From: Clostridia bacterium
Lineage (GTDB): Bacteria > Bacillota > Clostridia > Christensenellales > Borkfalkiaceae
Direction: 5' to 3'
DNA length: 64,000 nucleotides
Assembly: GCA_017445995.1 (NCBI GenBank)
Contig: JAFSRT010000023.1
Location: forward strand, 62,001-126,000
Part shown: in pieces, positions 1 through 64,000 of the stretch
Layout of the letters: each line of letters starts with the position of its first letter
Numbering within the stretch: position 1 is the first letter of the stretch
Made by a program: the position numbers and the translations under genes
The notes under the pieces: model-generated
Databases searched by the model: none
The model's input: the letters and a program-made list of their open reading frames with translations, nothing else
What the model was told of the DNA's origin: nothing

Positions 1-567
1 AAGCGAAAGGTTAGACCCCACCGTGTTGAGAAACTCGGGCATAATTTCGGGAAGCGCGACCTTTTTTATAAAATCGCCTTTCCCGACGTTAAAGGTTTTG
101 CACATAATAATCTGGTCTTTCCCGATGACCGAAAAAGAATTTTTTATATCGGTATATAACGTCGGCAAAACGACCAACGTCGTAACTATCATAGGCGCAA
201 TATAAGAGTTTGTCCAAAGAAGCACTAATAAAACGATGGCAATAGTCGGCAACGCGCGTATAATAGCGATAATCGGCGCGATTATTTTTAGTGCGTTTTC
301 CCTTTCCGATAAAAGTGCGAGAGTAAATGCGATTATAAGTGAAACGGTAAAGGCAATCAACGCCCTTAAAAGGGTTAAAAATAACGCTTTATAGAATATT
401 TTACTTGTAAAATTGCCGATAAAGGCAGAAAAGGTCTCTTTTAGTGTCGGCAGAATAAACTTATTATCGATAATAATCGCCAAAACACCCCATAATAACA
501 GAATAGTTATTACGGGGATAATCGTAAGTATTATATCGGTTATTCGTTTATTTTTTCTCGTTTTCAT
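1..567 (-). CDS. ABC transporter permease, NitT/TauT (SsuC-like) type, partial
   Basis: The reverse strand is open from an ATG at 567 to the window edge, giving 189 residues with the C-terminus missing. It begins MKTRKNKR, followed by a first membrane helix and further hydrophobic helices. Near the visible end there is a typical binding-protein-dependent permease loop (KTFNVGKGDF, then IKKVALPEIMPE), which docks the ATPase. This is the permease of an importer whose binding protein is the gene just upstream, 3 bases away. The ATPase is presumably beyond the edge. In this family substrates range over sulfonates, nitrate, thiamine precursors and others; the sequence does not decide which. Family assignment is firm, substrate unknown. 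Confidence 0.85.
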   Translation of the reverse strand, partial: MKTRKNKRITDIILTIIPVITILLLWGVLAIIIDNKFILPTLKETFSAFIGNFTSKIFYKALFLTLLRALIAFTVSLIIAFTLALLSERENALKIIAPIIAIIRALPTIAIVLLVLLWTNSYIAPMIVTTLVVLPTLYTDIKNSFSVIGKDQIIMCKTFNVGKGDFIKKVALPEIMPEFLNTVGSNLSL

Positions 568-570
568 TTT

Positions 571-1614
571 TTACATAAAAAAGTCGTCTGAAATTGCGAC
601 CGCGCTGTTAGACTGCACGGCTATAATATTGTTTATATAGTCTTTAACGTAATCACGGGAAAGGCTACTGTCTTTCCAGTAGATATGGCAACCGTCTATT
701 ACGCTTGCCGTTATGTTCTGCGCCGTAAGAGAAGGCGTTAAACCTTCTTTTAACTTTCCGTTCACGCCGTTTACCGCACTTTCGACGTTTTCCTTTGCCC
801 AAGTAACGTTGCCGTTAAAAGTTGCTTTCATTTTTTCTATAACGCCCGCGTAATTGTCGTTTTCTATAAAACTCTTTTTCGCCATTAAAACGGCTTGCGG
901 GTATTCGTTGTTTTCATCGTATTCCTTTCCTAAATCAAGCCTAAACGTATAGTCGGGCGCGATAGAAGGAAGTTTCGATACGGCAGGTTCGGGAAGTAAT
1001 CCCACCGTTATTCTGTTCTGTTTCATCATAGGCATAAGGTCGGACGCGTTGTTAAAATATTTTATCGCCACCTTTCCGCTTATTGCCGTTTCACTCGTTT
1101 CATAACTTATTCCGTTTTTATTGAGAATATATTTAAGCGTTAGGTCGGGAACAAGCCCTTCGCCGATTACACCTATTACTTTGCCGACTAAATCGCTTAA
1201 CGACGTTTCTTCCTTACTCGCTATATAAAGGTTACCGTGCGTTATAACGGAAACCATTTTATACGGGTCGTTTTTATTCGCTTTATACGTTTTACTTGCA
1301 AGGTTTACGGGAACTACGATAAGTTCAGCGTTTCCCTGTGCCATAGTAACCCCTATATCGGAAGACGAAACCACGCTATACAAAAACGGCGTATCGGTAT
1401 CGAACGTTTCGTTATCGGCGATATATTTTGATATTGCAAGTGCGGGCGCGCCGTCCGGTGCAACGACGCGGACTTCCGATAATTTCCGACTTACAGTCGT
1501 GTTCGTTCCCGTGGACGTTTGCCCTTCGTTTACCGCATTTTTTTCGCACGCAAAAAGAAAAAGACTAAAAACCGAAACTAAAACGGCAAGTATAATACAG
1601 ATAAGTTTTTTCAT
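571..1614 (-). CDS. ABC transporter substrate-binding lipoprotein, NMT1/SsuA-like
   Basis: The 347-residue product begins with a lipoprotein signal (MKKLICIILA..., lipobox LFAC, Cys23). The mature part starts with a Ser/Thr-rich linker and then a periplasmic-binding fold of the SsuA/NMT1 kind (VRVVAPDGAPALAISKY near the N-terminus, a middle segment on loss and gain of function such as VIGVIGEGLVPDLTLKY). It should capture a small solute outside the membrane and hand it to the permease encoded 3 bases downstream. The pair is transcribed from a promoter at 1779-1807 through a structured, terminator-bearing leader, so a metabolite probably controls it. The substrate is not readable from the protein alone; thiamine precursor, guanidine-like compound or sulfonate are all possible. 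Confidence 0.85.
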   Translation of the reverse strand: MKKLICIILAVLVSVFSLFLFACEKNAVNEGQTSTGTNTTVSRKLSEVRVVAPDGAPALAISKYIADNETFDTDTPFLYSVVSSSDIGVTMAQGNAELIVVPVNLASKTYKANKNDPYKMVSVITHGNLYIASKEETSLSDLVGKVIGVIGEGLVPDLTLKYILNKNGISYETSETAISGKVAIKYFNNASDLMPMMKQNRITVGLLPEPAVSKLPSIAPDYTFRLDLGKEYDENNEYPQAVLMAKKSFIENDNYAGVIEKMKATFNGNVTWAKENVESAVNGVNGKLKEGLTPSLTAQNITASVIDGCHIYWKDSSLSRDYVKDYINNIIAVQSNSAVAISDDFFM

Positions 1615-1647
1615 GTTCTACTCCTTTAATTATACCTTAAAACCATA

Positions 1648-1681
1648 AAAAGAAAACTCCCTCTGAAATAGTCAAAGGGAG
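1648..1681 (-). terminator. Attenuator terminator in the leader of the binding-protein gene
   Basis: Nine paired bases (1673-1681 with 1657-1665, one G-U pair in the RNA) around a seven-base loop, followed on the minus strand by TTTTCTTTTT. It lies between the promoter and the start codon, so read-through must be regulated. The left arm (CCCTTTG) is also complementary to CAAAGGG inside the upstream structured region, giving a possible antiterminator. Confidence 0.85.
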
Positions 1682-1691
1682 ATACACGATT

Positions 1692-1772
1692 AAACAAAAG
1701 GGGAAACCCTTTTGTAAAGTCCTTATTCACCCCTTTGCTCTCAGGATTAACCTTTAAGTTCAGGTATTTTAC
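1692..1772 (-). promoter_or_regulatory. Structured leader, riboswitch candidate of unrecognised class
   Basis: Read on the minus strand the leader begins almost at the predicted transcription start and can fold as a three-way junction: closing stem GTAAA/TTTAC (1768-1772 with 1714-1718), an arm ACCT/AGGT and an arm TCCT/AGGA. The last arm encloses a large loop containing GAGAGCAAAGGGGTGAAT. A second strong hairpin with nine paired bases (1694-1715) follows, then the terminator. This order (aptamer-like fold, spacer hairpin, terminator, gene) is that of transcription-attenuating riboswitches. It does not match the TPP, FMN, SAM, purine, lysine, glycine, cobalamin, preQ1 or guanidine consensus patterns that I know. 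Confidence 0.6.
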
Positions 1773-1778
1773 GCTTTA

Positions 1779-1807
1779 ATTATAATATTATCTTTAACGT
1801 TTGTCAA
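1779..1807 (-). promoter_or_regulatory. Housekeeping promoter for the NMT1-like ABC operon
   Basis: TTGACA at 1807-1802, a 17-base spacer, and TATAAT at 1784-1779 on the minus strand. Transcription would start near 1772, exactly at the edge of the structured leader. Confidence 0.85.
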
Positions 1808-1816
1808 CAAAAGTCG

Positions 1817-2074
1817 TTATCTTTTTTTCTCTGCGCGGTATTTTCGCCTTGTCGCTTCCCCGCCCCGAATATGTCGCACGGAAAGGTTATATTCTAAAAC
1901 CTTTTTGACTTCACGGTAAAGCCTTTTATCAACGCTTTTTAGGTAAATACTTACGTCTTTATGAACGGTACTTTTCCCCAAATGAAAAACCTGCGCCGTC
2001 TTTCTTATCGTCGCGTTATTGTCTAATATATATAACGCTTCTTCAATAATTCTGTCATTGATATATTTTTGCAT
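1817..2074 (-). CDS. spoIIID: Sporulation transcriptional regulator SpoIIID
   Basis: The 85-residue product matches the usual SpoIIID length and layout: an N-terminal segment (MQKYINDRIIEEALYI), a helix-turn-helix (TIRKTAQVFHLGKSTVHKDV, about residues 22-41) and a basic C-terminal tail (RHIRGGEATRRKYRAEKKR). In Bacillus and Clostridium SpoIIID is a DNA-binding protein of the mother cell that switches sigma-E genes on or off and leads to sigma-K. Here it is a single gene between the ABC operon and the metal operon. With sigG and spoIVFAB in the same window it indicates a spore-forming organism. Confidence 0.95.
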   Translation of the reverse strand: MQKYINDRIIEEALYILDNNATIRKTAQVFHLGKSTVHKDVSIYLKSVDKRLYREVKKVLEYNLSVRHIRGGEATRRKYRAEKKR

Positions 2075-2128
2075 AATTTCACCTATTTAAGATAGTTTAT
2101 ATTATGCTAAAATACACCAAAATATTAC

Positions 2129-2482
2129 TTATTCTTCGACGTGTTCAATGCCTTGGCTGATTATTGACCTGACGTGTTCGTCCGAAAGAGAATAAAAAAC
2201 AGATTTCCCGTCGCGACGGCTTTTAATAAGTTTACTCTGCTTTAAGATTTTAAGTTGATGCGAAACGGCGGAAACCGTCATTTTTAGGTATTCCGAAAGG
2301 TCGCAAACGCAGACTTCGGCTTCCAAAAGAACTGTTAGTATTCTTATTCTCGTCGAATCGCCGAACACCTTAAAAAGTTCCGCAACGTCGTATAACTTTT
2401 CTTCGTCGGGTATCTTTCTGTCTATTTCTTCAAGCAGATTTTTATGTATCTTTTTTTCACCGCAAACTAACTGTTCTTTCAT
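2129..2482 (-). CDS. ArsR/SmtB-family metal-sensing repressor, CadC-like
   Basis: The 117-residue product has the winged helix-turn-helix of ArsR/SmtB proteins (KVFGDSTRIRILTVLLEAE, then SAVSHQLKILKQSKLIKSRR, then GKSVFYSLSDEHV). The motif EVCVCDLSEYL carries the Cys-x-Cys of CadC-type sensors in the alpha3 position, and another cysteine lies near the N-terminus (LVCGEKK), as in CadC. It should leave DNA when Cd, Zn or Pb binds. It is the third gene of the metal operon; its start overlaps the end of cadA by 26 bases. A palindromic operator is visible ahead of the operon at 4628-4643. Confidence 0.93.
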   Translation of the reverse strand: MKEQLVCGEKKIHKNLLEEIDRKIPDEEKLYDVAELFKVFGDSTRIRILTVLLEAEVCVCDLSEYLKMTVSAVSHQLKILKQSKLIKSRRDGKSVFYSLSDEHVRSIISQGIEHVEE

Positions 2483-4343
2483 TTTCTTCTCCTTTAACCT
2501 TTAACGCCCTTATCGCGTTTAAAACCGCAATCACCATAACGCCTACGTCGGCAAACACCGCCATCCACATATTGACTACCCCGAACGCGCCCGCTATCAT
2601 AAACGCGATTTTAATAAAAAGTGCGAATATCACGTTTTCGTATACTATTCGCATACACCTTTTGGCGTGCGATATTGCCGTGCCGATTTTAACGGGGTTA
2701 TCGTCCATAATAACGACGTCTGCGACTTCGATAGCGGACGACGACCCGACCGCCCCCATAGCGACGCCCACGTCTGCGCGGGTGATACTCGGCGCGTCGT
2801 TTATTCCGTCGCCAACGAACATTACTTCGCCTTTTTCTTTATCGTTTATAACGTCTTCTTCGATTTTAAGTTTATCGCTTGGCAACAGTTCGGAATAGAC
2901 TTCGCAAATACCGAGTTTATCGGCGACCGATTTTGCTATTTTATCGCCGTCGCCCGTAAGCATTTTTACCTTTATTCCCAACCTTTTTAAGTTATCTATC
3001 GCAACTTTTCCGTCGGCTTTAATTTTATCGCCTATTAAAATATGCCCTAAATACTCGCCGTTTTTAGCGACGTGTAATACCGTGCCGACGCTTCCGCATT
3101 TAATATACGTAACGCCGTTATCTTTCATCAGTTTATCGTTGCCGACTAATATTTTATTTCCGTCTATCTCGGCGTAAACGCCCTTTCCGCCGTACTCTTT
3201 CACGGCTTTTACGATGTTTTTATCAACTTCTTTTCCGTAAGCCCTTTTAACGCTTTCCGCTATCGGGTGGGTGGAAAAACTTTCGGCAAGCGAAGCGTAT
3301 TTTAATATCTCTTCTTCTTCGATTTTGTTATGGTGAACGCCGATTACCGTGAACTTACCTTCGGTCAGAGTTCCCGTCTTATCTAAAAGAACGTATCGGG
3401 TTTTTGAAAGCCGTTCAAGATAGTCCGAACCCTTTATTAAAACGCCCTTCCTGCTTGCTCCGCCGAGTCCGCAGAAAAAAGAAAGCGGAACGCTGATAAC
3501 GAGTGCGCACGGGCAGGAAATTACGAGAAAGGATAGCGCCCTGTATAGCCAGATATTCCATTTCGGGTCAACGCCCGTTATTATTCTTCCCGTCGGAACA
3601 CCGACGGCTATAATTAACGCTAAAAGTACCACTGTCGGCGTATAATAAAACGCGAACTTTTTAATAAAGTTTTCGGTTTTTGCCTTTTTTGAAGACGCGT
3701 TTTCGATAAGTTCGGTAATTTTATTAGCGGTTGAATTCAAAAACTCCTTTTCCGCCCTGATTTTAATTACCCCGTTAACGTTTATTGCTCCGCTTAAAAC
3801 TTCGTCGCCTACATCTTTTTCTATAGGAACACTTTCGCCCGTTAAAAGGGACAGGTCGAAAGAAGACGAACCTTCTATTATAACGCCGTCCACAGGCACT
3901 TTTTCGCCCACCTTAACGATTAAAATATCGCCCGCTTTAACTTCACTCGGCAAAACTTCCCTTTCCCCTGTATCGGTAATAATTGTCGCTTTATCGGGGC
4001 GGATATCCAAAAGTTTTTTTATTTCCGTTCTACTCTTTTTAATCGCGATACTCTGAAATAATTCCCCTATCTGATAAAAAAGCATAACGGCAACGCTTTC
4101 TACGTATTCGCCGATTATAAACGCGCCGATAGTCGCGACGCTCATCAAGCAGTTTTCGTCGAACGGTCTGCCGTTTTTTATGCCGTAAAAAGTATTTAGT
4201 AATATATCGTACCCGATAATAAGATAGGGAATAATAAACGAGAGTTCGCGAAGTAGCCCCGTCGTCGGAATACAGTATAGTATAGAAAACAGCACCGCGG
4301 AAATTATTATTCTTATTAAGTTTCTTTTCTGTTTTTTATTCAT
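2457..4343 (-). CDS. cadA: Heavy-metal P1B-type ATPase (Cd/Zn/Pb exporter)
   Basis: A P-type ATPase with metal-channel motif SCPCALV, the actuator loop LLTGES, the phosphorylation site DKTGTLT and the hinge MFVGDGINDAP. It pumps soft divalent metals out of the cytoplasm. The protein (628 residues from ATG 4343) lacks the N-terminal CxxC metal-binding domain that many CadA proteins carry; that domain is encoded separately by the 72-residue gene just upstream. I chose ATG 4343 because an in-frame TTG at 4346 is the only alternative and the ATG overlaps the upstream stop (TGATG), implying translational coupling. The CPC motif fits Cd/Zn; Cu is less likely given the CadC-like repressor. Confidence 0.95.
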   Translation of the reverse strand: MNKKQKRNLIRIIISAVLFSILYCIPTTGLLRELSFIIPYLIIGYDILLNTFYGIKNGRPFDENCLMSVATIGAFIIGEYVESVAVMLFYQIGELFQSIAIKKSRTEIKKLLDIRPDKATIITDTGEREVLPSEVKAGDILIVKVGEKVPVDGVIIEGSSSFDLSLLTGESVPIEKDVGDEVLSGAINVNGVIKIRAEKEFLNSTANKITELIENASSKKAKTENFIKKFAFYYTPTVVLLALIIAVGVPTGRIITGVDPKWNIWLYRALSFLVISCPCALVISVPLSFFCGLGGASRKGVLIKGSDYLERLSKTRYVLLDKTGTLTEGKFTVIGVHHNKIEEEEILKYASLAESFSTHPIAESVKRAYGKEVDKNIVKAVKEYGGKGVYAEIDGNKILVGNDKLMKDNGVTYIKCGSVGTVLHVAKNGEYLGHILIGDKIKADGKVAIDNLKRLGIKVKMLTGDGDKIAKSVADKLGICEVYSELLPSDKLKIEEDVINDKEKGEVMFVGDGINDAPSITRADVGVAMGAVGSSSAIEVADVVIMDDNPVKIGTAISHAKRCMRIVYENVIFALFIKIAFMIAGAFGVVNMWMAVFADVGVMVIAVLNAIRALKVKGEENERTVSLR

Positions 4344-4561
4344 CAAAGTTCTATTATAAAATCTCTTTCAATCTTTTTGCAGGCCTTAACTACTTCTTTC
4401 ATAACCGCCTTTTCGTCCGCCCCGTCGTTAAACTCTACCGTCAATTTTTGTGCCATAAAGTTAATTGAAACTTCTTTAACCCCGTTAACTTTACTTGCCG
4501 ATTTTTCCATTTCGTTGGCGCAGTTTGCACAGTCCACTTCGACGTTATAACTCTTTTTCAT
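4343..4561 (-). CDS. Small HMA-domain metal-binding protein
   Basis: A 72-residue ferredoxin-like heavy-metal-associated domain starting MKKSYNVEVDCANCANEM, with the CANC metal site followed by KVNGVKEVSINF and a C-terminal ...IERDFIIEL. It probably delivers metal to, or regulates, the ATPase encoded immediately downstream, whose own N-terminal HMA domain is missing. The start at 4561 has a GAAGGT ribosome site; a longer reading frame upstream runs through the operator and is unlikely to be translated. First gene of the cad operon. Confidence 0.9.
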   Translation of the reverse strand: MKKSYNVEVDCANCANEMEKSASKVNGVKEVSINFMAQKLTVEFNDGADEKAVMKEVVKACKKIERDFIIEL

Positions 4562-4627
4562 TGTATTTACCTTCTTTATTATTCTACGCTTCGGCACGGA
4601 AAAGTGCGCACCGAAAATCAATAACAT

Positions 4628-4643
4628 TTGAACAGTTGTTCAA
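4628..4643. promoter_or_regulatory. Probable CadC/ArsR operator
   Basis: A perfect palindrome TTGAACAGTTGTTCAA lying just downstream of the -10 box of the cad operon. ArsR/SmtB repressors bind inverted repeats of the TGAAC type in this position, so the repressor encoded in the operon probably acts here. Confidence 0.8.
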
Positions 4644-4657
4644 CTGTTTACAATATA

Positions 4658-4685
4658 ATTATATCACGTTATATAAAATTGTCAA
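4658..4685 (-). promoter_or_regulatory. Promoter of the cad metal operon
   Basis: TTGACA (4685-4680), a 16-base spacer and TATAAT (4663-4658) on the minus strand, followed about 15 bases later by the palindromic operator. Confidence 0.8.
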
Positions 4686-4687
4686 CG

Positions 4688-4721
4688 AAAAAACACCCGA
4701 TTTTTCCTTTCGGGTGTTTTT
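4688..4721 (-). terminator. Terminator after the ABC-2 exporter genes
   Basis: Stem of nine pairs (4691-4699 with 4711-4719) around an 11-base loop, with a T-run on the minus strand. It closes the exporter operon and lies just before the cad promoter. Confidence 0.8.
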
Positions 4722-4745
4722 AATATTTTTTACTTTATTTTTACG

Positions 4746-6338
4746 TTATTTGATTCTCGTAAAAAGCAGGTCTTCGCCTTTATTTACTATATAGTTATAA
4801 AGTATTGCGGTCGCGATAAGAAAAACTAACGATATAATAATTAAATAGAGAGAGTTAATAAGTTCAAGGGAAGTCGCGATGCCGAAAAACGCCGTCGCAA
4901 CGAAAGTTTTATAGCCTGAAAATGCGGTAATCCCCGAAAGAACGAAGGAAACGATTACGCAAAGAAATACCGCCATGCCTTGTTTTATCGCCTGCGTTTT
5001 ATTAGTCCAGTTAAGTTTCGGGAACAGGATATTGAATAATAGACCCAAAACGCCCGAGAAAAGAGATATTGCTATCGCCGTTAAAATAAGCAAAAGCGAC
5101 ATATAAAACGGCAGAGATAAAAACAGCGAAAAGAGTAGCGCGAATAATACCGCCGCCGTACAATAACAGATATTGTGAACGGTAAGTTTTACTTTAAATA
5201 CCGTTTTCCCCGAAACTGGCGAAGTGGTAAGAACCCACAGCGAGTTGCCTTCTATCGAAATACTCGGCGCGGTAACGGGCGCGGTCATAAACATAAAAAT
5301 GAACATAGCCGGCATAAACGCGACGAGTTGCCATTTACTTATTCCTATTTCCGTTAAGCCGACGGTTAAATCTTCGCCCACAACGAAAAGCATTATTCCA
5401 CCGATTATAAGGAATAAAATGGGGAAGAAAATGGTGTTCATAAAGTAAATCGAGTTTCCGAAAAGGCACTTAAACTCTTTCTTTATTAAAGATGAAAAAC
5501 AAGACTGTTCTTCGCCATGATATTTCGTTTTCTTTTTGGAAGAAATCTGCACTTTCATAAAACTGTTTATCGGGTGATAGAAAATGCAGGTTAAAAAAAC
5601 TATCGCTAAAAACATAGCGACGCATATAACGTTAAACAACAGCATATACAAAACGTTAGTAAGCCCCTTTTCGAAAATCGGGCTTAAAAAGAACAGTTTT
5701 GAAATGGAAACGAAAATGTTTCCGCCCACTATCGCGACTACGAAATACGCCCCGAACACAACCGTAAACGCGATTATCTGCACGAGAGTTTTTCTTCTTA
5801 ATCTTGCCGAAATCATATTGATTACGGTTCCGATTAAAATCCCGAACGCGATAGAAAACATAGGCGCGAATAAACTCATTATTAGTAGGTCGATAATAAA
5901 TAACGCCGAAATAGGTGAGATTTTAGAGTAAGCGATAAGGCTTGCCACCATAAACACGACGTTTATCGCGATATCGAGAAGATAAGTCGCAAGTATTTTA
6001 GAAATAACTATGTACGGGGTCTTAATAGGCATAGACGCTAACTGGTCGTAATCTTTAGTCCCGAACAGCATTGCACCCACCGAGTAAAAAGACAGGAAAA
6101 AGGAAATAAACACGATAAAGCCCGTAAGAACGGGGAAAGGGTTTACTATTCCCGACATAGCGGTCATATCGATAATCATCAGCGCGTACACGTACGCCAT
6201 AGCGCAACAGAAAAGCGTTATAACGGCACTCAGCGTCGCCCCGCCGTAGACAGAAGATTTGTTTTTAGAGTGCAATCTTTGATTGATGCCTAAAAGGGAA
6301 AGTCCGTTGGCTTTTAATAAGGCTAAAAATCCTTTCAT
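4746..6338 (-). CDS. ABC-2-type exporter permease
   Basis: A 530-residue integral membrane protein with roughly twelve hydrophobic stretches and no soluble domain. Its start overlaps the stop of the ATPase gene (ATGA), so the two form a classic exporter pair. The conserved-looking segment GTKDYDQLASMPIKTPYIV between helices resembles the large permeases of putative ABC-2 exporters (YtrF/BcrB-like size class). The exported substrate cannot be predicted. No regulator such as GntR is next to it. Confidence 0.8.
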   Translation of the reverse strand: MKGFLALLKANGLSLLGINQRLHSKNKSSVYGGATLSAVITLFCCAMAYVYALMIIDMTAMSGIVNPFPVLTGFIVFISFFLSFYSVGAMLFGTKDYDQLASMPIKTPYIVISKILATYLLDIAINVVFMVASLIAYSKISPISALFIIDLLIMSLFAPMFSIAFGILIGTVINMISARLRRKTLVQIIAFTVVFGAYFVVAIVGGNIFVSISKLFFLSPIFEKGLTNVLYMLLFNVICVAMFLAIVFLTCIFYHPINSFMKVQISSKKKTKYHGEEQSCFSSLIKKEFKCLFGNSIYFMNTIFFPILFLIIGGIMLFVVGEDLTVGLTEIGISKWQLVAFMPAMFIFMFMTAPVTAPSISIEGNSLWVLTTSPVSGKTVFKVKLTVHNICYCTAAVLFALLFSLFLSLPFYMSLLLILTAIAISLFSGVLGLLFNILFPKLNWTNKTQAIKQGMAVFLCVIVSFVLSGITAFSGYKTFVATAFFGIATSLELINSLYLIIISLVFLIATAILYNYIVNKGEDLLFTRIK

Positions 6339-7039
6339 TTCTGCAACTCCAAGAAAATACTTTCAAGCGATTCGTCGCCGACGATATCTTTCATTGCGCC
6401 TTCGGTAACGATTTTCCCGCCTTTAATGATACCTACCCTGTCGCAAAGTTTTTCCGCCACTTCTAAAATATGCGTGGAAAAGAAAATCGAAGAACCTTCG
6501 TTGCACATATCTCTCATAATCTCTTTAAGACTATGCGAGGCAACGGGATCTAACCCCACGAACGGTTCGTCTAAAATAAGAAGTTTCGGCGAGTGCATAA
6601 GCGCCGATATTAAAACGAGTTTTTGTTTCATACCGTGAGAGTAAGACGAAATAAGGTCGGAAAGTTTATCCGCTATTTCAAACTTGTCTGCGTATTCTTT
6701 GACCTTTTTATCTCTTTCTTCTAACGGTACGGCGTATATATCCCCGATAAAGTTAAGATACTGTATCCCCGTTAAATAATCGTAAATATCGGGGTTGTCC
6801 GGAACGTAAGCCATATCTTTTTTACACTCGATAGGCTTATCTTTAAGCGAATTGCCGTTTATTATTATTTCACCGCTATCGAACCTGTGCGCGCCGACTA
6901 TCGCTTTAATCACCGTCGATTTCCCCGCGCCGTTATGCCCTATAAAACCGTATATCTCGCCGTCCTTTACGGTAAGCGAAAGGTCTGAAACGGCAACGAA
7001 GTCGCCGTATTTTTTTGTTAAGTTCTTTATCTCTAACAT
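6335..7039 (-). CDS. ABC exporter ATP-binding protein
   Basis: A 234-residue ATPase with Walker A GHNGAGKST (about residues 34-42), signature SYSHGMKQ, Walker B LLILDEP and a following GLDP and switch histidine (STHILEVAE). It powers the permease encoded 4 bases overlapping downstream. A good AGGAG ribosome site precedes ATG 7039. The pair resembles BcrA/NatA-class exporters; role unknown. Confidence 0.92.
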   Translation of the reverse strand: MLEIKNLTKKYGDFVAVSDLSLTVKDGEIYGFIGHNGAGKSTVIKAIVGAHRFDSGEIIINGNSLKDKPIECKKDMAYVPDNPDIYDYLTGIQYLNFIGDIYAVPLEERDKKVKEYADKFEIADKLSDLISSYSHGMKQKLVLISALMHSPKLLILDEPFVGLDPVASHSLKEIMRDMCNEGSSIFFSTHILEVAEKLCDRVGIIKGGKIVTEGAMKDIVGDESLESIFLELQK

Positions 7040-7099
7040 ATCTTTCTCCTTTATTTCGTTAATTATAACATACTAAAATGAAAAAAGCAAACCGAAATA

Positions 7100-7134
7100 A
7101 AAAAGCGAAGTAAATATTTATCTCCGCTTTTTTA
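7100..7134 (-). terminator. Terminator after the PfkB kinase gene
   Basis: Inverted repeat AAAAGCG...CGCTTTT with a nearly self-complementary AT-rich centre and a T-run on the minus strand, 30 bases after the kinase stop codon. Confidence 0.65.
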
Positions 7135-7165
7135 CGTTTTATATTTAGTTATATAATGAAACGTT

Positions 7166-8092
7166 TTATATTTTTTCAACAACGAGTTTTTCGAAAATCT
7201 CTTCAAACTTATCTTTATAAAAAAGGTTAGTTCCCCTTGTCGTAATAGCCGCCGTCCCCGATGCAACGCTGACTCTTAACAATTCTTTCAGGTCTTCGTT
7301 CCCTTTTTCGAGTTCCACGCACACGGAAGAAAGCATACAGTCCCCCGCCCCGACGGTCGAGTTGATAGCGACGGTTGCCGACTTGCAGAAATAGTTTTCT
7401 GTTCCGTTAGTAATAATCGCCCCGTCCGCACCGAGCGAGACTAACACCACTTTTACGCCCCTTTCAATAAACAGGTTCGCCGAAGCGATAATATCGCCTT
7501 TCGTCCGTAAAGTGCGCCCCGTAAACCCTTCTAACTCGCGCAGATTAGGTTTTATCATAAAAACTTCGCCCTTTAAGGCTTCGTCTATATTCTGATGTTC
7601 CGCGTCGACTATTTTTTTAACCGATTTAGGAATTACCGACAAGACTTCGTGATAAAAAGACGCGTCAACGCCCTGCGGTAGACTGCCACTCATAACGGTA
7701 ACGCTACTTCTTGGCGCAAGTTTTTTAACGAGATTTATAAGTTCTATCTGTTTATTGCGCGAAACGGACTGACCTTTATCGTTGATTTCGGTCAGCATGG
7801 ACTTGTTGTCGATTATTTTATAGTTGGTTCTTGCGCTACCTTCGTTGTTTATAAACTTAAAAGCGACGCCTTCTCTTTTAAGCGTCTGTTCAAACATACT
7901 TCTGCTTTCCTGAAACATAAAGCCCGTTGCCATAGCGTTGCCTTGTAGCCTTGCTATCCCCATTGCGACGTTAAGCGCCTTCCCGGAGTAGGTTTCTATT
8001 TTGTTTCGTATTCTATTTAACATCCCCACGTTTAAATTGTCTAATTCTATCGTGCAATCTATACTCGGGTTAGGACAAACCGTTAATATCAT
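7166..8092 (-). CDS. fruK: PfkB-family 1-phosphofructokinase / tagatose-6-phosphate kinase
   Basis: The 308-residue product starts MILTVCPNPSIDCTIEL, the hallmark of the FruK/LacC branch of the PfkB family, has the substrate region YSGKALNVAMGIARLQG, and ends with the catalytic ATP site VGAGDCM. It phosphorylates fructose 1-phosphate or tagatose 6-phosphate at the end of a sugar import route. There is no PTS transporter or FruR regulator beside it, so the exact sugar is open; 1-phosphofructokinase is the most common role. It appears to be a single transcription unit. Confidence 0.85.
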   Translation of the reverse strand: MILTVCPNPSIDCTIELDNLNVGMLNRIRNKIETYSGKALNVAMGIARLQGNAMATGFMFQESRSMFEQTLKREGVAFKFINNEGSARTNYKIIDNKSMLTEINDKGQSVSRNKQIELINLVKKLAPRSSVTVMSGSLPQGVDASFYHEVLSVIPKSVKKIVDAEHQNIDEALKGEVFMIKPNLRELEGFTGRTLRTKGDIIASANLFIERGVKVVLVSLGADGAIITNGTENYFCKSATVAINSTVGAGDCMLSSVCVELEKGNEDLKELLRVSVASGTAAITTRGTNLFYKDKFEEIFEKLVVEKI

Positions 8093-8183
8093 CTTTTCTC
8101 TCTTAAAATTATTTTCTCTTTACTTGTATTATAAATTATAAACCGACTTTTTTCAAGTGGGTAATAAAATTTTTTCCTTTTAT

Positions 8184-8549
8184 TTACAGTTCGTCGCCGT
8201 AAAAGTCGTCCGTTTCCGTCGTTTTTCCCACGGTTTCGGCGGAAAAACAGTCGCTTTCGATATTAAAACACGGATTTTTCGGCGGTTTTTGTTCTTCGCA
8301 ACGCTTTTTCTTTCTTAAATCGACAAGTATTACGTCGTTTCCGATTTTAAGTATTTTATAAGACGGAATATATATTTTACTGCGGTTGAAAAGTTTAGTT
8401 ATACAGTTGAGTTTTTTCCCGGGAACGGTTATTCCCACCATTTCGCCCGACGGAAAAGTAAGAGTAATATTCGTTAAAAACCCCAGACTTTTCCCGTCCG
8501 AAACGCTTATCACTTCCCGTTTTTTCAGTTCACTAAAAGATAAGTCCAT
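8184..8549 (-). CDS. ylmC: PRC-barrel protein of the YlmC/YmxH sporulation family
   Basis: A 121-residue protein whose first 80 residues form the PRC-barrel seen in YlmC/YmxH (SFSELKKREVISVSDGKSLG, then a second strand set ending YKILKIGNDVILVDL). The last 35 residues are a Cys/Pro-containing tail (KKKRCEEQ, NPCFNIESDCF) that is not part of the family core. In Bacillus subtilis ylmC follows the sigE-sigG cluster, and the same neighbourhood is kept here, directly downstream of sigG. Function is not established; the association with sporulation is by context. Confidence 0.8.
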   Translation of the reverse strand: MDLSFSELKKREVISVSDGKSLGFLTNITLTFPSGEMVGITVPGKKLNCITKLFNRSKIYIPSYKILKIGNDVILVDLRKKKRCEEQKPPKNPCFNIESDCFSAETVGKTTETDDFYGDEL

Positions 8550-8590
8550 ACAATATTGTATGAACTTATCTCTTTTTTTATTAAACTTTA

Positions 8591-9364
8591 TTAAACCCTT
8601 ATTCCCGTTTTGATATTTTGTAACGCCGACTTTTCTATTCGGCTTACCTGCGCTTGCGAAATACCTATTTGTTCGCTTATTTCAGTTTGCGTCTTCCCGA
8701 CGTAATACCGATAAATTATCACGTCCCGTTCTTTTTTTTCCAACCTGTTTATTGAAGAAGTTATCGCGCAGTTTTCCGTCCACAGTTCGTCGGTGTTCTT
8801 TTCGTCGCTTATCTGGTCGAATAGATAGAGTTCATCGCCGTTCTTATTATAAACGGGTTCGAAAAGCGACACGGTGTCCTTTATCGCGTCCAGACAATAA
8901 GCGACTTCCGATACCGGCATATTCATTTCTTTTGCAACGTTTTCGATACTCACGTCTTTATCTTCCCTTTCTAATTCCGTTCTCGTCTGAAGCGCGTGGT
9001 AAGCGGTGTCCCGTATTGAGCGTGCGACACGAAGGCTGTTGTTCCCTTTAACGTAGCGTTTTATTTCCCCGATTATCATAGGCACGGCGTAGGTAGAGAA
9101 CTTTACCCCGTACTTTAAGTCGAAATTATCTATCGCCTTAATAAGCCCGATTACGCCCGCCTGAAACAAGTCGTCCTGATTAGTCTTTTTCGCCCAAAAC
9201 CGCTTTACTACAGACAACACGAGTCGCATATTTGAAACGATAAACTTTTCCCGTGCCTCGCCGTCCTTTTGCGCGATTTTTTCTAATAATAAAACCGATT
9301 CTTCTTCGCCGATTTTAGGTAGCGTCGAAGTATCTATTCCGCAAATTATTACCCTGTTTTGCAT
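8591..9364 (-). CDS. sigG: Forespore sigma factor SigG
   Basis: A 257-residue sigma-70 family factor. It opens with the SigG-specific N-terminus (VIICGIDTSTLPKI), has region 2 (VSNMRLVLSVVKRF, QDDLFQAGVIGLIKAIDNFD, KFSTYAVPMIIGEIKRYV), region 3 and region 4 with a helix-turn-helix (KTQTEISEQIGISQAQVSRIE). SigG directs late gene expression inside the forespore. SigF is the closest alternative, but the N-terminal motif and the ylmC neighbour favour SigG. spoIIGA and sigE, which usually precede sigG, are not in front of it; a DMT transporter is. Confidence 0.93.
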   Translation of the reverse strand: MQNRVIICGIDTSTLPKIGEEESVLLLEKIAQKDGEAREKFIVSNMRLVLSVVKRFWAKKTNQDDLFQAGVIGLIKAIDNFDLKYGVKFSTYAVPMIIGEIKRYVKGNNSLRVARSIRDTAYHALQTRTELEREDKDVSIENVAKEMNMPVSEVAYCLDAIKDTVSLFEPVYNKNGDELYLFDQISDEKNTDELWTENCAITSSINRLEKKERDVIIYRYYVGKTQTEISEQIGISQAQVSRIEKSALQNIKTGIRV

Positions 9365-9420
9365 ACTACCCCCTTATTATACGTATAAGTAGTATTAACA
9401 AAATAAAAATTATTATTCAA

Positions 9421-9450
9421 AAAAATAAGTGCCTTTCGGCACTATGTTTT
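9421..9450 (-). terminator. Terminator after the DMT transporter gene
   Basis: Stem AGTGCC/GGCACT around a TTTC loop (9428-9443), with a T-run on the minus strand. Confidence 0.8.
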
Positions 9451-9484
9451 TTAAGTACGTTTCTCTTTAAGATTTATTCTTTAT

Positions 9485-10369
9485 TTATTCGGATTTTTTC
9501 TTTGTTTTTAAGTTCATAAGAACAATCGCGGAAATAATAATTAGTATTCCCAAAATCTTAAACGCGCTGAAAGTATCGCCCAAAAACACCATACCGATTA
9601 TAGCGCCGACGACGGGTTCAACCGCCACCACGATAGACGCAGTTGAAGATTCCGCGTCTTTAAGCCCTAACGTATAGAACAAGTAAGGTAAAACGGTGCA
9701 GAAAAGCGTTATGCCTAATATCCATAATATAAGTATCGGGTTTTCTGTAATTATTCTCACAGTATCGCCGATATTTACAAAACAGCACGCGCCTATCCCC
9801 GCAAAAATAAAGGTATACGCCGTAACCGTGTAGGTATTATAATTATTTAACGCGTATTTTCCGAAAATAGAATAAAGCGCGTAAAAAAGCCCGGATAAAA
9901 GCCCGAAGATGAGAACAATTAAAGATATTTTGTAGCCACCGCCGAACAGCCCGCAAGAGAGCGCGCAACCTATAACGGTAAAAAATACCGCGATTATTTT
10001 AACGGGGGTAATTTTTTCCTTAAAGAGTATAGCCGACATAATCATAACGAATACGGGCGAAGTATAAAGAAGAACGACGGCGACGGACACTTCGCCTTGT
10101 ATTATCGTGTTAAAATAAAAATAGTTAAAAAATACTACGCTTATTATTCCCGTGCCGATAAACATCCATATATGCTTTATCTTAATCTTAAAAAGAGACG
10201 GGCTTTTGATACAGGTTATAACCGAGAATACGACGGCGGAAATGATTAACCTTACCGCACCTATCTGCATGGCGTCTAACCCGTATTTATTCATATTGCG
10301 AATAAATATTCCCGTAATGCCCCAGAGCGACCCCGCAAGAACGATGAAAATTAGCGATAATTTTTTCAT
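9485..10369 (-). CDS. EamA/DMT-family membrane transporter
   Basis: The 294-residue product has ten predicted helices in two EamA halves, with the typical first-helix motif GSLWGITGIFIR and a glutamate/proline-containing helix in the second half (ASIVVAVEPVVGAIIGMVFLG). Such carriers export or import amino acids and other metabolites; the substrate is unknown. The start overlaps the stop of the upstream FliB-like gene (ATGA), so the two are translated together. Confidence 0.88.
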   Translation of the reverse strand: MKKLSLIFIVLAGSLWGITGIFIRNMNKYGLDAMQIGAVRLIISAVVFSVITCIKSPSLFKIKIKHIWMFIGTGIISVVFFNYFYFNTIIQGEVSVAVVLLYTSPVFVMIMSAILFKEKITPVKIIAVFFTVIGCALSCGLFGGGYKISLIVLIFGLLSGLFYALYSIFGKYALNNYNTYTVTAYTFIFAGIGACCFVNIGDTVRIITENPILILWILGITLFCTVLPYLFYTLGLKDAESSTASIVVAVEPVVGAIIGMVFLGDTFSAFKILGILIIISAIVLMNLKTKKKSE

Positions 10370-11322
10370 AAGTTTACCTGATTATGTATAATATATTCTT
10401 CTATTTCCGTTAGTAGCGTAAAAATATTGTCGTCGTCATATTCGATTTCAGACGAAAAGGCGCGCGCAATATCTATAAGCGCTTCCACGTTTAAATTATT
10501 TTCGTTTATAAATATCGAATAGATAGTAAGCGCACCGAAAACGCAAAACCCTATTCTCGAAAGCGCGTCCAACCTGTCCTGCGCCCGTAATAGATGTTTC
10601 AGTATAAAATACGATAAAAGATTCTCGACAAAATGCGCGTACTCTTTTTTTACCGAAATATTTTTTATATCGATTTTGTCTATTCTTTTTTGCCACGCGC
10701 TATCTAAAATATTTAACGAATTTAACACCTTTTTATAGTCCGCACCGTAAAACTTTATTTTATCGAATCTATAATACGTTAAAAGATTATCTATTCTCTC
10801 GTTAATATCTTTTTTATCGTCCTGAACGATACGTAGCGCGTCTTTACGCATTTTTTTAAGCGACCCTATAAAAGTCTTGTCGTCTGGTTCTTCCGTATTA
10901 TCTGTTAAGGCGATTTTATCGTGGAAAGTCAGAAGTCTTCTCGCGCCTTCTTCACAGGCAAGCGATACGCCCGTTTCTATTCTGTCTGGCAAAAAAGTCT
11001 TAAAACGCGGATGAACTTTACAGGTTTTTGAAAGATAATTTTCGCCAAGATTTATTATTATCTCGCACAGATTTTCGTCGTTTAGAAAAGCACACCGTTT
11101 TTCACCGTTTACCGTTTTCATAACAAAACGGCGGTCGGAAAAATCCACGCCGTTTCTTAACGCTTTTGAAAACTCGTTATCGTTATCGTTCACGTAAACT
11201 TGATATTTTTTAAGCGTTTTCCCGTCGATATCTATCTGCCACTTTGTACAGCAGTTATGCTTGCAGTTTTTATCGACGCACTTAAAATCTTTGCAGTAGT
11301 TAAAGGTAATATTTCGTTTCAT
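10366..11322 (-). CDS. FliB-like Cys-rich protein (flagellin lysine-N-methylase family)
   Basis: A protein of about 318 residues with a cysteine-rich N-terminus (FNYCKDFKCVDKNCKHNCCT), then CAFLNDENLCEI and KTCKVHPRF, the pattern of the FliB/YkgJ-like CxxxCC family annotated as flagellin lysine-N-methylase. The cysteines probably bind a metal or an Fe-S cluster. No flagellar gene is in the window, so a flagellin substrate is not supported by context. ATG 11322 is preferred over a TTG at 11349 that lies inside coaE. A TATAAT six bases before the ATG could be a -10 box, which would make an internal leaderless start. Confidence 0.8.
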   Translation of the reverse strand: MKRNITFNYCKDFKCVDKNCKHNCCTKWQIDIDGKTLKKYQVYVNDNDNEFSKALRNGVDFSDRRFVMKTVNGEKRCAFLNDENLCEIIINLGENYLSKTCKVHPRFKTFLPDRIETGVSLACEEGARRLLTFHDKIALTDNTEEPDDKTFIGSLKKMRKDALRIVQDDKKDINERIDNLLTYYRFDKIKFYGADYKKVLNSLNILDSAWQKRIDKIDIKNISVKKEYAHFVENLLSYFILKHLLRAQDRLDALSRIGFCVFGALTIYSIFINENNLNVEALIDIARAFSSEIEYDDDNIFTLLTEIEEYIIHNQVNL

Positions 11323-11329
11323 AAGCGTA

Positions 11330-11926
11330 TTATAAATACTTTTCTTCAATCTTTTTAATTATCAATAAAAGTTCTTGTCTGACCTTATCTAATCCGCCGT
11401 TATTTTCTATTATATAACACTCCGACAAGTCGGCACTACCGTAATCTATCTGCGAACTTATTCTTTTTTTAACTTCGTCTGCCGATAGAGAAGAACGTTC
11501 CATAACGCTATTTATTCTATCTTGTTCCGCCCGTAAAACCACAATTACGCCGTCGAAATGCTTTTGATAATCTCTCTCGAAAAGTATAGGCACTTCAACG
11601 AAATTAATGCCCCTTTTATTTGCCGAATTAAGCGCCTTTTTTAAGACGATAGGGTGAATAATATCTTCTAATTCACGCCTTTTTTTCGGGTCGGAAAAAA
11701 CTTGTGTCGCTAACTTTTTTTTATCTATTGTAAGCCGTTTATTTCCCGATACGACGCCGTTAAACTTATTTTTAATCATACCTTTAACGTCGTGTGTAGC
11801 GTAAAGTTTTTTAGTTATTTCGTCGCAGGAAAGAACTTTATAGCCCATTTCCCCAAGATAATTTAAAACGAGACTTTTTCCGCTACCTATTCCGCCCGTA
11901 ACGGCTATTTTAACGATTCGTTTCAT
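11330..11926 (-). CDS. coaE: Dephospho-CoA kinase
   Basis: The roughly 198-residue protein has the P-loop GGIGSGKS (near residue 10), the CoaE motif LSCDEITKKLY and the lid/substrate region EVPILFE and VVLRAEQDRINSVMERSSLS. It phosphorylates dephospho-CoA to coenzyme A, the last step of the pathway. ATG 11926 lies 1 base after the polA stop codon; an in-frame TTG at 11941 is less likely. The polA-coaE arrangement is common in Firmicutes. Confidence 0.94.
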   Translation of the reverse strand: MKRIVKIAVTGGIGSGKSLVLNYLGEMGYKVLSCDEITKKLYATHDVKGMIKNKFNGVVSGNKRLTIDKKKLATQVFSDPKKRRELEDIIHPIVLKKALNSANKRGINFVEVPILFERDYQKHFDGVIVVLRAEQDRINSVMERSSLSADEVKKRISSQIDYGSADLSECYIIENNGGLDKVRQELLLIIKKIEEKYL

Positions 11927-11927
11927 A

Positions 11928-14486
11928 CTATTTTGCGTCAAACCAAGTTTTTCCGCAACCGACTTCGACGGTCAGTTGAACGGAAAGGCTTACCGCGCCC
12001 TCCATTTCTTCTTTAAGTATTTTTATAACCTTATCTTTTTCGTCAATTTTCGCGTCTATAATAAGTTCGTCGTGAACTTGTAAAATGAGTTCCGAATTAA
12101 GGTTTTCTTTTTTTAGCCTATTAAAGACGTTTATCATCGCTATTTTTATAATATCTGCCGAACTGCCTTGAAGCGGCATATTCATAGCCACCCTTTCCCC
12201 GAAAGACTGCAAGTTTCTGTTCGCAGATTTAAGTTCCCTAATATACCTTCTTCTGCCCAAAAGAGTTTTAGCATATCCGTTGGTTTTTGCAAACGCCACG
12301 TTCTCGTCCATATACCGTCTTACTTCGGGGTAAGTCTTAAAATACGAATCGATATAGTCCTTCGCGACTTTTGCACTCGTGCCGATATTTTTTGCAAGAC
12401 CGTATTCGCTTATACCGTAAATAATCCCGAAATTGACCGCCTTTGCATTACGTCTATCGGCACTCGTTACTTTATCGATATCTTTCCCGAATACTTTTGA
12501 CGCCGTTTGCGAGTGAACGTCAACGCCCCCGTTAAACGCGTCTATAAGCGGTTTACAGTGGGAAAAGGCTGCTAAAAGCCTTAACTCGATTTGAGAATAG
12601 TCGGCGGAAATAAGCACTCTGTCGTCGTTTTTCGGCACGAAGAACTTTCTTAATTCCCTGCCTTCGTCTTCTCTTACGGGGATATTTTGTAAATTAGGTT
12701 CAGAAGACGAAAGTCTGCCCGTTGCGGTAACCGTTTGGTTAAAGGTAGTGTGAATAAGCCCCGTTTCTTTATCGATAAGCGGTTTAAGCCCTTCAATATA
12801 GGTTGAGTACAATTTTTGTATCTGCCTGTATCTTAAAATCTTTTTAACGACTTCGTGCGTGTCGGAAAACTCTTCTAATACGTCCGCAGAAGTAGAATAA
12901 CCGCTTTTGGTTTTTTTGCCTTTTCCTATTTTAAGTTTATTAAACAGCACGTCGCCGAGTTGTTTCGGCGAGTTGACGTTAAGGTCTTTTTCCCCCACGT
13001 CGTTTCGTATTTCTTCTTCAAGTCCCTTTAATATCGACTGATACTTTGCACCCAACTCGTAAAGCGACTTCGCGTCCACCTTAAAACCCGAGTTTTCCAT
13101 ATTAAACAGCACGTCGACAAGCGGAAGTTCAACGTCGTTATAAAGTTTTTCGCTTTCAACGTCAAACTTTTCTTTCAGAGTATTATATATGGTAAATAAC
13201 GAGTACGCAGGTAAGTCCGCGGAAAATCCGTATTCTTCGATAATCGTTTCAAGCGTCTGATCCGCAGACGAAAAGTCTAAAAGGTATTTCATTATCGAAA
13301 CGTCTTGCGTTTTTTTTGATAAAGTTTCGCCCACCGTATTGCGTATAAAATGCATCAGCCGTTTTTTATCGTACACGATAACGGTTCTATCGGAGTTTAT
13401 TATCGGCATAAGGAAAACGATAACGTCTTTTAAGTTAATGCCGTCGTCTATTAAGTTTTCTTTAATTAAAAAAGAATATTCCGTGCCGTCCGAAAACAAG
13501 TCTATATTGCGCTTATCGACGGTAAGGCTTATTTCGTTTCCAAAAGTTTCGCTAAACCCTTCAAGGTCTGATACGATACGCTTTTTTACGTCTTCCCTTT
13601 CCGTCCGTTGCGGTTTTTCCGTTGCGGGGTCATCTGTAAATAATTCTTTTTTCTGTATTAACGACTTAAACTCTAATTTTATAAACTCTTTTAATACGTC
13701 GTCCGAAAAGTGCGCCGTATATTTCATTTTCGATAAATCGCAATCGATATCGCAATTCGTGTTAATGGTCGCAAGCGTCTTTGAAAGGTACGCCGATTCC
13801 TTGCCGTTTTCTACTTTTTCTTTTAGTTTTCCCGTAAGGTCTTCAATATGGCAATAAAGATTATCTACCGACCCGTATTTCACGATAAGGTCTTTTGCCG
13901 TTTTTTCGCCGACACCGATAATTCCGGGAATATTGTCGGACGCGTCGCCCATAAGCGCCTTTAAGTCGATAATCTGTATCGGGTCGATACCCGTTTTTTC
14001 TTTAAAATTATTTTTATCGTAAACGTCTATATCGGAAATACCGCGCCTTGTAAAAAACACCGTCGTTTCGCCGTCCACTAATTGAAAAGAGTCCTTATCG
14101 CCGGTTATGATATGGGTTAAAACCTTGGTGCTTTTGGCTATCGTGCCGATAACGTCGTCCGCTTCAATACCTGCCTGTTCAACGGTTTTAACGTTCATTA
14201 AATTAAGCAGTTTTTTAAGTAAAGGGATTTGCGGGCGCAATTCTTCGGGCATAGGTTTTCTCGTCCCCTTGTATTCGGAAAAGAGTCCGTGTCTGAAAGT
14301 CGGCGCGTGTACGTCGAACGCAACGGCGACGTAATCGGGTTTAATATCTTCGGTAAGTTTAAAGAACATATTTAAAAAGCCGTAAACGGCGTTAGTATAT
14401 TCGCCGTTTTTGGTAACCAACAAAGGCATAGCGTAAAAAGCCCTGTTAATCAAACTGTTCCCGTCGATTAAAACTAATTTTTCCAT
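11928..14486 (-). CDS. polA: DNA polymerase I
   Basis: The 852-residue protein has the 5' nuclease domain (about 1-290; LVLIDGNSLINRAFYAMP, GIEADDVIGT, TGDKDSFQLV, ALMGDASDNIPGI), a middle domain, and the family-A polymerase domain (about 460-852; motif A DYSQIELRLLA, motif B RRNAKAVNFGIIYG, motif C QVHDELI). It fills gaps and removes RNA primers. In the middle domain the position of the proofreading motif (DTET in E. coli) reads EISLTVDKRN, so the 3'-5' exonuclease metal ligands are missing and the enzyme probably cannot proofread, as in several other Firmicute Pol I proteins. Confidence 0.96.
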   Translation of the reverse strand: MEKLVLIDGNSLINRAFYAMPLLVTKNGEYTNAVYGFLNMFFKLTEDIKPDYVAVAFDVHAPTFRHGLFSEYKGTRKPMPEELRPQIPLLKKLLNLMNVKTVEQAGIEADDVIGTIAKSTKVLTHIITGDKDSFQLVDGETTVFFTRRGISDIDVYDKNNFKEKTGIDPIQIIDLKALMGDASDNIPGIIGVGEKTAKDLIVKYGSVDNLYCHIEDLTGKLKEKVENGKESAYLSKTLATINTNCDIDCDLSKMKYTAHFSDDVLKEFIKLEFKSLIQKKELFTDDPATEKPQRTEREDVKKRIVSDLEGFSETFGNEISLTVDKRNIDLFSDGTEYSFLIKENLIDDGINLKDVIVFLMPIINSDRTVIVYDKKRLMHFIRNTVGETLSKKTQDVSIMKYLLDFSSADQTLETIIEEYGFSADLPAYSLFTIYNTLKEKFDVESEKLYNDVELPLVDVLFNMENSGFKVDAKSLYELGAKYQSILKGLEEEIRNDVGEKDLNVNSPKQLGDVLFNKLKIGKGKKTKSGYSTSADVLEEFSDTHEVVKKILRYRQIQKLYSTYIEGLKPLIDKETGLIHTTFNQTVTATGRLSSSEPNLQNIPVREDEGRELRKFFVPKNDDRVLISADYSQIELRLLAAFSHCKPLIDAFNGGVDVHSQTASKVFGKDIDKVTSADRRNAKAVNFGIIYGISEYGLAKNIGTSAKVAKDYIDSYFKTYPEVRRYMDENVAFAKTNGYAKTLLGRRRYIRELKSANRNLQSFGERVAMNMPLQGSSADIIKIAMINVFNRLKKENLNSELILQVHDELIIDAKIDEKDKVIKILKEEMEGAVSLSVQLTVEVGCGKTWFDAK

Positions 14487-14622
14487 AAAAATCCTTTATA
14501 TTAGTTGCAATAGTTTAAAAATTATGTTATTATCAATAAGCAAGTAAAAAGTTTCCGATAAATTAAGTATATCCTAATTTTAGCAAAAAAACCGAATATT
14601 TGCAAGTATTATGATAATAAAA

Positions 14623-14709
14623 GCCGAAGTGGTGAAATTGGCAGACGCGCTGGACTCAAAATCCAGTGGTAGCGATACCGTGCGGGTTCAAGTCCCGCCT
14701 TCGGCACCA
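14623..14709 (+). tRNA. tRNA-Leu (CAA anticodon)
   Basis: An 87-nt class II tRNA: acceptor GCCGAAG paired with CTTCGGC, D-arm with GGTGAAATTGGCAGACGCG, anticodon stem CTGGA/TCCAG with loop CTCAAAA (anticodon CAA, reading UUG), a long variable arm, T-arm GCGGGTTCAAGTCCCGC, and an encoded CCA end at 14707-14709. It is the only tRNA in the window and the only plus-strand gene in the first 40 kb. Its last 18 bases before CCA are repeated at 14919-14936. Confidence 0.97.
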
Positions 14710-14711
14710 CG

Positions 14712-14753
14712 AAAAAACCACCCGAACCCGTAAGGTATCGGTTGGTTTTTTTG
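14712..14753 (+). terminator. Terminator after tRNA-Leu
   Basis: AAAAAACCA-CCGA pairs with TCGG-TTGGTTTTTT with a T-run on the plus strand, directly after the tRNA CCA end. Confidence 0.75.
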
Positions 14754-14768
14754 TTGTACGTTAAGTTA

Positions 14769-14936
14769 GGCGGGGCTTGAATATGGAGAAAATTGCCAAA
14801 GGCAATTTGTCTGAAGGACTAAACTGTTCTGCGAACAGTTTATCGGGTAGGTCGCACAGGCGGACGATTTGACGGGCAATTATTAGGGACAAAGTCCTGC
14901 GTAGCGATAGCGGAACAGCAAGTCCCGCCTTCGGCA
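14769..14936. repeat. Structured repeat element ending in a copy of the tRNA-Leu 3' end
   Basis: A stretch with no convincing gene, bounded by inverted ends GGCGGGGCTTG (14769-14779) and CAAGTCCCGCC (14919-14929), one mismatch. Inside are several small hairpins: AAATTGCC/GGCAATTT, AAACTGTTC/GAACAGTTT and GGGAC/GTCC. The final 18 bases (14919-14936) are identical to the tRNA-Leu 3' end at 14689-14706, and GTAGCGATA before them matches the tRNA variable-arm region. It could be a mobile palindromic element with a tRNA-derived end, or a decayed partial tRNA duplication. Confidence 0.6.
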
Positions 14937-14940
14937 ATAA

Positions 14941-14968
14941 AAAAACAGGCAAAATGCCTGTTTTTTTC
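14941..14968. terminator. Bidirectional terminator after the YugP-like gene
   Basis: ACAGGCA/TGCCTGT stem (14945-14951 with 14955-14961) with A- and T-runs on both sides, 20 bases after the stop of the minus-strand gene at 14989. Confidence 0.85.
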
Positions 14969-14988
14969 GATTTAATTTCAATAGTCTT

Positions 14989-15774
14989 TTAGTTATTTGC
15001 AGAGTTGTTTTCTTGCATTTCTGCAACGATTTGCAAAACCCTTAAAATCATTTCGAGAAGTGCTATTATAATGTTGTTTACGTATTCGATATTATATAAT
15101 CTGAATAAGTCTTGCATCATAGCGATTTCTTCGTCGGTTGCAAGCCCGTTTTCCTTTAACATATCGATTGCTTTTGCCTGCGCTTTCTTTTCGGTCTGCA
15201 ATACTTTGATTGAAAGAACGAAAGAAACAGCGTAAATCAGCAAGCCTACGATAGCCGTTATAAGCGTGGTGATACCGAGAGTGTTAAAGGTTATTATATC
15301 GATAATAACGCCGATAACGATAAGCGGAATAAAAGCAAACGGCCCGAAATAGATAAGCGGGGTAAGCATAACTCTCGTTTTCATATCCTTGTCGTTTTCT
15401 TTGTCGAGAACGGCAAGCCCCGTTTTCTGACTTGCCATAGCAAGCGACGAAATACTTTCCTTTTTAGCGGTAAGCCTTCTTAACCTTATTTTGTTGAAAT
15501 AGTGGCTGTAACTGTTGCCGAAAATAATAGAACCGAAGGTAGAAACCTTAATGTGGTTAAGCCCGTTTTGGTCGAGAAGTTTTCTCGCTGCGTCGTTACC
15601 CGAAATGCCCGCGCTGTTCTTTCTGCGGTTATACTTGATATACGAAACCGCAAGGTAGATAGAAACGCCGGCAGCAAAAATGCCAACGATAACTATTAAC
15701 GCTACGACGACAGCCATTGCGATATACAATGCTTCGCCGTTTTTTAACCCGTTTAATACTTGTTCAAAATCCAT
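14989..15774 (-). CDS. YugP-like membrane protein lacking the zinc-peptidase motif
   Basis: The 261-residue protein has an N-terminal membrane helix, a soluble part, and three more helices, the layout of the YugP family (Zn_peptidase_2). The segment DAARKLLDQNGLNHIKV matches the YugP region before the active site, and two helices follow as in YugP. Where YugP proteins have the zinc motif (AAHEAGHA), this protein reads MASQKTGLAVLD, so both histidines and the glutamate are lost. It is probably a non-catalytic relative with a binding or scaffold role. It stands alone between the tRNA region and the cloverleaf repeats. Confidence 0.65.
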   Translation of the reverse strand: MDFEQVLNGLKNGEALYIAMAVVVALIVIVGIFAAGVSIYLAVSYIKYNRRKNSAGISGNDAARKLLDQNGLNHIKVSTFGSIIFGNSYSHYFNKIRLRRLTAKKESISSLAMASQKTGLAVLDKENDKDMKTRVMLTPLIYFGPFAFIPLIVIGVIIDIITFNTLGITTLITAIVGLLIYAVSFVLSIKVLQTEKKAQAKAIDMLKENGLATDEEIAMMQDLFRLYNIEYVNNIIIALLEMILRVLQIVAEMQENNSANN

Positions 15775-15880
15775 AAACTTACCTTCCTAATTTAATATTA
15801 TATTTATATTATACTATAAATAATTGTTATAATCAACTAAACCGCCTAAAAACAAAAAAGTAAAATGTGATAATATATCT

Positions 15881-15960
15881 TGTCATACCGAAACCGCCTG
15901 CGGTTGAGTGTATCTTAAATAAAAGATTTCTTCGTATGCTGTCGCATACTCGAAATGACA
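15881..15960. repeat. Cloverleaf repeat, copy A
   Basis: An 80-bp unit opening TGTCATACCGAAA and closing TCGAAATGACA; the outer six bases pair (TGTCAT/ATGACA). Three arms follow inside: CCGC/GCGG, ATCTT/AAGAT and GTATGC/GCATAC. Just after it, 15968-15984 repeats the closing 17 bases once more. Not protein coding; an open frame of 92 codons on the minus strand across copies A and B is only the repeat translated. Confidence 0.85.
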
Positions 15961-15991
15961 AAATGAAAGCATACTCGAAATGACAAAAAAG

Positions 15992-16074
15992 CGTCATACC
16001 GAAACACTTGAAAAGTGTTGAGCGTATCTTAAATATAAGATTTCTTCGTATGCTATCGCATACTCGAAATGACA
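15992..16074. repeat. Cloverleaf repeat, copy B
   Basis: Same family as copy A. The first arm is CACTT/AAGTG in place of CCGC/GCGG, the middle arm ATCTTA/TAAGAT, and the third GTATGC/GCATAC. The opening reads CGTCATACC, which leaves five of the six outer pairs. Again a short extra copy of the closing end follows (16082-16098). Confidence 0.85.
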
Positions 16075-16156
16075 AAATGAAAGCATACTCGAAATGATAA
16101 AACAGTGTCATACCGAAACGGCAACGCCGTTGAGCGTATCTTATAAAAACACGTTA

Positions 16157-16441
16157 TTACAAAATACTATCATATAAATCGATACGTTCTTTATTTATTG
16201 TATCAATCAATTTCTCTTTGTTTTTATGTGATAATTTTTTTACGTATTTTTCCCTGTTTAACGCTGTTTCAATATCGCTATATTCTTCGACGTATAATAA
16301 TTTATTTATATTGTATTTTTCAGTAAATCCTTTAACGAACTTGTTTTTATGTTCATATACTCTTCTTGCGATATCGTTCGTTACGCCCGTATAAAATACT
16401 TTATTATTCCAGTTTGACATTATATATACGTAATATTTCAT
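16157..16441 (-). CDS. Small GIY-YIG endonuclease-like protein
   Basis: A 94-residue single-domain protein: the YYVYIMSNW start gives the GIY motif as YVYIM, FYTGVTND gives the YIG motif as FYTG, then the catalytic Arg (IARRVYEHKN), and the late conserved glutamate/asparagine region (ALNREKYVKKLSHKNKEKLI). This is the UPF0213/YhbQ-type solo nuclease of about 90-100 residues. It lies inside the halves of a cloverleaf repeat and so may act on that repeat, for example by cleaving its arms or ends; this is inference from position. A housekeeping UPF0213 role is the alternative. Confidence 0.9.
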   Translation of the reverse strand: MKYYVYIMSNWNNKVFYTGVTNDIARRVYEHKNKFVKGFTEKYNINKLLYVEEYSDIETALNREKYVKKLSHKNKEKLIDTINKERIDLYDSIL

Positions 16442-16492
16442 ATCTTTACCTTGTTTATTATATCATAATACTTATCGTATAGCAAGATAAAG

Positions 16493-16519
16493 TTTTTTGC
16501 AATTAGTTATTGCAAAAAA
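16493..16519. repeat. Perfect 11-bp hairpin beside the GIY-YIG gene
   Basis: TTTTTTGCAAT/ATTGCAAAAAA around TAGTT, between the nuclease gene's start region and the right half-repeat. It could be a terminator protecting the gene from outside transcription; its role is unknown. Confidence 0.5.
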
Positions 16520-16562
16520 AGATATGCTCACTTGCTTACGCAAGTTCGATATGACAATAAGG

Positions 16563-16590
16563 TGTCATACCGAAAGCGTTTCTCCACCCC
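16563..16590. repeat. Truncated start of another cloverleaf repeat
   Basis: TGTCATACCGAAAGCG matches the opening of copies A-C, but nothing recognisable of the rest follows. A remnant. Confidence 0.6.
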
Positions 16591-16618
16591 CGCCTTTTTA
16601 AATATATTCGTCATTTTT

Positions 16619-16649
16619 ACCGCTTAGCACCGATTTGGTGCTAAGCGGT
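16619..16649. repeat. Long perfect hairpin
   Basis: Thirteen perfect base pairs (ACCGCTTAGCACC and its complement) around GATTT. No T-run follows on either strand, so it is not an ordinary terminator. Together with the next 45 bases the interval from 16591 to 16696 holds no gene that I can see. Confidence 0.7.
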
Positions 16650-16696
16650 GGCTTGTCTATAAGACTGAAACGTTCAGCATAAATACCATGGCGGAC

Positions 16697-16726
16697 AAAA
16701 AACCCGAAGGTTGCCCTTCGGGTTTT
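16697..16726 (-). terminator. Terminator of the xylan operon
   Basis: CCCGAAGG/CCTTCGGG stem with TTTT on both sides, 64 bases after the stop codon of the giant secreted protein. First clear terminator downstream of the xylan importer genes. Confidence 0.85.
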
Positions 16727-16789
16727 GTTGTTTTTTTATAACTAATCAAAATTAGTTATCGTTGTGCTCTTTTGCAACTAAAGTTTAGC

Positions 16790-19700
16790 TTACGAGAAAG
16801 TAATGTTACTTATTATTAAATCTCCAACAAATCCAGTACCGTCAGCATACGCCATAAACTGGAAGTTATTTGAAGAACTTAATGCATCTTTGAACGTTAT
16901 AGTCACCGTTTTTGTCTCACCTTTACCTATGGTAAGTGATACATAGAGATTATCACTAGACTGGGTTGCACCAGTTACAGAAGATATTGTAGATCTTGTA
17001 TGGTCGGCCTGGTTGCTCCAAGAAGTTTTTGAACAAATACGCAATTTAATCGTATTGTTGCTATCTTCCGTACAAGCATTTCTAACAGTAAACGATACCG
17101 TCTTATTTTCACTTGTATTGTTAACCAGTATAGCCAACGCATCCCCTGTTCCGCCACCATAATTTCTAGTTGAAGTAGCGGTTATCGTATCGGAACTGTA
17201 ACTATCACTTGAAGAACTGCCGCCAACTTTAAGCTGACCTTCCCAACTCTGGAACTTCGTTATCGTTTCTCCGCTTACCTTATCGCCTAAGGTTACGCTG
17301 TTAATCGTTACGGCCTTAGCAGGCATCGTTAAGGTGTTTCCACTTACGTCCGTTGCACTGCCACCCGCAGGTGTGTAGTTGAACGCAGTTACTACTTTCG
17401 TTTTATCTGTCGGCGTTAAGGTTACCGTGTCGCCTTCTGCCGCATTTTCTTTATCAACAGTAATTGTATTAACGTTATTCGTTACCGTGTAGTAAACAGG
17501 TTCAGCAAATTCAATCTTGAAGTTACCTACAAATCCACTATCAATCATTGAAGCGAAGGTAATGTAGAATTCAGTATTCTTAGAAATCGAATTAGCAAGT
17601 GTGATAGATACGGAAGCATTGCTGCCCATACTTATCGAATTGAATTTAGCTCGAACCCTACTATTGTCCGTATCAACTGAACCCCCTGTTACACTTGTGA
17701 TGCCTTTTAAGTTATTTAAGTAATTGTCATCAAAATCTTCATTTGAATTACTGATGCTTCCTCTTACTGCTGCATATAAAGTCAACGTATTATTGCTATT
17801 GCCCGTTGCTTGGTTATAAATCTTGAAGGTAATCGTAGATACGTCAGCAGTAGTACATTTAACTTTTGCATAGCCAAAGTGTTGCCTTTGTCCGCCGTAA
17901 TGTACTTTAGAGTCATAGATTGCTTCGGTCGAAGTATTACTTACAAAGCCCATATTGCCATTGATCTTACCGGCAGAAACTACCGTCAACGTCGTTGAAA
18001 CTACTGCATCCTTATAAGTTGCCATAACTTCTACGTCTTCATATCCTATCTCGAACGTCGTTGTCTCACTCGTTGCATCTGTGAAGGTGACATTTCCTTC
18101 CCAACCTGCGAATTCATATCCTTCACGTTCAGCGGCCGTTATCGAAATCGAAGTTCCGTGTGCACCGCTTGTAGGAGATGCAGTACCGTTAGTTACGGTG
18201 ACGTTATAAATTCTATCAGTATAATTTGCAGTAATCGTTACATCGGCAGCAGGCATTGTAAAGCACGCTGTCGAAGACGACGCACTCGTGTCGTTCGTGT
18301 AAGTTACACTTGGCGAAATCGTCCAACCGCTGAACTCTTTGCCTTGTGCCGCTTCACCTGCGGTAATCGTAATCGTTTGACCGTAAGTCGCCGTTCCGCT
18401 GTAAGTACCGTTGTTTACCGTAATCGTATAAACTATATCAGTATAATTTGCAGTAATCGTTACATCGGCAGCAGGCATTGTAAAGTACGCTGTCGAAGAC
18501 GACGCACTCGTGTCGTCAGTGTAAGTTACACTTGGCGAAATCGTCCAACCGCTGAACTCTTTGCCCGTTGCGGCTGCGCCTGCGGTAATCGTGATCTTCG
18601 TGCCGGCTGCTGCGAGAGACGTACTTGCCGTACCACCCGTTACCGTAATCGTATAACTTATATCATAAGTAACCGCAGTAATCGTTATGTTGCCTGTCAA
18701 CGTGAACGTGTTACCACTGTTGCCGTTATAGGATGCAACCGAACTGTTTGCACGGTCAGTATTGAGAACAACCGTCGAACCGTAAGTTGCTTCCGTTACT
18801 TCAACTCCGCCGACTTCAGCCCAAACGTCCGTAATCGAATTGTCGATTGTGATAGTGTAAGTTGCTAACTTATAAGAAGCAGAAATCGTTACGTCGCTTG
18901 CAGTCATTGTAAACGTTGTAGTGCTTGTTTCACCGTCAAGCGTTACGTCGCTGGTCCATTCGTCGAATTCATATCCTGTTGCAGGAGTGTTTGCAACGAT
19001 TGTTATCTCTTCACCCGGTTTAGCCGTTGTAATTTCTTCTTCGTTTGCATTATATGCTTTTGCATTAGTAAGATTAATATCGTAATCGTTAGAAACGACT
19101 GCCGCCGTAATAATTACACCGCTGTTTGGCATTTCAAACGAATCAGTATAAATTGTTGTCAAAGTTCTATTAGCCCTATAAGTAACGCTTACAATATAAT
19201 AATCGCTGTCAGCAACCGAAATATTTACTTCATCGCCGTATTGTGCGGAAGACGCAACCGTAACTTTATCGCTTACCTTATTAGTTATTGAGTAAGTAAC
19301 CTTACTGAACGTTGCGCTAACCGTTACGTCGCTACTTGGCATTGTGAATACGTTTGACTGAACGGTAACTTCGTTTTCGCTTTCGTCAATAACCGATAAC
19401 GACGCTAACTGATAGCCGGTCGACGGCGTAACCGTTAAGTAAACTTTGTCGCCCGTCGCTGCGTTTGCAACGTTAGCAGTAACCGAACCGTTATCTGCCG
19501 AATCAATATTTACGGCATTACCCGAAGGCGCTGCGCTACCCGAACCGAAATAAATATTAGAAATAGTTACAGTATTGTTTGGATCATACGTTGTGTTTGA
19601 ATACTGTGGACAAACTTTCAAACATATATTAGTGCCTGAAAACGCACTTGACAAGGTAATGGTTACATTAAGATGCTCACCTTTAGCAATTGAATTAATA

Positions 19701-21034
19701 ATTGCACCTTTATTTGTAGCATTATTTCTTCCCGCACCTATTGTACCATTTGTCGTTGAAGATAACTCAACTTCGTCATTATACATATTAGATGCACCTA
19801 CCGCTATACTTACTTTTGCATTTAACGTGTTATTGCTGTCTGTCGTTGCATTGTTTGTTATCGTAAAAGATACTTTTGTCTGGTTATTACCACCGTTTAA
19901 CTGAACAACGAAACCGTTATCTTGTTGATTTGCCCAGTTATTATTTGTTGTGCCCGACACAGAATAATTATCTTGCGCAATATCAACGGAAAAATTATTG
20001 TGATATTCGCCCGTGATTGCTACGTACGATACGCTGTCTTCAACGGTTACCGATACCGTTTCCGAATCGGAATAGTTTCCGCCGTTAGAATTTGCGTAAG
20101 TAACGGTTATCGTTGCCGTACCGTTCCCAACCGCAGTTATCCTGCCGCTATTAGAAACCGTTGCAACGTCCGTATTGCTTGAAGAATACGTTAAAAGTAC
20201 GTCTTTTGCGGAAACACGTTCTTCGTTTAATATCAAAGACGATTTAATATCGTAAGTGTTGCCTACGCTTAACGTAACTGCCGAAGTATTTAATTCTAAT
20301 TCGTACTCTAAATACGTGCCTGCTGCAACGTTTGATTCTGCCGTCGCTTGGTTTATGCCATTTTTACTGTAAAAAGCAAGTTGCAATACGTTATACAAGT
20401 TGGTTTTCTGTGCCGACGTATAATTTTTCGTTGTGTCGGTAAGCGCCGCACTTGCAACGTAAGAATAACTTCTCTTATTGTTATCGCCGAAACGTGCATA
20501 AGTAAACGTATCGTCCGATTCGTCAGACGGCGTTCCGTTGTTATTTACGATACAGAACAAACCGAAGAACGTTCTCGACATATTGTTGTACTGAACACCG
20601 CCGAGAGTGAGACATAATTCGTGCGAACCGTCCTCATTGTCTTTATACGGCGTTATATGGAAGTTGTGTTGAACCGTGTTCGAACTAACTTCTGCATAAG
20701 CCGTTTTAAAGTTGGTGTAGTAATCGTAACTGTCAGAATACGTCGTCGTTATTCCAAGATATTCCATCCAGTCGAGCGGTGCGATAAACGCGCCGAAAGA
20801 CAAGTTGTCGTTTGCCTCAACATTTTCAACAAGATTGTCGGCAACGATTGCCCCGAATCTCAATCCTTGCGAACCGTCCATTCTGACAGCGGCGCCTGCC
20901 ATTTCAAAAGTGTTATCGGCTACGGTAGCGTGTGCTTTTTTACCGTTTAACGAATAAACGCCGAAAAACATTGAAATAACGAAGGCTACACATAGGCTTG
21001 CTATAAGCCATAAGTTCTTTTTCCCTGTTTTCAT
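16790..21034 (-). CDS. Giant secreted multidomain protein (BIG2, InlB-type repeats, jelly-roll-like modules)
   Basis: A 1414-residue exported protein. Signal peptide about 1-38 (MKTGKKNLWLIA... KKAHA). Residues about 43-235 form a domain with GAAVRMDGSQGLRFGAIV, of a kind I have seen only as an uncharacterised N-terminal region in clostridial secreted proteins. A BIG2 Ig-like domain follows (about 256-333; TYSSSNTDVATVSNSGRITA). Three related modules at about 335-496, 1017-1178 and 1255-1414 share a core of the type N-x-ATxDSNNTLxxxxx and may be beta-sandwich binding modules. Seven divergent InlB B-repeats lie at about 505-1016 and an eighth at 1180-1255. There is no LPxTG anchor and no catalytic signature. 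It is the last gene of the xylan operon, so substrate or cell-surface binding is a reasonable guess. Confidence 0.8.
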   Translation of the reverse strand: MKTGKKNLWLIASLCVAFVISMFFGVYSLNGKKAHATVADNTFEMAGAAVRMDGSQGLRFGAIVADNLVENVEANDNLSFGAFIAPLDWMEYLGITTTYSDSYDYYTNFKTAYAEVSSNTVQHNFHITPYKDNEDGSHELCLTLGGVQYNNMSRTFFGLFCIVNNNGTPSDESDDTFTYARFGDNNKRSYSYVASAALTDTTKNYTSAQKTNLYNVLQLAFYSKNGINQATAESNVAAGTYLEYELELNTSAVTLSVGNTYDIKSSLILNEERVSAKDVLLTYSSSNTDVATVSNSGRITAVGNGTATITVTYANSNGGNYSDSETVSVTVEDSVSYVAITGEYHNNFSVDIAQDNYSVSGTTNNNWANQQDNGFVVQLNGGNNQTKVSFTITNNATTDSNNTLNAKVSIAVGASNMYNDEVELSSTTNGTIGAGRNNATNKGAIINSIAKGEHLNVTITLSSAFSGTNICLKVCPQYSNTTYDPNNTVTISNIYFGSGSAAPSGNAVNIDSADNGSVTANVANAATGDKVYLTVTPSTGYQLASLSVIDESENEVTVQSNVFTMPSSDVTVSATFSKVTYSITNKVSDKVTVASSAQYGDEVNISVADSDYYIVSVTYRANRTLTTIYTDSFEMPNSGVIITAAVVSNDYDINLTNAKAYNANEEEITTAKPGEEITIVANTPATGYEFDEWTSDVTLDGETSTTTFTMTASDVTISASYKLATYTITIDNSITDVWAEVGGVEVTEATYGSTVVLNTDRANSSVASYNGNSGNTFTLTGNITITAVTYDISYTITVTGGTASTSLAAAGTKITITAGAAATGKEFSGWTISPSVTYTDDTSASSSTAYFTMPAADVTITANYTDIVYTITVNNGTYSGTATYGQTITITAGEAAQGKEFSGWTISPSVTYTNDTSASSSTACFTMPAADVTITANYTDRIYNVTVTNGTASPTSGAHGTSISITAAEREGYEFAGWEGNVTFTDATSETTTFEIGYEDVEVMATYKDAVVSTTLTVVSAGKINGNMGFVSNTSTEAIYDSKVHYGGQRQHFGYAKVKCTTADVSTITFKIYNQATGNSNNTLTLYAAVRGSISNSNEDFDDNYLNNLKGITSVTGGSVDTDNSRVRAKFNSISMGSNASVSITLANSISKNTEFYITFASMIDSGFVGNFKIEFAEPVYYTVTNNVNTITVDKENAAEGDTVTLTPTDKTKVVTAFNYTPAGGSATDVSGNTLTMPAKAVTINSVTLGDKVSGETITKFQSWEGQLKVGGSSSSDSYSSDTITATSTRNYGGGTGDALAILVNNTSENKTVSFTVRNACTEDSNNTIKLRICSKTSWSNQADHTRSTISSVTGATQSSDNLYVSLTIGKGETKTVTITFKDALSSSNNFQFMAYADGTGFVGDLIISNITFS
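18214..18565. repeat. 222-bp near-identical internal tandem duplication
   Basis: 18214-18343 and 18436-18565 are almost the same sequence, offset by exactly 222 bp (74 codons). They encode InlB-type repeats 5 and 6 of the giant protein (KEFSGWTISPSVTYT in each). Only a few substitutions separate them, so the duplication is recent or kept alike by recombination; copy number may vary between strains. Confidence 0.85.
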
Positions 21035-21059
21035 ATTTCCCTCCTTATCATATCATACA

Positions 21060-21215
21060 TTAACCCAAACTAATTCCCGGTGGGGCGTCATTATACCCAT
21101 CGTTAACAGTCGAGTTACTGTCCCCAGAACTCATTATTACGTCGCCTAAAGTTTGCGATATAATAATTTCCGGTGCGGAATACTCATTGTCATATCCCTT
21201 TACTAAGTTCTTCAT
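21060..21215 (-). CDS. 51-residue conserved-looking peptide
   Basis: A short gene with a strong AAGGAGG site nine bases before ATG 21215. The peptide starts MKNLVKGYDNEYSAPEII and continues with a hydrophobic IISQTLGDVIMSSG segment and an acidic, Gly/Asn/Pro-rich tail ending PPGISLG. The pattern Tyr-x-Ala-Pro-Glu-(hydrophobic) then GDVI-x-SSG recalls short peptides that I have seen near secreted-protein genes of Clostridia, whose role is unknown to me. It lies 32 bases after xylB and 25 bases before the giant secreted protein, with no terminator on either side, so it should be cotranscribed. Confidence 0.75.
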   Translation of the reverse strand: MKNLVKGYDNEYSAPEIIISQTLGDVIMSSGDSNSTVNDGYNDAPPGISLG

Positions 21216-21247
21216 AATATCCTCCTTCAATTCAAAAATATTATTTT

Positions 21248-22708
21248 TTATTTTTCGTTATAAAACCCGCGGACAAAACCCTGCAATTCTTTATATTTTG
21301 CGAATTTTGCCTGATAAGTTTTAACTTCTTTTTCCTGCGGCGTGAAAACTTTTTCTTCTTTTATTATTTTTTTACACGCTTCTTCTATACTATTATACTC
21401 CAAACATCCGCACATTGCAAGTATTATTGCTCCTAAAGCGCCTCCGTCCGCCGTATTTATTGTTGAAACGGTTATTCCAAGGATATTTGCAAGCGTTTGC
21501 AACCATACGTCCGACCTTGTTCCGCCGCCGATTACACGCGCTTTCTTTACGGTTATCCCCGCGTTATTTATTACGTCTAAACAGTCTTTAAGCGAAAAAC
21601 TGATGCCTTCTATAACGCTTTTCGTCATATTCGCCCTTGTCTGCATAAGCGTTAAGCCCATAAACGTGCCCTTTACGTACGGGTCGTTGATAGGGCTTCT
21701 TTCACCCGAAAGGTAAGGTAAAAACAGCAAGTCGTCCGTCGGTAAGTCCTTTATTTCGTCCATTAAAACGCGGATGTCTTTTTCTTTTATCGTTTCCGAC
21801 CACCATTTAAGAGAACCTGCCGCCGATAACGTTACGCCCATAGTGTGGTATTTGCCGTTGGCGTGGCAGAACGAGTGAAGACTTCCTTTCTTTTCGTCGA
21901 AAAACTTTTCGCACGCAACGAAAACTACTCCGCTTGTTCCGAGAGATATGGACGCAGTATTGTTCTCTACCGTGCCTGTGCCTATCGCCCCTACCGCTTG
22001 ATCGCCACCGCCGATAACGACTTTCATATCGGGACTGAAACCGAACTCTTTCGCTATTTCGGGCTTTATTTTGCCGACCGCTTGGTAACTTTCGTATACT
22101 TTCGGAAGTTGGCTCTCGTTTATGCCGAGAATATCAAGCATAAAGGCAGACCATTTCCTGTTTTTTACGTCGAAATAAAGCGTTCCGCTCGCGTCCGACA
22201 CGTCCGTTGCAAACACGCCCGAAAGCATATACGAAATATAATCTTTCGGAAGCATTATTTTATCTACCCTTTTGAAGTTTTCCGGCTCGTTTTCTTTAAG
22301 CCACAAAACTTTCGGTGCGGTAAAACCCGTCACCGCACGGTTGCCCGTGTGTTCTATAAGCGCCTTTTCGCCGATAACTTTATTTAAATAGTCGGTTTCT
22401 TTAACCGTCCTTTGGTCGTTCCATAAAAGCGCGGGGCGAATTACTTTATCGTTTTTATCAAGGCACACCATACCGTGCATCTGCCCCGAAAAACTTATGC
22501 CCTTAACCTTGCTTAAATCCGCCTTTTCCGAAAGCGCGACGAACACCTTCTTTATGGCGTTAAACCAGTCTTCGGGGTTTTGTTCACTCCAACCTTCCTT
22601 CGGTATAAGCAACGGATATTCTTCCGTTGCGGAACAAAGTATTTTGCCGTCTTTATCCGCAAGCGCACATTTAACGGAACTCGTGCCTAAATCTACACCT
22701 ATATACAT
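21248..22708 (-). CDS. xylB: Xylulokinase
   Basis: A 486-residue FGGY-family kinase. It starts MYIGVDLGTSSVKCALAD (phosphate-1 motif), has the substrate segment FSGQMHGMVCLD and LLWNDQRT, and the catalytic aspartate region VIGGGDQAVGAIGTG, followed by the second ATP site RVIGGGTRSDVWLQ. It phosphorylates D-xylulose to xylulose 5-phosphate, feeding the pentose phosphate pathway. Position after xylanase and xylosidase genes fits xylose use. A xylose isomerase gene (xylA) is not in the window. Confidence 0.95.
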   Translation of the reverse strand: MYIGVDLGTSSVKCALADKDGKILCSATEEYPLLIPKEGWSEQNPEDWFNAIKKVFVALSEKADLSKVKGISFSGQMHGMVCLDKNDKVIRPALLWNDQRTVKETDYLNKVIGEKALIEHTGNRAVTGFTAPKVLWLKENEPENFKRVDKIMLPKDYISYMLSGVFATDVSDASGTLYFDVKNRKWSAFMLDILGINESQLPKVYESYQAVGKIKPEIAKEFGFSPDMKVVIGGGDQAVGAIGTGTVENNTASISLGTSGVVFVACEKFFDEKKGSLHSFCHANGKYHTMGVTLSAAGSLKWWSETIKEKDIRVLMDEIKDLPTDDLLFLPYLSGERSPINDPYVKGTFMGLTLMQTRANMTKSVIEGISFSLKDCLDVINNAGITVKKARVIGGGTRSDVWLQTLANILGITVSTINTADGGALGAIILAMCGCLEYNSIEEACKKIIKEEKVFTPQEKEVKTYQAKFAKYKELQGFVRGFYNEK

Positions 22709-22723
22709 TTTTCTGTCCTTTGT

Positions 22724-25324
22724 TTATTCGTTTCCTTCGGTATCTCCGCCGACAGGGGTCGGGTCGTCAGGTTCAACAGGCGCAGGCTTAAACGTGTCTA
22801 CTTCAACGACGCTTATGTTAAACCTTCCGTCGTAAGGTACGGTTTTGCCCGACATTTTTTCCGTGCCGTAGTTCTCGTCGTAATCGTCAGGGTACTGCGC
22901 GGAATAGGGTTGATTCATTTCTCTGCTGAATCCCAAAGATTCGATAAGGATAACGAGTCTTAATCCGTATCCGCTGCTCGACGTGTCTATCCAGCCTTTT
23001 TTGAACATACTCGTAAGGTCGGTGTCTATATCGTAAATTATCGTATATTTAATGCCGTCGGCAGTAAGTTCGGCGTAAATGCTGTTCGCACCGCCCTTTT
23101 TGGACTGAACGTAATCTTCCTTAAAGAAATCGTCGTACGTCGTGTCGCCGTTATTGTTATATTCGTTAACGTGCCCGTCGTTTATCCAGTCGATAAGGTC
23201 TTGGTCGTTATATTTCATATAGGTATTCACGCCGTCGTCGAACATACCCGTAGGGCTGCCGCGAAGCCTGAACCTGATATACGCTACGGACGGTTTGCCC
23301 GAAGATTGCATTTTATCTACGAAAGTGAACTTTAACTGCGTGTCGGTTTCCTTTACGTCCGTCAACTGAACGGATACGTAGCCCCACTCGGCAACGCCCT
23401 GCGCCGCAGAAGCGATATCTACGAGATAGTCAGGATTTTTAGACCAACCGATGTTATAGTTAGTCCACGTAGTTTCGTTATACCACGTGTCTTTGCCGAC
23501 CGCTTTAAGCGCCGTTTCGTTTACCGATGAACTTGAACCGGAAGGTTCTAATATATTATCTTTCTTTACGTCGTCAGGTAATTCTTTCGAGAACCACGCG
23601 TCGTAAATGGTGAACGAACCGCTATACGTTACCGTTCCGCTCGCCGTCGCCACGTTCTGGCTGCCCGGTTCAGGGAACAACAAAATACTGTCGATAAGGT
23701 CGAGATAACACAACTTTTTATTCGGTATCTTTATCGAAATTATAGTTTCTTTATTGTCCACTTCGAACACTTCTTCGCCGATAACTTGGTCGTACTTCGA
23801 CTCGGAAACGTTGAACTTTATCTGCGCTTCGAGTGCAACGGGTTTCGTCTGCACCTCTCCGCCGCTTTTTATTTTCGTTTGCCCCGAAAGTTTGAAGTTA
23901 AGATAACTGAAATCGCTGAAATATCCCGCTAAACTACATTCCGCTTGGTTGTATTCCGTCTTTTTATTGAAGGCTACTTCTATCGACCCGTCGTCCGCCG
24001 TGGTCGCCGTAACGCCCTTATCTTCGTCGGCGTCCCAGTTTTTAATGTGGTATTCCGAAGGGCTCTTCTTTCCGTCGTAAATATTAAAGTAATCTAATTC
24101 TTTTAATTCTTTATCGATTTCTACTTTATACTTAAAGTCTTTAATAGCCTGCATTGCAAGTTTCGGTTCGCCAGCGAAGTCGTAAAGCAAAGGATAGTCT
24201 TTACGGTTGTTCTTATCAAGCCAAGTATGGTCGTCGCCGATGCCCCACGTGGTAACGCTTTCGATGTCTTTGCTATACTTACGGCAGATTTCATAAATCT
24301 TCGCGTAAACTTCCGCCTGCAACTTAAACAGGTTTTCGCCCGAATACGGGTCCATTTCGTCTTCACCGCCACTATAACCGCCGTCGTAGATAGACAAGTC
24401 AAGTTCCGTGATGCTGACTTTTAAGTGCGTTCCGTCGCTCTTTTCAAGAGACGTAAGGTCTTCAATCATTTCTTCGAACGCAACGGGGTCGAAGTTTCTG
24501 ATGTCGTAATGCGCCTGTTCGCCTACGCCGTCGATAGGAACGTCGTTATCCAACATATCCTGAAGCATTTTCATTGCTTTCTTTCTTTTAACAGGGTTGA
24601 TTAAACCGTAATCGTTATAGTAGAGTTTAACGTTTTTGTCCGTTTCTCTTGCCGTTTCAAACGCTTTAACTATATATTCCGGACATTTGGTTTCCTTACC
24701 CGTCGGGTCGAAAATATCGTAGATAGGCGATTTCTGACCGTCTCCGCTCTTTCCTGACCTATAAATAATATCTTCCTTCGAACTGTCGGAAATCGCTTCG
24801 TTCACTACGTCCCAGCAATAAACGGTGTCGCCGAACTTATTAGCAAAGTGAGAAACGGTTTCCGTTACGTGAGATTCGATTGCTTCAAGAACGGCGCTTT
24901 TAGAAGTTTTCGCGCTTAAATAGGTAGGAACGCTTTCGTGCCAGAAAAGTGCGTGCCCACGGACTTTCGCACCGAGTTTTTTCGCCTTTTCGCAGAGAAT
25001 ATCGCCCTTTTCAAAGGTAAACTCGCCCGCGTTAGGTTCGGTGTATTTCCATTTCATTTCGTTTTCTGCCGTGAAACTGTTGAATTCTTTTAATATTTTA
25101 TCTTCGTAGCCGAGTTTATCGTCCGCCTCTTCGTTGATAGCGACCATCGCGCCCGTTTTGAAATACTTTCTATAAATACTCGAAAGTTTTCTGTTGGTAC
25201 AAGACCCGAACGAACAAGCCGACGCCACTATCGACGCAAGCATAACGCCGACCATTGCCATACAAACTACTATTCTTTTCGTAATCTTAGACGTATTTCT
25301 TTCGTGTTTTACGTTTTTGTCCAT
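22724..25324 (-). CDS. GH10 endo-1,4-beta-xylanase with C-terminal extra domains
   Basis: An 866-residue exported enzyme. An N-terminal signal ends near a lipobox-like ASAC (Cys37), so it may be a lipoprotein. The GH10 barrel covers about 45-415, with the acid/base glutamate in WDVVNEA (Glu176), the subsite motif GEQAHYD and the nucleophile in SITELD (Glu307). Residues about 420-840 hold two beta-rich modules that I cannot assign to a known carbohydrate-binding family, then a Pro/Asp/Glu tail. It cuts xylan into oligosaccharides for the ABC importer upstream in the same operon; the gap to xylB is 15 bases. Confidence 0.95.
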   Translation of the reverse strand: MDKNVKHERNTSKITKRIVVCMAMVGVMLASIVASACSFGSCTNRKLSSIYRKYFKTGAMVAINEEADDKLGYEDKILKEFNSFTAENEMKWKYTEPNAGEFTFEKGDILCEKAKKLGAKVRGHALFWHESVPTYLSAKTSKSAVLEAIESHVTETVSHFANKFGDTVYCWDVVNEAISDSSKEDIIYRSGKSGDGQKSPIYDIFDPTGKETKCPEYIVKAFETARETDKNVKLYYNDYGLINPVKRKKAMKMLQDMLDNDVPIDGVGEQAHYDIRNFDPVAFEEMIEDLTSLEKSDGTHLKVSITELDLSIYDGGYSGGEDEMDPYSGENLFKLQAEVYAKIYEICRKYSKDIESVTTWGIGDDHTWLDKNNRKDYPLLYDFAGEPKLAMQAIKDFKYKVEIDKELKELDYFNIYDGKKSPSEYHIKNWDADEDKGVTATTADDGSIEVAFNKKTEYNQAECSLAGYFSDFSYLNFKLSGQTKIKSGGEVQTKPVALEAQIKFNVSESKYDQVIGEEVFEVDNKETIISIKIPNKKLCYLDLIDSILLFPEPGSQNVATASGTVTYSGSFTIYDAWFSKELPDDVKKDNILEPSGSSSSVNETALKAVGKDTWYNETTWTNYNIGWSKNPDYLVDIASAAQGVAEWGYVSVQLTDVKETDTQLKFTFVDKMQSSGKPSVAYIRFRLRGSPTGMFDDGVNTYMKYNDQDLIDWINDGHVNEYNNNGDTTYDDFFKEDYVQSKKGGANSIYAELTADGIKYTIIYDIDTDLTSMFKKGWIDTSSSGYGLRLVILIESLGFSREMNQPYSAQYPDDYDENYGTEKMSGKTVPYDGRFNISVVEVDTFKPAPVEPDDPTPVGGDTEGNE

Positions 25325-25373
25325 AAATTACTCCTTTATTTTTCAAGAATACGCCGTATTCTTTAAGTTTTTT

Positions 25374-26939
25374 TTATTTTTCGTCTTTACCTATATAGAT
25401 AAAGTTTCTGAAAATCGCCTTTTTGCTGTGAAGCGCAAAGTCGCCTACGTACATACCGACGAACGCACCCGTAAAGCCCATAGGGTAAGCGCTTTCGTCA
25501 GAGAGATACGACGTGTCGATATCTTCGGCAAAGATTACTTCTTTACCGTTATACTTATAGCCCATTTTTGCCTTTTCATAGTCGGCGTCAACGGTGAAAA
25601 TCACCTTGTTTCCGTCTATATAATCTATTCTTTCGTCAAAAACAATATTACCCTGCATATAGCGTTGTAAAGTAATGCAATTTTTCTTCTTATCTTCGTC
25701 GTAACTCATTGCGATAAGGTATAAATTGTCTTCGTTGTATCTGTAAATCAGACCCGCCAAATGCGCGAACGTTTCAGGGTTAAATTCGAGTTCTACTTCG
25801 CTATGGAATACGAAATCTTTCTGCCTTACGACAAAAATACTCTGGTCGTTCCTGCATCTCGGACTCGTTCCGCCCGTCATTTCGATTTCGGTCGGGGAAA
25901 CTACTTTATATTTTCCGTCCATCGGCGTTCTTACCGATTGAAATACGTTCGTTAAAGTATATTTATTGAACTCGATAAGTTCCTTTTCTTTTTCTCTAAC
26001 GACGTCGTAAGGAATAGTAAACGTATCGCTCGGGTTATTAGTTCCGTTCGATAAAAACGGCCAACCGTCCTTCCATTCCATATTCTGGATTGCGGTTTCT
26101 CTTCCTAAAACGCAGTTGCCTTTACAGAGTTTTCTTCCGCAAAGGTGCGCGTAGTACCAGTTGCCGTCTTTATCGCAAATCATACTGCCGTGTCCTGCTT
26201 TCTGCAAGTATTTATCCGTTTCGTAAGACGTGATAAAATGCTTAAACGGGTGCAATTCGTAAGGCCCGTAAATATTTTTACTTCTTGCAACGGTCTGCGC
26301 GTGTTCTACGCTCGTTCCGCCTTCTGCGGTAAACAGATAATAGTATCCGCTGTGTTTATAGATGTGCGGTGCTTCGACAAGCCCCCTATCCGTACCCTTA
26401 AAGATAACTTGCGGTTTCGATACAAGCGCTTTTCTTTTTGCGTCGAACTCCCAAAGCAAAATGCCCGAGAAGTTTTCCGAACCGCGTTTTCTGTAATCCC
26501 AACGAACGCTCATATAGTATTTTTTGCCGTCGTCGTCGTGGAAAAGGGACGCGTCGAACCCGTCGCTATTAAGATAGGTCGGCTTACTCCATTTTCCTTC
26601 GATTTTATCGGCGGTTATAACGTAGTTTTCAACGTCCTTATACGGGTCGTCGTACCAGCTCGATATTCTGCTGTATACGAGATAGAATTTCTTTCCGTCG
26701 TAAGATAGGCACGGCGCCCAAACGCCGCCACCTTGCGGAACGCCCCTTAAATCTTCCTTATCGATAGTGATAGGTCTTGCAACGACTTTCCAGTTTACTA
26801 AATCCTTTGACGCAGAAATCTGAACGCCCGGATAATATTCGAAAGTTGAAGTTGCGATATAGTAAGTATCGTCTACCCTTAAAAAGCAAGGGTCGGGATT
26901 AAAGCCCGTTAAAATAGGATTTTTTATTGTAGTACTCAT
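25374..26939 (-). CDS. GH43 beta-xylosidase / arabinofuranosidase
   Basis: A 521-residue protein without signal peptide, so intracellular. It has the five-bladed propeller start ILTGFNPDPCFLRVDDTYYIATSTFEYYPG with the base aspartate in NPDPC, the pKa-setting aspartate in SDGFDASLFHDDDG and the acid glutamate in VEAPHIYKH, and a C-terminal beta-sandwich domain (about 330-521). This is the GH43 subfamily with XynB-like xylosidases acting on imported xylo-oligosaccharides. It lies between the importer permeases and the xylanase. Some members are mainly arabinofuranosidases. Confidence 0.93.
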   Translation of the reverse strand: MSTTIKNPILTGFNPDPCFLRVDDTYYIATSTFEYYPGVQISASKDLVNWKVVARPITIDKEDLRGVPQGGGVWAPCLSYDGKKFYLVYSRISSWYDDPYKDVENYVITADKIEGKWSKPTYLNSDGFDASLFHDDDGKKYYMSVRWDYRKRGSENFSGILLWEFDAKRKALVSKPQVIFKGTDRGLVEAPHIYKHSGYYYLFTAEGGTSVEHAQTVARSKNIYGPYELHPFKHFITSYETDKYLQKAGHGSMICDKDGNWYYAHLCGRKLCKGNCVLGRETAIQNMEWKDGWPFLSNGTNNPSDTFTIPYDVVREKEKELIEFNKYTLTNVFQSVRTPMDGKYKVVSPTEIEMTGGTSPRCRNDQSIFVVRQKDFVFHSEVELEFNPETFAHLAGLIYRYNEDNLYLIAMSYDEDKKKNCITLQRYMQGNIVFDERIDYIDGNKVIFTVDADYEKAKMGYKYNGKEVIFAEDIDTSYLSDESAYPMGFTGAFVGMYVGDFALHSKKAIFRNFIYIGKDEK

Positions 26940-26957
26940 ATTAAGTAATCTCCGTAA

Positions 26958-27881
26958 TTATTCTTTAACGCCACCTATCGCAACGCCACCGACTATGTAT
27001 TTGGAAAATGCCAGATACACAATAAGTAATGGCAATGTAATCAATAATAAAGACGTGTAAATAAGTGCTAAATCCTGGAATTTAGGATTTGCTTTTAATA
27101 TCTGAACCAACAACGGGAAGGTGTATTTATTCGTATCGTCTATTATCATTAACGGACCCATATAGTTGTTCCACGAATAAACGAAAGAGAAAATCGCCAT
27201 CGTCGCCATTGCCGGTATCGACAAAGGAATAACTATTCTGTTAAAGGTCATAAACTCTTGCGAACCGTCTATTCTTGCCGCTTCGATAATTTCTTTACTG
27301 TATGTCGTTTCAAGATACTGTTTTAAGAAAAATACCGTAGTAGGTGCTGCAACCGACGGGATAATTAAACCCGCATAGGTGTTGGTTAAACCTAAGATAA
27401 CCGCTATCAAACGATACCAACCTATCATACCGAGTTGGGTAGGCACTATCATTGCAACGAGAACTACCGTATATAAGAACTTTTTGCCTTTAAATTCGTA
27501 AGCGACGAAACCGAACGCGGTAAGCATCGAGAAGTATACGCAAAGCACCGTGCTGGCACCCGCAAGCCATAACGAATTGAAGAAAGACCTTATGATAGGG
27601 AAATCTTCGATTGCGAAAACGCCTTTTAAGTTGTTTATGAATTCCGCCCCCGGAACGAACGCGTTCATACCGACTGTGGTTTGTATCTGCGTGGTCGATT
27701 TAGACGCGTTTATAAACATAACGTATAGCGGTAATAAACACATAATCGCCGTTAAAATACAGAGAACCGTTAAGATAACGTTCCAGATAGGGAAACTCTT
27801 TCTTATTTTTTTAACGTCGTCCGGCATAGGGGCGTTCTGTGCCGATATCCGTTCGTTGTTAACTGCCATAATATCTTCCAT
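26958..27881 (-). CDS. CUT1 sugar ABC permease, MalG/LplC type
   Basis: The 307-residue protein has six membrane helices and the ATPase-docking loop EAARIDGSQEFMTFNRIVIPLS. An ATG four codons in (27869) is an alternative start. It pairs with the MalF-type permease encoded 2 bases upstream, and should import xylo-oligosaccharides given the neighbouring enzymes. The N-terminal 40 residues are cytoplasmic and acidic/basic mixed. Confidence 0.92.
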   Translation of the reverse strand: MEDIMAVNNERISAQNAPMPDDVKKIRKSFPIWNVILTVLCILTAIMCLLPLYVMFINASKSTTQIQTTVGMNAFVPGAEFINNLKGVFAIEDFPIIRSFFNSLWLAGASTVLCVYFSMLTAFGFVAYEFKGKKFLYTVVLVAMIVPTQLGMIGWYRLIAVILGLTNTYAGLIIPSVAAPTTVFFLKQYLETTYSKEIIEAARIDGSQEFMTFNRIVIPLSIPAMATMAIFSFVYSWNNYMGPLMIIDDTNKYTFPLLVQILKANPKFQDLALIYTSLLLITLPLLIVYLAFSKYIVGGVAIGGVKE

Positions 27882-27883
27882 AA

Positions 27884-28999
27884 CTATACCCCCTTCGCCG
27901 TTTTAAGTTTTTTCTTTTTCTCTTTGTCGGGTTTATCGATACCGAACGCTTCCTTACCGAAGAACTTAAAGGTAATGAAACTGAGTATCGCCGATATGAT
28001 AAACAGATAGCCCGACGCAGCGCCCGCACGCCCGTAGTGATATTCACCGTTAGACGGGAACGCCAAGTTATATATGTAGCAAGCAACGGTAAACGTCGTA
28101 AGACTGCCGTTGTGCGCCGTAGGTTTTCCGTCGTACATAAGGAACGGTATTTCAAACATCTGAAGACCGCCGACAAGCGACGTAACCAACGTGTATAACG
28201 TAATAGGTTTTAAAAGCGGAATAGTTATCGAGAAGAACATTTTTACTCTTCCCGCACCGTCTATGGTAGCCGCTTCGTAATAAGTAGGGTTAATACCGAG
28301 CATACCCGCAACCAGGGTTATCATAGTGTAGCCGAAATAACGCCAGAACTGAATAAACGCAATGTAAACTCTCGCGTTGATAGGGTTAGCAGTACCGAAA
28401 GACCACGCGTCGTTTATTAGCCCAACGCTTTTCATTGTGTCCCATAAAATACCCGATTTTTCGCCCATTTGCTTAAATAAAAGCGCAACGGACGTAGCCG
28501 TTATAATGTTAGGCAAATAGTAGATAACCTTAAATGCACCCGTACCTTTAATCTTAAACATTGCGGAAGAAAAGATTGCCGCAAAAAGGTACGCCGCAAC
28601 GAGTTGCGGAACAAAGTTTATCGACCAGATAAGTATGGTGTTGACAAGACTTGACCAGAACGCCGCGTGATGGAAAATAAACGCGTAGTTTTCAAAAGCA
28701 ATAAACTGCGAAGTTCCCGCAAAGTCGGTCGCATAAGATAAGTCGGTTAAACTTATTGCCAACGAGTAGATTATCGGGTAGAGTTGAAAGATTATAAAAG
28801 CGAGAAAGAACGGTGCAATAAATATGTAGCCGTACTTACTGTAACTAACGCTTTTAAGCCTTATATCTTCCCCTTTCTTATTTAAGTATTTACTGTTGTC
28901 TTCACCGCTAAAAGCAGCATTTGCGACTGAAGATTCTTCAGCCGCAAAACCACTTTCATTTGAAATGAAGGATTCATTTTGTAAGTTAGTTTTTTCCAT
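27884..28999 (-). CDS. CUT1 sugar ABC permease, MalF/UgpA type
   Basis: A 371-residue permease. About 60 N-terminal residues are a Ser/Asn/Glu-rich soluble stretch, then six helices (first: YGYIFIAPFFLAFIIFQLYP), with the docking loop EAATIDGAGRVKMFFSITIPLL. The long non-membrane tail is unusual. It forms the channel with the next gene. A 12-base gap follows the binding-protein gene. Confidence 0.92.
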   Translation of the reverse strand: MEKTNLQNESFISNESGFAAEESSVANAAFSGEDNSKYLNKKGEDIRLKSVSYSKYGYIFIAPFFLAFIIFQLYPIIYSLAISLTDLSYATDFAGTSQFIAFENYAFIFHHAAFWSSLVNTILIWSINFVPQLVAAYLFAAIFSSAMFKIKGTGAFKVIYYLPNIITATSVALLFKQMGEKSGILWDTMKSVGLINDAWSFGTANPINARVYIAFIQFWRYFGYTMITLVAGMLGINPTYYEAATIDGAGRVKMFFSITIPLLKPITLYTLVTSLVGGLQMFEIPFLMYDGKPTAHNGSLTTFTVACYIYNLAFPSNGEYHYGRAGAASGYLFIISAILSFITFKFFGKEAFGIDKPDKEKKKKLKTAKGV

Positions 29000-29011
29000 T
29001 ATTTCTCCGAA

Positions 29012-30415
29012 TTATGCTATAGGATTTTCCCCAACAGTTAAGTTCGTGTTAGTCGCAACGTAGTTCATAAAGCCCTGAACCGCACTCTTCTTTGCCAAAG
29101 CGGAATCGGTGGTGTCAAGGTTTATAAGTTGCGCGTAATATAAGCACCACGTTTTGAATTCTTCGCAAAGTTTCGCGTCGTGTTTCGTTAAGTTATCGCT
29201 TCTTAAAGAAGCCGCTACTTTATTGAATACTATGTAAGGATTCTGCCCGTCCGCCAAAACCTTGTGAGTTTTCGTGGAATCTGCGGCAAACTGTTGCATA
29301 AGCGTTTTGTTATTCATAAAGTCGCCCGTTTTATTTGCCCACGCGGTCAAGAATTCCGTGTTCGTGGTAAAGTAAGAAATGAGTTGTTTCGCTTCGTCAA
29401 CCTTGGTGTCTTTATGGTTGATGATACCAAGCCACGTTCCGCCGTCGGTATAGTTCTGCGGACCTTCGCAGATAGCCCATTTGCCTTCGCTGTCGCCGCA
29501 GTATTTTTCAAAGTCGTAACTTAAAGAGTAAGAAGGCATTAAGAAAGAGAATACCTGACCGTTACTCATATCGTTAAACCAACCGGTCGCCCTTTCTTGG
29601 TTTCTGTTGATATACGGGTCGTAAGATTCAACGTTGCCCCACTCGGTAGAAGTTCCCATTTCTAATTTCTTTACGATATCCATAAGGTTATTTTCGCCGT
29701 CGTATAAAGAACTGTCGATTGCAAGCGTCGTTCCGTCACTGTCTATCCAGCTTTTTTCTCTGTTAGAATAGAAGACTTTTGCAGGAGCGGTGTTGTCGGA
29801 GAAAATCCTGATGCCTTTGCCGTGTTCTTCAAGCGCCTTACCCGTAAGCCCCGTGTATTTGGTAACTATCGCGTCGTCAACTGCTTTTAATTGTGCCGCA
29901 ACGTTCAAAACCCCGTACCACGTGCTGACCATAGCATGCATTTCTTCGGGACTGTTTACGCCGAGAATTTCTTTTGCCATATCTGCCCTGTAATACATAA
30001 CGCCCGGGGTTGCCTGCCATGCGTAAGCAATGACCTTTCCGTCTTTATTCTTCGCAGCGTCTAACGTACAGGTGTACATTTGTTCAGTCCCGTTCATATC
30101 GGATAAGTCCATAAAATATCCGCTTAAAGCGTATTCTCTTATATACTTCTGTTCGATAGCAACGACGTCAGGAAGACCCTTCTTTGCTTTTAAGGTCATA
30201 TTGAGTTTGGTCGCCAAGTCGTTTACTTCGAAAACCTTAACGTCAACCTTCGCGTTCGGATAAGCCTTCTTGTAATAGTCGTTAACCATCGTTTTAAGTT
30301 CGTCGGTAAAAGTCCAAACGACGAGATCGTTCGACTTTTTGCCGCAACCTACGAGTGAGATCATTGAGCAAACGGCAAGGATTGCACAAATAATCAAAGA
30401 TAAAATCTTTTTCAT
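29012..30415 (-). CDS. Xylo-oligosaccharide-binding lipoprotein (CUT1 family)
   Basis: A 467-residue extracytoplasmic binding protein with a lipoprotein signal (lipobox LVGC, Cys24) and family-1 features (LVVWTFTDELKTMVNDYYKK, KGLPDVVAIEQ, GQVFSFLMPSYSL, GIINHKDTKVDEAKQLISYF). It collects sugars released by the xylanase. First gene of the operon that runs to the giant secreted protein; a promoter and a palindromic operator precede it at 30466-30521. Sugar specificity is inferred from GH10, GH43 and xylB in the same operon. Confidence 0.92.
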   Translation of the reverse strand: MKKILSLIICAILAVCSMISLVGCGKKSNDLVVWTFTDELKTMVNDYYKKAYPNAKVDVKVFEVNDLATKLNMTLKAKKGLPDVVAIEQKYIREYALSGYFMDLSDMNGTEQMYTCTLDAAKNKDGKVIAYAWQATPGVMYYRADMAKEILGVNSPEEMHAMVSTWYGVLNVAAQLKAVDDAIVTKYTGLTGKALEEHGKGIRIFSDNTAPAKVFYSNREKSWIDSDGTTLAIDSSLYDGENNLMDIVKKLEMGTSTEWGNVESYDPYINRNQERATGWFNDMSNGQVFSFLMPSYSLSYDFEKYCGDSEGKWAICEGPQNYTDGGTWLGIINHKDTKVDEAKQLISYFTTNTEFLTAWANKTGDFMNNKTLMQQFAADSTKTHKVLADGQNPYIVFNKVAASLRSDNLTKHDAKLCEEFKTWCLYYAQLINLDTTDSALAKKSAVQGFMNYVATNTNLTVGENPIA

Positions 30416-30465
30416 AATTACACCTCATTTTTTAATTTGCAACAATAAGCAAATTGCACAACAAT

Positions 30466-30480
30466 TTGCAAACGATTGCA
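30466..30480. promoter_or_regulatory. Probable LacI-family operator
   Basis: TTGCAAACGATTGCA, an inverted repeat (TGCAA/TTGCA) with a central CG as LacI/GalR family proteins prefer. It lies about 12 bases after the -10 box of the xylan operon and near further TTGCA half-sites (30435-30465). The adjacent LacI-type gene is the obvious ligand. Confidence 0.75.
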
Positions 30481-30492
30481 TAGTTTTTAATA

Positions 30493-30521
30493 ATTTTATC
30501 ATACGAAAGCCCGTCTGTCAA
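30493..30521 (-). promoter_or_regulatory. Promoter of the xylan operon
   Basis: TTGACA (30521-30516), exactly 17 bases, TAAAAT (30498-30493) on the minus strand. The operator sits where RNA polymerase would start. Confidence 0.85.
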
Positions 30522-30592
30522 TACCTATTTAAAAATTTTTTGCTTTTTTTATTGGTTTTTATATATATAATATATAAGTCAATCAAAATAAG

Positions 30593-30621
30593 GCGGGGTT
30601 GTGCAAAATGCACAACCCCGC
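30593..30621 (-). terminator. Hairpin after the LacI-type regulator gene
   Basis: Thirteen perfect pairs (GCGGGGTTGTGCA and complement) around AAA, 21 bases past the regulator's stop. The following T-run on the minus strand is weak (TTATTTTG), so termination may be partial. Confidence 0.7.
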
Positions 30622-30642
30622 TTGAAGATTTTTCAGGTTTTT

Positions 30643-31659
30643 CTATTTTATCGTTCTTATACTTTCGCCGTTATAAATATCCGCGCCGATAAGCGTTAAG
30701 TGTTGCGGTTCTTCCCCGTTGATAAGCGAAATCATAATTTTCGCGCAGGTCTTACCAAGTTCCGCGACGTTCTGAATAACGGTAGCCATTTTAGGATAGA
30801 TATGTTTAACGTATTCCAGCCCGTCGAACCCCGCTATCGAGATATCTTCGGGTATTCTTATTCCGCGTTCGTGCAGAACGTCGTAAGCCTTAATCGCGCA
30901 GAAATCGTCCGGCATAAAAATACAGGTCGGCACTACTTCTTTGGTTAAAATTCCGTCTATTACGTCGCTTACGTACGACATATCATAGTAATGCCCCGCG
31001 ACGAGCATATCGGGATTAAAGTCCATACCCGCGCTTTCTATCGCTTCCTTAAACCCCGCTATTCTCTCTCGCGTAACGTAGATATCTTCGCCGTGAACGT
31101 AAACTATTTTTTTATGACCCTTTTGTATCGCAAGCGAAGTCAGTTTTTTCATAACTTCTCTGTTATTACTCGAAACGTAATAACTGTTGTCCGATTCGTC
31201 GTTCTTAAACCCGTCCACCACCACGGTCGGAATATCGCTGGATTGCAGTTTTTTCATTTCCTTATTAGAAAAATCGCCCGATAGCATAAACACGCCGTTT
31301 AAGTTTCTGCTCTTACAGTAGGCGACTAAATCTTCACCGCTGTCGACAAGGTGTTTTGAAAGCACCGTTACGTCGAACTTATTCTTGCCTATTTCGTTGA
31401 TAAAATTATTGAGTATGCCCGAAAACAGGTTATGCGAAAACCCCAACTCTTCGCCCGCAAACGTGATTACGCCGAAGTTATAGAACTTATTATTTTTAAG
31501 GCTTTTTGCAGTCAGATTAGGAATATACCCTAATTTTTCCACAACGCTTTTGATTTTCGTTTTAGAGTGCTTTGGGATAAGGTCGCTATCGGCAAGCGCA
31601 CGGCTTACCGTCGAAACGGAAAATCCGCTTTCCCTTGCAACGTCTTTTATAGTTACCAT
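30643..31659 (-). CDS. LacI-family transcriptional regulator of the xylan locus
   Basis: The 338-residue protein begins with the LacI DNA-binding domain (VTIKDVARESGFSVSTVSRALAD, hinge LGYIPNLTAKSLKNN) and continues with a periplasmic-binding-like effector domain (about 60-338). It probably represses the operon downstream until a xylo-oligosaccharide or xylose binds. A TGCAATCGTTTGCA-type operator is between the two transcription units. Its own promoter overlaps another inverted repeat at 31681-31704, so it may be autoregulated or controlled by a second factor. Confidence 0.93.
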   Translation of the reverse strand: MVTIKDVARESGFSVSTVSRALADSDLIPKHSKTKIKSVVEKLGYIPNLTAKSLKNNKFYNFGVITFAGEELGFSHNLFSGILNNFINEIGKNKFDVTVLSKHLVDSGEDLVAYCKSRNLNGVFMLSGDFSNKEMKKLQSSDIPTVVVDGFKNDESDNSYYVSSNNREVMKKLTSLAIQKGHKKIVYVHGEDIYVTRERIAGFKEAIESAGMDFNPDMLVAGHYYDMSYVSDVIDGILTKEVVPTCIFMPDDFCAIKAYDVLHERGIRIPEDISIAGFDGLEYVKHIYPKMATVIQNVAELGKTCAKIMISLINGEEPQHLTLIGADIYNGESIRTIK

Positions 31660-31680
31660 TTTTAACCTACCTGTAATTTA

Positions 31681-31724
31681 TATTACAACGATATTATTGT
31701 AATACATATTAAAAAAATTGTCAA
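31681..31724 (-). promoter_or_regulatory. Promoter and palindrome ahead of the LacI-type gene
   Basis: TTGACA (31724-31719), 17 bases, TACAAT (31701-31696) on the minus strand. The -10 box is inside the inverted repeat TATTACAA...TTGTAATA (31681-31704, eight-base arms), a plausible binding site for a dimeric regulator. It differs from the operator in front of the operon. Confidence 0.75.
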
Positions 31725-31765
31725 TATTCGTTGATATTATTTCCCCTTAAAACCCGCTTTTTTAT

Positions 31766-31796
31766 TAAAAAATCCCCCCGTTTTATCGGGGGGGTT
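31766..31796 (-). terminator. Terminator after the cyclophilin-like lipoprotein gene
   Basis: CCCCCCG/CGGGGGG stem around TTTTAT with a T-run on the minus strand. Confidence 0.85.
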
Positions 31797-31810
31797 AAGT
31801 TTTTGTTTTC

Positions 31811-32707
31811 TTATTTTACTTTTATCGATTTAATTATGCAAGAAGAAGAAATCGCGTCCTTATCTTTATTATATACGGGAACTTTAATATAGCACTTATT
31901 ATAAGTCGACAACTGATTGTCTTCCGCTTCGAAAATGCTGCCAGAAAAATCTTCGTCTTCTTCTATCTTTTTATCGAAATCGGCTTTTAACATACAGTTA
32001 TAGGTAAGCCCGTTATTGAGTTCGCCGTCGACAGCGTATTCACCCGTATAGAAAACCGCGTATTCTTCGTACTTTTCGCTATCCGAAGTCTTAACGGTGT
32101 TCTTGATAAGTTCCCACGTCGCGATATTGTCGGAATCGTTTTCCAAATCGAACTGTGCAAATATGCAGAAATAATCGTCGTAACCCGCAACCGCCGTATC
32201 GTCCGTCGGCATATACCAAGTAGCCCTGCCCGAAGAACGGGAATCGTCGCTTACTTTATAGTTGCCGTTATAAAACCCTCTCCAAAGCCCTATCGCGCCT
32301 TCGCTGTTTTTTAGGTCTGAACCCTTAACGCCCGCAGAAGTAAACTCACCTTTAATAGAAGGTTTTAAAAGATTGTTTGCGTCGACGTTCTGAACGAGAG
32401 TTTTATTAGTAAACTTAAAGTCGCCTATCATAATCTGGTCGCTATAACTTTCGTTGATATAGAAAGTCGCGCCGTCGTAATAGTTTTCTTTTGCGTAAGA
32501 CGTAATAGCGTCCACAGTGTTCGGCGCAAGATGACGGTAAAGTTTAACGGTTAAGGTTTTGTCTTCGATTTTTTCCGAAGTCGTACTGTAAACGCCGACC
32601 GTTATTTCCATAGTCTTGATATCTTCGCACGCGGTAAACGAAAAGGCGCAAAGAACAAGCATTATAAGAACGAACAAATTCGCAAATGTTTTTGTTAAGC
32701 GTTTCAT
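31811..32707 (-). CDS. Cyclophilin-like lipoprotein
   Basis: A roughly 298-residue lipoprotein (lipobox FTAC). After the anchor the sequence follows the peptidyl-prolyl isomerase fold of cyclophilins: TLTVKLYRHLAPNTVDAITSYAKENYYDGATFY, which matches the family's strand-helix start. The usual catalytic residues (FHRV arginine, and the QGGD motif) are not recognisable: FYINESYSDQIMIGDF stands in their place. It may bind rather than isomerise, or fold extracellular proteins with altered specificity. ATG 32707 has a GGAG site; a GTG at 32719 is the alternative. Confidence 0.65.
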   Translation of the reverse strand: MKRLTKTFANLFVLIMLVLCAFSFTACEDIKTMEITVGVYSTTSEKIEDKTLTVKLYRHLAPNTVDAITSYAKENYYDGATFYINESYSDQIMIGDFKFTNKTLVQNVDANNLLKPSIKGEFTSAGVKGSDLKNSEGAIGLWRGFYNGNYKVSDDSRSSGRATWYMPTDDTAVAGYDDYFCIFAQFDLENDSDNIATWELIKNTVKTSDSEKYEEYAVFYTGEYAVDGELNNGLTYNCMLKADFDKKIEEDEDFSGSIFEAEDNQLSTYNKCYIKVPVYNKDKDAISSSCIIKSIKVK

Positions 32708-32830
32708 ATCTTTCTCCACTTATGATTTCTATTTATTATTTTACTAATAAAAACGCCCGTTGTCAATTATCTTTAACGTTTTTATTTTATAAATATCTTT
32801 TCGCCACGCAAAAATTAGCGTAAAAACGAA

Positions 32831-32862
32831 AAAACAGGCGATAATTCTCGCCTGTTTTTTGT
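32831..32862 (-). terminator. Terminator of the rplJ-rplL operon
   Basis: AAACAGGCGA/TCGCCTGTTT stem around TAATTC with T-runs, 16 bases after rplL. Confidence 0.85.
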
Positions 32863-32877
32863 GTTTTTAAGTTAAAA

Positions 32878-33249
32878 TTATTCAGCAACGACGGTAGCGC
32901 CTGCTTCTTTGAATCTTGCGATAATCTTATCTGCTTCTTCTTTAGTAGCATTTTCTTTGATAACGCCCAAAGATTCAACGAGTGCTTTCGCTTCGCCGAG
33001 ACCAAGACTGGTGAATTCCCTAACTGCCTTGATAACTTCAATCTTCTTGTCGCCGATTTCTTTAATCGAAACTTTGAATTCCGTTTTTTCTTCAGCGGCA
33101 GGAGCAGCGCCAGTGGCAGGACCTGCGGAAACTGCAACCGCAGCGGCAGCGCTTACACCGAATTCTTCTTCTAATGCTTTTACTAAATCGTTGAGTTCAA
33201 CGATAGTCATACCCTTAACTTCTTCTAATATTTTTTGAATATCAGCCAT
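32878..33249 (-). CDS. rplL: Ribosomal protein L7/L12
   Basis: A 123-residue protein: N-terminal dimerisation domain ([20 protein letters not shown]), Ala-rich hinge (about 38-52) and the factor-binding C-terminal domain ([31 protein letters not shown]). It forms the ribosomal stalk that recruits translation factors. ATG 33249 follows a GGAGG site; a longer frame starting at 33264 would lie on the ribosome site itself and is wrong. Ends the rplJ-rplL operon. Confidence 0.98.
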
Positions 33250-33306
33250 TTTTTTATCCTCCAATAATAATTCTTTAATTTGATTTTAATTTTTTAATTC
33301 GTTTGT

Positions 33307-33798
33307 TTACGCTTGCTGTTTATCTGCAATAGCCTTGATAACGCGTGCAAAACTCGATACAGGCCCTTGTAATACCGTAAGCAACATAGCGATAAGCGTT
33401 TCTTTCGACGGAATACTTGCAAGTGCTTTAACTCCGTTTGCGTCTACCTTACTTCCGTCGATATACGCACTCTTAATCGAAACTTTGTCTTCATACTTCT
33501 TTCCCGATTCAACGATAACTTTTGCCGCAGACGTTTCGTCCTGACCGAAAGCAACCGTCGAAGGTCCGTTTAAGTCGCTGTCAAAATCCGTGATGCCTAA
33601 ATCGTTGAACGCACGGCGAATAAGGGTATTTTTCAATACTTTATATTCAACGTTGTTCTTACGGAACTCGCGGCGCATTTCCGTGTCTTCCGCAACGGTT
33701 AAACCGCAGGATTTAACTAATACTACCGATTTTGACGCTTTAATTTTCTCTTTGATTTCTTCTACTATCTGTTTCTTTGCTTCAAAATTTGCCGACAT
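33307..33798 (-). CDS. rplJ: Ribosomal protein L10
   Basis: A 163-residue protein beginning MSANFEAKKQIVEEIKEKIK, with KNTLIRRAF and the C-terminal helix that binds L7/L12 dimers. ATG 33798 has an AAGGAGG site; the longer frame to 33849 runs into the leader. Expression is probably limited by L10 binding to its own leader at 33815-33937. Confidence 0.97.
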   Translation of the reverse strand: MSANFEAKKQIVEEIKEKIKASKSVVLVKSCGLTVAEDTEMRREFRKNNVEYKVLKNTLIRRAFNDLGITDFDSDLNGPSTVAFGQDETSAAKVIVESGKKYEDKVSIKSAYIDGSKVDANGVKALASIPSKETLIAMLLTVLQGPVSSFARVIKAIADKQQA

Positions 33799-33814
33799 AT
33801 TTAACCTCCTTATA

Positions 33815-33937
33815 AGAAATAGAAACGCCCTTACAGCCGAAACGGACATAAGGGCATTTTAATGCTTTTATATTCGCCTCGGTCGGTTCACGTAAAACGT
33901 GATTAACACCTACTGTCTTGGGCTATTTAATTTTTAC
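33815..33937 (-). promoter_or_regulatory. Ribosomal protein L10 leader
   Basis: On the minus strand the leader contains AGACAGTAGGTG, a hairpin ACGT-TTT-ACGT and the ACCGACCGAGGCGAATAT stretch, the order of conserved elements of the Firmicute L10 leader. It is followed by a stable hairpin GCCCTTA/TAAGGGC (33828-33853) just before the rplJ ribosome site. This is the autoregulatory site for L10(L12)4. Confidence 0.85.
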
Positions 33938-33943
33938 TTTGTG

Positions 33944-33973
33944 ATTATATCACTATAACCGACGTTCTGTCAA
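33944..33973 (-). promoter_or_regulatory. Promoter of rplJ-rplL
   Basis: TTGACA (33973-33968), 18 bases, TATAAT (33949-33944), directly after the rplA stop codon. rplJL can thus be transcribed separately from rplKA. Confidence 0.8.
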
Positions 33974-34660
33974 CTAAAATTTAGCGTTAATTTTTACGCC
34001 GGGGCCCATCGTGCTTGCAACGGCAACGCTCTTTAAGTACTGACCTTTAGCGGCAGCCGGTTTCGCTTTAACGATTGCTTCCATAAGCGCTTCGTAGTTT
34101 TCAACGATTTTTTCTTTGCCGAAACTCTTTTTACCGATCGGGCAGTGAATAATGGCGTTCTTATCGAGCCTGTATTCTACTTTACCTGCTTTGGTGTCTT
34201 TGATCGCTTTAACGACGTCCATCGTAACCGTTCCCGATTTAGGGTTAGGCATTAAGCCTTTAGGACCTAATACTTTACCGATACGTCCAACTAAACCCAC
34301 CATGTCAGGGGTAGTAATAATTACGTCGTAATCAAACCAGTTTTCGGTCTGTATTTTCTGTATCATATCTTCCGCACCGACGAAGTCCGCACCCGCGTTC
34401 TTCGCTTCGTCAGCCTTTTCGCCTTTCGCTAAAACCAAAACTTTAACGGATTTGCCCGTTCCGTTAGGTAATACGATAACGCCACGAACCTGCTGGTCAG
34501 CCTGTTTCGGGTCAACCCCTAAACGAACGTGAAGTTCAATCGTTTCGTCAAACTTTGCTTTTGCAGAGTCGAGAACGAGACCTACTGCGTCCGCAACGTC
34601 GTATAATTTTGCGGATTCTATTGTTTTAACGCTGTCTATATATTTTTTTCCGTGTTTCAT
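33974..34660 (-). CDS. rplA: Ribosomal protein L1
   Basis: A 228-residue protein with standard L1 segments ([55 protein letters not shown]). It binds 23S rRNA at the exit-site stalk and, in many bacteria, its own mRNA. It follows rplK by 51 bases, which include a small structured RNA motif. Confidence 0.98.
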
Positions 34661-34674
34661 TTAATTTACCTCCT

Positions 34675-34703
34675 GTGGTACGTTCGGGCGATTGCCCTCC
34701 CAC
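34675..34703 (-). promoter_or_regulatory. RNA motif before rplA (second copy)
   Basis: GTGGGA, a hairpin GGGC-AATC-GCCC, GAACGT, ACCAC, just ahead of the AGGAGG of rplA. The GTGG and CCAC pair, so this is a helix with an asymmetric internal loop topped by a hairpin, the general shape of L1 binding sites on rRNA and mRNA. The same scheme occurs ahead of rplK. Confidence 0.6.
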
Positions 34704-34711
34704 TTATATAA

Positions 34712-35137
34712 CTAATCTTCGACTTCAACACCCATACTTCTTGCAGTACCCGCAATCATACTCATAGCGGCTTCAAGAGTGTTCGCATTAAGGTCAGGCA
34801 TCTTTAACTTTGCAATTTCTTCTACCTGTGCCTTGGTAAGTTTTGCAACTTTGTTCTTGTTAGGAACGGCACTTGCGGTTTGTAATCCGCACGCCTTTTT
34901 AATAAGAACCGGTGCAGGCGGAGTCTTAAGAATAAAAGTAAAAGAACGATCTTGATAAATAGTCATAACTACAGGGATAATAAGACCTTCTTGGTTTGCA
35001 GTTTTAGCGTTGAATTCCTTAGTAAATCCCGGAATATTGATTCCGTGAGGTCCTAAAGTAGAACCAACCGGTGGGCCCGGAGTTGCCTTGCCCGCAGGCA
35101 GTTGAAGTTTTACGATTGCCGTAACTTTTTTAGCCAT
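34712..35137 (-). CDS. rplK: Ribosomal protein L11
   Basis: A 141-residue protein, the standard length, with [25 protein letters not shown] at the N-terminus and the rRNA-binding C-terminal domain. ATG 35137 is set by family length and the GGAGG site; the frame continues upstream but through the leader. It follows nusG in the conserved secE-nusG-rplK-rplA order. Confidence 0.98.
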
Positions 35138-35156
35138 AATTTTTTCCTCCATTAAC

Positions 35157-35202
35157 GTGGTAATAACGTCGCACCAGTGTAAAAATTTAATACGACTCCC
35201 AC
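35157..35202 (-). promoter_or_regulatory. RNA motif before rplK (first copy)
   Basis: GTGGGA, an arm closed by GTCG/CGAC, GTTATT, ACCAC, and then the GGAGG of rplK. It shares GTGGGA...ACCAC and the preceding TATATAAGTGGGAG with the copy ahead of rplA, while the arms differ. Confidence 0.6.
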
Positions 35203-35253
35203 TTATATACAAAGCGAATTATCTTCGCGTCGTACCTTTTTATATATTATTGT

Positions 35254-35811
35254 TTAATTGTTGTCTATTTTTACAGATACTTTTTTAAGTTGTATCAGGT
35301 CGACTTCAACGTCCGTCGAACGACCGAACATTTCAACGTTGACCATCGCTTTTTTCGCCGCGGCGTTAAGCGATAATACTTTTCCGACAAAACTCTCTAA
35401 CGGTCCGTTTACTATCTGAACGCTGTCGCCTACTACAAAATCTATTGCGATATCTTCTTCGTCCCCCGTCGGAAGCCCTATCTTTCTTACTTCTTCGTCG
35501 GTAAGCGGAAGCGGTCTTCCCTGCGGGCCGACAAACCCCGTTACGCCACGGGTGTTGGTAACCAAGTACCAGATGTCGTTAGAATAAATCATTTTCAGGA
35601 AAACGTAGCAAGGAAATTTCTTTCTTTCGACAATTTTCTTTTTGCCGTTCGCTTTTTCTTCCAACGTTTCTTCCATCGGAATTTCTATCGCAAAAATATT
35701 GTTTTGCAGATTGTTGTTTTCGATAAGTTTTTCAAGCCCGTCCTTAACCATTGCTTCGTAGCCGGAGTAAGTATGAATAACGTACCATTTTGCCTGTTCT
35801 GTTGCCATCAT
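35254..35811 (-). CDS. nusG: Transcription elongation/termination factor NusG
   Basis: A 185-residue protein with NGN domain (WYVIHTYSGYEAMVKDGLE, RKKFPCYVFLKM, TRGVTGFVGPQGRP) and a C-terminal KOW domain (GDSVQIVNGPLESFVGKV). It binds RNA polymerase and modulates pausing and Rho. Two adjacent ATGs (35811 and 35808) are possible; the second has better spacing from AAGGAG. Between secE and rplK as in most Firmicutes. Confidence 0.97.
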   Translation of the reverse strand: MMATEQAKWYVIHTYSGYEAMVKDGLEKLIENNNLQNNIFAIEIPMEETLEEKANGKKKIVERKKFPCYVFLKMIYSNDIWYLVTNTRGVTGFVGPQGRPLPLTDEEVRKIGLPTGDEEDIAIDFVVGDSVQIVNGPLESFVGKVLSLNAAAKKAMVNVEMFGRSTDVEVDLIQLKKVSVKIDNN

Positions 35812-35818
35812 ACTCTCC

Positions 35819-36109
35819 TTACTTTACAATCAGTTTCAAAAGTTGTAAAAGACCGAAGTCAAACGCCGTGATAACGACCAAAAAGGCTAAAACTACGACG
35901 ATAACGACGCCCGTTTGTTTAACGACCTTGGTAAAAGTAGGCCAAGAAACCTTTTTAAGTTCTGAAAAAATATCTTTTATCTTTGAACCCAAACGTTTGA
36001 AAAACCCGGGCTTTTTGTCTTTTTTAGCAGGCTTTTTCGACGTTCTTTGAACGTTTCTTAAACTTTCACCGTTCTTATTCAAAGTTTCACCATTAAAAGT
36101 TTTATCCAT
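35819..36109 (-). CDS. secE: Preprotein translocase subunit SecE
   Basis: A 96-residue protein. The N-terminal half is a basic, low-complexity extension; the core is the SecE motif SELKKVSWPTFTKVVKQTG followed by a single membrane helix. SecE clamps SecY in the membrane. ATG 36109 has a GGGGAAG site. Typical Firmicute SecE is nearer 60-75 residues, so the Lys-rich N-terminal part is an addition. Confidence 0.95.
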   Translation of the reverse strand: MDKTFNGETLNKNGESLRNVQRTSKKPAKKDKKPGFFKRLGSKIKDIFSELKKVSWPTFTKVVKQTGVVIVVVLAFLVVITAFDFGLLQLLKLIVK

Positions 36110-36156
36110 TATTCTTCCCCTATTAGGATAATTTACCGAAAAATTCGGCACGAAAA

Positions 36157-36321
36157 TTATTTCGCTTCTTTATGAAGCGTGTGCTTTTTGCAGAACTTGC
36201 AGTATTTTTGCATTTCTATTCTTTCTGCGTCGTTTTTCTTATTCTTAAACGTGTCGTAATTTCTCTGTTTGCATTCTGTACAAGCCAACGTTATTTTGGC
36301 TCTTGCGCCTTTAGCAGCCAT
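36157..36321 (-). CDS. rpmG: Ribosomal protein L33
   Basis: A 54-residue protein with start [17 protein letters not shown] and a second CKFCKKH, giving the two CxxC pairs of the zinc-binding form of L33. The stop is 47 bases before secE. A GGAG site precedes ATG 36321. First gene of the rpmG-secE-nusG-rplK-rplA unit. Confidence 0.97.
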
Positions 36322-36377
36322 AATCGCTCCTTTTTTTACATCAAAAAATTAACACTCCGTATCCGAAGTGCTAAATT

Positions 36378-36406
36378 ATTTTATCATTATTTATATTATA
36401 TGTCAA
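36378..36406 (-). promoter_or_regulatory. Promoter of rpmG-secE-nusG-rplKA
   Basis: TTGACA (36406-36401), 17 bases, TAAAAT (36383-36378) on the minus strand. The transcript starts with a CACT/AGTG-closed hairpin before rpmG. Confidence 0.85.
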
Positions 36407-36509
36407 GATTTTTTTGCCGTTTTTACACTTTTTTTTGCTTATTTTTATCTTTTTTCGGCGCTTTCCCCTATATTGCATAACGAACGGCAATAAGCCACAA
36501 TATATTGTC

Positions 36510-37349
36510 CTAATCTATCACGTTTTCAAGCGTTTTATAGATGTCGTTTTCCATTATTATTCTTTCGATATCTTCCTGCGACAGAACTTTTATTTTTTTG
36601 CCGTCTGAAAAGACGACTATCTCGTTTATCGCGTTCTTTTGCAAAACGTTTATAACTTTTTTAACGGTCGCCGTATTTTCAAGGGCGGTTTTAACGTACG
36701 GCAAACCCCGTTCGTAATCTTCTTTTTTCAGGTTTCGCGCAATCTTTACGTACCTGTTTTGTCTTTTTCCGTCAAAAAGCCCGAACAGAATAAACAGGGC
36801 GAAAAATAAAATCGTTAGGTTTACGCTTTTAAAACAGGAAAAGATAAACAGCGAAAAGAGAAGCAGCACGAATATAACGGAAATAACGACGCATATTCTT
36901 TTCGCCGTTTTTTCGTTTTTAGAGTATGACACGATTGAAAACAGCGCCCTGCCCCCGTCCAGCGGAAGAACGGGCAGAAGATTGACTACGGCAAGCGACA
37001 GATTTGCTTCGGCAACGACGTCGGTGTAGGCGTAAGCCGTTGGAAAAATCCACCACGTCGCCACGAAAAACACCGCGATTACGATATTCGTTATAGGGCC
37101 TGCTAAACTTACCTTAAACTCGTCGAGTAAAGAAAGCCCGTCGACGTTCCCCTTTACCACCGCGCCGAACGGCATAAGCACTATTTCGTTTAGTTTATAG
37201 CCGAGACCGTTGGCGACGATAGAGTGCCCTATTTCGTGCATAACCGCGCTTAACGTGTAGATAACGAAAAGAAATATTTTATTAGTCAGCGCGAAATAGA
37301 AACCGAGAGGAAAAAAAAGGGGATGAACGGAAAGTTTTAAACTTCCCAA
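36510..37349 (-). CDS. spoIVFB: Intramembrane metalloprotease SpoIVFB
   Basis: A 279-residue M50 site-2 protease: zinc motif AVMHEIGHSIVA in an early helix and the second metal site NLLPVLPLDGGRALF, plus a C-terminal CBS-like region (about 200-279). SpoIVFB cleaves pro-sigma-K in the membrane around the forespore. The start is probably the TTG at 37349: it has GGAGAG six bases before it, and no ATG occurs before the catalytic histidines. It overlaps the upstream spoIVFA-like gene by 13 bases. Confidence 0.9.
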   Translation of the reverse strand: MGSLKLSVHPLFFPLGFYFALTNKIFLFVIYTLSAVMHEIGHSIVANGLGYKLNEIVLMPFGAVVKGNVDGLSLLDEFKVSLAGPITNIVIAVFFVATWWIFPTAYAYTDVVAEANLSLAVVNLLPVLPLDGGRALFSIVSYSKNEKTAKRICVVISVIFVLLLFSLFIFSCFKSVNLTILFFALFILFGLFDGKRQNRYVKIARNLKKEDYERGLPYVKTALENTATVKKVINVLQKNAINEIVVFSDGKKIKVLSQEDIERIIMENDIYKTLENVID

Positions 37350-38128
37350 AAAATCTCTCCGTTTTCTACGGTGTAGTTAGTTATCGTCGCGCCGTCCTTT
37401 CCGATAAAGACCATCGTCGCAAGGTTTTCGCCCGAAGTGTAGCCTACGGGAAGGTTGTTAAACACGGTTTCGCCCGTCGTTAAGTATGCTAAATCAAGAC
37501 CGCTTATCACCGTTTTGAAGTTTTTGTTATGTTCGACGGTAAGCGTGATTTTGCCGTCTTCCGCTATATCTCTCGATACGATTTTGCCTTCGACGGGTGA
37601 ATAAACGCTACCTGCCCCCGAAAAGGTTATAACCCCGTCGTTCACCGCGATAATAGACCTTTCGTTTTCGTTAAAAACCACTTTAAAATCGTTGTAGTTT
37701 CTTTCGTCGACACTTGCGGTTTCTACCTTTCCGTTACCGTTTATTAAATTGTTTATCGCGCTGTTAGGAAGTAAAATATTCGTTATTAAAATCGTCGCGA
37801 AAAGTAACCCTATTAAAACGAACTCGAAGGCGATAACCCCGAACTTTTTCTTTTTTCTGACGGTAATAGTTTCCGTAAGATTTTCTGTTTCGGAAATAGT
37901 TTCTTCTTTACCGATAAGCGCTTCGTTTTCGACTATTTTATCCTGAATTACCGAATTAACGTTGTCGCCCGTTAGGGTTGTTTCGCCGTTTACTTTATCG
38001 ATTACTTCTTTTTTTATCTTGTTTTCTTTTTTAAATAAAAAGCGTTTCTTTTTCGGAACGGCGTAAGAAATACTCGCCGAACTTTCGGGTATTTCAATCA
38101 TTTTTGCATATTGCAGTTTATCGTTCAT
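37337..38128 (-). CDS. spoIVFA: SpoIVFA-like membrane protein with degenerate M23 domain
   Basis: A 263-residue protein: about 95 cytoplasmic residues, one membrane helix (FGVIAFEFVLIGLLFATILI), then a LytM/M23-like beta domain (SVYSPVEGKIVSRDIAEDGKITLTVEHN) without the HxxxD and HxH zinc ligands. This is the layout of SpoIVFA, which holds and inhibits SpoIVFB and is cut by SpoIVB. The coupled arrangement with spoIVFB strongly supports it, although the sequence alone is only weakly similar to what I know. Confidence 0.82.
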   Translation of the reverse strand: MNDKLQYAKMIEIPESSASISYAVPKKKRFLFKKENKIKKEVIDKVNGETTLTGDNVNSVIQDKIVENEALIGKEETISETENLTETITVRKKKKFGVIAFEFVLIGLLFATILITNILLPNSAINNLINGNGKVETASVDERNYNDFKVVFNENERSIIAVNDGVITFSGAGSVYSPVEGKIVSRDIAEDGKITLTVEHNKNFKTVISGLDLAYLTTGETVFNNLPVGYTSGENLATMVFIGKDGATITNYTVENGEIFWEV

Positions 38129-38194
38129 TTTTTTATCTCCTTTTATCGACCTATAAAAAATATATGACGGCTTGTCTTTATTTATTCTAACGAT

Positions 38195-38226
38195 AAAAAA
38201 AATCGCAAGAGAATATCCCTTGCGAT
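38195..38226 (-). terminator. Terminator after apgM
   Basis: ATCGCAAG/CTTGCGAT stem with a run of seven T on the minus strand, 33 bases after the apgM stop. Confidence 0.85.
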
Positions 38227-38258
38227 AATTATTTTACTTTATTTTTTTATTTTGCCTT

Positions 38259-39476
38259 TTAATTTATCCCCAAAAACTCTTTCATAAGCATTTCGCCGGA
38301 CTTTATAACCACGCCCGTTTTTTCCGCTTCCTTTTCGGTGTACCTATCGGCTTTTACGCCGTTATACGGTTTTTCGCTGTCGTATATTAAAAACGGCACG
38401 GGGTCGGAACAATGCGTTTTTATCTTTATCGGGGTCGGGTGGTCTGGACAGATTAACATTTTAAATGGTTCGCCCGTTTCTTTTAATCCCTTTAACACGG
38501 CTTTAACTACTTTCTCGGAAATCTCTTCTATCGAAAATATCTTATTTTTAACGTCGCCGTGGTGTCCGCACTCGTCGGGCGCTTCCATATGAATATACAC
38601 GAAATCGTACCCGTCTTTAAGTGCCGAAAGGCAGGCGGACGCTTTACCCGAAAAATTCGTGTCGTAATTCCCCGTCGCACCCGCAACTTCGATAACTTTC
38701 ATATCCGTTAAAATAGCGATACCTTTAAGCAAATCGACGGCGGAAATCATAGCGCCTTTTAGTCCCGTTTTTTCCTTGAAACCGATAAGCGACGGTTTTG
38801 TTCCTTCGCCCCAAAACCACAAAGACGTTGCGGGATTTTTGCCTTCTTTTATTCTTTTAATATTTATCGGGTGGTTTTTCAGAAGTTCGGCACTTTTCTC
38901 CATAATCGCCAAATACTCTTTCCCTACCCGACTTGTCGGAAGATAATCTTTTATCTTTTTGCCCGTAATGTCGTGCGGCGGAGTTAAGTCGTTGCACAGT
39001 TCCCCGTTATCGGTAACGAGACAATGCCTATACGAAATGCCCGCGTAGAGTTTCCTTTTTTCGTCGTTAATATTTTCCGCAAGATACGAAATAAGTTCCT
39101 TCGCTTCTTCCGTCGATATTTCGTCCGCACTGTAATCTATCATCGTTTTATCAATAAAATTATCTTCGTCTGATAAAGTAACGAGATTAGCCCTTACCGT
39201 TACGTCGGTATCTTTAAGCGCTATTCCGATAGACGCCGCTTCTAACGGCGAACGCCCCGTATAGCACGACTTCGGGTCGTACCCTAATACGGAAAGGTTA
39301 GCAACGTCGCTACCCGGTTTTAATCCGTCGGGAATAGTTTTACATAAACCGACTTCTGAATATTTGCATAAATTGTCTATATCGTCTTTTTTCGCAACTT
39401 CAAGCGGGGTTTGACCGTTAAGGCTGTCGACAGGGTAATCCGCCATACCGTCGCCTAATATAACTACGTATTTCAT
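38259..39476 (-). CDS. apgM: Cofactor-independent phosphoglycerate mutase, archaeal (ApgM) type
   Basis: A protein of about 405 residues: MKYVVILGDGMADYP (metal-binding aspartate), LKPGSDVANLSVLGYDP (catalytic serine), TGRSPLEAASIGI, and metal ligands in MEAPDECGHHGD and CPDHPTP. This ApgM-like branch of the alkaline phosphatase superfamily interconverts 2- and 3-phosphoglycerate; some members have been suggested to be homoserine kinases. ATG 39476 overlaps the ung stop (ATGA); a TTG at 39488 is less likely. Confidence 0.92.
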   Translation of the reverse strand: MKYVVILGDGMADYPVDSLNGQTPLEVAKKDDIDNLCKYSEVGLCKTIPDGLKPGSDVANLSVLGYDPKSCYTGRSPLEAASIGIALKDTDVTVRANLVTLSDEDNFIDKTMIDYSADEISTEEAKELISYLAENINDEKRKLYAGISYRHCLVTDNGELCNDLTPPHDITGKKIKDYLPTSRVGKEYLAIMEKSAELLKNHPINIKRIKEGKNPATSLWFWGEGTKPSLIGFKEKTGLKGAMISAVDLLKGIAILTDMKVIEVAGATGNYDTNFSGKASACLSALKDGYDFVYIHMEAPDECGHHGDVKNKIFSIEEISEKVVKAVLKGLKETGEPFKMLICPDHPTPIKIKTHCSDPVPFLIYDSEKPYNGVKADRYTEKEAEKTGVVIKSGEMLMKEFLGIN

Positions 39477-40144
39477 AACGCGCTCCAATCAATCGGCAAT
39501 ACGCCGTGTTTTATAAGATATTTGTTTGCACCGATAAAGTGTCCGCAACCGAAAAATCCGTTGTACGCAGAAAGCGGGGAAGGGTGCGCGCTTTCCAAAA
39601 TCAAGTGTTTATTCTCGTCAATAAACGCTTTTTTTGCGCGTGCGTTAGCACCCCATAAAATAAACACTACGTTGTTTCTCTTTTCCGAAATCTTTTTTAT
39701 TATGCCGTCGGTAAACTCTTCCCATCCCTTTCCTTTATGCGAATTTGCTTGATGTTCACGAACGGTCAGAACCGAGTTTAGCAATAAAACGCCTTGTTTT
39801 GCCCAACCCGTAAGGTCGCCGTATTCGGGAAGTTCCGCGTCCGTTTCGTCCTTTATTTCTTTAAAAATATTGACAAGGGAAGGCGGTTTTTCCACACCTT
39901 TCGGCACGGAAAACGAAAGTCCCATCGCTTGCCCTTTTTCGTGGTAGGGGTCCTGCCCTATTATAACGACTTTTATCGCCGAAAACGGGGTCAGTTTCAT
40001 TGAATTGAAAATATCGTACATAGACGGGTAAACGGTGTATTTTGAGTATTCGGTTTTTAAGAAATTACGGAGATTACAATAACTTTCCGATTTGAATAAA
40101 TCGTCAAGAAGATTATCCCACTCTTCGCTTATCTTTATCATCAT
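39473..40144 (-). CDS. ung: Uracil-DNA glycosylase, family 1
   Basis: A 223-residue enzyme with the water-activating motif IIGQDPYHEKGQAMGLSFS, LLLNSVLTVREHQANSH and the late motif ESAHPSPLSAYNGFFG. It removes uracil from DNA to start base excision repair. It is coupled to apgM by a 4-base overlap. MMIKIS offers two adjacent ATGs. Confidence 0.97.
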   Translation of the reverse strand: MMIKISEEWDNLLDDLFKSESYCNLRNFLKTEYSKYTVYPSMYDIFNSMKLTPFSAIKVVIIGQDPYHEKGQAMGLSFSVPKGVEKPPSLVNIFKEIKDETDAELPEYGDLTGWAKQGVLLLNSVLTVREHQANSHKGKGWEEFTDGIIKKISEKRNNVVFILWGANARAKKAFIDENKHLILESAHPSPLSAYNGFFGCGHFIGANKYLIKHGVLPIDWSAL

Positions 40145-40187
40145 TTTTAATATATCATATTGTTAAACATAAATCAATCATTTTATT

Positions 40188-40216
40188 TTGACATATCGAA
40201 TATAATTATTTATAAT
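40188..40216 (+). promoter_or_regulatory. Consensus promoter of mntP
   Basis: TTGACA (40188-40193), 17 bases, TATAAT (40211-40216) on the plus strand. ATG begins 8 bases after the -10 box, so the transcript has little or no leader. Confidence 0.9.
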
Positions 40217-40223
40217 AAGATTT

Positions 40224-40802
40224 ATGAGTATAACAGAAATTATTTTAATCGGCGTTGCACTCGCAACGGACGCGTTCGCGGTAACCGTTTCAAACTGCAC
40301 CACGTATAAATCGGGGCTTACTAAAAAACACGAGTTATCAATGCCGATAACTTTTGCCTTCTTTCAGTTTTTAATGCCCGTCGTCGGGTTTTATCTCGGT
40401 AGTATTGTAAGCGTATACTTAAAATCCTTTTCCAAATATATTACCGCGACGATATTTTTTATTCTCGCTATAAAGATAATAATAGAAATCGTAGTAGAAA
40501 AAAAAGACGGCGATATTTCAAAACCGAATAAAAGCGGGTTTTCTTTTTCACTTCTTCTTATTCAGGGAATAGCGACGAGTATCGACGCGCTTATTATCGG
40601 CGTCGCTTTCGCAGGCACGCTTTCCATTTCGGTATTTATCGCGGGACTTATTATCGGAACGGTTACTTTTATTATCGTATCGGGCGCGCTTATTATCGGC
40701 AAGAAACTCGGCGAGATACTCGGAAAATACGCGGTTATTATCGGGGCGGTAATTTTATTTATACTTGCCGTTAAAAATCTTATCGAAGGGATTATCGGGT
40801 AA
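40224..40802 (+). CDS. mntP: Manganese efflux pump MntP
   Basis: A 192-residue six-helix protein with the repeated family motifs: ALATDAFAVTVSN in helix 1, ATSIDALIIGVAFA in helix 4. It expels Mn2+. No ribosome site precedes the ATG and the -10 box ends seven bases before it, so a leaderless mRNA is expected; no Mn-sensing (yybP-ykoY) riboswitch fits in the 79-base gap. It is divergent from ung-apgM. Confidence 0.93.
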   Translation: MSITEIILIGVALATDAFAVTVSNCTTYKSGLTKKHELSMPITFAFFQFLMPVVGFYLGSIVSVYLKSFSKYITATIFFILAIKIIIEIVVEKKDGDISKPNKSGFSFSLLLIQGIATSIDALIIGVAFAGTLSISVFIAGLIIGTVTFIIVSGALIIGKKLGEILGKYAVIIGAVILFILAVKNLIEGIIG

Positions 40803-40834
40803 AATAATTAAAGATAAAAAATGAACGTAAAAAT

Positions 40835-40859
40835 AAGGCGTGAGATGATCTCACGCCTT
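40835..40859. terminator. Bidirectional terminator between mntP and the lipoprotein gene
   Basis: Eleven perfect pairs (AAGGCGTGAGA and complement) around TGA, flanked by A-rich and T-rich runs on both sides, shared by two convergent genes. Confidence 0.85.
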
Positions 40860-40881
40860 GATTTTTTGTTTTTGATGTTAA

Positions 40882-41973
40882 TTAAACTTCTTCTTCAAAA
40901 TAGTCGCCGTCTTCAGGTTCTTCATCGCCGAAAGAAGGGATTTCGAACTTTAAATAATCGCCCGTGTTCTTCGGTGCACTGATTTCGCTGTTGTTTGCAA
41001 CTATTTCAAGTTTAGCCTTAAATTTGCCCTTGAAACTCATATCTTCGTAAGCAGGAAGTTTGAAATCGAAATCGGTTTCCGCTTCAATTTTTGCACATTT
41101 TAATCTGCATACGTCGTCGAAAATCAAATATGCCGTTGCGTTAACGTTGAACTTGTCGCCGTCTTTGATGCCCAAAGCGGTTTTAACAAGTTTAAGCGTT
41201 TCTTCGGTGGTTTCGATTTTGAACTTATAGCCGTTAGAACCGTCGAAATAAATCTTGATGCCGTATCCTTTAGCCATTGCGATAACGGAAGTAGCAACTT
41301 CTGCCGGTGCAGCTTTAACCATTGCAAGTGCACCTGCGATACCGTCGGTGATTTTAGCGCTTACGCCTTCGGTCTGAACCGCTTCTTTAATCTGCGGAAT
41401 AGTTACCGCGATTTTTGCCTTTGATGACAACGCCTTGTCGAAACTTGCTTCGCCGTCAACGTAAACCGTGCCGTCTTTATCGAGAATAATACTTGCTTTT
41501 TCTTTTGCGGTTTTGTTCATTACGGATTTAAGTAAAGATAAACCGATAGTAGCGATAGCGTTTCTTTCGTTGCCTTCGTTTGCAGCCGTTAATTTAGCAG
41601 GAACTTCGCCCTTTAACGTTGCTTCCGAATTAGTTTCGAAAGATGCGGTAACAAACGAATCTTCCTTCTTTTCGTCAGAGAAGTTTGCCCTTACTTTTAA
41701 GTCGTTTTCGGTTTTGAGTTTTAAGGACATAGTATCGATAGCGATTTCGCCTTCGATATCTAATCCGCCGTCCATACCGAAAGTAACAACTTTGTCCGCT
41801 TTTTGAACTATTGCCGTGTTAGCGTTAACCTTTTCAATAAAGCCTTTCAGGTCATCCGCCGTCATTTCCTTGCTGTAATCGCCTTTATAATCGGCGCTGT
41901 TATCACAAGCCGTGAAAACGAGGCAGGAGAAAACCATTGTTAATGACAACATTATTGCCAAAAGTTTTTTCAT
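40882..41973 (-). CDS. Uncharacterised lipoprotein
   Basis: A 363-residue lipoprotein: signal MKKLLAIMLSLTMV, lipobox FTAC, then a mixed alpha/beta body with long amphipathic strands (GLDIEGEIAIDTMSLKLKTENDLKV, and the later GYKFKIETTEETLKLVK). An acidic tail (GDEEPEDGDYFEEEV) ends it. The strand-rich pattern recalls LolA/LppX-like hydrophobic-tunnel folds, but no motif proves it. A single gene with its own promoter at 42017-42045 and good ribosome site; no functional neighbour. Confidence 0.8.
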   Translation of the reverse strand: MKKLLAIMLSLTMVFSCLVFTACDNSADYKGDYSKEMTADDLKGFIEKVNANTAIVQKADKVVTFGMDGGLDIEGEIAIDTMSLKLKTENDLKVRANFSDEKKEDSFVTASFETNSEATLKGEVPAKLTAANEGNERNAIATIGLSLLKSVMNKTAKEKASIILDKDGTVYVDGEASFDKALSSKAKIAVTIPQIKEAVQTEGVSAKITDGIAGALAMVKAAPAEVATSVIAMAKGYGIKIYFDGSNGYKFKIETTEETLKLVKTALGIKDGDKFNVNATAYLIFDDVCRLKCAKIEAETDFDFKLPAYEDMSFKGKFKAKLEIVANNSEISAPKNTGDYLKFEIPSFGDEEPEDGDYFEEEV

Positions 41974-42016
41974 AGAATAATCCTCCTTTATTTTATTATT
42001 TTATTCTATTACAGTA

Positions 42017-42045
42017 ATAATAAACCTTAAACGCTGTATTGTCAA
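42017..42045 (-). promoter_or_regulatory. Promoter of the lipoprotein gene
   Basis: TTGACA (42045-42040), 17 bases, TATTAT (42022-42017) on the minus strand. Confidence 0.8.
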
Positions 42046-42096
42046 TACTTTTTTATTAAAATCTTCCCTTTTTTATGCATTTGCGGTTAAAAAGTA

Positions 42097-42127
42097 AAAA
42101 AAGTCGCGCGTTTTTCCGCGCGACTTT
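42097..42127 (-). terminator. Terminator after icd
   Basis: AAAGTCGCGCG/CGCGCGACTTT stem with a T-run on the minus strand, 15 bases after the icd stop. Confidence 0.9.
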
Positions 42128-42142
42128 GATTGTTTTTTTACC

Positions 42143-43342
42143 TTAAAGTCTTTTCGCTATCGCCTTTAAGAATTCTTCGGACGAAAGTTTTTTAGGGGTT
42201 ATACCTTCCTTTTTAAACAAACTCACAAGGTCGCCCGTCATTTCGCCGTTTTCAATAGTTTCAACGGTCGCCTTTTCAAGCCTGTCGGCAAACCCCATAA
42301 GTTCGTCGTTTCCGTCTAACTCTCCGCGTTTTTTAAGCGCGCCCGTCCATGCGAAAATGGTCGCTACGGGGTTAGTGGACGTTTCTTCGCCCTTCCTGTA
42401 TTTATAGTAATGTCTTGTAACCGTGCCGTGCGCCGCTTCGTATTCGAATACGCCCGTCGGGGAAACCAACACGCTCGTCATCATAGCGAGACTGCCGAAC
42501 GCCGTTGCAAGCATATCGCTCATCACGTCGCCGTCGTAGTTCTTGCACGCCCAGATTATTCCGCCTTCCGAACGGACTATCCTTGCAACCACGTCATCGA
42601 TAAGGGTGTACATATACTCTATTCCGAGTTTTTCGAACTTGTCTTTATATTCTTCTTCGTAAATACGCGCGAAAATCTTTTTGAAGTTGCCGTCGTAAAT
42701 CTTGCTTATGGTATCTTTCGTCGCAAACCAGAGTGGCATTTTTTTATCGAGTGCGTAATTAAAACAGGAACGCGCGAAACTTTCGATACTCTTATCGGTG
42801 TTATGCATAGCCATAACAACGCCGTTATCTTTAAAGTCGAAAACTTCTATACTCTTTCTTTCGCCGTTTCTGTCGGTAAACGACAATTCGGCTTTGCCTT
42901 TCGCCGTTTCGCCGTCGACCGCTTTATATACGTCCCCGTATGCGTGCCTTGCAATAACTATCGGCTTTTTCCACGTAGGAATATACGGGGTTATCCCGTC
43001 GATAAGTATCGGCGCGCGGAACACCGTGCCGTCGAGAATAGCCCTTATCGTTCCGTTAGGGCTTTTCCACATCTTTTTAAGGTTGTATTCTTCTACTCTC
43101 TGTTGGTTCGGCGTTATCGTGGCGCACTTTACCGCAACGCCGTATTTAAGGGTGGCGTTTGCGCTATCGACGGTTATTTTATCGTCCGTTTCGTCCCTTT
43201 TAACAAGTCCCAAGTCGTAATATTCCGTTTTTAAGTCTACGTAGGGCAATATTAAAATCTCTTTTATCCATTGCCACAGTATTCTCGTCATTTCGTCGCC
43301 GTCCATCTCTACGATAGGCGTCGTCATCTTAATTTTCGACAT
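42143..43342 (-). CDS. icd: NADP-dependent isocitrate dehydrogenase, subfamily II (eukaryote-like)
   Basis: A 399-residue enzyme of the homodimeric eukaryote-like subfamily: [19 protein letters not shown] at the start, the substrate region [38 protein letters not shown] and the metal-binding [18 protein letters not shown]. It makes 2-oxoglutarate and NADPH. No other TCA genes are close, so its main task may be glutamate synthesis. Single gene with a terminator after it. Confidence 0.96.
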
Positions 43343-43395
43343 AAGTAATTCTCCGTTAGTTTTCTAACGTTTATTTTAACATATCCCCGCCGATT

Positions 43396-44490
43396 TTACA
43401 AGCGTTTAGAAGCCTTTGTACCCACGCCTTCGAGTATTGAAGACTTATAAACCTTTAAAAGAGTGCTTTTCCCGTTGTTTTCCCGTTCGGTTTTTTCTAT
43501 CACGTCTTCTAAAATAGCGGTAAACTCGGTAAATGTCGGACAGAAAAGATAATATGATAGCGAACCCGGAACGCTGTTTATTTCGTTTAAGATAATTTCG
43601 CCGTTATAAATCATATAGTCTATTCTTACTATTCCGTTCGCGCCCGTTTCTTTATAAACTTTTGCGGTAATTTTCCGTATTTTATTCGCCGTTTTTTCGT
43701 CTGTCTTTGCGGGGAACTCTCTGTCGCCTTTACAGTATTTATCGGAAAAAGAGAGAACGCCATCCTTACTTTTAGGTTTTTCAAGTTGGGAAACGACGAT
43801 ATCGCCCGCAGAGTTCTGATACGCGGCGCAGTTTATTTCGGTAAACCCGCTTAAATACTTTTCCGCAATGATTTTATCGGAATACTTTTTGGCGAGTAAA
43901 ACCGCTTCTTCGAGTTCGCGCCTATTGTCTGCCTTTTTAATCCCGATACTCGACCCGAGATTTGCGGGTTTAATTATAACGGGGTAAGAAAACTTCTTTT
44001 CTATTTCGTCTAAATTATCGCGAAATACGATACACGGCGTTACCTTAACGCCTATTCCCTTTAAGAACTTTTTTTGCAGTTCTTTATCCATAGACAGGGC
44101 GGAAGAAAATATATCGGGACTACATAACGGAATATCGTAGGCTTTCGCTATCCCCGATAAAGTTCCGTCTTCCCCGTTTTCGCCGTGCATACAGTTTATA
44201 GCGCACGATAAAGCGATAAAGGGTTTTAGTTTATTCTTTTTAAAACGGTATAGCGTTCTGTCCCGTTTAAGAAAGATTACGCCCGTCAGTTTTTTTCTGT
44301 CGATATTTTTATAAAAATCGATATTAAAAAGGGCTTCGCCCGTATACCACCTGCCGTCCGTATCGATAAACACAGGTACGGGATTATACTTTTTACTGTT
44401 TTTTAAAGTCCTTGAAACTATTATTCCCGTAAGCACCGAAACGTCGTGTTCAACCGATATTCCGCCGAAGAAAATTGCAACGTTTTTCAT
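43396..44490 (-). CDS. ddl: D-alanine--D-alanine ligase
   Basis: A roughly 364-residue ATP-grasp enzyme: N-terminal KNVAIFFGGISVEHDVSVLTG with the substrate glutamate, HGENGEDGTLSGIAKAYDIP, PANLGSSIGIKKADN, GIVRIDYMIYNGEIILNEINSVPG (metal ligands) and a C-terminal tail. It joins two D-alanines for the cell-wall stem. ATG 44490 has a GGAGGTG site; a GTG at 44502 overlaps that site. It follows murF by 57 bases; together they supply and attach D-Ala-D-Ala. Confidence 0.95.
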   Translation of the reverse strand: MKNVAIFFGGISVEHDVSVLTGIIVSRTLKNSKKYNPVPVFIDTDGRWYTGEALFNIDFYKNIDRKKLTGVIFLKRDRTLYRFKKNKLKPFIALSCAINCMHGENGEDGTLSGIAKAYDIPLCSPDIFSSALSMDKELQKKFLKGIGVKVTPCIVFRDNLDEIEKKFSYPVIIKPANLGSSIGIKKADNRRELEEAVLLAKKYSDKIIAEKYLSGFTEINCAAYQNSAGDIVVSQLEKPKSKDGVLSFSDKYCKGDREFPAKTDEKTANKIRKITAKVYKETGANGIVRIDYMIYNGEIILNEINSVPGSLSYYLFCPTFTEFTAILEDVIEKTERENNGKSTLLKVYKSSILEGVGTKASKRL

Positions 44491-44559
44491 TAAAAAAAAC
44501 ACCTCCGCATAATTTTTTTTGCTTTGGTGTTTTATCTTTTTTTCAGTCGTTAATAAGTG

Positions 44560-46260
44560 TCAGTTATAATTATCGGGCAGGTCGTTTTCAAATAAAATAA
44601 CGTCGCCGTCCTTTATTATTTCGTTCAGTTCGCGGTTTCCCCTGTTCGGGTTCTTTTCGAATATTATGTCGTCTTTGTTCATACCGCCTTCAATAAGCCC
44701 GTTGACTATCATTTCGGCGTTATGCTTGCCGACTACTATAACTTTATCGGCGTGGGACGCAAGTATTTTGCCTACCTTAAAGTTCATTACGTTTTCCATT
44801 GTTCCGAGTTCTACAAGCCCCGGCGTCAATACGATTTTTCTGCCCGAAAACATATCGAGAACTTCCATTGCCGAATTAAACCCGTCTATATTCGAGTTGT
44901 AACTGTCGTCTATTATAATTACGTTTTTGTTGTTCGGTAAGAGTTCTAACCTGTGCCCCACCGTTTTAATACGGTTTATACCGTTTGCTATTTCTTTAAC
45001 GTCTAATCCGAGTTTATAAGCGACCGCACTTGCAAGACAGACGTTTCCTATACTGTGCTTGCCGAGTAAAATCGTCGAACAGGCAATCGGCTTTTCTTTG
45101 CCTATATGTAATAAAAACGTAGTTCCCTGCGCGGTGGTTTTAACGTCCGTCGCAAACGAAAAGGCGTTTTCGTCGCTTATTCCCGCGAAGTATTTTTCAC
45201 CGTTAAATCTGCCGTATAATTCCCTACTGCCTTCGTTATCTGCCGAGAAAAACGCAACGCCTTTATCGGAAAGGCTTTCAACTAATTCGTATTTCGTGTC
45301 CTTTATCGTTTCTAAATCGCCGAAAGATTCAAGATGCTGACCGTTAATACCCGTAATAACCGCGATATTAGGTTTTACAATTTCTGCAAGTTCTTTTATG
45401 TCGCCCTTACTTCTCGCGCCCATTTCGGCTATAAATATATCGTGCGTACTATCGAGATTTTTCGTGGTAAGCGCGATGCCGAGTGGCGTATTATATGAAT
45501 ACGGCGTAGATAAAACGCGGTATTTTTGCGAAAGAATAGTCGAAAGTATTTCTTTTACCGTCGTCTTTCCGAAACTGCCCGTTATACCTATTTTTATTAC
45601 GTTGCTGTCTTTAAGTTTATTCTTCGCGCCGTCAACGTATTTTTTATTGATGCGGTTTTCAAAAGGACGCATTATAATCGACGCAAAATAGAGAACGTGC
45701 GGTAAAACGAGTGGCATAAAGCAAATAAGCGCATACCTTAAAAGCCCCACGACGTTACTTCCTATAAAATAGGTAATAGTGTCGCAGAAAATTACGAATA
45801 TAAACGACGAGACGATTAACAGCGCCGAATAGCATACCGAAAGTCTTATTATCCGTTTCGTCTTTTTAAGCGAAACTTTGGCGTTTACCCTACGTTCGGT
45901 ATGAATATAAAGCCCCGTGAACAAAAAGTACGAAATAAAGCCGAGATAAGACCCGACCGTGTACCCCGTCGCTTCGCCGAAAATCGCCGTTGAAACGGCG
46001 GAAAGGCAAGTCGACAGCACGCAGAAGAACAAAAAGCCCAGCATACTTAACAGCATCAGCCGTGATACGTACGGGTTTTCTTTGTTTTTTAACCATTTAT
46101 AATATTTTTTTCCGTTATAGTTAGAGAGTTGCAGAACGAGAAAGAACTTTAACGACGCAAAATACAATAAGACGGCGTTGCCGATACAAAAAACAATATA
46201 GACCATTATGCTTTCCGTGGAAAACAATTCTGCTAATGAAGAAATACCTACTGGAAACAT
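44560..46260 (-). CDS. murF: MurF-type ligase with N-terminal membrane domain
   Basis: A 566-residue protein. The first 200 residues hold about six membrane helices in place of the usual MurF domain 1. The rest is the Mur ligase core: P-loop IGITGSFGKTTVKEIL, AEMGARSKGDIKELA, ITGINGQHLESFG, DSYNSNIDGFNSAME. MurF adds D-Ala-D-Ala to the UDP-MurNAc-tripeptide. Membrane-anchored MurF relatives exist in Clostridia and may act near MraY. The ddl gene follows, which supports the cell-wall role; a non-murein ligation cannot be excluded because the substrate domain is replaced. Confidence 0.85.
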   Translation of the reverse strand: MFPVGISSLAELFSTESIMVYIVFCIGNAVLLYFASLKFFLVLQLSNYNGKKYYKWLKNKENPYVSRLMLLSMLGFLFFCVLSTCLSAVSTAIFGEATGYTVGSYLGFISYFLFTGLYIHTERRVNAKVSLKKTKRIIRLSVCYSALLIVSSFIFVIFCDTITYFIGSNVVGLLRYALICFMPLVLPHVLYFASIIMRPFENRINKKYVDGAKNKLKDSNVIKIGITGSFGKTTVKEILSTILSQKYRVLSTPYSYNTPLGIALTTKNLDSTHDIFIAEMGARSKGDIKELAEIVKPNIAVITGINGQHLESFGDLETIKDTKYELVESLSDKGVAFFSADNEGSRELYGRFNGEKYFAGISDENAFSFATDVKTTAQGTTFLLHIGKEKPIACSTILLGKHSIGNVCLASAVAYKLGLDVKEIANGINRIKTVGHRLELLPNNKNVIIIDDSYNSNIDGFNSAMEVLDMFSGRKIVLTPGLVELGTMENVMNFKVGKILASHADKVIVVGKHNAEMIVNGLIEGGMNKDDIIFEKNPNRGNRELNEIIKDGDVILFENDLPDNYN

Positions 46261-46264
46261 TTTA

Positions 46265-46972
46265 TTAAGAGAGTAAAAACTCTCTTACCTCCGTATTAAA
46301 AATATGGGGCTTATCGATAAAGGCGAAATGCCCCGCGCCCGCTATAAATAAAAGCCTGCTATCCGCAATTTTTTCGTGCAGTATTTTCGCCATATAAGGC
46401 GGTGTCTGTTCGTCGTTTTTCCCGAACACTATAAAGGTTTTATTCTTTATTAAAGTCAGTCTGTCGTTTAAGTGTTCGTTGACGATTTTAATAAAACTTT
46501 CCTTCATGGTTTTATCAAGCGCACGGTAGTCGCCCGAATAAAAACCTTGCAGTTTTTCCTTATCGACAAACTGTTTCAAAACGTTAAAAGCAATCTTACG
46601 GAAAGTTTTTTTAATAGTCCTTTTCGGTTTAAGCCCCGCACAGCCCGTCAGCACCATTTTATTGAAAATATCACTATCATAACTTGCGAGTTTTATCGCG
46701 ATACGCCCCCCGAAAGAGTGGGCGATAACGTCGCAATTATAAATGCCGTTTTCTTTAATATATTCCGAAACTTCACGACAATAGTCGTCAAGCGAATAGG
46801 GGTATTCCATACCCGTGTTGTCGCCGAAACCTTTAAGGTCGGGCGCATACACTTTGTAATAATTTTTAAAATATTCCGTCTGATAAACAAACGAACGTTT
46901 ATCGGACAGATAGCCGTGCAGAAATAAAAGGTTTTTTTTCGTTTGTAAATTACCTTTTACCGTTATTATAAT
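46265..46972 (-). CDS. Alpha/beta hydrolase with non-canonical start
   Basis: A protein of about 235 residues with the fold's landmarks: the oxyanion strand LLFLHGYLSD, nucleophile elbow IAHSFGGRIAI, aspartate in FVFGKNDEQTPP, histidine in GAGHFAFIDKP. The substrate is unknown. The first GTG (46852) would remove the HG motif strand and so is not the true start. Upstream in frame a TGA lies at 46978-46976 and no ATG, GTG or TTG follows it before the motif; an ATT at 46972 (after AGGTGA) is the best candidate. A few bases overlap with the rimI stop, so coupling is likely. Confidence 0.7.
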   Translation of the reverse strand: MIITVKGNLQTKKNLLFLHGYLSDKRSFVYQTEYFKNYYKVYAPDLKGFGDNTGMEYPYSLDDYCREVSEYIKENGIYNCDVIAHSFGGRIAIKLASYDSDIFNKMVLTGCAGLKPKRTIKKTFRKIAFNVLKQFVDKEKLQGFYSGDYRALDKTMKESFIKIVNEHLNDRLTLIKNKTFIVFGKNDEQTPPYMAKILHEKIADSRLLFIAGAGHFAFIDKPHIFNTEVREFLLS

Positions 46973-47397
46973 TATTCACCTAAAGACATTATAACCGCGT
47001 TTTCGCCGTCAGAATAATATCTTTCCCTTATTTTTATAGATTTAAAGCCGAACTTTTTATAAAGCGATATGGCGGGAATATTCCCTTCCCTTACTTCTAA
47101 AAATATTTTGTTTACGCCTTTATCTTTTAAGTAGTCGATAGAAAAGGAAAGTAAAGAAGACGCAACGCCCTTTTTTCTGTATTCCTTTAATACGAAAACG
47201 CTTTCTATATCACCCTGTTCGAACTGGTAAGAAAAACTTACCGTGCCGATAAGCGAAAGATTATCATAAATACCGAATACAAAAAAGTTAGGGTTATTAA
47301 AAGAAGATATTAAAACCTTTCTTTTAAACCCGTCTTTATACTCTTTCTCTAAATCGAGTATTTTATCGACGTGGGTTAAATCAAGCCTTTTAATCAT
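46972..47397 (-). CDS. rimI: Ribosomal-protein alanine N-acetyltransferase (GNAT)
   Basis: A 141-residue GNAT protein with the acetyl-CoA loop VLKEYRKKGVASSLLSFSIDY and the family's SLYKKFGFKSIKIRERYY. RimI acetylates the N-terminus of ribosomal protein S18. The order tsaE-tsaB-rimI is widely conserved, which makes the rimI call safer than the domain alone. ATG follows the tsaB stop directly. Confidence 0.9.
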   Translation of the reverse strand: MIKRLDLTHVDKILDLEKEYKDGFKRKVLISSFNNPNFFVFGIYDNLSLIGTVSFSYQFEQGDIESVFVLKEYRKKGVASSLLSFSIDYLKDKGVNKIFLEVREGNIPAISLYKKFGFKSIKIRERYYSDGENAVIMSLGE

Positions 47398-48009
47398 TTA
47401 TCTGCCTTCTTCCGCCTGACTTTTTCTTATATAAAGCGGAACGAGTGCGTTTATATCTTCCGTTATATCGCCTTGTTTTTCTTCAACGGCATTATATAGC
47501 CCTTGTTCTATATCGGTAATTATAGCGTCAAACCCGTCTATCTTTTCAAAAGATATTAGCGAGTATTCCGATTGTAATTTACTTAACTCGTCGCCGTTAA
47601 TAAAGGACGGCGGATAGGAAACCTTTTTATCGGTGTATCCGCAAACGTAATAGCCGTTATGCTTTGCGTCGATTACCGCAAGGTATTTCCCTTTGTCTTT
47701 ATTATATGCAACGGTATCGAAAGAAGTTATCGGCAACACCTTTTTCTTGTACGCGAAAGCGAGTGCCTTAACCGTCGATACGCCTATTCTTATTCCCGTA
47801 AAAGACCCCGCCCCGATAACGCAGGCAAAAAAATCCATTTCGTCTAACGAACAACCCGCCTTAATAACCGTTTCTTCGATAACGGGCATAACCTTTACAG
47901 AGTGAAAAGTTCCGCAGTCCGCGTTAAAAAAGGAAAACTTTTTGCCTTTATATTTTATTATTACGGTAAGATTTTTACCGCTTGTGTCTACTGCAAGATA
48001 ATTTTTCAT
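47398..48009 (-). CDS. tsaB: tRNA threonylcarbamoyladenosine biosynthesis protein TsaB
   Basis: A 203-residue ASKHA-fold protein: YLAVDTSGKNLTVII at the start and VIGAGSFTGIRIGVSTVKALAFA, the TsaB signature. It pairs with TsaD and TsaE to make the t6A modification of tRNAs reading ANN codons. Start overlaps the tsaE stop (ATGA). tsaD is not in the window. Confidence 0.95.
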   Translation of the reverse strand: MKNYLAVDTSGKNLTVIIKYKGKKFSFFNADCGTFHSVKVMPVIEETVIKAGCSLDEMDFFACVIGAGSFTGIRIGVSTVKALAFAYKKKVLPITSFDTVAYNKDKGKYLAVIDAKHNGYYVCGYTDKKVSYPPSFINGDELSKLQSEYSLISFEKIDGFDAIITDIEQGLYNAVEEKQGDITEDINALVPLYIRKSQAEEGR

Positions 48010-48401
48010 AACGTAATTTTTCTCGTTTTTTCGTCGACCTTTTCAATTTTAACTTTTTTTACGCCGTCGGGCAGAATATCCGCTACGTTTTCAGCCCACT
48101 CGATAACGCAAATATTGTCTTTCCCGAAATAATCGTTAAGACCTAATAAAACGGCGTCTTCCCCCGAAGACAACCGATAGCAATCGTAATGGTATAAAAA
48201 ATCGCCGTAAACGTTAAGGTAAGAATAAGTAGGGCTTGTTATTCCGTCTAATTTAAAATAACTTGCCAACCCCTTAACGAACACGGTTTTACCCGCCCCC
48301 ATTTCGCCGGACAAAATAACGACGTCGCTTTTTTTTAAGGTTTTTGCAAACTCTTTTGCAATTTTTTCCGTATCTGACGCCGAATAAGAAAGTTTTTCCA
48401 T
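48006..48401 (-). CDS. tsaE: tRNA threonylcarbamoyladenosine biosynthesis ATPase TsaE
   Basis: A 131-residue P-loop protein (LSGEMGAGKTVFVKGLA), with SPTYSYLNVYGDFLYHYDCYRL and VIEWAENV, standard for TsaE. It resets the TsaBD complex during t6A synthesis. First of the tsaE-tsaB-rimI cluster. Confidence 0.96.
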   Translation of the reverse strand: MEKLSYSASDTEKIAKEFAKTLKKSDVVILSGEMGAGKTVFVKGLASYFKLDGITSPTYSYLNVYGDFLYHYDCYRLSSGEDAVLLGLNDYFGKDNICVIEWAENVADILPDGVKKVKIEKVDEKTRKITL

Positions 48402-48418
48402 AATTTTATTATAACACT

Positions 48419-48973
48419 TTATTCCTTCTCTTGCAATTTTATTTTTTTAAAAAGATAAGAAAGTTTTTTATAGAAAAAAATACTAAACAGGCTACAACTT
48501 ACGCTTTTTACCGCGTTTAAGATAACGATATACCAAAACCACGTTTTAAACATTGCGCCCGCGCCGAAAAACGGCAATAAAATAAACCTGTTTGCCAAAA
48601 CCCCGACTACAATCTGCAAACCGCACGCGACGATAAGCGAAAAAATAACGACTTTAAGCCCTTTTTTAAATCTATAAAGTATTGTCGGGAACAGAATAAA
48701 TGAAAGCCCCACTATAAAGTTCGCGAGTTCGCCAACCCCGCCCGAACTGCCTATCGGAATATGCAACAGTTCTTTTATTAAGAGAATAATAACACCGCCT
48801 ATCGGCCCGTACATAAACCCGCCGAGAAGAACGAAGACGTTAGAAAAGTCTAATTTATACGGCGTACCGACAAAAAGCGGTATTTCGAATATAGGCAGAT
48901 AAAGTATAAAAGATATTGCGGAAAAGACCGCCATACCCGCGATATTTTTAGTTTTAAATAACATTTTTTCCAT
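48419..48973 (-). CDS. ribU: Riboflavin ECF transporter S component RibU
   Basis: A 184-residue protein with six helices. KIAGMAVFSAISFILYLPIFEIP-like first helix, FLVGTPYKLDFSNVF as in RibU, and GGFMYGPIGGVIILLIKELL. It binds riboflavin and works with the shared ECF energising module, which is not in the window. The FMN riboswitch upstream fixes the substrate as a flavin. ATG 48973 abuts the riboswitch terminator; the frame continues upstream into the aptamer but is not used. ATG 48964 is an alternative start. Confidence 0.93.
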   Translation of the reverse strand: MEKMLFKTKNIAGMAVFSAISFILYLPIFEIPLFVGTPYKLDFSNVFVLLGGFMYGPIGGVIILLIKELLHIPIGSSGGVGELANFIVGLSFILFPTILYRFKKGLKVVIFSLIVACGLQIVVGVLANRFILLPFFGAGAMFKTWFWYIVILNAVKSVSCSLFSIFFYKKLSYLFKKIKLQEKE

Positions 48974-48999
48974 AAAAAAACCCCAAAAATCTTGGGGCT
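48974..48999 (-). terminator. Expression-platform terminator of the FMN riboswitch
   Basis: CCCCAA/TTGGGG stem (48992-48997 with 48981-48986) followed by seven T on the minus strand, ending at the base before the ribU ATG. Since its right arm holds the only G-rich ribosome-site-like sequence, it could block both transcription and translation. Confidence 0.85.
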
Positions 49000-49038
49000 T
49001 TAAAACGATATAATTATAAGATTTTAACCGCTTTATAA

Positions 49039-49155
49039 TTCTTTTATCATCCGGACTATACCGTCGGTTACGGAATTGCACCGTATCGGCGATGAAAAAT
49101 CATCGTTAGCAGACTTTAACTGCCGGTAGGGAATTTAACCCTGCCCCAAAGAACA
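49039..49155 (-). promoter_or_regulatory. FMN riboswitch (RFN element)
   Basis: On the minus strand: TTCTTTGGGGCAGGGT, AATTCCCTACCGGCAGT, a variable arm GATGA/TCATC, GGTGCAATTCCGTAACCGACGGTATAGTCCGGATG and a closing AAAAGAA. These are the conserved strands of the FMN aptamer in order. It should repress ribU when FMN is plentiful. Confidence 0.97.
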
Positions 49156-49199
49156 CGTTTATTCTATTACAATTTTGCCGTTTTGTAAAGTGTTTTTAA

Positions 49200-50207
49200 C
49201 TATTTATAAAACCTTTTAAGCAATTCTTCGCCTATCTTGTCGGCATAAGGCGTTAAAATAACGTCGGCGTTTAACTTCAAAAGTTCGGTCACTACGTCGG
49301 CTTTATCGACGTTGCCCATTACCTTTACGGTTTTTTTACCGCGGTATTTATTGATTACCGCCATTTTGTCGTTAAGTTCTTGTTCGCCGACCTGCCCGAA
49401 AATAAAGGTAATATAGGAAAGTTTGGATTTCTCTATCACCCTTAAAAGGTATTTTATCTGCATATCGTCTAATTCCATAACGGAAAAGGCGATACCGCCG
49501 TCCTTTTTGCATATTCTTCCGAGTTTCGCGATAAGTTTTTTAAATTCTTTAGAGTGTTTCGCGGTAAGCATAATAGGCGACATCATAACGCACACGCCGT
49601 CCGCGTGAGAGTTCATTACTTCAATAGCCGCCGATATTTTTGTCTTATTAGACCCTTCCCCTAACGGGAAATCTATAAACGCGTTTACTTCGTTATGAAA
49701 GACGTTGAGTTTTTTGCATATTTTATAACAGGTAGATATATAAATAGGCGAAATAAGCGTTTCTTTTATAGACACTTTTTCCTGTAAGGCTAAAATGCGT
49801 TCGATTTCGTCGTCCCCGACGTTGGGTTTTACGACGACTTTGCCTATCCTTTTCATTATCTTTCTTATTTCAAAAAGGCAACACTCTTTTTTCGCGTCTT
49901 CGTAAGAAATGTTCTGAAGCGACGCAAGTTCCATAAGTTCGGGGAAGTCGGTTTTTATTTCTTCTTCCTTTTTACCTTCTTTAAAAAACCAGTCCACGTG
50001 CCCCGTTTCGTCGAAAACCAACGCCGTTTCGGGCGTTTCGTTTTTTTCGCCGTCTTTGTCGCTATCGATAACCTGTAAGTCGTGTTCGGCTTTTTTCTTT
50101 CTTTTAGGCTTTTTTTCTTCTTCGATGACAGGAAGATTAAACTCTTCTAATTCTTCTTCCGAAATCTCTTCTATATTTTGTGTATCGGTTTTTTTAATAT
50201 CTTTCAT
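49200..50207 (-). CDS. DeoC-like TIM-barrel protein lacking the Schiff-base lysine
   Basis: A protein of about 335 residues. The first 90 residues are charged, low-complexity (EEISEEELEEFNLPVIEEEKKPKRKKK in short pieces). The rest resembles deoxyribose-phosphate aldolase: FIDFPLGEGSNKTKISAAIEVMNSHADG matches the strand after the phosphate loop. At the catalytic strand, where DeoC has (V/I)KTSTG, it reads FIFGQVG, so the Schiff-base lysine is lost; the second lysine (KTVKVMGNV) is kept. It is probably not an aldolase. ATG 50207 has an AAGGTGGG site. Divergent to a small membrane protein gene. Confidence 0.7.
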   Translation of the reverse strand: MKDIKKTDTQNIEEISEEELEEFNLPVIEEEKKPKRKKKAEHDLQVIDSDKDGEKNETPETALVFDETGHVDWFFKEGKKEEEIKTDFPELMELASLQNISYEDAKKECCLFEIRKIMKRIGKVVVKPNVGDDEIERILALQEKVSIKETLISPIYISTCYKICKKLNVFHNEVNAFIDFPLGEGSNKTKISAAIEVMNSHADGVCVMMSPIMLTAKHSKEFKKLIAKLGRICKKDGGIAFSVMELDDMQIKYLLRVIEKSKLSYITFIFGQVGEQELNDKMAVINKYRGKKTVKVMGNVDKADVVTELLKLNADVILTPYADKIGEELLKRFYK

Positions 50208-50292
50208 AAACCCACCTTGTTTTTTACAAAAATACATAATAAAATACAATAAATTATGCTTTTTTTTATAAATAGTATTTTATATTTTATCT

Positions 50293-50523
50293 ATGAACAA
50301 TTTTCTTTCCGCCCTTTTGGGGCTTTCGTTTATCGTCTGTTTTTTTCTCATTTCCTTTTTCTCGGTCGTAATAGTCAAAATCGTTATTCTCTACTTTAAG
50401 CCGAGTAAACCCGAAGTTAAACCCGTTAAAAAAACCCCGCCTAAAAAAGTCAAGCCCGCGTTAAAAAGTATAGAAATAAACACCGACGATATAGATAAAA
50501 TCTATTTCAAAAAGTCTTCTTAA
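50293..50523 (+). CDS. Small membrane protein of unknown function
   Basis: A 76-residue protein with one long hydrophobic helix (about 5-35) and a Pro/Lys-rich tail (KPEVKPVKKTPPKKVKPALK). No ribosome site precedes ATG 50293; a TATATT sits six bases before it, so this may be another leaderless gene. Its stop overlaps the rsfS stop on the other strand. Family not recognised. Confidence 0.65.
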   Translation: MNNFLSALLGLSFIVCFFLISFFSVVIVKIVILYFKPSKPEVKPVKKTPPKKVKPALKSIEINTDDIDKIYFKKSS

Positions 50524-50861
50524 TACCTTTTGATATTCTCTTCGTTGCCCCAGAGTTTTTCAAGATAGTATAAAACTCTCGTTTCGTCGTTAAATATATG
50601 CACTACGACGTCGCCGTAATCGAGAACCGCCCAGCGCCCTTCTTTAACGCCTTCGCTTCTCGTCGGAGAAACGCCGAGTTTTTCCATATCTTCTTCAACG
50701 TGTTCAATCAGCGAACGCGTGTGCGTCATCGACCTACCGCTTGCGATTACGAAGTAATCTGCAACGGAAGATTTGCCCTTAACGTCGATAGACAGCACGT
50801 CCTCGCCCTTATGGTTTTTTAACGTTTCGCATATTTTTTCGGTAAAAGTTTTTGCATCCAT
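50520..50861 (-). CDS. rsfS: Ribosomal silencing factor RsfS
   Basis: A 113-residue protein with IDVKGKSSVADYFVIASGRSMTHTRSLIEHV, GRWAVLDYGDVVVHIFNDETRVLYYLEKLW, the standard RsfS (YbeB/Iojap) sequence. It binds L14 and blocks subunit joining when nutrients are scarce. Follows nadD-yqeK by five bases as in Bacillus. Confidence 0.97.
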   Translation of the reverse strand: MDAKTFTEKICETLKNHKGEDVLSIDVKGKSSVADYFVIASGRSMTHTRSLIEHVEEDMEKLGVSPTRSEGVKEGRWAVLDYGDVVVHIFNDETRVLYYLEKLWGNEENIKRY

Positions 50862-50866
50862 TTTAT

Positions 50867-51997
50867 TTAGTCCTTTTTATTGTTTATATAATAATCGTAA
50901 GCGTTAAGCGTTTCGATATATATTATTCTTTTTTTACTTAAAAGATGTTGCATCTCTTCTTTTAAGCACTCTATAAAAGATAGGTTAAAATCCTTTTTAA
51001 AAAGTGCGCGCAACCTTTCAACCCCTTCGTAATCCCTGTTCTTTTCCACCATATCGGCAACGAATATAAGTTTTCCTAAAAGGGACATATTCGCCTTCCC
51101 CGAAGTGTGATATTTTATTGCGTCTATAATCTCGTCGTCGTCGATTTTAAGTATATTTTTCGCCACGTAAGCCCCCAAAAACGCGTGAACTACCGGCGCA
51201 ACCATACCTTCTTCTATCTGAAATCCTTCAACCGTTTTATAGTCAACGTATTTCGCAACGTCATGTAAAAGCGCCGACAGGCGGACTTTTTCGGGGTTAA
51301 GTTTTAATTCGCTTGCCTTTGACAGCGCGCTTACCATAACTTCCGCCGTATGATAAAGCCGTTTTTCGGGTAATTGCGATTTTACGTATTCGGTATATTT
51401 ATCGCCCTTATATAGCCCGTTGTCTTTAATATATTTCGCTATCTTTTCGTCCGCCAACCCGTCAAGCGGAAGCGAAAGGGAAGCATACACCCTTATTCTC
51501 GTCGACGAAAAATCTTTTCCCCTATATTTTAACAGAATAAAATCTTTATTAAACGCCTTTTTAAAATACTCTCTTTCTTTTTCGTAGTCGGCGTTAATAC
51601 CGTCCCTGTCGACGACCGTAAGGGTGGCGCAACTTAAAATGCGTTCCGGATTTCGCCACGAACCAAACGATAAAAGACTGTCCCCGCCGATAATAAAATA
51701 GAGTTCGTCGTTAGGGTATAGGCTTTTAAAATATTCGAGAGTAATATACGAATAACTCGTGCCTTCCTTTTTTATTTCGAAATCGGAAACGCAGGCCTTA
51801 TTAACGCCGTCGAAGGCGATAGACAGCATATTAAGTCTATCGGTGCAACTTTCAGAAATAACTTCTTTATGGGGCGGTAAGAAAGTAGGGACGACGATAA
51901 GTTTATCAAGCCCCAACTCTTTTATTGCGTTTTTACAGATATTTACGTGTTCTTCGTGAACGGGATTAAAAGTTCCCCCAAAAATACCGATTTTCAT
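50867..51997 (-). CDS. nadD: Fused nicotinate-nucleotide adenylyltransferase (NadD) and HD hydrolase (YqeK)
   Basis: A 376-residue fusion. Residues 1-190 are NadD: GIFGGTFNPVHEEHVNI, VPTFLPPHKE, FIIGGDSLLSFGSW, STRIRVYASLSLPL. Residues 195-376 are a YqeK-type HD domain: KRLYHTAEVMVSA, SALLHDVAKYVD, HAFLGAYVAKNIL, AIKYHTSGKANMSLLGKLIFVADMVE. In Bacillus these are separate neighbouring genes; YqeK cleaves Ap4A. ATG 51997 has no ribosome site but an AATAAT seven bases upstream with a TTGATT 17 bases before it, suggesting a leaderless mRNA. Confidence 0.94.
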   Translation of the reverse strand: MKIGIFGGTFNPVHEEHVNICKNAIKELGLDKLIVVPTFLPPHKEVISESCTDRLNMLSIAFDGVNKACVSDFEIKKEGTSYSYITLEYFKSLYPNDELYFIIGGDSLLSFGSWRNPERILSCATLTVVDRDGINADYEKEREYFKKAFNKDFILLKYRGKDFSSTRIRVYASLSLPLDGLADEKIAKYIKDNGLYKGDKYTEYVKSQLPEKRLYHTAEVMVSALSKASELKLNPEKVRLSALLHDVAKYVDYKTVEGFQIEEGMVAPVVHAFLGAYVAKNILKIDDDEIIDAIKYHTSGKANMSLLGKLIFVADMVEKNRDYEGVERLRALFKKDFNLSFIECLKEEMQHLLSKKRIIYIETLNAYDYYINNKKD

Positions 51998-52086
51998 TAT
52001 TACTATTATTGCACATTTTTCAATTAAAATCAATATTTTGGTATTAAATAAAAAACATAAGTCAATATTATTTGCGGGGGTTATTT

Positions 52087-52875
52087 ATGAAAAACGGAAT
52101 ATTGAAAAAATCTTCGGACACGGCGTTCGTTTTCGTCGCTTGTTTTTTGTTGTCTTTCTTTATATTTAACTATTTTACTAAACGCCCGTATTCTTACGTC
52201 TTGGCGTTAAGCCTTTCGCTTGCCGTATCGGTTCTTGCGTTTAAGATTATTTCAAGCGCATATATAAGCAATAAGAACGCGTCGGGAAACAGCCGTCTTG
52301 TTAAAAACACGCTTAACCATTTATGTTTAAGCAAAGAAAAGGACGTTAAAGATTTATTTTATTCCGCGTTTATAAAAAAGGGCTACGTTGCCGAAATAAA
52401 AAGGCGGTATATTCTTCTTCCGAAGGAAAAACTGCAACTGTTTTTCGTTTTCTCGTTCGACGGGCTTACCAAAAAAGACGTGGTGGCGGTTTACAATATG
52501 CTGTCGCAATCTAACCGCGCCGTAATTTACACAAACGAAATATCCGAAGAAGTTAAAGATTTCGTAATACGCTTTAATAAAAAAATCAACGTCTTTTACG
52601 GGAAGGAAGTATTTGACTTTCTAAAAGACTGCGAAGTTCTGCCCGATATCGACTTCGTTTTAGAAGAAATCACCGCGCCCAAAATAACCGCTAAAACCTT
52701 TATCGAAAAGAAAAAAGCCAAAAACTATTTCGTCTTCGGCATTATCTTTTTATTGTTATCCTTTTTCGTTCCGCTTAAACTCTACTATATTATAGCGGGC
52801 GGAATTATGATATCTTTGTCGTTATTTGCAAGATTATTCGGATATATCCCGGAAAAAAAGGACGCGTATATCTAA
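52087..52875 (+). CDS. Membrane protein of unknown function
   Basis: A 262-residue protein with two N-terminal helices (about 10-60), a cytoplasmic middle of 150 residues rich in charged residues (LLPKEKLQLFFVFSFDGLTKKDVVAVYNMLSQSNRAVIYTNE in parts) and two C-terminal helices (about 215-255). The middle resembles a small restriction-endonuclease-like or Rossmann-type domain but lacks a decisive motif. ATG 52087 has a GGGGG site. Divergent from nadD-yqeK, convergent with yhbY. Confidence 0.75.
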   Translation: MKNGILKKSSDTAFVFVACFLLSFFIFNYFTKRPYSYVLALSLSLAVSVLAFKIISSAYISNKNASGNSRLVKNTLNHLCLSKEKDVKDLFYSAFIKKGYVAEIKRRYILLPKEKLQLFFVFSFDGLTKKDVVAVYNMLSQSNRAVIYTNEISEEVKDFVIRFNKKINVFYGKEVFDFLKDCEVLPDIDFVLEEITAPKITAKTFIEKKKAKNYFVFGIIFLLLSFFVPLKLYYIIAGGIMISLSLFARLFGYIPEKKDAYI

Positions 52876-53165
52876 AACTCTATATGGTTTACTTTTTCCG
52901 ACAGGCTTCTTCTGTAAAACACGAGTTTACGCCCCGTGTGGCAGACGAATTCCGCGCCTAACTTTTCTGCGATAATAAACCCCGTCTCTTTTACGTCAAG
53001 TCCCGAATTTAATAAAACGGTAACCTTAATTAGTTCCCTTTTTTCTATCGCCTTATCAAGGCTGTCTATTAAACTATCGTTCACGCCGAGTTTTCCCACC
53101 TGAGTTACGCTGTCTATATTCGACGCTAACGAACGAAGATTGCTTCTTTCTTTGCTTGTCAACAT
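52872..53165 (-). CDS. yhbY: YhbY/CRM-domain RNA-binding protein
   Basis: A 97-residue CRM-domain protein: LTSKERSNLRSLASNIDSVTQVGKLG, LIDSLDKAIEKRELIKVTVL and HTGRKLVFYRRS. YhbY binds pre-50S particles. The start overlaps nothing but lies 14 bases after obgE, with which it often forms an operon. ATG 53165 follows a GGGGG site; the longer frame is inside obgE. Confidence 0.95.
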   Translation of the reverse strand: MLTSKERSNLRSLASNIDSVTQVGKLGVNDSLIDSLDKAIEKRELIKVTVLLNSGLDVKETGFIIAEKLGAEFVCHTGRKLVFYRRSLSEKVNHIEF

Positions 53166-53178
53166 TTTTATCCCCCTT

Positions 53179-54441
53179 TTAGTCGATAGACTCAAACTCT
53201 TCTCCGCCGATTATTACGGTGGATTTCTCGTTTGCGCCCATCTTACGTAGTTGCGATATAACGCCCCTGTCTTTAAGCACCTTTTGAAGGTAGGCAAGCG
53301 AGTTCATATCGGTCATTACTACGTTTCTCTTTAACACGTCTACCAGCGTGCCTATTACTACGAAGGTGTCGCCTTCTTTTAATATCTCGAAGTCGAGCCG
53401 TTCAGGTTTAACGTAATTAAACTCTTCGTATTTAAGCGGTTCAACAGGCGGAAGTTTCGATAACACTTTCATAATCTCTTGTTTAAGAAGGTCTACCCCG
53501 TCCCCGCTTATAGCACTCATTTTAACTATCTTATATTTTTTTCCGACCTTATCGCGAAAGACTTTAAGATTTTCTTCCGCGCCGAAGACGTCGCATTTAT
53601 TAGCGACGATTATCTGCTTTAACTTTATAAGTTTCGCGCCGTATTTTTTAAGTTCTTCGTTGATTTTTAAGAAATCGTCGTAAGGGTCTCTCCCTTCAAT
53701 GCCAGACATATCGACTACATGAACTAACATTCTCGTTCTTTCTATGTGCCTTAAAAACTCCGTGCCAAGCCCTGCGCCTTCACTTGCGCCTTCAATTAAC
53801 CCCGGAATATCTGCTATCGTGAACTGACTGTCGAAAACGTCGCAAACGCCAAGGTTTGGCGATAGCGTCGTAAAATGATAGTTCGCTATCTTCGGCCTTG
53901 CTTTCGTGATTTTACTTAAAAGGGTACTTTTCCCGACGTTCGGAAAACCTACTAACCCCACGTCCGCTATCGTTTTAAGTTCTAATATAACCTGTTTCGT
54001 TTCCGTCTTTTCGCCCGTTTGAGAAAAGTGCGGGGCGTGTCTTCTCGCGCTTTTAAATCTCGCGTTTCCCTTACCGCCTTCCCCGCCGATTAAAACCACC
54101 CGCTTTTGCCCGTCGGTGAACATGTCGGCAATGATATTGCCCGTCTGCCTGTCCCTTATAACCGTTCCTAACGGAACTTTTAACACAAGGTCTTCCCCTT
54201 GTCTTCCGAAACACTCTTTCGGTTGACCGTTAGCACCGCTTTCGGCAACGTATTTGGTTTTATAATAGTAGTCGGAAAGGCTTGTGATTTTGGAATCGGC
54301 AATAAATATTATATCTCCGCCCTTTCCGCCGTCGCCACCGTCAGGGCCACCGCCTACCTTTCCTTTAAAATGCAGAAAGGAAGTGATACCGCTTCCGCCG
54401 TCCCCTGCTTTTATAGTTATTATCGCTCTGTCAACAAACAT
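53179..54441 (-). CDS. obgE: GTPase ObgE/CgtA
   Basis: A 420-residue protein: glycine-rich Obg domain (about 1-158; GGPDGGDGGKGGDI, GEGGKGNARF), G domain (P-loop GFPNVGKST, DIPGLIEGA, NKCD) and the C-terminal OCT domain (about 340-420). ObgE controls late 50S assembly and, in Bacillus, entry into sporulation. A GGTG site precedes ATG 54441. Operon nth-obgE-yhbY is likely, given six-base gaps. Confidence 0.97.
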   Translation of the reverse strand: MFVDRAIITIKAGDGGSGITSFLHFKGKVGGGPDGGDGGKGGDIIFIADSKITSLSDYYYKTKYVAESGANGQPKECFGRQGEDLVLKVPLGTVIRDRQTGNIIADMFTDGQKRVVLIGGEGGKGNARFKSARRHAPHFSQTGEKTETKQVILELKTIADVGLVGFPNVGKSTLLSKITKARPKIANYHFTTLSPNLGVCDVFDSQFTIADIPGLIEGASEGAGLGTEFLRHIERTRMLVHVVDMSGIEGRDPYDDFLKINEELKKYGAKLIKLKQIIVANKCDVFGAEENLKVFRDKVGKKYKIVKMSAISGDGVDLLKQEIMKVLSKLPPVEPLKYEEFNYVKPERLDFEILKEGDTFVVIGTLVDVLKRNVVMTDMNSLAYLQKVLKDRGVISQLRKMGANEKSTVIIGGEEFESID

Positions 54442-54447
54442 ATATTT

Positions 54448-55077
54448 TCACCTTTTTTTAATCTTCTTTTCGCAAAGCGCGGTTATAGGACAATTATCGC
54501 AATCGGGCTTTTGCGCCTTGCAAAAACTTCTGCCGAGATAGATTAGGTAGTGATGCGCTTTTGCCCAACTCTTTTTATCGATAATTTCCATAAGCCCCGT
54601 TTCCGTTTTTAATACGTTGTCCGCCGAAACGAGACCTATTCTGTTGCTTACCCTGAAAACGTGCGTATCGACGGCTATCGCGTCCCCGTGAAAAGCAACC
54701 GCATAAACGACGTTCGCCGTCTTTCTGCCAACCCCCGCAAGCGACCGTAAGTCTTCCAAATTGTCGGGAACTTGTCCGTTAAACTTTTCGATTATATCAT
54801 TACTTGCGCTTAATATGTGTTCGGCTTTCGTCTTATAAAGCCCGCAGGAAAAGATGTATTTTTGCAGTTCTGCCTGACTTAACGACACCATCTTTTCGGG
54901 CGTATTATACTTTTTAAATAATTCCGCGGTAACTTTATTCACCCTTTCGTCCGTGCATTGCGCGGAAAGAATAACCGCGATAAGCAGTTCGTAAGGGGTG
55001 TTAAATCGTAATGCGGGCTTGTCCGCAAAGTTTCGGGATAAAACCGAAACTATTTCCGCCACTTTTTTCTTTTCCAT
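54448..55077 (-). CDS. nth: Endonuclease III
   Basis: A 209-residue DNA glycosylase/AP lyase: helix-hairpin-helix LAGVGRKTANVV with the catalytic lysine, VDTHVFRVSNRI with the aspartate, and the Fe-S cluster cysteines CKAQKPDCDNCPITALC. It removes oxidised pyrimidines. ATG 55077 fits the family N-terminus; the frame beyond it runs through promoter-like sequence. No clear ribosome site. Confidence 0.95.
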   Translation of the reverse strand: MEKKKVAEIVSVLSRNFADKPALRFNTPYELLIAVILSAQCTDERVNKVTAELFKKYNTPEKMVSLSQAELQKYIFSCGLYKTKAEHILSASNDIIEKFNGQVPDNLEDLRSLAGVGRKTANVVYAVAFHGDAIAVDTHVFRVSNRIGLVSADNVLKTETGLMEIIDKKSWAKAHHYLIYLGRSFCKAQKPDCDNCPITALCEKKIKKR

Positions 55078-55139
55078 AGTAATACAGAAATATATTAACA
55101 CAACCCGTCTTTTTTTACAAGCCGTTAAGCACATTAAAA

Positions 55140-55397
55140 TCAAATCATTTTTATTATTTTGCCGTTTGCAGTCTCTTTAATTAAGAAAAATCCCACGAAA
55201 CTCTTTAAGACTTTGCCGTAAACGATTTTCTTGCACAGTTTTAAGTTTTCCTTTTGTATCATTACCGAAAGACCGCACCCGATATTCGCTTCTTTCGGGG
55301 TTAGCACAACTTTCGACGGCACGCCCCATTTTTTTAGGTTATCGGACAGCATAAAAGTATCTATTCTCGACCTGAACGAAATAATTATATATTCCAT
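55140..55397 (-). CDS. DUF3343 protein (putative Se/S carrier-like)
   Basis: An 85-residue protein with IIISFRSRIDTFMLSDNLKKWGVPSKVVLTPKEANIGCGLSVMI. The DUF3343 pattern is a helix, a PxP-type loop and a conserved cysteine (IGCGLS). DUF3343 genes tend to lie beside cysteine desulfurase genes, as here (divergent, 87-base gap). Role in sulfur or selenium relay is proposed only from context. Confidence 0.85.
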   Translation of the reverse strand: MEYIIISFRSRIDTFMLSDNLKKWGVPSKVVLTPKEANIGCGLSVMIQKENLKLCKKIVYGKVLKSFVGFFLIKETANGKIIKMI

Positions 55398-55484
55398 ATC
55401 TTTCTCCTTTGCATAATCTATAAAAGATTTCTATACAATATAATATTCTTTTTAATTTATTTTTGATACATAAAGGAGTTGTCT

Positions 55485-56606
55485 ATGATTTATTTCGACA
55501 ATGCGGCAACGGGCGGATTTAAGCCTTATCAGGTATTAGAAACCACGGAAACGGTAATGAAATATTTGTGCGCAAACCCCGTCCGAAGCGGACACAGGCT
55601 TGCCCTTACGGGCGCGGAGATTATTTTTAACTGCCGAAAAAACTTTTCGGAATACTTAAACGCGCCGTTAGAGAAAATTATCTTTACCAAAAACTGCACC
55701 GAAGCGCTTAATATCGCGATTTTGGGAACTGCCCTGTCGGGCGGACACGTTATTACCACCGTTTACGAACATAATTCCGTTTTGCGTCCCCTTTCCTATC
55801 TTCGGGAAAAGGGAATAATTACTTTCGACGTCGTTGCGCCGTCAGACACACACTCGCTTACCGAAAACGTTTTAAGCGCGGTAAAAAGCAATACGTATAT
55901 GATAATACATACCCTTGCTTCAAACGTTACGGGCGAAACCTTCGACGTTAAAAAGTTGGGCGAATTCTGTAAAGTAAATAATATTTTATTATTATGCGAC
56001 GGGGCGCAAGCGGGCGGACATATAAAAACCGATATGCGCGAGAACAATATCTCTATGCTTGCCCTTGCGGGACATAAAGGGTTATGCGGTATTATGGGGT
56101 CCGGCGTTTTAGCAATCGCCGAAAACGTTTCCCCGTCCCCCGTAATGTTCGGCGGAACGGGGACGGAATCGTTTAACCTTGCCCAACCGACGCTTTATCC
56201 CGAACGGCTTGAAAGCGGAACGCCTAATCTGCCTGCAATCGCGTCCTTAAACGAAGGGCTGTCTTACGTTTCTAAAAATCAGCGAACCATTAAAGACGTT
56301 TTATTTTCCCATACAAAATACCTTATTGAAAAACTTTCCGATATAAATAAAATAACCGTTTACTCTAAACCGAACCCCGTCGGAATAGTTTCCTTTTCGG
56401 TAGACGGAAAAGACAGCAACGAAATAGCCGAAAGATTAGATAAAGAATACGATATCGCCGTCCGTTCGGGGCTTCATTGCGCCCCGCTTTGCCATAAATA
56501 TCTGGGGACGGAAAAAGAAGGGCTAATACGGGTCAGTTTTTCTGTGTTTAATTCGACGCGTGAAATAAACTTTTTATGTAATGCGCTTAATAAAATAATC
56601 GGTTAG
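55485..56606 (+). CDS. Cysteine desulfurase-like PLP enzyme
   Basis: A 373-residue class-V aminotransferase: IYFDNAATGGFKP at the start, the PLP lysine in LAGHKGLCGIMGSG, the histidine region CDGAQAGGHIKTD and the catalytic cysteine loop RSGLHCAPLCHKYLG. These features mean a cysteine desulfurase of the CsdB/SufS-like group, giving persulfide sulfur. ATG 55485 has an AAAGGAG site. The divergent DUF3343 gene may be a partner; no SufU or IscU scaffold gene is next to it. Confidence 0.92.
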   Translation: MIYFDNAATGGFKPYQVLETTETVMKYLCANPVRSGHRLALTGAEIIFNCRKNFSEYLNAPLEKIIFTKNCTEALNIAILGTALSGGHVITTVYEHNSVLRPLSYLREKGIITFDVVAPSDTHSLTENVLSAVKSNTYMIIHTLASNVTGETFDVKKLGEFCKVNNILLLCDGAQAGGHIKTDMRENNISMLALAGHKGLCGIMGSGVLAIAENVSPSPVMFGGTGTESFNLAQPTLYPERLESGTPNLPAIASLNEGLSYVSKNQRTIKDVLFSHTKYLIEKLSDINKITVYSKPNPVGIVSFSVDGKDSNEIAERLDKEYDIAVRSGLHCAPLCHKYLGTEKEGLIRVSFSVFNSTREINFLCNALNKIIG

Positions 56607-56908
56607 ATTTTTTTAATATCTTCGGCGACCTTATAAAGTATTTTTCTTTTTTTATCGTCTAACACGGGCGACAACATAGCGACGAACTTATCTACGTCCG
56701 CGTCGGAAAGAGTGCCGTTTTCCTTGCCACGTTTTGCTTCTTTATAAATAGCGGATAACAATTCGTTCTGGTTTTTGCCGTCGAACTTCTGCGCGATACT
56801 GCCGATAAGGTTAAACAGCCCGCCGTTGGTTTGCGAACTATTGTTGCCGTTATTTTCTTTTCCCGACTTATTTTTCTGACTTTTTACGTAATCGTTAAAA
56901 TTATCCAT
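56603..56908 (-). CDS. Small hydrophilic protein of unknown function
   Basis: A 101-residue protein: an Asn/Ser/Lys-rich linker (about 10-40), then a helical domain (LFNLIGSIAQKFDGKNQNELLSAIYKEAKRG and LSDADVDKFVAMLSPVLDDKKRKILYKVAEDI in parts). Good ribosome site AAGGAGAA before ATG 56908. It overlaps the end of the desulfurase gene by four bases on the opposite strand. Not recognised; could be a sporulation or stress protein. Confidence 0.75.
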   Translation of the reverse strand: MDNFNDYVKSQKNKSGKENNGNNSSQTNGGLFNLIGSIAQKFDGKNQNELLSAIYKEAKRGKENGTLSDADVDKFVAMLSPVLDDKKRKILYKVAEDIKKI

Positions 56909-56983
56909 AATATTCTCCTTTTTTTCTTTTACTTTCAATTTTATAGTATGAAAAACATATATTATATTGTTAGCAGGTTAAAT

Positions 56984-57268
56984 ATGGAAATATTACGGTT
57001 TTTGTTAAGTTTTTTCGAAAACGAATATCAGAACGGAAAATATAAACCGATTATCGAATTACTTAAAAACAACGATTTCGATTTAAGTTCGGTGATAAAA
57101 AACTTTAATCCTTCCGATTTCGCGCCGATTATTTCGACCTTTTTTAACGAAGGCGAAAAAAAATCGTCGGAAGTTTTTTCTTCCGACGATAACGGCTTAC
57201 TGCCCGTTTCTTCTTTTGCCGACAGCGACGTAATCTATGCGCTGAATAAGTTTTTCGCTAATAATTAA
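56984..57268 (+). CDS. Small protein of unknown function
   Basis: A 94-residue protein starting MEILRFLLSFFENEYQNGKYK, helical, with an acidic Ser-rich C-terminal half (SSEVFSSDDNGLLPVSSF). ATG 56984 has an AGCAGGT site; an in-frame ATG at 56948 would add 12 residues. Divergent to the preceding gene, 76 bases apart; both could be controlled together. The 3' end overlaps the CtpA-type gene by 11 bases on the other strand. No family recognised. Confidence 0.65.
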   Translation: MEILRFLLSFFENEYQNGKYKPIIELLKNNDFDLSSVIKNFNPSDFAPIISTFFNEGEKKSSEVFSSDDNGLLPVSSFADSDVIYALNKFFANN

Positions 57269-58565
57269 GTATATCTAACGCCCTTTCTATTCCTTTGTCG
57301 GTATTAACGGCGTTTTCCCCGCTTGCCGTTATGCCTTGCCCGTGAATACAGGTCTTTTTATCGGGTTGATAAATATACGCCGTGGTAAGTTTTATTGCCG
57401 TCTGTGTAAGCGCATTTACCATCGTCGTCTGCATAATGCCTTTCCCGAAAGTCCTTGCAACGCCGTCTTCACTCTCTATTATTAAACAGTCTTCGTTAAA
57501 CGCGCTTTTATAATATAGCATCGCGCCGATTAAACACTCGGACGCCGACGCCGTGTTCCTATTTGCAAGCACGGTGATTTTTTCTATATCGTTATTAAAA
57601 TTATTCCCCGTCGCCTGATACGCAGTATAATTTCCGTTCTTGTCCTTTGAGTAGGCGATAACGGGATTTTTTTCGTCCGAAGAAATAAGGTAAGAAGATA
57701 TTTCGCGCAATACGTCCATATCCCCGCCACCGTTGTCGCGAAGGTCTAAAATAAGTTTGGTTTTCCCCGCTTCTTTCATATAGTTCATTGCCGTTTTTAT
57801 CTGGCTACCCGCACCGCCCTGAAACTGGTGCAGACTTATATACGCCGTGTCTTCATTTAATATAGACGTACCGCCGTCTTTTACGGTAAAGGAAAGGGGA
57901 TTAGTGCCTTCCGATATAAACTCGCCCGTCTTATCCTTATCTCGGTAAACAACGTAAGAAGTTATAAATACCGATTTAATTATAGTCGCGCTTTTTTCTT
58001 CGCCGTTCCGCCTGAAATATATCGTTATACTCTCGTTCTCGTTTACCTTCCCGAAAAAGTCGAAAAGTTGGCTTTTCTTATCAAACGAATAACTCTCGCC
58101 TTGATATTCGCACGCAATTATTTCGTCCCCTTTTTTAAGCCCGCTTTTATAAGCAGGTGAATTAGGGGTAACGTAGTAAACGGACAGCGCGTCGCTGTTT
58201 CGTAACAGCGAAATACCGAACCCGAAATAGTTGCCCCTGTCCGTTCTTATAACGTCGGCAAACTCTTCACTCGTGTAGTATTCGGAATATTCGTCGAGAA
58301 GATAAGTCGCTATCGCTTTTGCATAGTCTTCGTCGGTAAACTTTTTAACCTTGCCGTCTTCTTCCGAATAGTAGTATTTATCTATCATACTGATAACCCA
58401 AGAGGTTTCGCTTTTATTCCCCTTTATAATAAGGTTAGTTAAAAACCCGCAACAAAAAGAAAGAACTATTATAATGCAAAGAAAAACGGCAGAAGTAGTT
58501 TTTCCCTTTCTTCCGCCTTTTATTTCGTTGTTATTTACCGTTTCGTTTTTTAATTCTTTACTCAT
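57258..58565 (-). CDS. C-terminal processing protease, S41 (CtpA-like)
   Basis: A 435-residue protein: N-terminal membrane anchor (about 25-45; TSAVFLCIIIVLSFCCGFL), a PDZ domain (about 110-190; NSPAYKSGLKKGDEIIACE), and the S41 protease core with LILDLRDNGGGDM, catalytic serine in ANRNTASASECLIGAM and lysine in GKGIMQ. CtpA-type proteases trim exported proteins, and CtpB feeds the sigma-K signal in Bacillus by processing SpoIVFA. A sporulation role here is possible but not shown. Coupled to the next regulator with a 3-base gap. Confidence 0.93.
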   Translation of the reverse strand: MSKELKNETVNNNEIKGGRKGKTTSAVFLCIIIVLSFCCGFLTNLIIKGNKSETSWVISMIDKYYYSEEDGKVKKFTDEDYAKAIATYLLDEYSEYYTSEEFADVIRTDRGNYFGFGISLLRNSDALSVYYVTPNSPAYKSGLKKGDEIIACEYQGESYSFDKKSQLFDFFGKVNENESITIYFRRNGEEKSATIIKSVFITSYVVYRDKDKTGEFISEGTNPLSFTVKDGGTSILNEDTAYISLHQFQGGAGSQIKTAMNYMKEAGKTKLILDLRDNGGGDMDVLREISSYLISSDEKNPVIAYSKDKNGNYTAYQATGNNFNNDIEKITVLANRNTASASECLIGAMLYYKSAFNEDCLIIESEDGVARTFGKGIMQTTMVNALTQTAIKLTTAYIYQPDKKTCIHGQGITASGENAVNTDKGIERALDILNY

Positions 58566-58568
58566 ATT

Positions 58569-59609
58569 TTATTTTACAAGTTTAACTATCGCCGTAATAA
58601 GCCTGAAAGTAACCGCGTCCGAAAACTTTCGTATATTAAGCCCCGTAGCCCTTTCTATTTTATCGAGACGGTACATTAAAGTATTTCTGTGCATAAACAG
58701 TTTTCTCGACGTTTCGGAAACGTTAAGGCTATTTTCCAAAAACTCTTCGGCGGTGTTTATCATATCTTCGTCGGAAAAAATCTCTTTCGACGTTTCGTCG
58801 AGTAACACCGACAGATATTCGCTTAATTTATATTTCGGCAGGTCTTCAAGCATCTTTATCACCATATACTCCTTAAACGAGTGTATGTTGCCTTTCGACG
58901 CGACCGACTTACTCATACGGTAGGCTGTAATCGCCTGATTATAAGAAGTGTTTACGTCGTAAATGGATTTGACCGTTCCGCCTATCGATATTTTTGTTTT
59001 AACCCCCGTCTCTTCTATTATCGACTGATAAAGGTAGTATGCGTATTCGTTCGAAGAACAATACTCGTCGTTTTCGGCGTTCACGAACTTAACGACGGCG
59101 CAACTCTTTTCGTCCGACTTAACGACGAAATCGAGACTGTCGTTATTGTAGTTTTCAAGTAGCGGAATAATATCGTCCGTCTTGCCGTTCTCGGTTACTA
59201 TCGAAAGAACGAAACACGGCCGTTCGGGAATATTGAACTTTCCGATATTTATTCTTAACTGAATATAGTTAAGTTCGCCGTATAAAACCGCCTTATAAAA
59301 CTCGGTACGGGAAAGTTCCATTTCCTTAAAGAAATAGTTTTCGATAAGTTCGCTTATTAAAAGCGCATAGTTCTGTTCGGTTTTGCCCGTTCCCGTTATT
59401 CTTCCGAAGTACTTTTTATTTTTATAGTTTATCGGGAAAAGCGTTCTTCCGTTCACGGTGTCTGCAATAATCTTGTCGATATTTTTATTGACCGTTTCGC
59501 TTGCACCGACGTTGCCCGCAATCCCCACGCCTTCGGAATTAAACAGAGCCATTTCAAGCCCCGTTTTCTCTTTTATTCCTTTAATAAAACTCTTAATATC
59601 CTGTTCCAT
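58569..59609 (-). CDS. PucR/CdaR-family transcriptional regulator
   Basis: A 346-residue protein: an N-terminal sensor of about 130 residues (GLEMALFNSEGVGIAG, LFPINYKNKKYFGRI), a middle GGDEF-like CdaR domain (TKISIGGTVKSIYDVNTSYNQAITAYRMS) and the C-terminal PucR helix-turn-helix (NVSETSRKLFMHRNTLMYRLDKIERATGL). The family controls sugar diacid or purine use and competence-like pathways. Its target is unknown; the protease gene is directly downstream and may be cotranscribed. Confidence 0.92.
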   Translation of the reverse strand: MEQDIKSFIKGIKEKTGLEMALFNSEGVGIAGNVGASETVNKNIDKIIADTVNGRTLFPINYKNKKYFGRITGTGKTEQNYALLISELIENYFFKEMELSRTEFYKAVLYGELNYIQLRINIGKFNIPERPCFVLSIVTENGKTDDIIPLLENYNNDSLDFVVKSDEKSCAVVKFVNAENDEYCSSNEYAYYLYQSIIEETGVKTKISIGGTVKSIYDVNTSYNQAITAYRMSKSVASKGNIHSFKEYMVIKMLEDLPKYKLSEYLSVLLDETSKEIFSDEDMINTAEEFLENSLNVSETSRKLFMHRNTLMYRLDKIERATGLNIRKFSDAVTFRLITAIVKLVK

Positions 59610-59665
59610 TTATGATACCTTTATACACATTATATACTATCTTGCGGTTTTTTTCAACAAGAATA

Positions 59666-60517
59666 TTATATTCCGCTTAAAAACGCCACGTACCCCATTA
59701 TAACGGCGCAAACGTAAAGAATAACCGTTATAACGACGTTCTCTTTTATTTTCCTTCTGTTTTTAAATAATACGACAAGCCCCACGCCCGCGTTGGACGC
59801 AAGCCCCGCGACAAGCCCCGAAAAGGAAAGTACCCCTTCGCAAAAACTCTGCGCGATAATCGTCGACGACGCGCACGTCGGCAACAGCCCCAAAAGGGAT
59901 GCGACAAGCGGTTGATACGGTTCGCTACTTATAACGAACGACGCTATCCTTTCTTCGCCGATTAAGAATATTATTAGCGACAGCGCGACGTTAAAAATAA
60001 GAATAAACGAAAAGGTCTTCGTCGCGTGGGAAAGCGTGTGGATTACGTATTTATCCATAAACCCCACGTGCCTTTCACCGCAACTTACGCAGTTATCTTT
60101 AACGGGGCAGATATGTTTATTGCCGAAAGTATGCAAAAGTTTATTTAATATAATGCCTATTAAGGACGCGAAAACTATTTTATATACGATTAAAAGTACA
60201 AGATATTTTAAGTTCACTTGCGGGTTAGACAGAAGTACCACGATGCCTTCGTCGCTTGCAGACAAGAAAACGGCAATAAGAGTGCCGACCCCTATCAGCC
60301 CGTTATCGTAAAGTTTTGCGCACATTACCGAAAAACCGCACTCGGGAACTACGCCTGAAAAGGACGCGACGACGGGCGCGAACTGACCTTTAAGCGCTTT
60401 TTCTATTTTTTCCCCGTTTTTGGAATCTTCGATAAGTTCCATAAAAACGTATATTAAAAATATAAACGGCAATAAAATAAGGCTGTCTTTTATTGCGTCG
60501 AACAAAACGTCAACCAT
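59666..60517 (-). CDS. Putative metal exporter (ArsP_2 / DUF2899 family)
   Basis: A 283-residue protein with eight to ten helices in two similar halves: GVVPECGFSVMCAKLYDNG in the first and LLPTCASSTIIAQSFCEG in the second, both with the small-residue/cysteine signature of this family, and a hydrophilic centre with KHICPVKDNCVSCGERHVG. Annotated in databases as putative manganese or heavy-metal transporter. The cysteines in the loop suggest metal contact. Alone between the PucR gene and msmX. Confidence 0.82.
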   Translation of the reverse strand: MVDVLFDAIKDSLILLPFIFLIYVFMELIEDSKNGEKIEKALKGQFAPVVASFSGVVPECGFSVMCAKLYDNGLIGVGTLIAVFLSASDEGIVVLLSNPQVNLKYLVLLIVYKIVFASLIGIILNKLLHTFGNKHICPVKDNCVSCGERHVGFMDKYVIHTLSHATKTFSFILIFNVALSLIIFLIGEERIASFVISSEPYQPLVASLLGLLPTCASSTIIAQSFCEGVLSFSGLVAGLASNAGVGLVVLFKNRRKIKENVVITVILYVCAVIMGYVAFLSGI

Positions 60518-60540
60518 ATATTTATTTTAACATAAAAACA

Positions 60541-60572
60541 AAAAAACCAAGTGATTTTTCACTTGGTTTTTT
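60541..60572 (-). terminator. Terminator after msmX
   Basis: CCAAGTGA/TCACTTGG stem around TTTT with a T-run on the minus strand. Confidence 0.85.
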
Positions 60573-60625
60573 ATTATTTTTTAATTTTTTTTACAAAATC
60601 CGCTAATATTTTACAAAAAAGCATA

Positions 60626-61879
60626 TTAGTTTTCTTTTGCGTGAACCCTATAAGAACCTTCTTCGATAAATCTTGCTTGGATTTCTTCGATTTCTTTCTT
60701 GTTGTCTTCCGAACGCGCTAAAATAGTGAGTTCGCTTTCCTTATCGAAAAGGTGGCAATGCGAAACGTCCAAACCGACTTTGATTCTGTCGCCACGCTTT
60801 GTCGTCGAACGAGAACCTACTTTTGCGGTTACGTTTGAAATATCGTTGACGATACTGTCTTCTTCCGTCGCTTCAGATTCGTCTTTTCTCGTTTTGCAAT
60901 AGAGTAAAGTTTCCGCACCCAACGCTTCAACAACGTCGACGTCAACGGTAATCGTCGGATTTTTGGTTTCTTCAATCCATCTTTCGTCGTCGTGAATATC
61001 TTCAGGTCTTATACCGAAGATAATTTCTTTATCTTGATTTACATACTGGTCGAGATTAACGATAAGTTTAACTTTGTCGGCAGGAAGTTTAACTTTTTCC
61101 ATACCGAAGTTTACGAATACGTCTTTCTTATTCCCCGTAAGTTTACCCGTAAAGAAGTTCATTTGCGGAGTTCCGATAAAGCCTGCAACGAATTGATTTA
61201 CAGGATAATCGTAAAGATTTATCGGGGTGTCAACCTGTTGCATAAGCCCGTCTTTCATAACTACGATTCTCGTACCCATCGTCATTGCTTCTACTTGGTC
61301 GTGAGTAACGTAAATAAACGTCGTTTCCAAACGGTTGTGAAGTTTTGTGATTTCGGTACGCATCTGCGAACGGAGTTTTGCGTCCAAGTTAGATAACGGT
61401 TCGTCGAGTAAGAATACCTTCGGTTCACGAACGATTGCCCTACCTAACGCAACACGCTGTCTCTGACCGCCTGATAACGCTTTCGGTTTTCTCGAAAGGT
61501 ACATTTCGATACCTAATATTCTCGCCGCCTCCTTAACTCTCTTGTCGATTTCAGGTTTCGGCATTTTACGAAGTTTAAGACCGAACGCCATATTGTCGTA
61601 AACGGTCATGTGCGGATACAACGCGTAGTTCTGGAAAACCATCGCGATATCCCTGTCTTTCGGTGCTCTGTTATTAACGATTTGTCCGTCGATTAAAAGT
61701 TCGCCGGAAGATATTTCTTCAAGACCCGCTATCATACGAAGAGTCGTCGATTTCCCGCAACCTGAAGGTCCTACGAAAACTATGAACTCTTTGTCTTCGA
61801 TATCAAGGTTAAAGTCCGTTACTGCCGTAACGCCCGATGGATATACCTTATAAATGTTCTTTAAATTAACGCTTGCCAT
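60626..61879 (-). CDS. msmX: Sugar ABC transporter ATPase, MsmX/UgpC type
   Basis: A 417-residue ATPase: Walker [10 protein letters not shown], signature [15 protein letters not shown], Walker [18 protein letters not shown], switch [11 protein letters not shown], and a C-terminal OB-like regulatory domain with [12 protein letters not shown]. MsmX-type proteins energise several CUT1 sugar importers. The xylan importer at 26958-30415 lacks an ATPase, so this is its probable partner. The C-terminal domain is about 45 residues longer than usual. Single gene with its own promoter. Confidence 0.95.
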
Positions 61880-61895
61880 TGTTTCTCCTTATCTC

Positions 61896-61911
61896 GCCCT
61901 AACGATAGGGC
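61896..61911 (-). promoter_or_regulatory. Small hairpin in the msmX leader
   Basis: GCCCTA/TAGGGC around ACGA between the promoter and the ribosome site; may stabilise the mRNA or hold a regulator. The interval up to 62049 holds no gene. Confidence 0.4.
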
Positions 61912-61920
61912 ACAATTTTT

Positions 61921-61949
61921 ATTATCTTTATTTTAAACTATTTTGTCAA
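61921..61949 (-). promoter_or_regulatory. Promoter of msmX
   Basis: TTGACA (61949-61944), 17 bases, GATAAT (61926-61921) on the minus strand. Confidence 0.8.
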
Positions 61950-62049
61950 TTTTTTCAATGGGCACTTTTTATAAATTAGGCAAAACAATCTATTCAATTT
62001 GCACAATAAAAAACGAAAGTTGCACTTTTTAGCGTTTTTTGCTATAAAA

Positions 62050-62622
62050 TCAGTCTAATTCGTCGAGAGTAAGTTCAAAAGCGGGCGCAAACTCTTTTAA
62101 GTAGTAGTCCACTTCCTTACTTGAAAGATTTTTCAGTTCTTTTTCTATCGATACCTTTGCCTTCTTAAACTCGGCGTTTCCCGACCTTACTTCTTCCACG
62201 CATTTAAGGTAAGCGGAAAGTTTATCCGCGCACTTAACGAGTTTTTTCTCTATACAGTCTTCGGGCAGAATATATTTTCTGTATTCGTCCTTAAAGTCTT
62301 CGGGCAACATATTGATTATTTTTTCCGACGCGCCCTTTTCGAGTTCTTTATACGCCGTCTTTATTTCGGGGTTAAAATACTTAATAGGCGTTGGTAAATC
62401 GCCCGTTATTACTTCGCCTACTTCGTGGTACTGCGCTAATAAAACGGTTTTAAGCACGTCCGCGTCGCCTTTAAATATTTTATTGTTAATAAGCGCCAAC
62501 GCGTGGGCGATAACCGCCACCTGTTCGGTGTGTTCCATAACGTTCTCTTCGCGAAGAGAGTGCATAAGCGACCACCTTTTTATATATTTCATACGGTTAA
62601 GATACGCAAAAAACTTGTACAT
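62050..62622 (-). CDS. yfbR: YfbR-like HD-domain 5'-deoxynucleotidase
   Basis: A 190-residue HD protein: RMKYIKRWSLMHSLREENVMEHTEQVAVIAHALALI, with metal histidine, AQYHEVGEVITGDLPTPIKY, then KLVKCADKLSAYLKCVEEV. These match YfbR, which removes the phosphate of deoxynucleoside monophosphates. The end of the gene is 170 bases from msmX; alone on its strand. Confidence 0.93.
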   Translation of the reverse strand: MYKFFAYLNRMKYIKRWSLMHSLREENVMEHTEQVAVIAHALALINNKIFKGDADVLKTVLLAQYHEVGEVITGDLPTPIKYFNPEIKTAYKELEKGASEKIINMLPEDFKDEYRKYILPEDCIEKKLVKCADKLSAYLKCVEEVRSGNAEFKKAKVSIEKELKNLSSKEVDYYLKEFAPAFELTLDELD

Positions 62623-62678
62623 AATTTTCCACCTTTTTATTTTTCTGTGAGTTTTTTTATTTTACCACATATTTTCGC

Positions 62679-62706
62679 TTGACGCAATAGTTTTTTTAGT
62701 TATAAT
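62679..62706 (+). promoter_or_regulatory. Promoter of thiT
   Basis: TTGACG (62679-62684), 16 bases, TATAAT (62701-62706) on the plus strand, about 20 bases ahead of the TPP aptamer. Confidence 0.75.
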
Positions 62707-62729
62707 ATATATATAGAAAAATTAAATAT

Positions 62730-62808
62730 ATTCGCTATGGGTGCTGTTTGGCTGAGATTATACCATTGAATCCGCAAGATAATTCTTGAAGGAAAATGTG
62801 AACCGAAT
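62730..62808 (+). promoter_or_regulatory. TPP riboswitch
   Basis: ATTCG/CGAAT closing stem, ATGGGTGC, GGCTGAGATTATACCAT (CTGAGA at 62752-62757) and TGAATCCGCAAGATAATTCTTGAAGGA: the conserved pieces of the TPP aptamer in order, with a shortened P3 and a variant pyrophosphate-side loop (TGAATCCG in place of TGAACCTG). A terminator and a thiamine transporter gene follow. Confidence 0.9.
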
Positions 62809-62816
62809 CGTATATA

Positions 62817-62841
62817 AGCGCCTACTTTTGGCGCTTTTTTT
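62817..62841 (+). terminator. Expression-platform terminator of the TPP riboswitch
   Basis: AGCGCC/GGCGCT stem around TACTTTT with six or more T, between the aptamer and thiT. Confidence 0.88.
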
Positions 62842-62864
62842 GTGGCGAATAGAAGGAAGGAACT

Positions 62865-63950
62865 ATGAAAGAACTTATAACTTTTTTAGGGAAAGACGGG
62901 TTAAAATCCGCCTACACTCTACTATCCGACTTTGCGCTTTACGCCTTTATCGCGCTTGCCGTTGTTTTAGCAATCGCCTACTTTATCGTAAAATACAGGT
63001 TTGCCGAAAAACTTGCGGGGTTTAAGACTCTTGCTCTCGGAATATCCGTAGGCTTTGCCGTTACCTTATCGCTACTTATCGGGTTTTTAATGATTGCAAG
63101 GCTTTACGTGAAGGAAGAATTAGACGCTAACTACTATCTCGTACTCGGCTTTTTCGTTCTGCTTTTTGCTTACGCCGTTTGCTGTGCGATTTTATCGTTT
63201 ACGTCGAAAAAGTATTTTAAAATCGTCGCTATCTCGGGGCTTATTCTTTGCTTTATATATATAGTAATATTATTGTTTTTATTGCCGACGGTCGGCGAAG
63301 AATATTCACCGCTTAACGCGACGTCTATGTACCTTTTCTCTTTCTTACTTATAACTTGCGAAATAGTTTTAATAGTTATTTTCGATAAAAACAACGAGTT
63401 CGTTTTCACGACGAAAAGTATCGCGTTTGCGGGCGTATCGATAGCGATAGCGTTCGCCCTTTCATACGTTAAACTGTTTTCGCTTCCGCAAGGCGGGTCG
63501 ATAACTCTCGCGTCTATGTTCCCGATTTTACTGTACGCGTACGTCTTCGGCGCAAAAAAGGGCGTTTTAGTCGGCGTTATCTACGGTATTTTGCAGTTTA
63601 TTCAGAGTCCGCAGATATATCAACCTATGCAAGTCGTTCTCGATTATCCTTTGGCTTTCGGTAGCCTTGGTCTTGCAGGTATCGTCGGCGGGGTTAAGAA
63701 AATCGATTCCGACGTTATAAAGTTTATAATAGGCGCGGTAATCGGTTGCATTTTAAGATACGTTTGCCATTTTTTAAGCGGGTATTACGTATTCTCGTCT
63801 TGGGCAATGGAAGGCTACACGGCGCTTACTTGGAGTTTGGTTTATAACCTTTTCGTTATCGTAGAACTTGCAATCGTGATTTTTGTCAGCGCGTTTTTAC
63901 TGTCTTCTAAATCTTTCGTAAAAGAAATACAAAAGTTTAACAATAAATAA
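62865..63950 (+). CDS. thiT: Thiamine ECF transporter S component ThiT with extra N-terminal membrane domain
   Basis: A 361-residue protein. Residues about 185-355 are ThiT: SITLASMFPILLYAYVFG, LDYPLAFGSLGLAG, and the thiamine-binding CHFLSGYYVFSSW with SLVYN. ThiT proteins are usually about 190 residues; this one has about 165 added residues with five helices at the N-terminus, of unknown role. ATG 62865 has a GGAAGG site. The TPP riboswitch shuts it off when TPP is abundant. The ECF energising module is elsewhere in the genome. Confidence 0.93.
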   Translation: MKELITFLGKDGLKSAYTLLSDFALYAFIALAVVLAIAYFIVKYRFAEKLAGFKTLALGISVGFAVTLSLLIGFLMIARLYVKEELDANYYLVLGFFVLLFAYAVCCAILSFTSKKYFKIVAISGLILCFIYIVILLFLLPTVGEEYSPLNATSMYLFSFLLITCEIVLIVIFDKNNEFVFTTKSIAFAGVSIAIAFALSYVKLFSLPQGGSITLASMFPILLYAYVFGAKKGVLVGVIYGILQFIQSPQIYQPMQVVLDYPLAFGSLGLAGIVGGVKKIDSDVIKFIIGAVIGCILRYVCHFLSGYYVFSSWAMEGYTALTWSLVYNLFVIVELAIVIFVSAFLLSSKSFVKEIQKFNNK

Positions 63951-63964
63951 TTTTTGCGCAAGAT

Positions 63965-64000
63965 AAAAGCGCCGTTTTCGATACCGAAAACGGCGCTTTT
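63965..64000 (+). terminator. Terminator after thiT
   Basis: AAAAGCGCCGTTTTCG and its complement around ATAC, sixteen pairs, ending at the window edge with TTTT. Confidence 0.85.

Follow-up and report, generated by a model that had tools for sequence, protein, structure and literature searches.

The 64-kb window, that is, the whole stretch of DNA that was analyzed, probably contains a gene of an Ssn-type GIY-YIG nuclease placed in the spacer between two cognate CGTC-tagged REP repeats arranged head to head, beside two gene-less copies of the pair; the repeat would fold and be nicked, and repair would sometimes copy the unit. The locus looks like one example of a widespread partnership of repeat and nuclease, because the pairing of such a gene with such repeats recurs in many phyla. 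The cluster is bordered by a metallopeptidase gene (14989-15774, minus strand) and a 1414-codon gene (16790-21034, minus strand), between which there are three consecutive inverted hairpin pairs. The first two, gene-less unit 1 (15881-15960), with the tagged hairpins TGTC...CTT and AAG...GACA placed head to head, and gene-less unit 2 (15992-16074), also a head-to-head hairpin pair, have short spacers, and each forms a cloverleaf when single-stranded, in line with the cloverleaf repeat named in the earlier note. At 15961-15985 the tail of the right arm (GCATACTCGAAATGAC) is partly duplicated. The third pair consists of a left half at 16106-16142 (plus strand; TGTC-ATAC-CGA-[AACGGC-AAC-GCCGTT]-GAGC-GTAT-CTT) and an inverted right half at 16520-16556 (minus strand; TGTC-ATAT-CGA-[ACTTGC-GTAA-GCAAGT]-GAGC-ATAT-CTT), and its spacer holds the 94-codon gene of the single-domain, 94-aa GIY-YIG nuclease (16157-16441, minus strand), so that both the flanking halves and the position of the gene at the loop of the would-be central hairpin agree with the earlier description. 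An extra tag without an intact hairpin, which is a truncated half, is present at 16563-16579 (plus strand). The GIY-YIG gene is the sole gene inside this intergenic element, which has no Y1 HUH transposase (HUH plus catalytic tyrosine), and in its flanks (AAACAG and ATAAGG) no target-site duplication was obvious by eye. No recognizable GIY-YIG remnant was detected in the gene-less units of the window. In relatives of the home genome the metallopeptidase gene is kept without the element, but the neighboring genes differ from those of the window, and these loci were therefore not accepted as informative empty sites.

All halves of these units are complete hairpins with two storeys and have the form (T/C)GTC-AT..-hairpin-..AT-CTT, in which (T/C)GTC at the outer end is followed by a 4-bp stem starting A-T, T-A, an internal loop with CGA on its 5′ side, an upper stem of 5-6 bp with a loop of 3-5 nt, and the return to the CTT tail. 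Pattern searches of the home genome (1.19 Mb) found eight intact halves versus no control matches; six of them are at the window locus, one is on contig 10 and one on contig 11, and 8 of the 10 GTCATNNCGA sites in the window fall within 15.88-16.57 kb. All eight halves open with TGTC (seven) or CGTC (one), and all have A-T and T-A as the first two stem pairs. Folding of units 1 and 2 as single strands with DNA parameters (unit 2 from position 15991) gave z values of -3.9 and -4.3, and none of 200 shuffles of each was as stable. The nine pairs of the eight halves are paired in 72 of 72 cells, with both-sided changes at seven of the nine pairs (21 cells in total); neither this number of cells nor the percentage of pairing was reached by any of 500 shuffles, and a shift of the partner by 1-3 columns lowered the pairing to 19-51%. 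The half on contig 10 (position 71362; 1501-1560 of locus L006 of the home genome, G000) is placed directly before the start of a TetR-like regulator identified by eye, and its second arm seems to run into the coding sequence of this regulator.

Over 103 nt (15903-16005 versus 16017-16119) the two tandem gene-less units have 94% identity, yet their left upper stems are wholly different and unrelated, although paired in both. Judged from this comparison, it seems that hairpin stems are exchanged as whole blocks. The single mismatch that the earlier note had reported between the outer inverted repeats of the gene-bearing element is a compensated change, ATAC/GTAT versus ATAT/ATAT. The base-for-base match of its halves to the intact units, which had also been claimed, holds for the left half (30/36 and 31/39 columns matching), but not for the right half, which matches either intact right arm at only 25/37 columns and is of the left-arm type. 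Because this half does not copy the intact units base for base and is of a different subtype, plain insertion of the gene into such a unit is unlikely, and it is also unlikely from the alignments that the third unit is simply unit 1 or 2 split by the gene.

The repeats were compared with the CGTC-tagged REPs defined by Di Nocera et al. (2013; PMC3733652), which include neisserial dRS3 and Rickettsia RPE repeats and occur in several phyla. This class has a CGTC (or TGTC/CCTC) tag at one end, complementary A-T at the first and second stem positions, an uninterrupted stem of 8-9 bp, a loop of 4-5 nt, a CCA-like tail and a high copy number, and both dimers and heterodimers with different stems have been described; the same study reported no dedicated transposase beside these repeats and no link to a nuclease, and it left this question open (PMC3733652). 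The window repeats share with them the CGTC/TGTC tag, the AT start of the stem, the small loops, the heterodimers with different stems and the arrangement in inverted dimers, which are here the two gene-less pairs and the gene-bearing pair. They differ in the CTT instead of CCA tail, in the two-storey stem (4 bp, internal loop, 5-6 bp), and in having only the eight halves in the genome instead of a high copy number. The locus is also like REPtrons, which combine GTAG REPs and a RAYT transposase of the Y1 HUH type, and like REPINs, in that an enzyme gene is placed between inverted REPs and gene-less REP pairs are dispersed nearby, but the enzyme is a GIY-YIG nuclease and not an HUH transposase, and the tag is CGTC/TGTC and not GTAG. 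A search of the 2006 survey of the GIY-YIG superfamily (PMC1564403) returned neither COG2827 nor YhbQ, and the passages there that use the word repeat do not concern REPs. In text searches of the literature, which mostly covered papers outside subscription, none of the papers connected GIY-YIG with such repeats.

The only Pfam match of the window protein is to GIY-YIG (PF01541, 3.9e-15), and its fold, predicted with 45 homologues at a mean pLDDT of 97, has no additional domain. The conserved columns of the homologue alignment include Y6, Y17, G19, R27, H31, E64 and N83, which we take to be the expected active-site residues of the superfamily. The closest solved structures are those of UPF0213 proteins (best 1zg2) and Slx1. 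The fold is common to the window protein, UPF0213 (1zg2) and the GIY-YIG homing endonucleases of the I-TevI type; in contrast to the former, whose UPF0213-like sister clade is mostly without repeats, the window protein is repeat-associated, and unlike the latter it has neither an intron nor a DNA-binding extension. A GIY-YIG homing endonuclease carried by a self-splicing intron, such as a group I intron, was considered and rejected, because the element is intergenic and matches no intron model (no Rfam match at E 0.1). The Ssn family of Neisseria, reportedly described by Chenal et al. in Nat Commun in 2025, is said to comprise site-specific GIY-YIG nucleases of single-stranded DNA with NTS repeats, whose cleavage of single-stranded DNA reportedly takes place at a repeated sequence and which reportedly modulate natural transformation. 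The window protein is likewise a small single-domain GIY-YIG protein with the catalytic residues, and its gene has target-like repeats both beside it and elsewhere in the genome; a Neisseria gonorrhoeae homologue with 35% identity belongs to the same supported clade, a grouping with Ssn which is based on this gonococcal protein and not on a published Neisseria Ssn sequence. It differs from Ssn in the repeat sequence, which has variable stems, in the very low copy number, in being a predicted nuclease only, and in the emphasis on a unit of gene in repeat pair with gene-less derivatives. The earlier note knew of no described element of this kind; that the kind is undescribed is not supported, because most features of the repeats fit the CGTC-tagged class and because the Neisseria homologue of the Ssn nucleases is in the same group as the window protein.

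The association of gene and repeat was analyzed using 80 loci from one scan of bacterial and archaeal genomes, 18 from relatives of the home genome, and 32 from plasmid records. After partial and near-duplicate loci were dropped, 72 close homologues were compared with control segments moved outwards by 400-1000 bp. Tags were located on both sides, no more than 200 bp away, in 48 of the 72, as compared to 6/66, 5/64, 3/63 and 5/59 displaced segments (Fisher p 6e-18 versus two pooled displaced sets), counts which are partly inflated by a tag definition widened after some loci had been seen. Ungapped inverted repeats between the upstream and downstream flanks (score at least 13), which are unaffected by this definition, were present in 26/72 loci versus 2, 0, 1 and 1 of the displaced ones. 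Some of the 24 close homologues without the searched tags on both sides carry variants. Among distant GIY-YIG relatives both-side tags were found in 5/28 versus 1-2 of 23-24 displaced segments. GTCAT and its complement occur at about 2-4 per kb within 200-300 bp of the gene and at a background of about 1 per kb beyond, with flat profiles of control words; minus-strand loci were treated as plus in this profile, and correcting the orientation mostly swaps the sides. A 100/100 split in the maximum-likelihood protein tree separates a repeat-associated clade, in which 49 of 76 members are tagged, from the rest, with 4 of 27. The clade includes proteins from relatives of the home genome, Chloroflexota, Bacteroidota, Pseudomonadota, Fibrobacterota, Abditibacteriota, Omnitrophota, Cyanobacteriota and several candidate phyla, as well as the gonococcal homologue, which is flanked by GTCATTCCCGCGCAGGCGGGAATC repeats that look like the dRS3-type CGTC-1 repeats (PMC3733652).

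This association across phyla and its concentration in one clade bear out the proposal of the earlier note that gene and repeat belong together; the outcome named there as refuting, a gene present in many relatives with no repeat halves beside it and a repeat never interrupted elsewhere by such a gene, did not occur. It is highly probable that the repeat and the nuclease are a cognate pair. In 19 gene-bearing genomes the loose pattern GTCATNNYGA..ATC was in most cases at least 5-fold more frequent than its reversed control (for example, 159 versus 0 and 301 versus 13), but not in all (37 versus 35 in genome G103). Other genomes with the gene contain tens to hundreds of similar sites, and many genomes, such as G001, have repeats without the gene. 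On plasmid p1 of Planktothrix agardhii (L147) a GIY-YIG element with GTCATTCTGAG repeats is placed between an MmeI-type restriction gene and the DISARM gene drmA. The GIY-YIG ORF of Fibrobacter UBA4223 (L099, L102 and L104) is longer, with 121 aa, and is present as several copies that have diverged from one another; their surroundings are very rich in repeats, and a downstream coding sequence is common to them.

In rhizobia, one gene clade of Rhizobium, Shinella and Sinorhizobium (L149, L152, L163) is flanked by repeats of the GTCATCC(C/T)(A/C)GGGCTTGACCC type and a second one (L148, L162) by repeats of the GTCACAG type (GTCACAGGGAT-type), and S. meliloti Ak57 has both clades, each beside its own repeat type. 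As read from these flanks, gene clade and repeat type travel together within rhizobia. Internally deleted copies with the ends of the full element and intact repeats were found at two Sinorhizobium loci (L161 and L163). A repeat pair in S. meliloti LMB1 surrounds a gene fragment with codons 10-27 and, by eye, also the last codons, and a repeat pair upstream of the full element in Ak57 keeps codons 68-94, which are 93% identical to the adjacent full gene. Since GIY-YIG remnants remain between these repeats, internal deletion was the origin of at least some of the gene-less pairs. Hence, the idea of a full element with MITE-like offspring, put forward in the earlier note, is supported by the Sinorhizobium copies, but not by the gene-less units of the window itself, which retain no such remnant. 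The hflX-mazG site of Ak57 and Sinorhizobium K101 was rejected as a pair of filled and empty sites, because both have the gene and Ak57 has one extra repeat copy.

Some GIY-YIG match was present in 22 of 22 genomes of one Legionella genus, which also contains degraded and multiple copies. Wherever a genome there has a clear number of sites of one particular repeat type (160, 20, 9 and 8), it also has strong matches to the clade, and several other gene-bearing genomes of the genus have none of that type. It was also considered that the nuclease was recruited by the host and acts at the repeats, thereby tuning the uptake, recombination or repair of DNA, with the repeats spreading otherwise. The reported modulation of natural transformation by Neisseria Ssn and its repeat would be consistent with this, as would the genomes with hundreds of repeats and few genes, and the conservation of the hairpin suits a target site no less than a mobile end. 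However, gene-bearing elements scattered between relatives, degraded and multiple copies in one genus, and deletion derivatives look selfish and not like housekeeping, and we regard such recruitment as unlikely.

The comparison of empty and filled sites suggested in the earlier note was possible in Azospirillum. In A. lipoferum 4B a 507-bp element with GTCATCCCCGCGAAGGCGGGGATCCAG repeats at its boundaries separates sufB from sufC and contains the gene. When joined, the flanks of this element align as a single piece with A. ramasamyi (92%), A. oryzae (91%) and sp. B510 (88%) and as two pieces with A. thermophilum, and the site contains neither gene nor repeat in any of these four species, although the empty-site junctions are too diverged for base-by-base reading. 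Shinella sp. PSBB067 (L144/L156 as a pair of loci with A. lipoferum) has a different gene-bearing repeat element at the same sufB-sufC position. The absence of both gene and repeat from the four other species favors the arrival of the whole unit in A. lipoferum, which is not what is expected if the nuclease gene invaded existing gene-less repeat pairs by cutting and was copied in at repair, as homing endonuclease genes are. Such homing is suggested by the position of the window gene in a spacer at the central hairpin loop, by the gene-less pairs adjoining the gene-bearing one, and by the fold, which is that of homing endonucleases (PMC1564403). Nevertheless, the right arm of the gene-bearing unit differs from those of the neighboring intact pairs, and, together with the Azospirillum sites and the lack of an intron model match at the window element, this makes homing quite unlikely.

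In genome G131, from the genus of Legionella massiliensis, five GIY-YIG copies (L210, L211, L212, L213 and L215) are 98.8-100% identical and end at the same base (..GTCAACAGACCCTA) within unrelated flanks. The same end, of ~60 nt, also occurs in five further copies (L226-L230), which belong to a second multicopy family that by eye reads like an IS5-type transposase gene. The nuclease and an IS of this genome may share an end, as suggested by these alignments, and the five dispersed copies were not accepted as proof of mobility, because their end is common to the other, IS-like family. The shared terminal base is what could be expected if an insertion sequence carried gene and repeats and the nuclease had no role in movement, but at the window locus and in the sufB-sufC elements of Azospirillum and Shinella there is no visible transposase or end of an IS, and we consider this explanation very improbable. 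That the repeats are transcription terminators or RNA hairpins beside which a nuclease gene landed by chance is hardly credible, even though REPs are located between genes and can act at the RNA level (PMC3733652), given the rate of association, its fall-off with distance, and the pairing of gene clades with repeat types.

The locus is best read as a nuclease gene within its cognate repeat pair. The repeat would become single-stranded during replication, repair or DNA uptake and would then fold, and the nuclease would recognize the hairpin and the TGTC/CGTC tag and nick there; that it cuts single-stranded repeat DNA is rather likely. Repair or template switching could sometimes copy the unit elsewhere, duplicate it in tandem or swap a stem, and could sometimes delete the gene, leaving gene-less copies. 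To our knowledge, a hydrolytic nuclease alone has no strand-transfer activity; movement would therefore need host repair, and it is somewhat doubtful that the nuclease itself drives the dispersal. The home genome shows little sign of recent activity, because it has only the eight halves and one such GIY-YIG gene. More tentatively, and with considerable doubt, CGTC-tagged REPs across bacteria could be the non-autonomous offspring of minimal mobile elements with a GIY-YIG single-strand nuclease as their only enzyme, a missing counterpart of RAYT/REPtrons without transposase chemistry, whose stems would be replaced as blocks. The data tie one nuclease clade, across many phyla, to CGTC-type repeats, a class which, according to the 2013 survey, has no dedicated enzyme (PMC3733652). 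This makes directly testable what spreads CGTC-tagged repeats and whether a hydrolytic nuclease can drive an element without a transposase, and it supplies numerous natural pairs of enzyme and target for cutting single-stranded DNA at specific sites.
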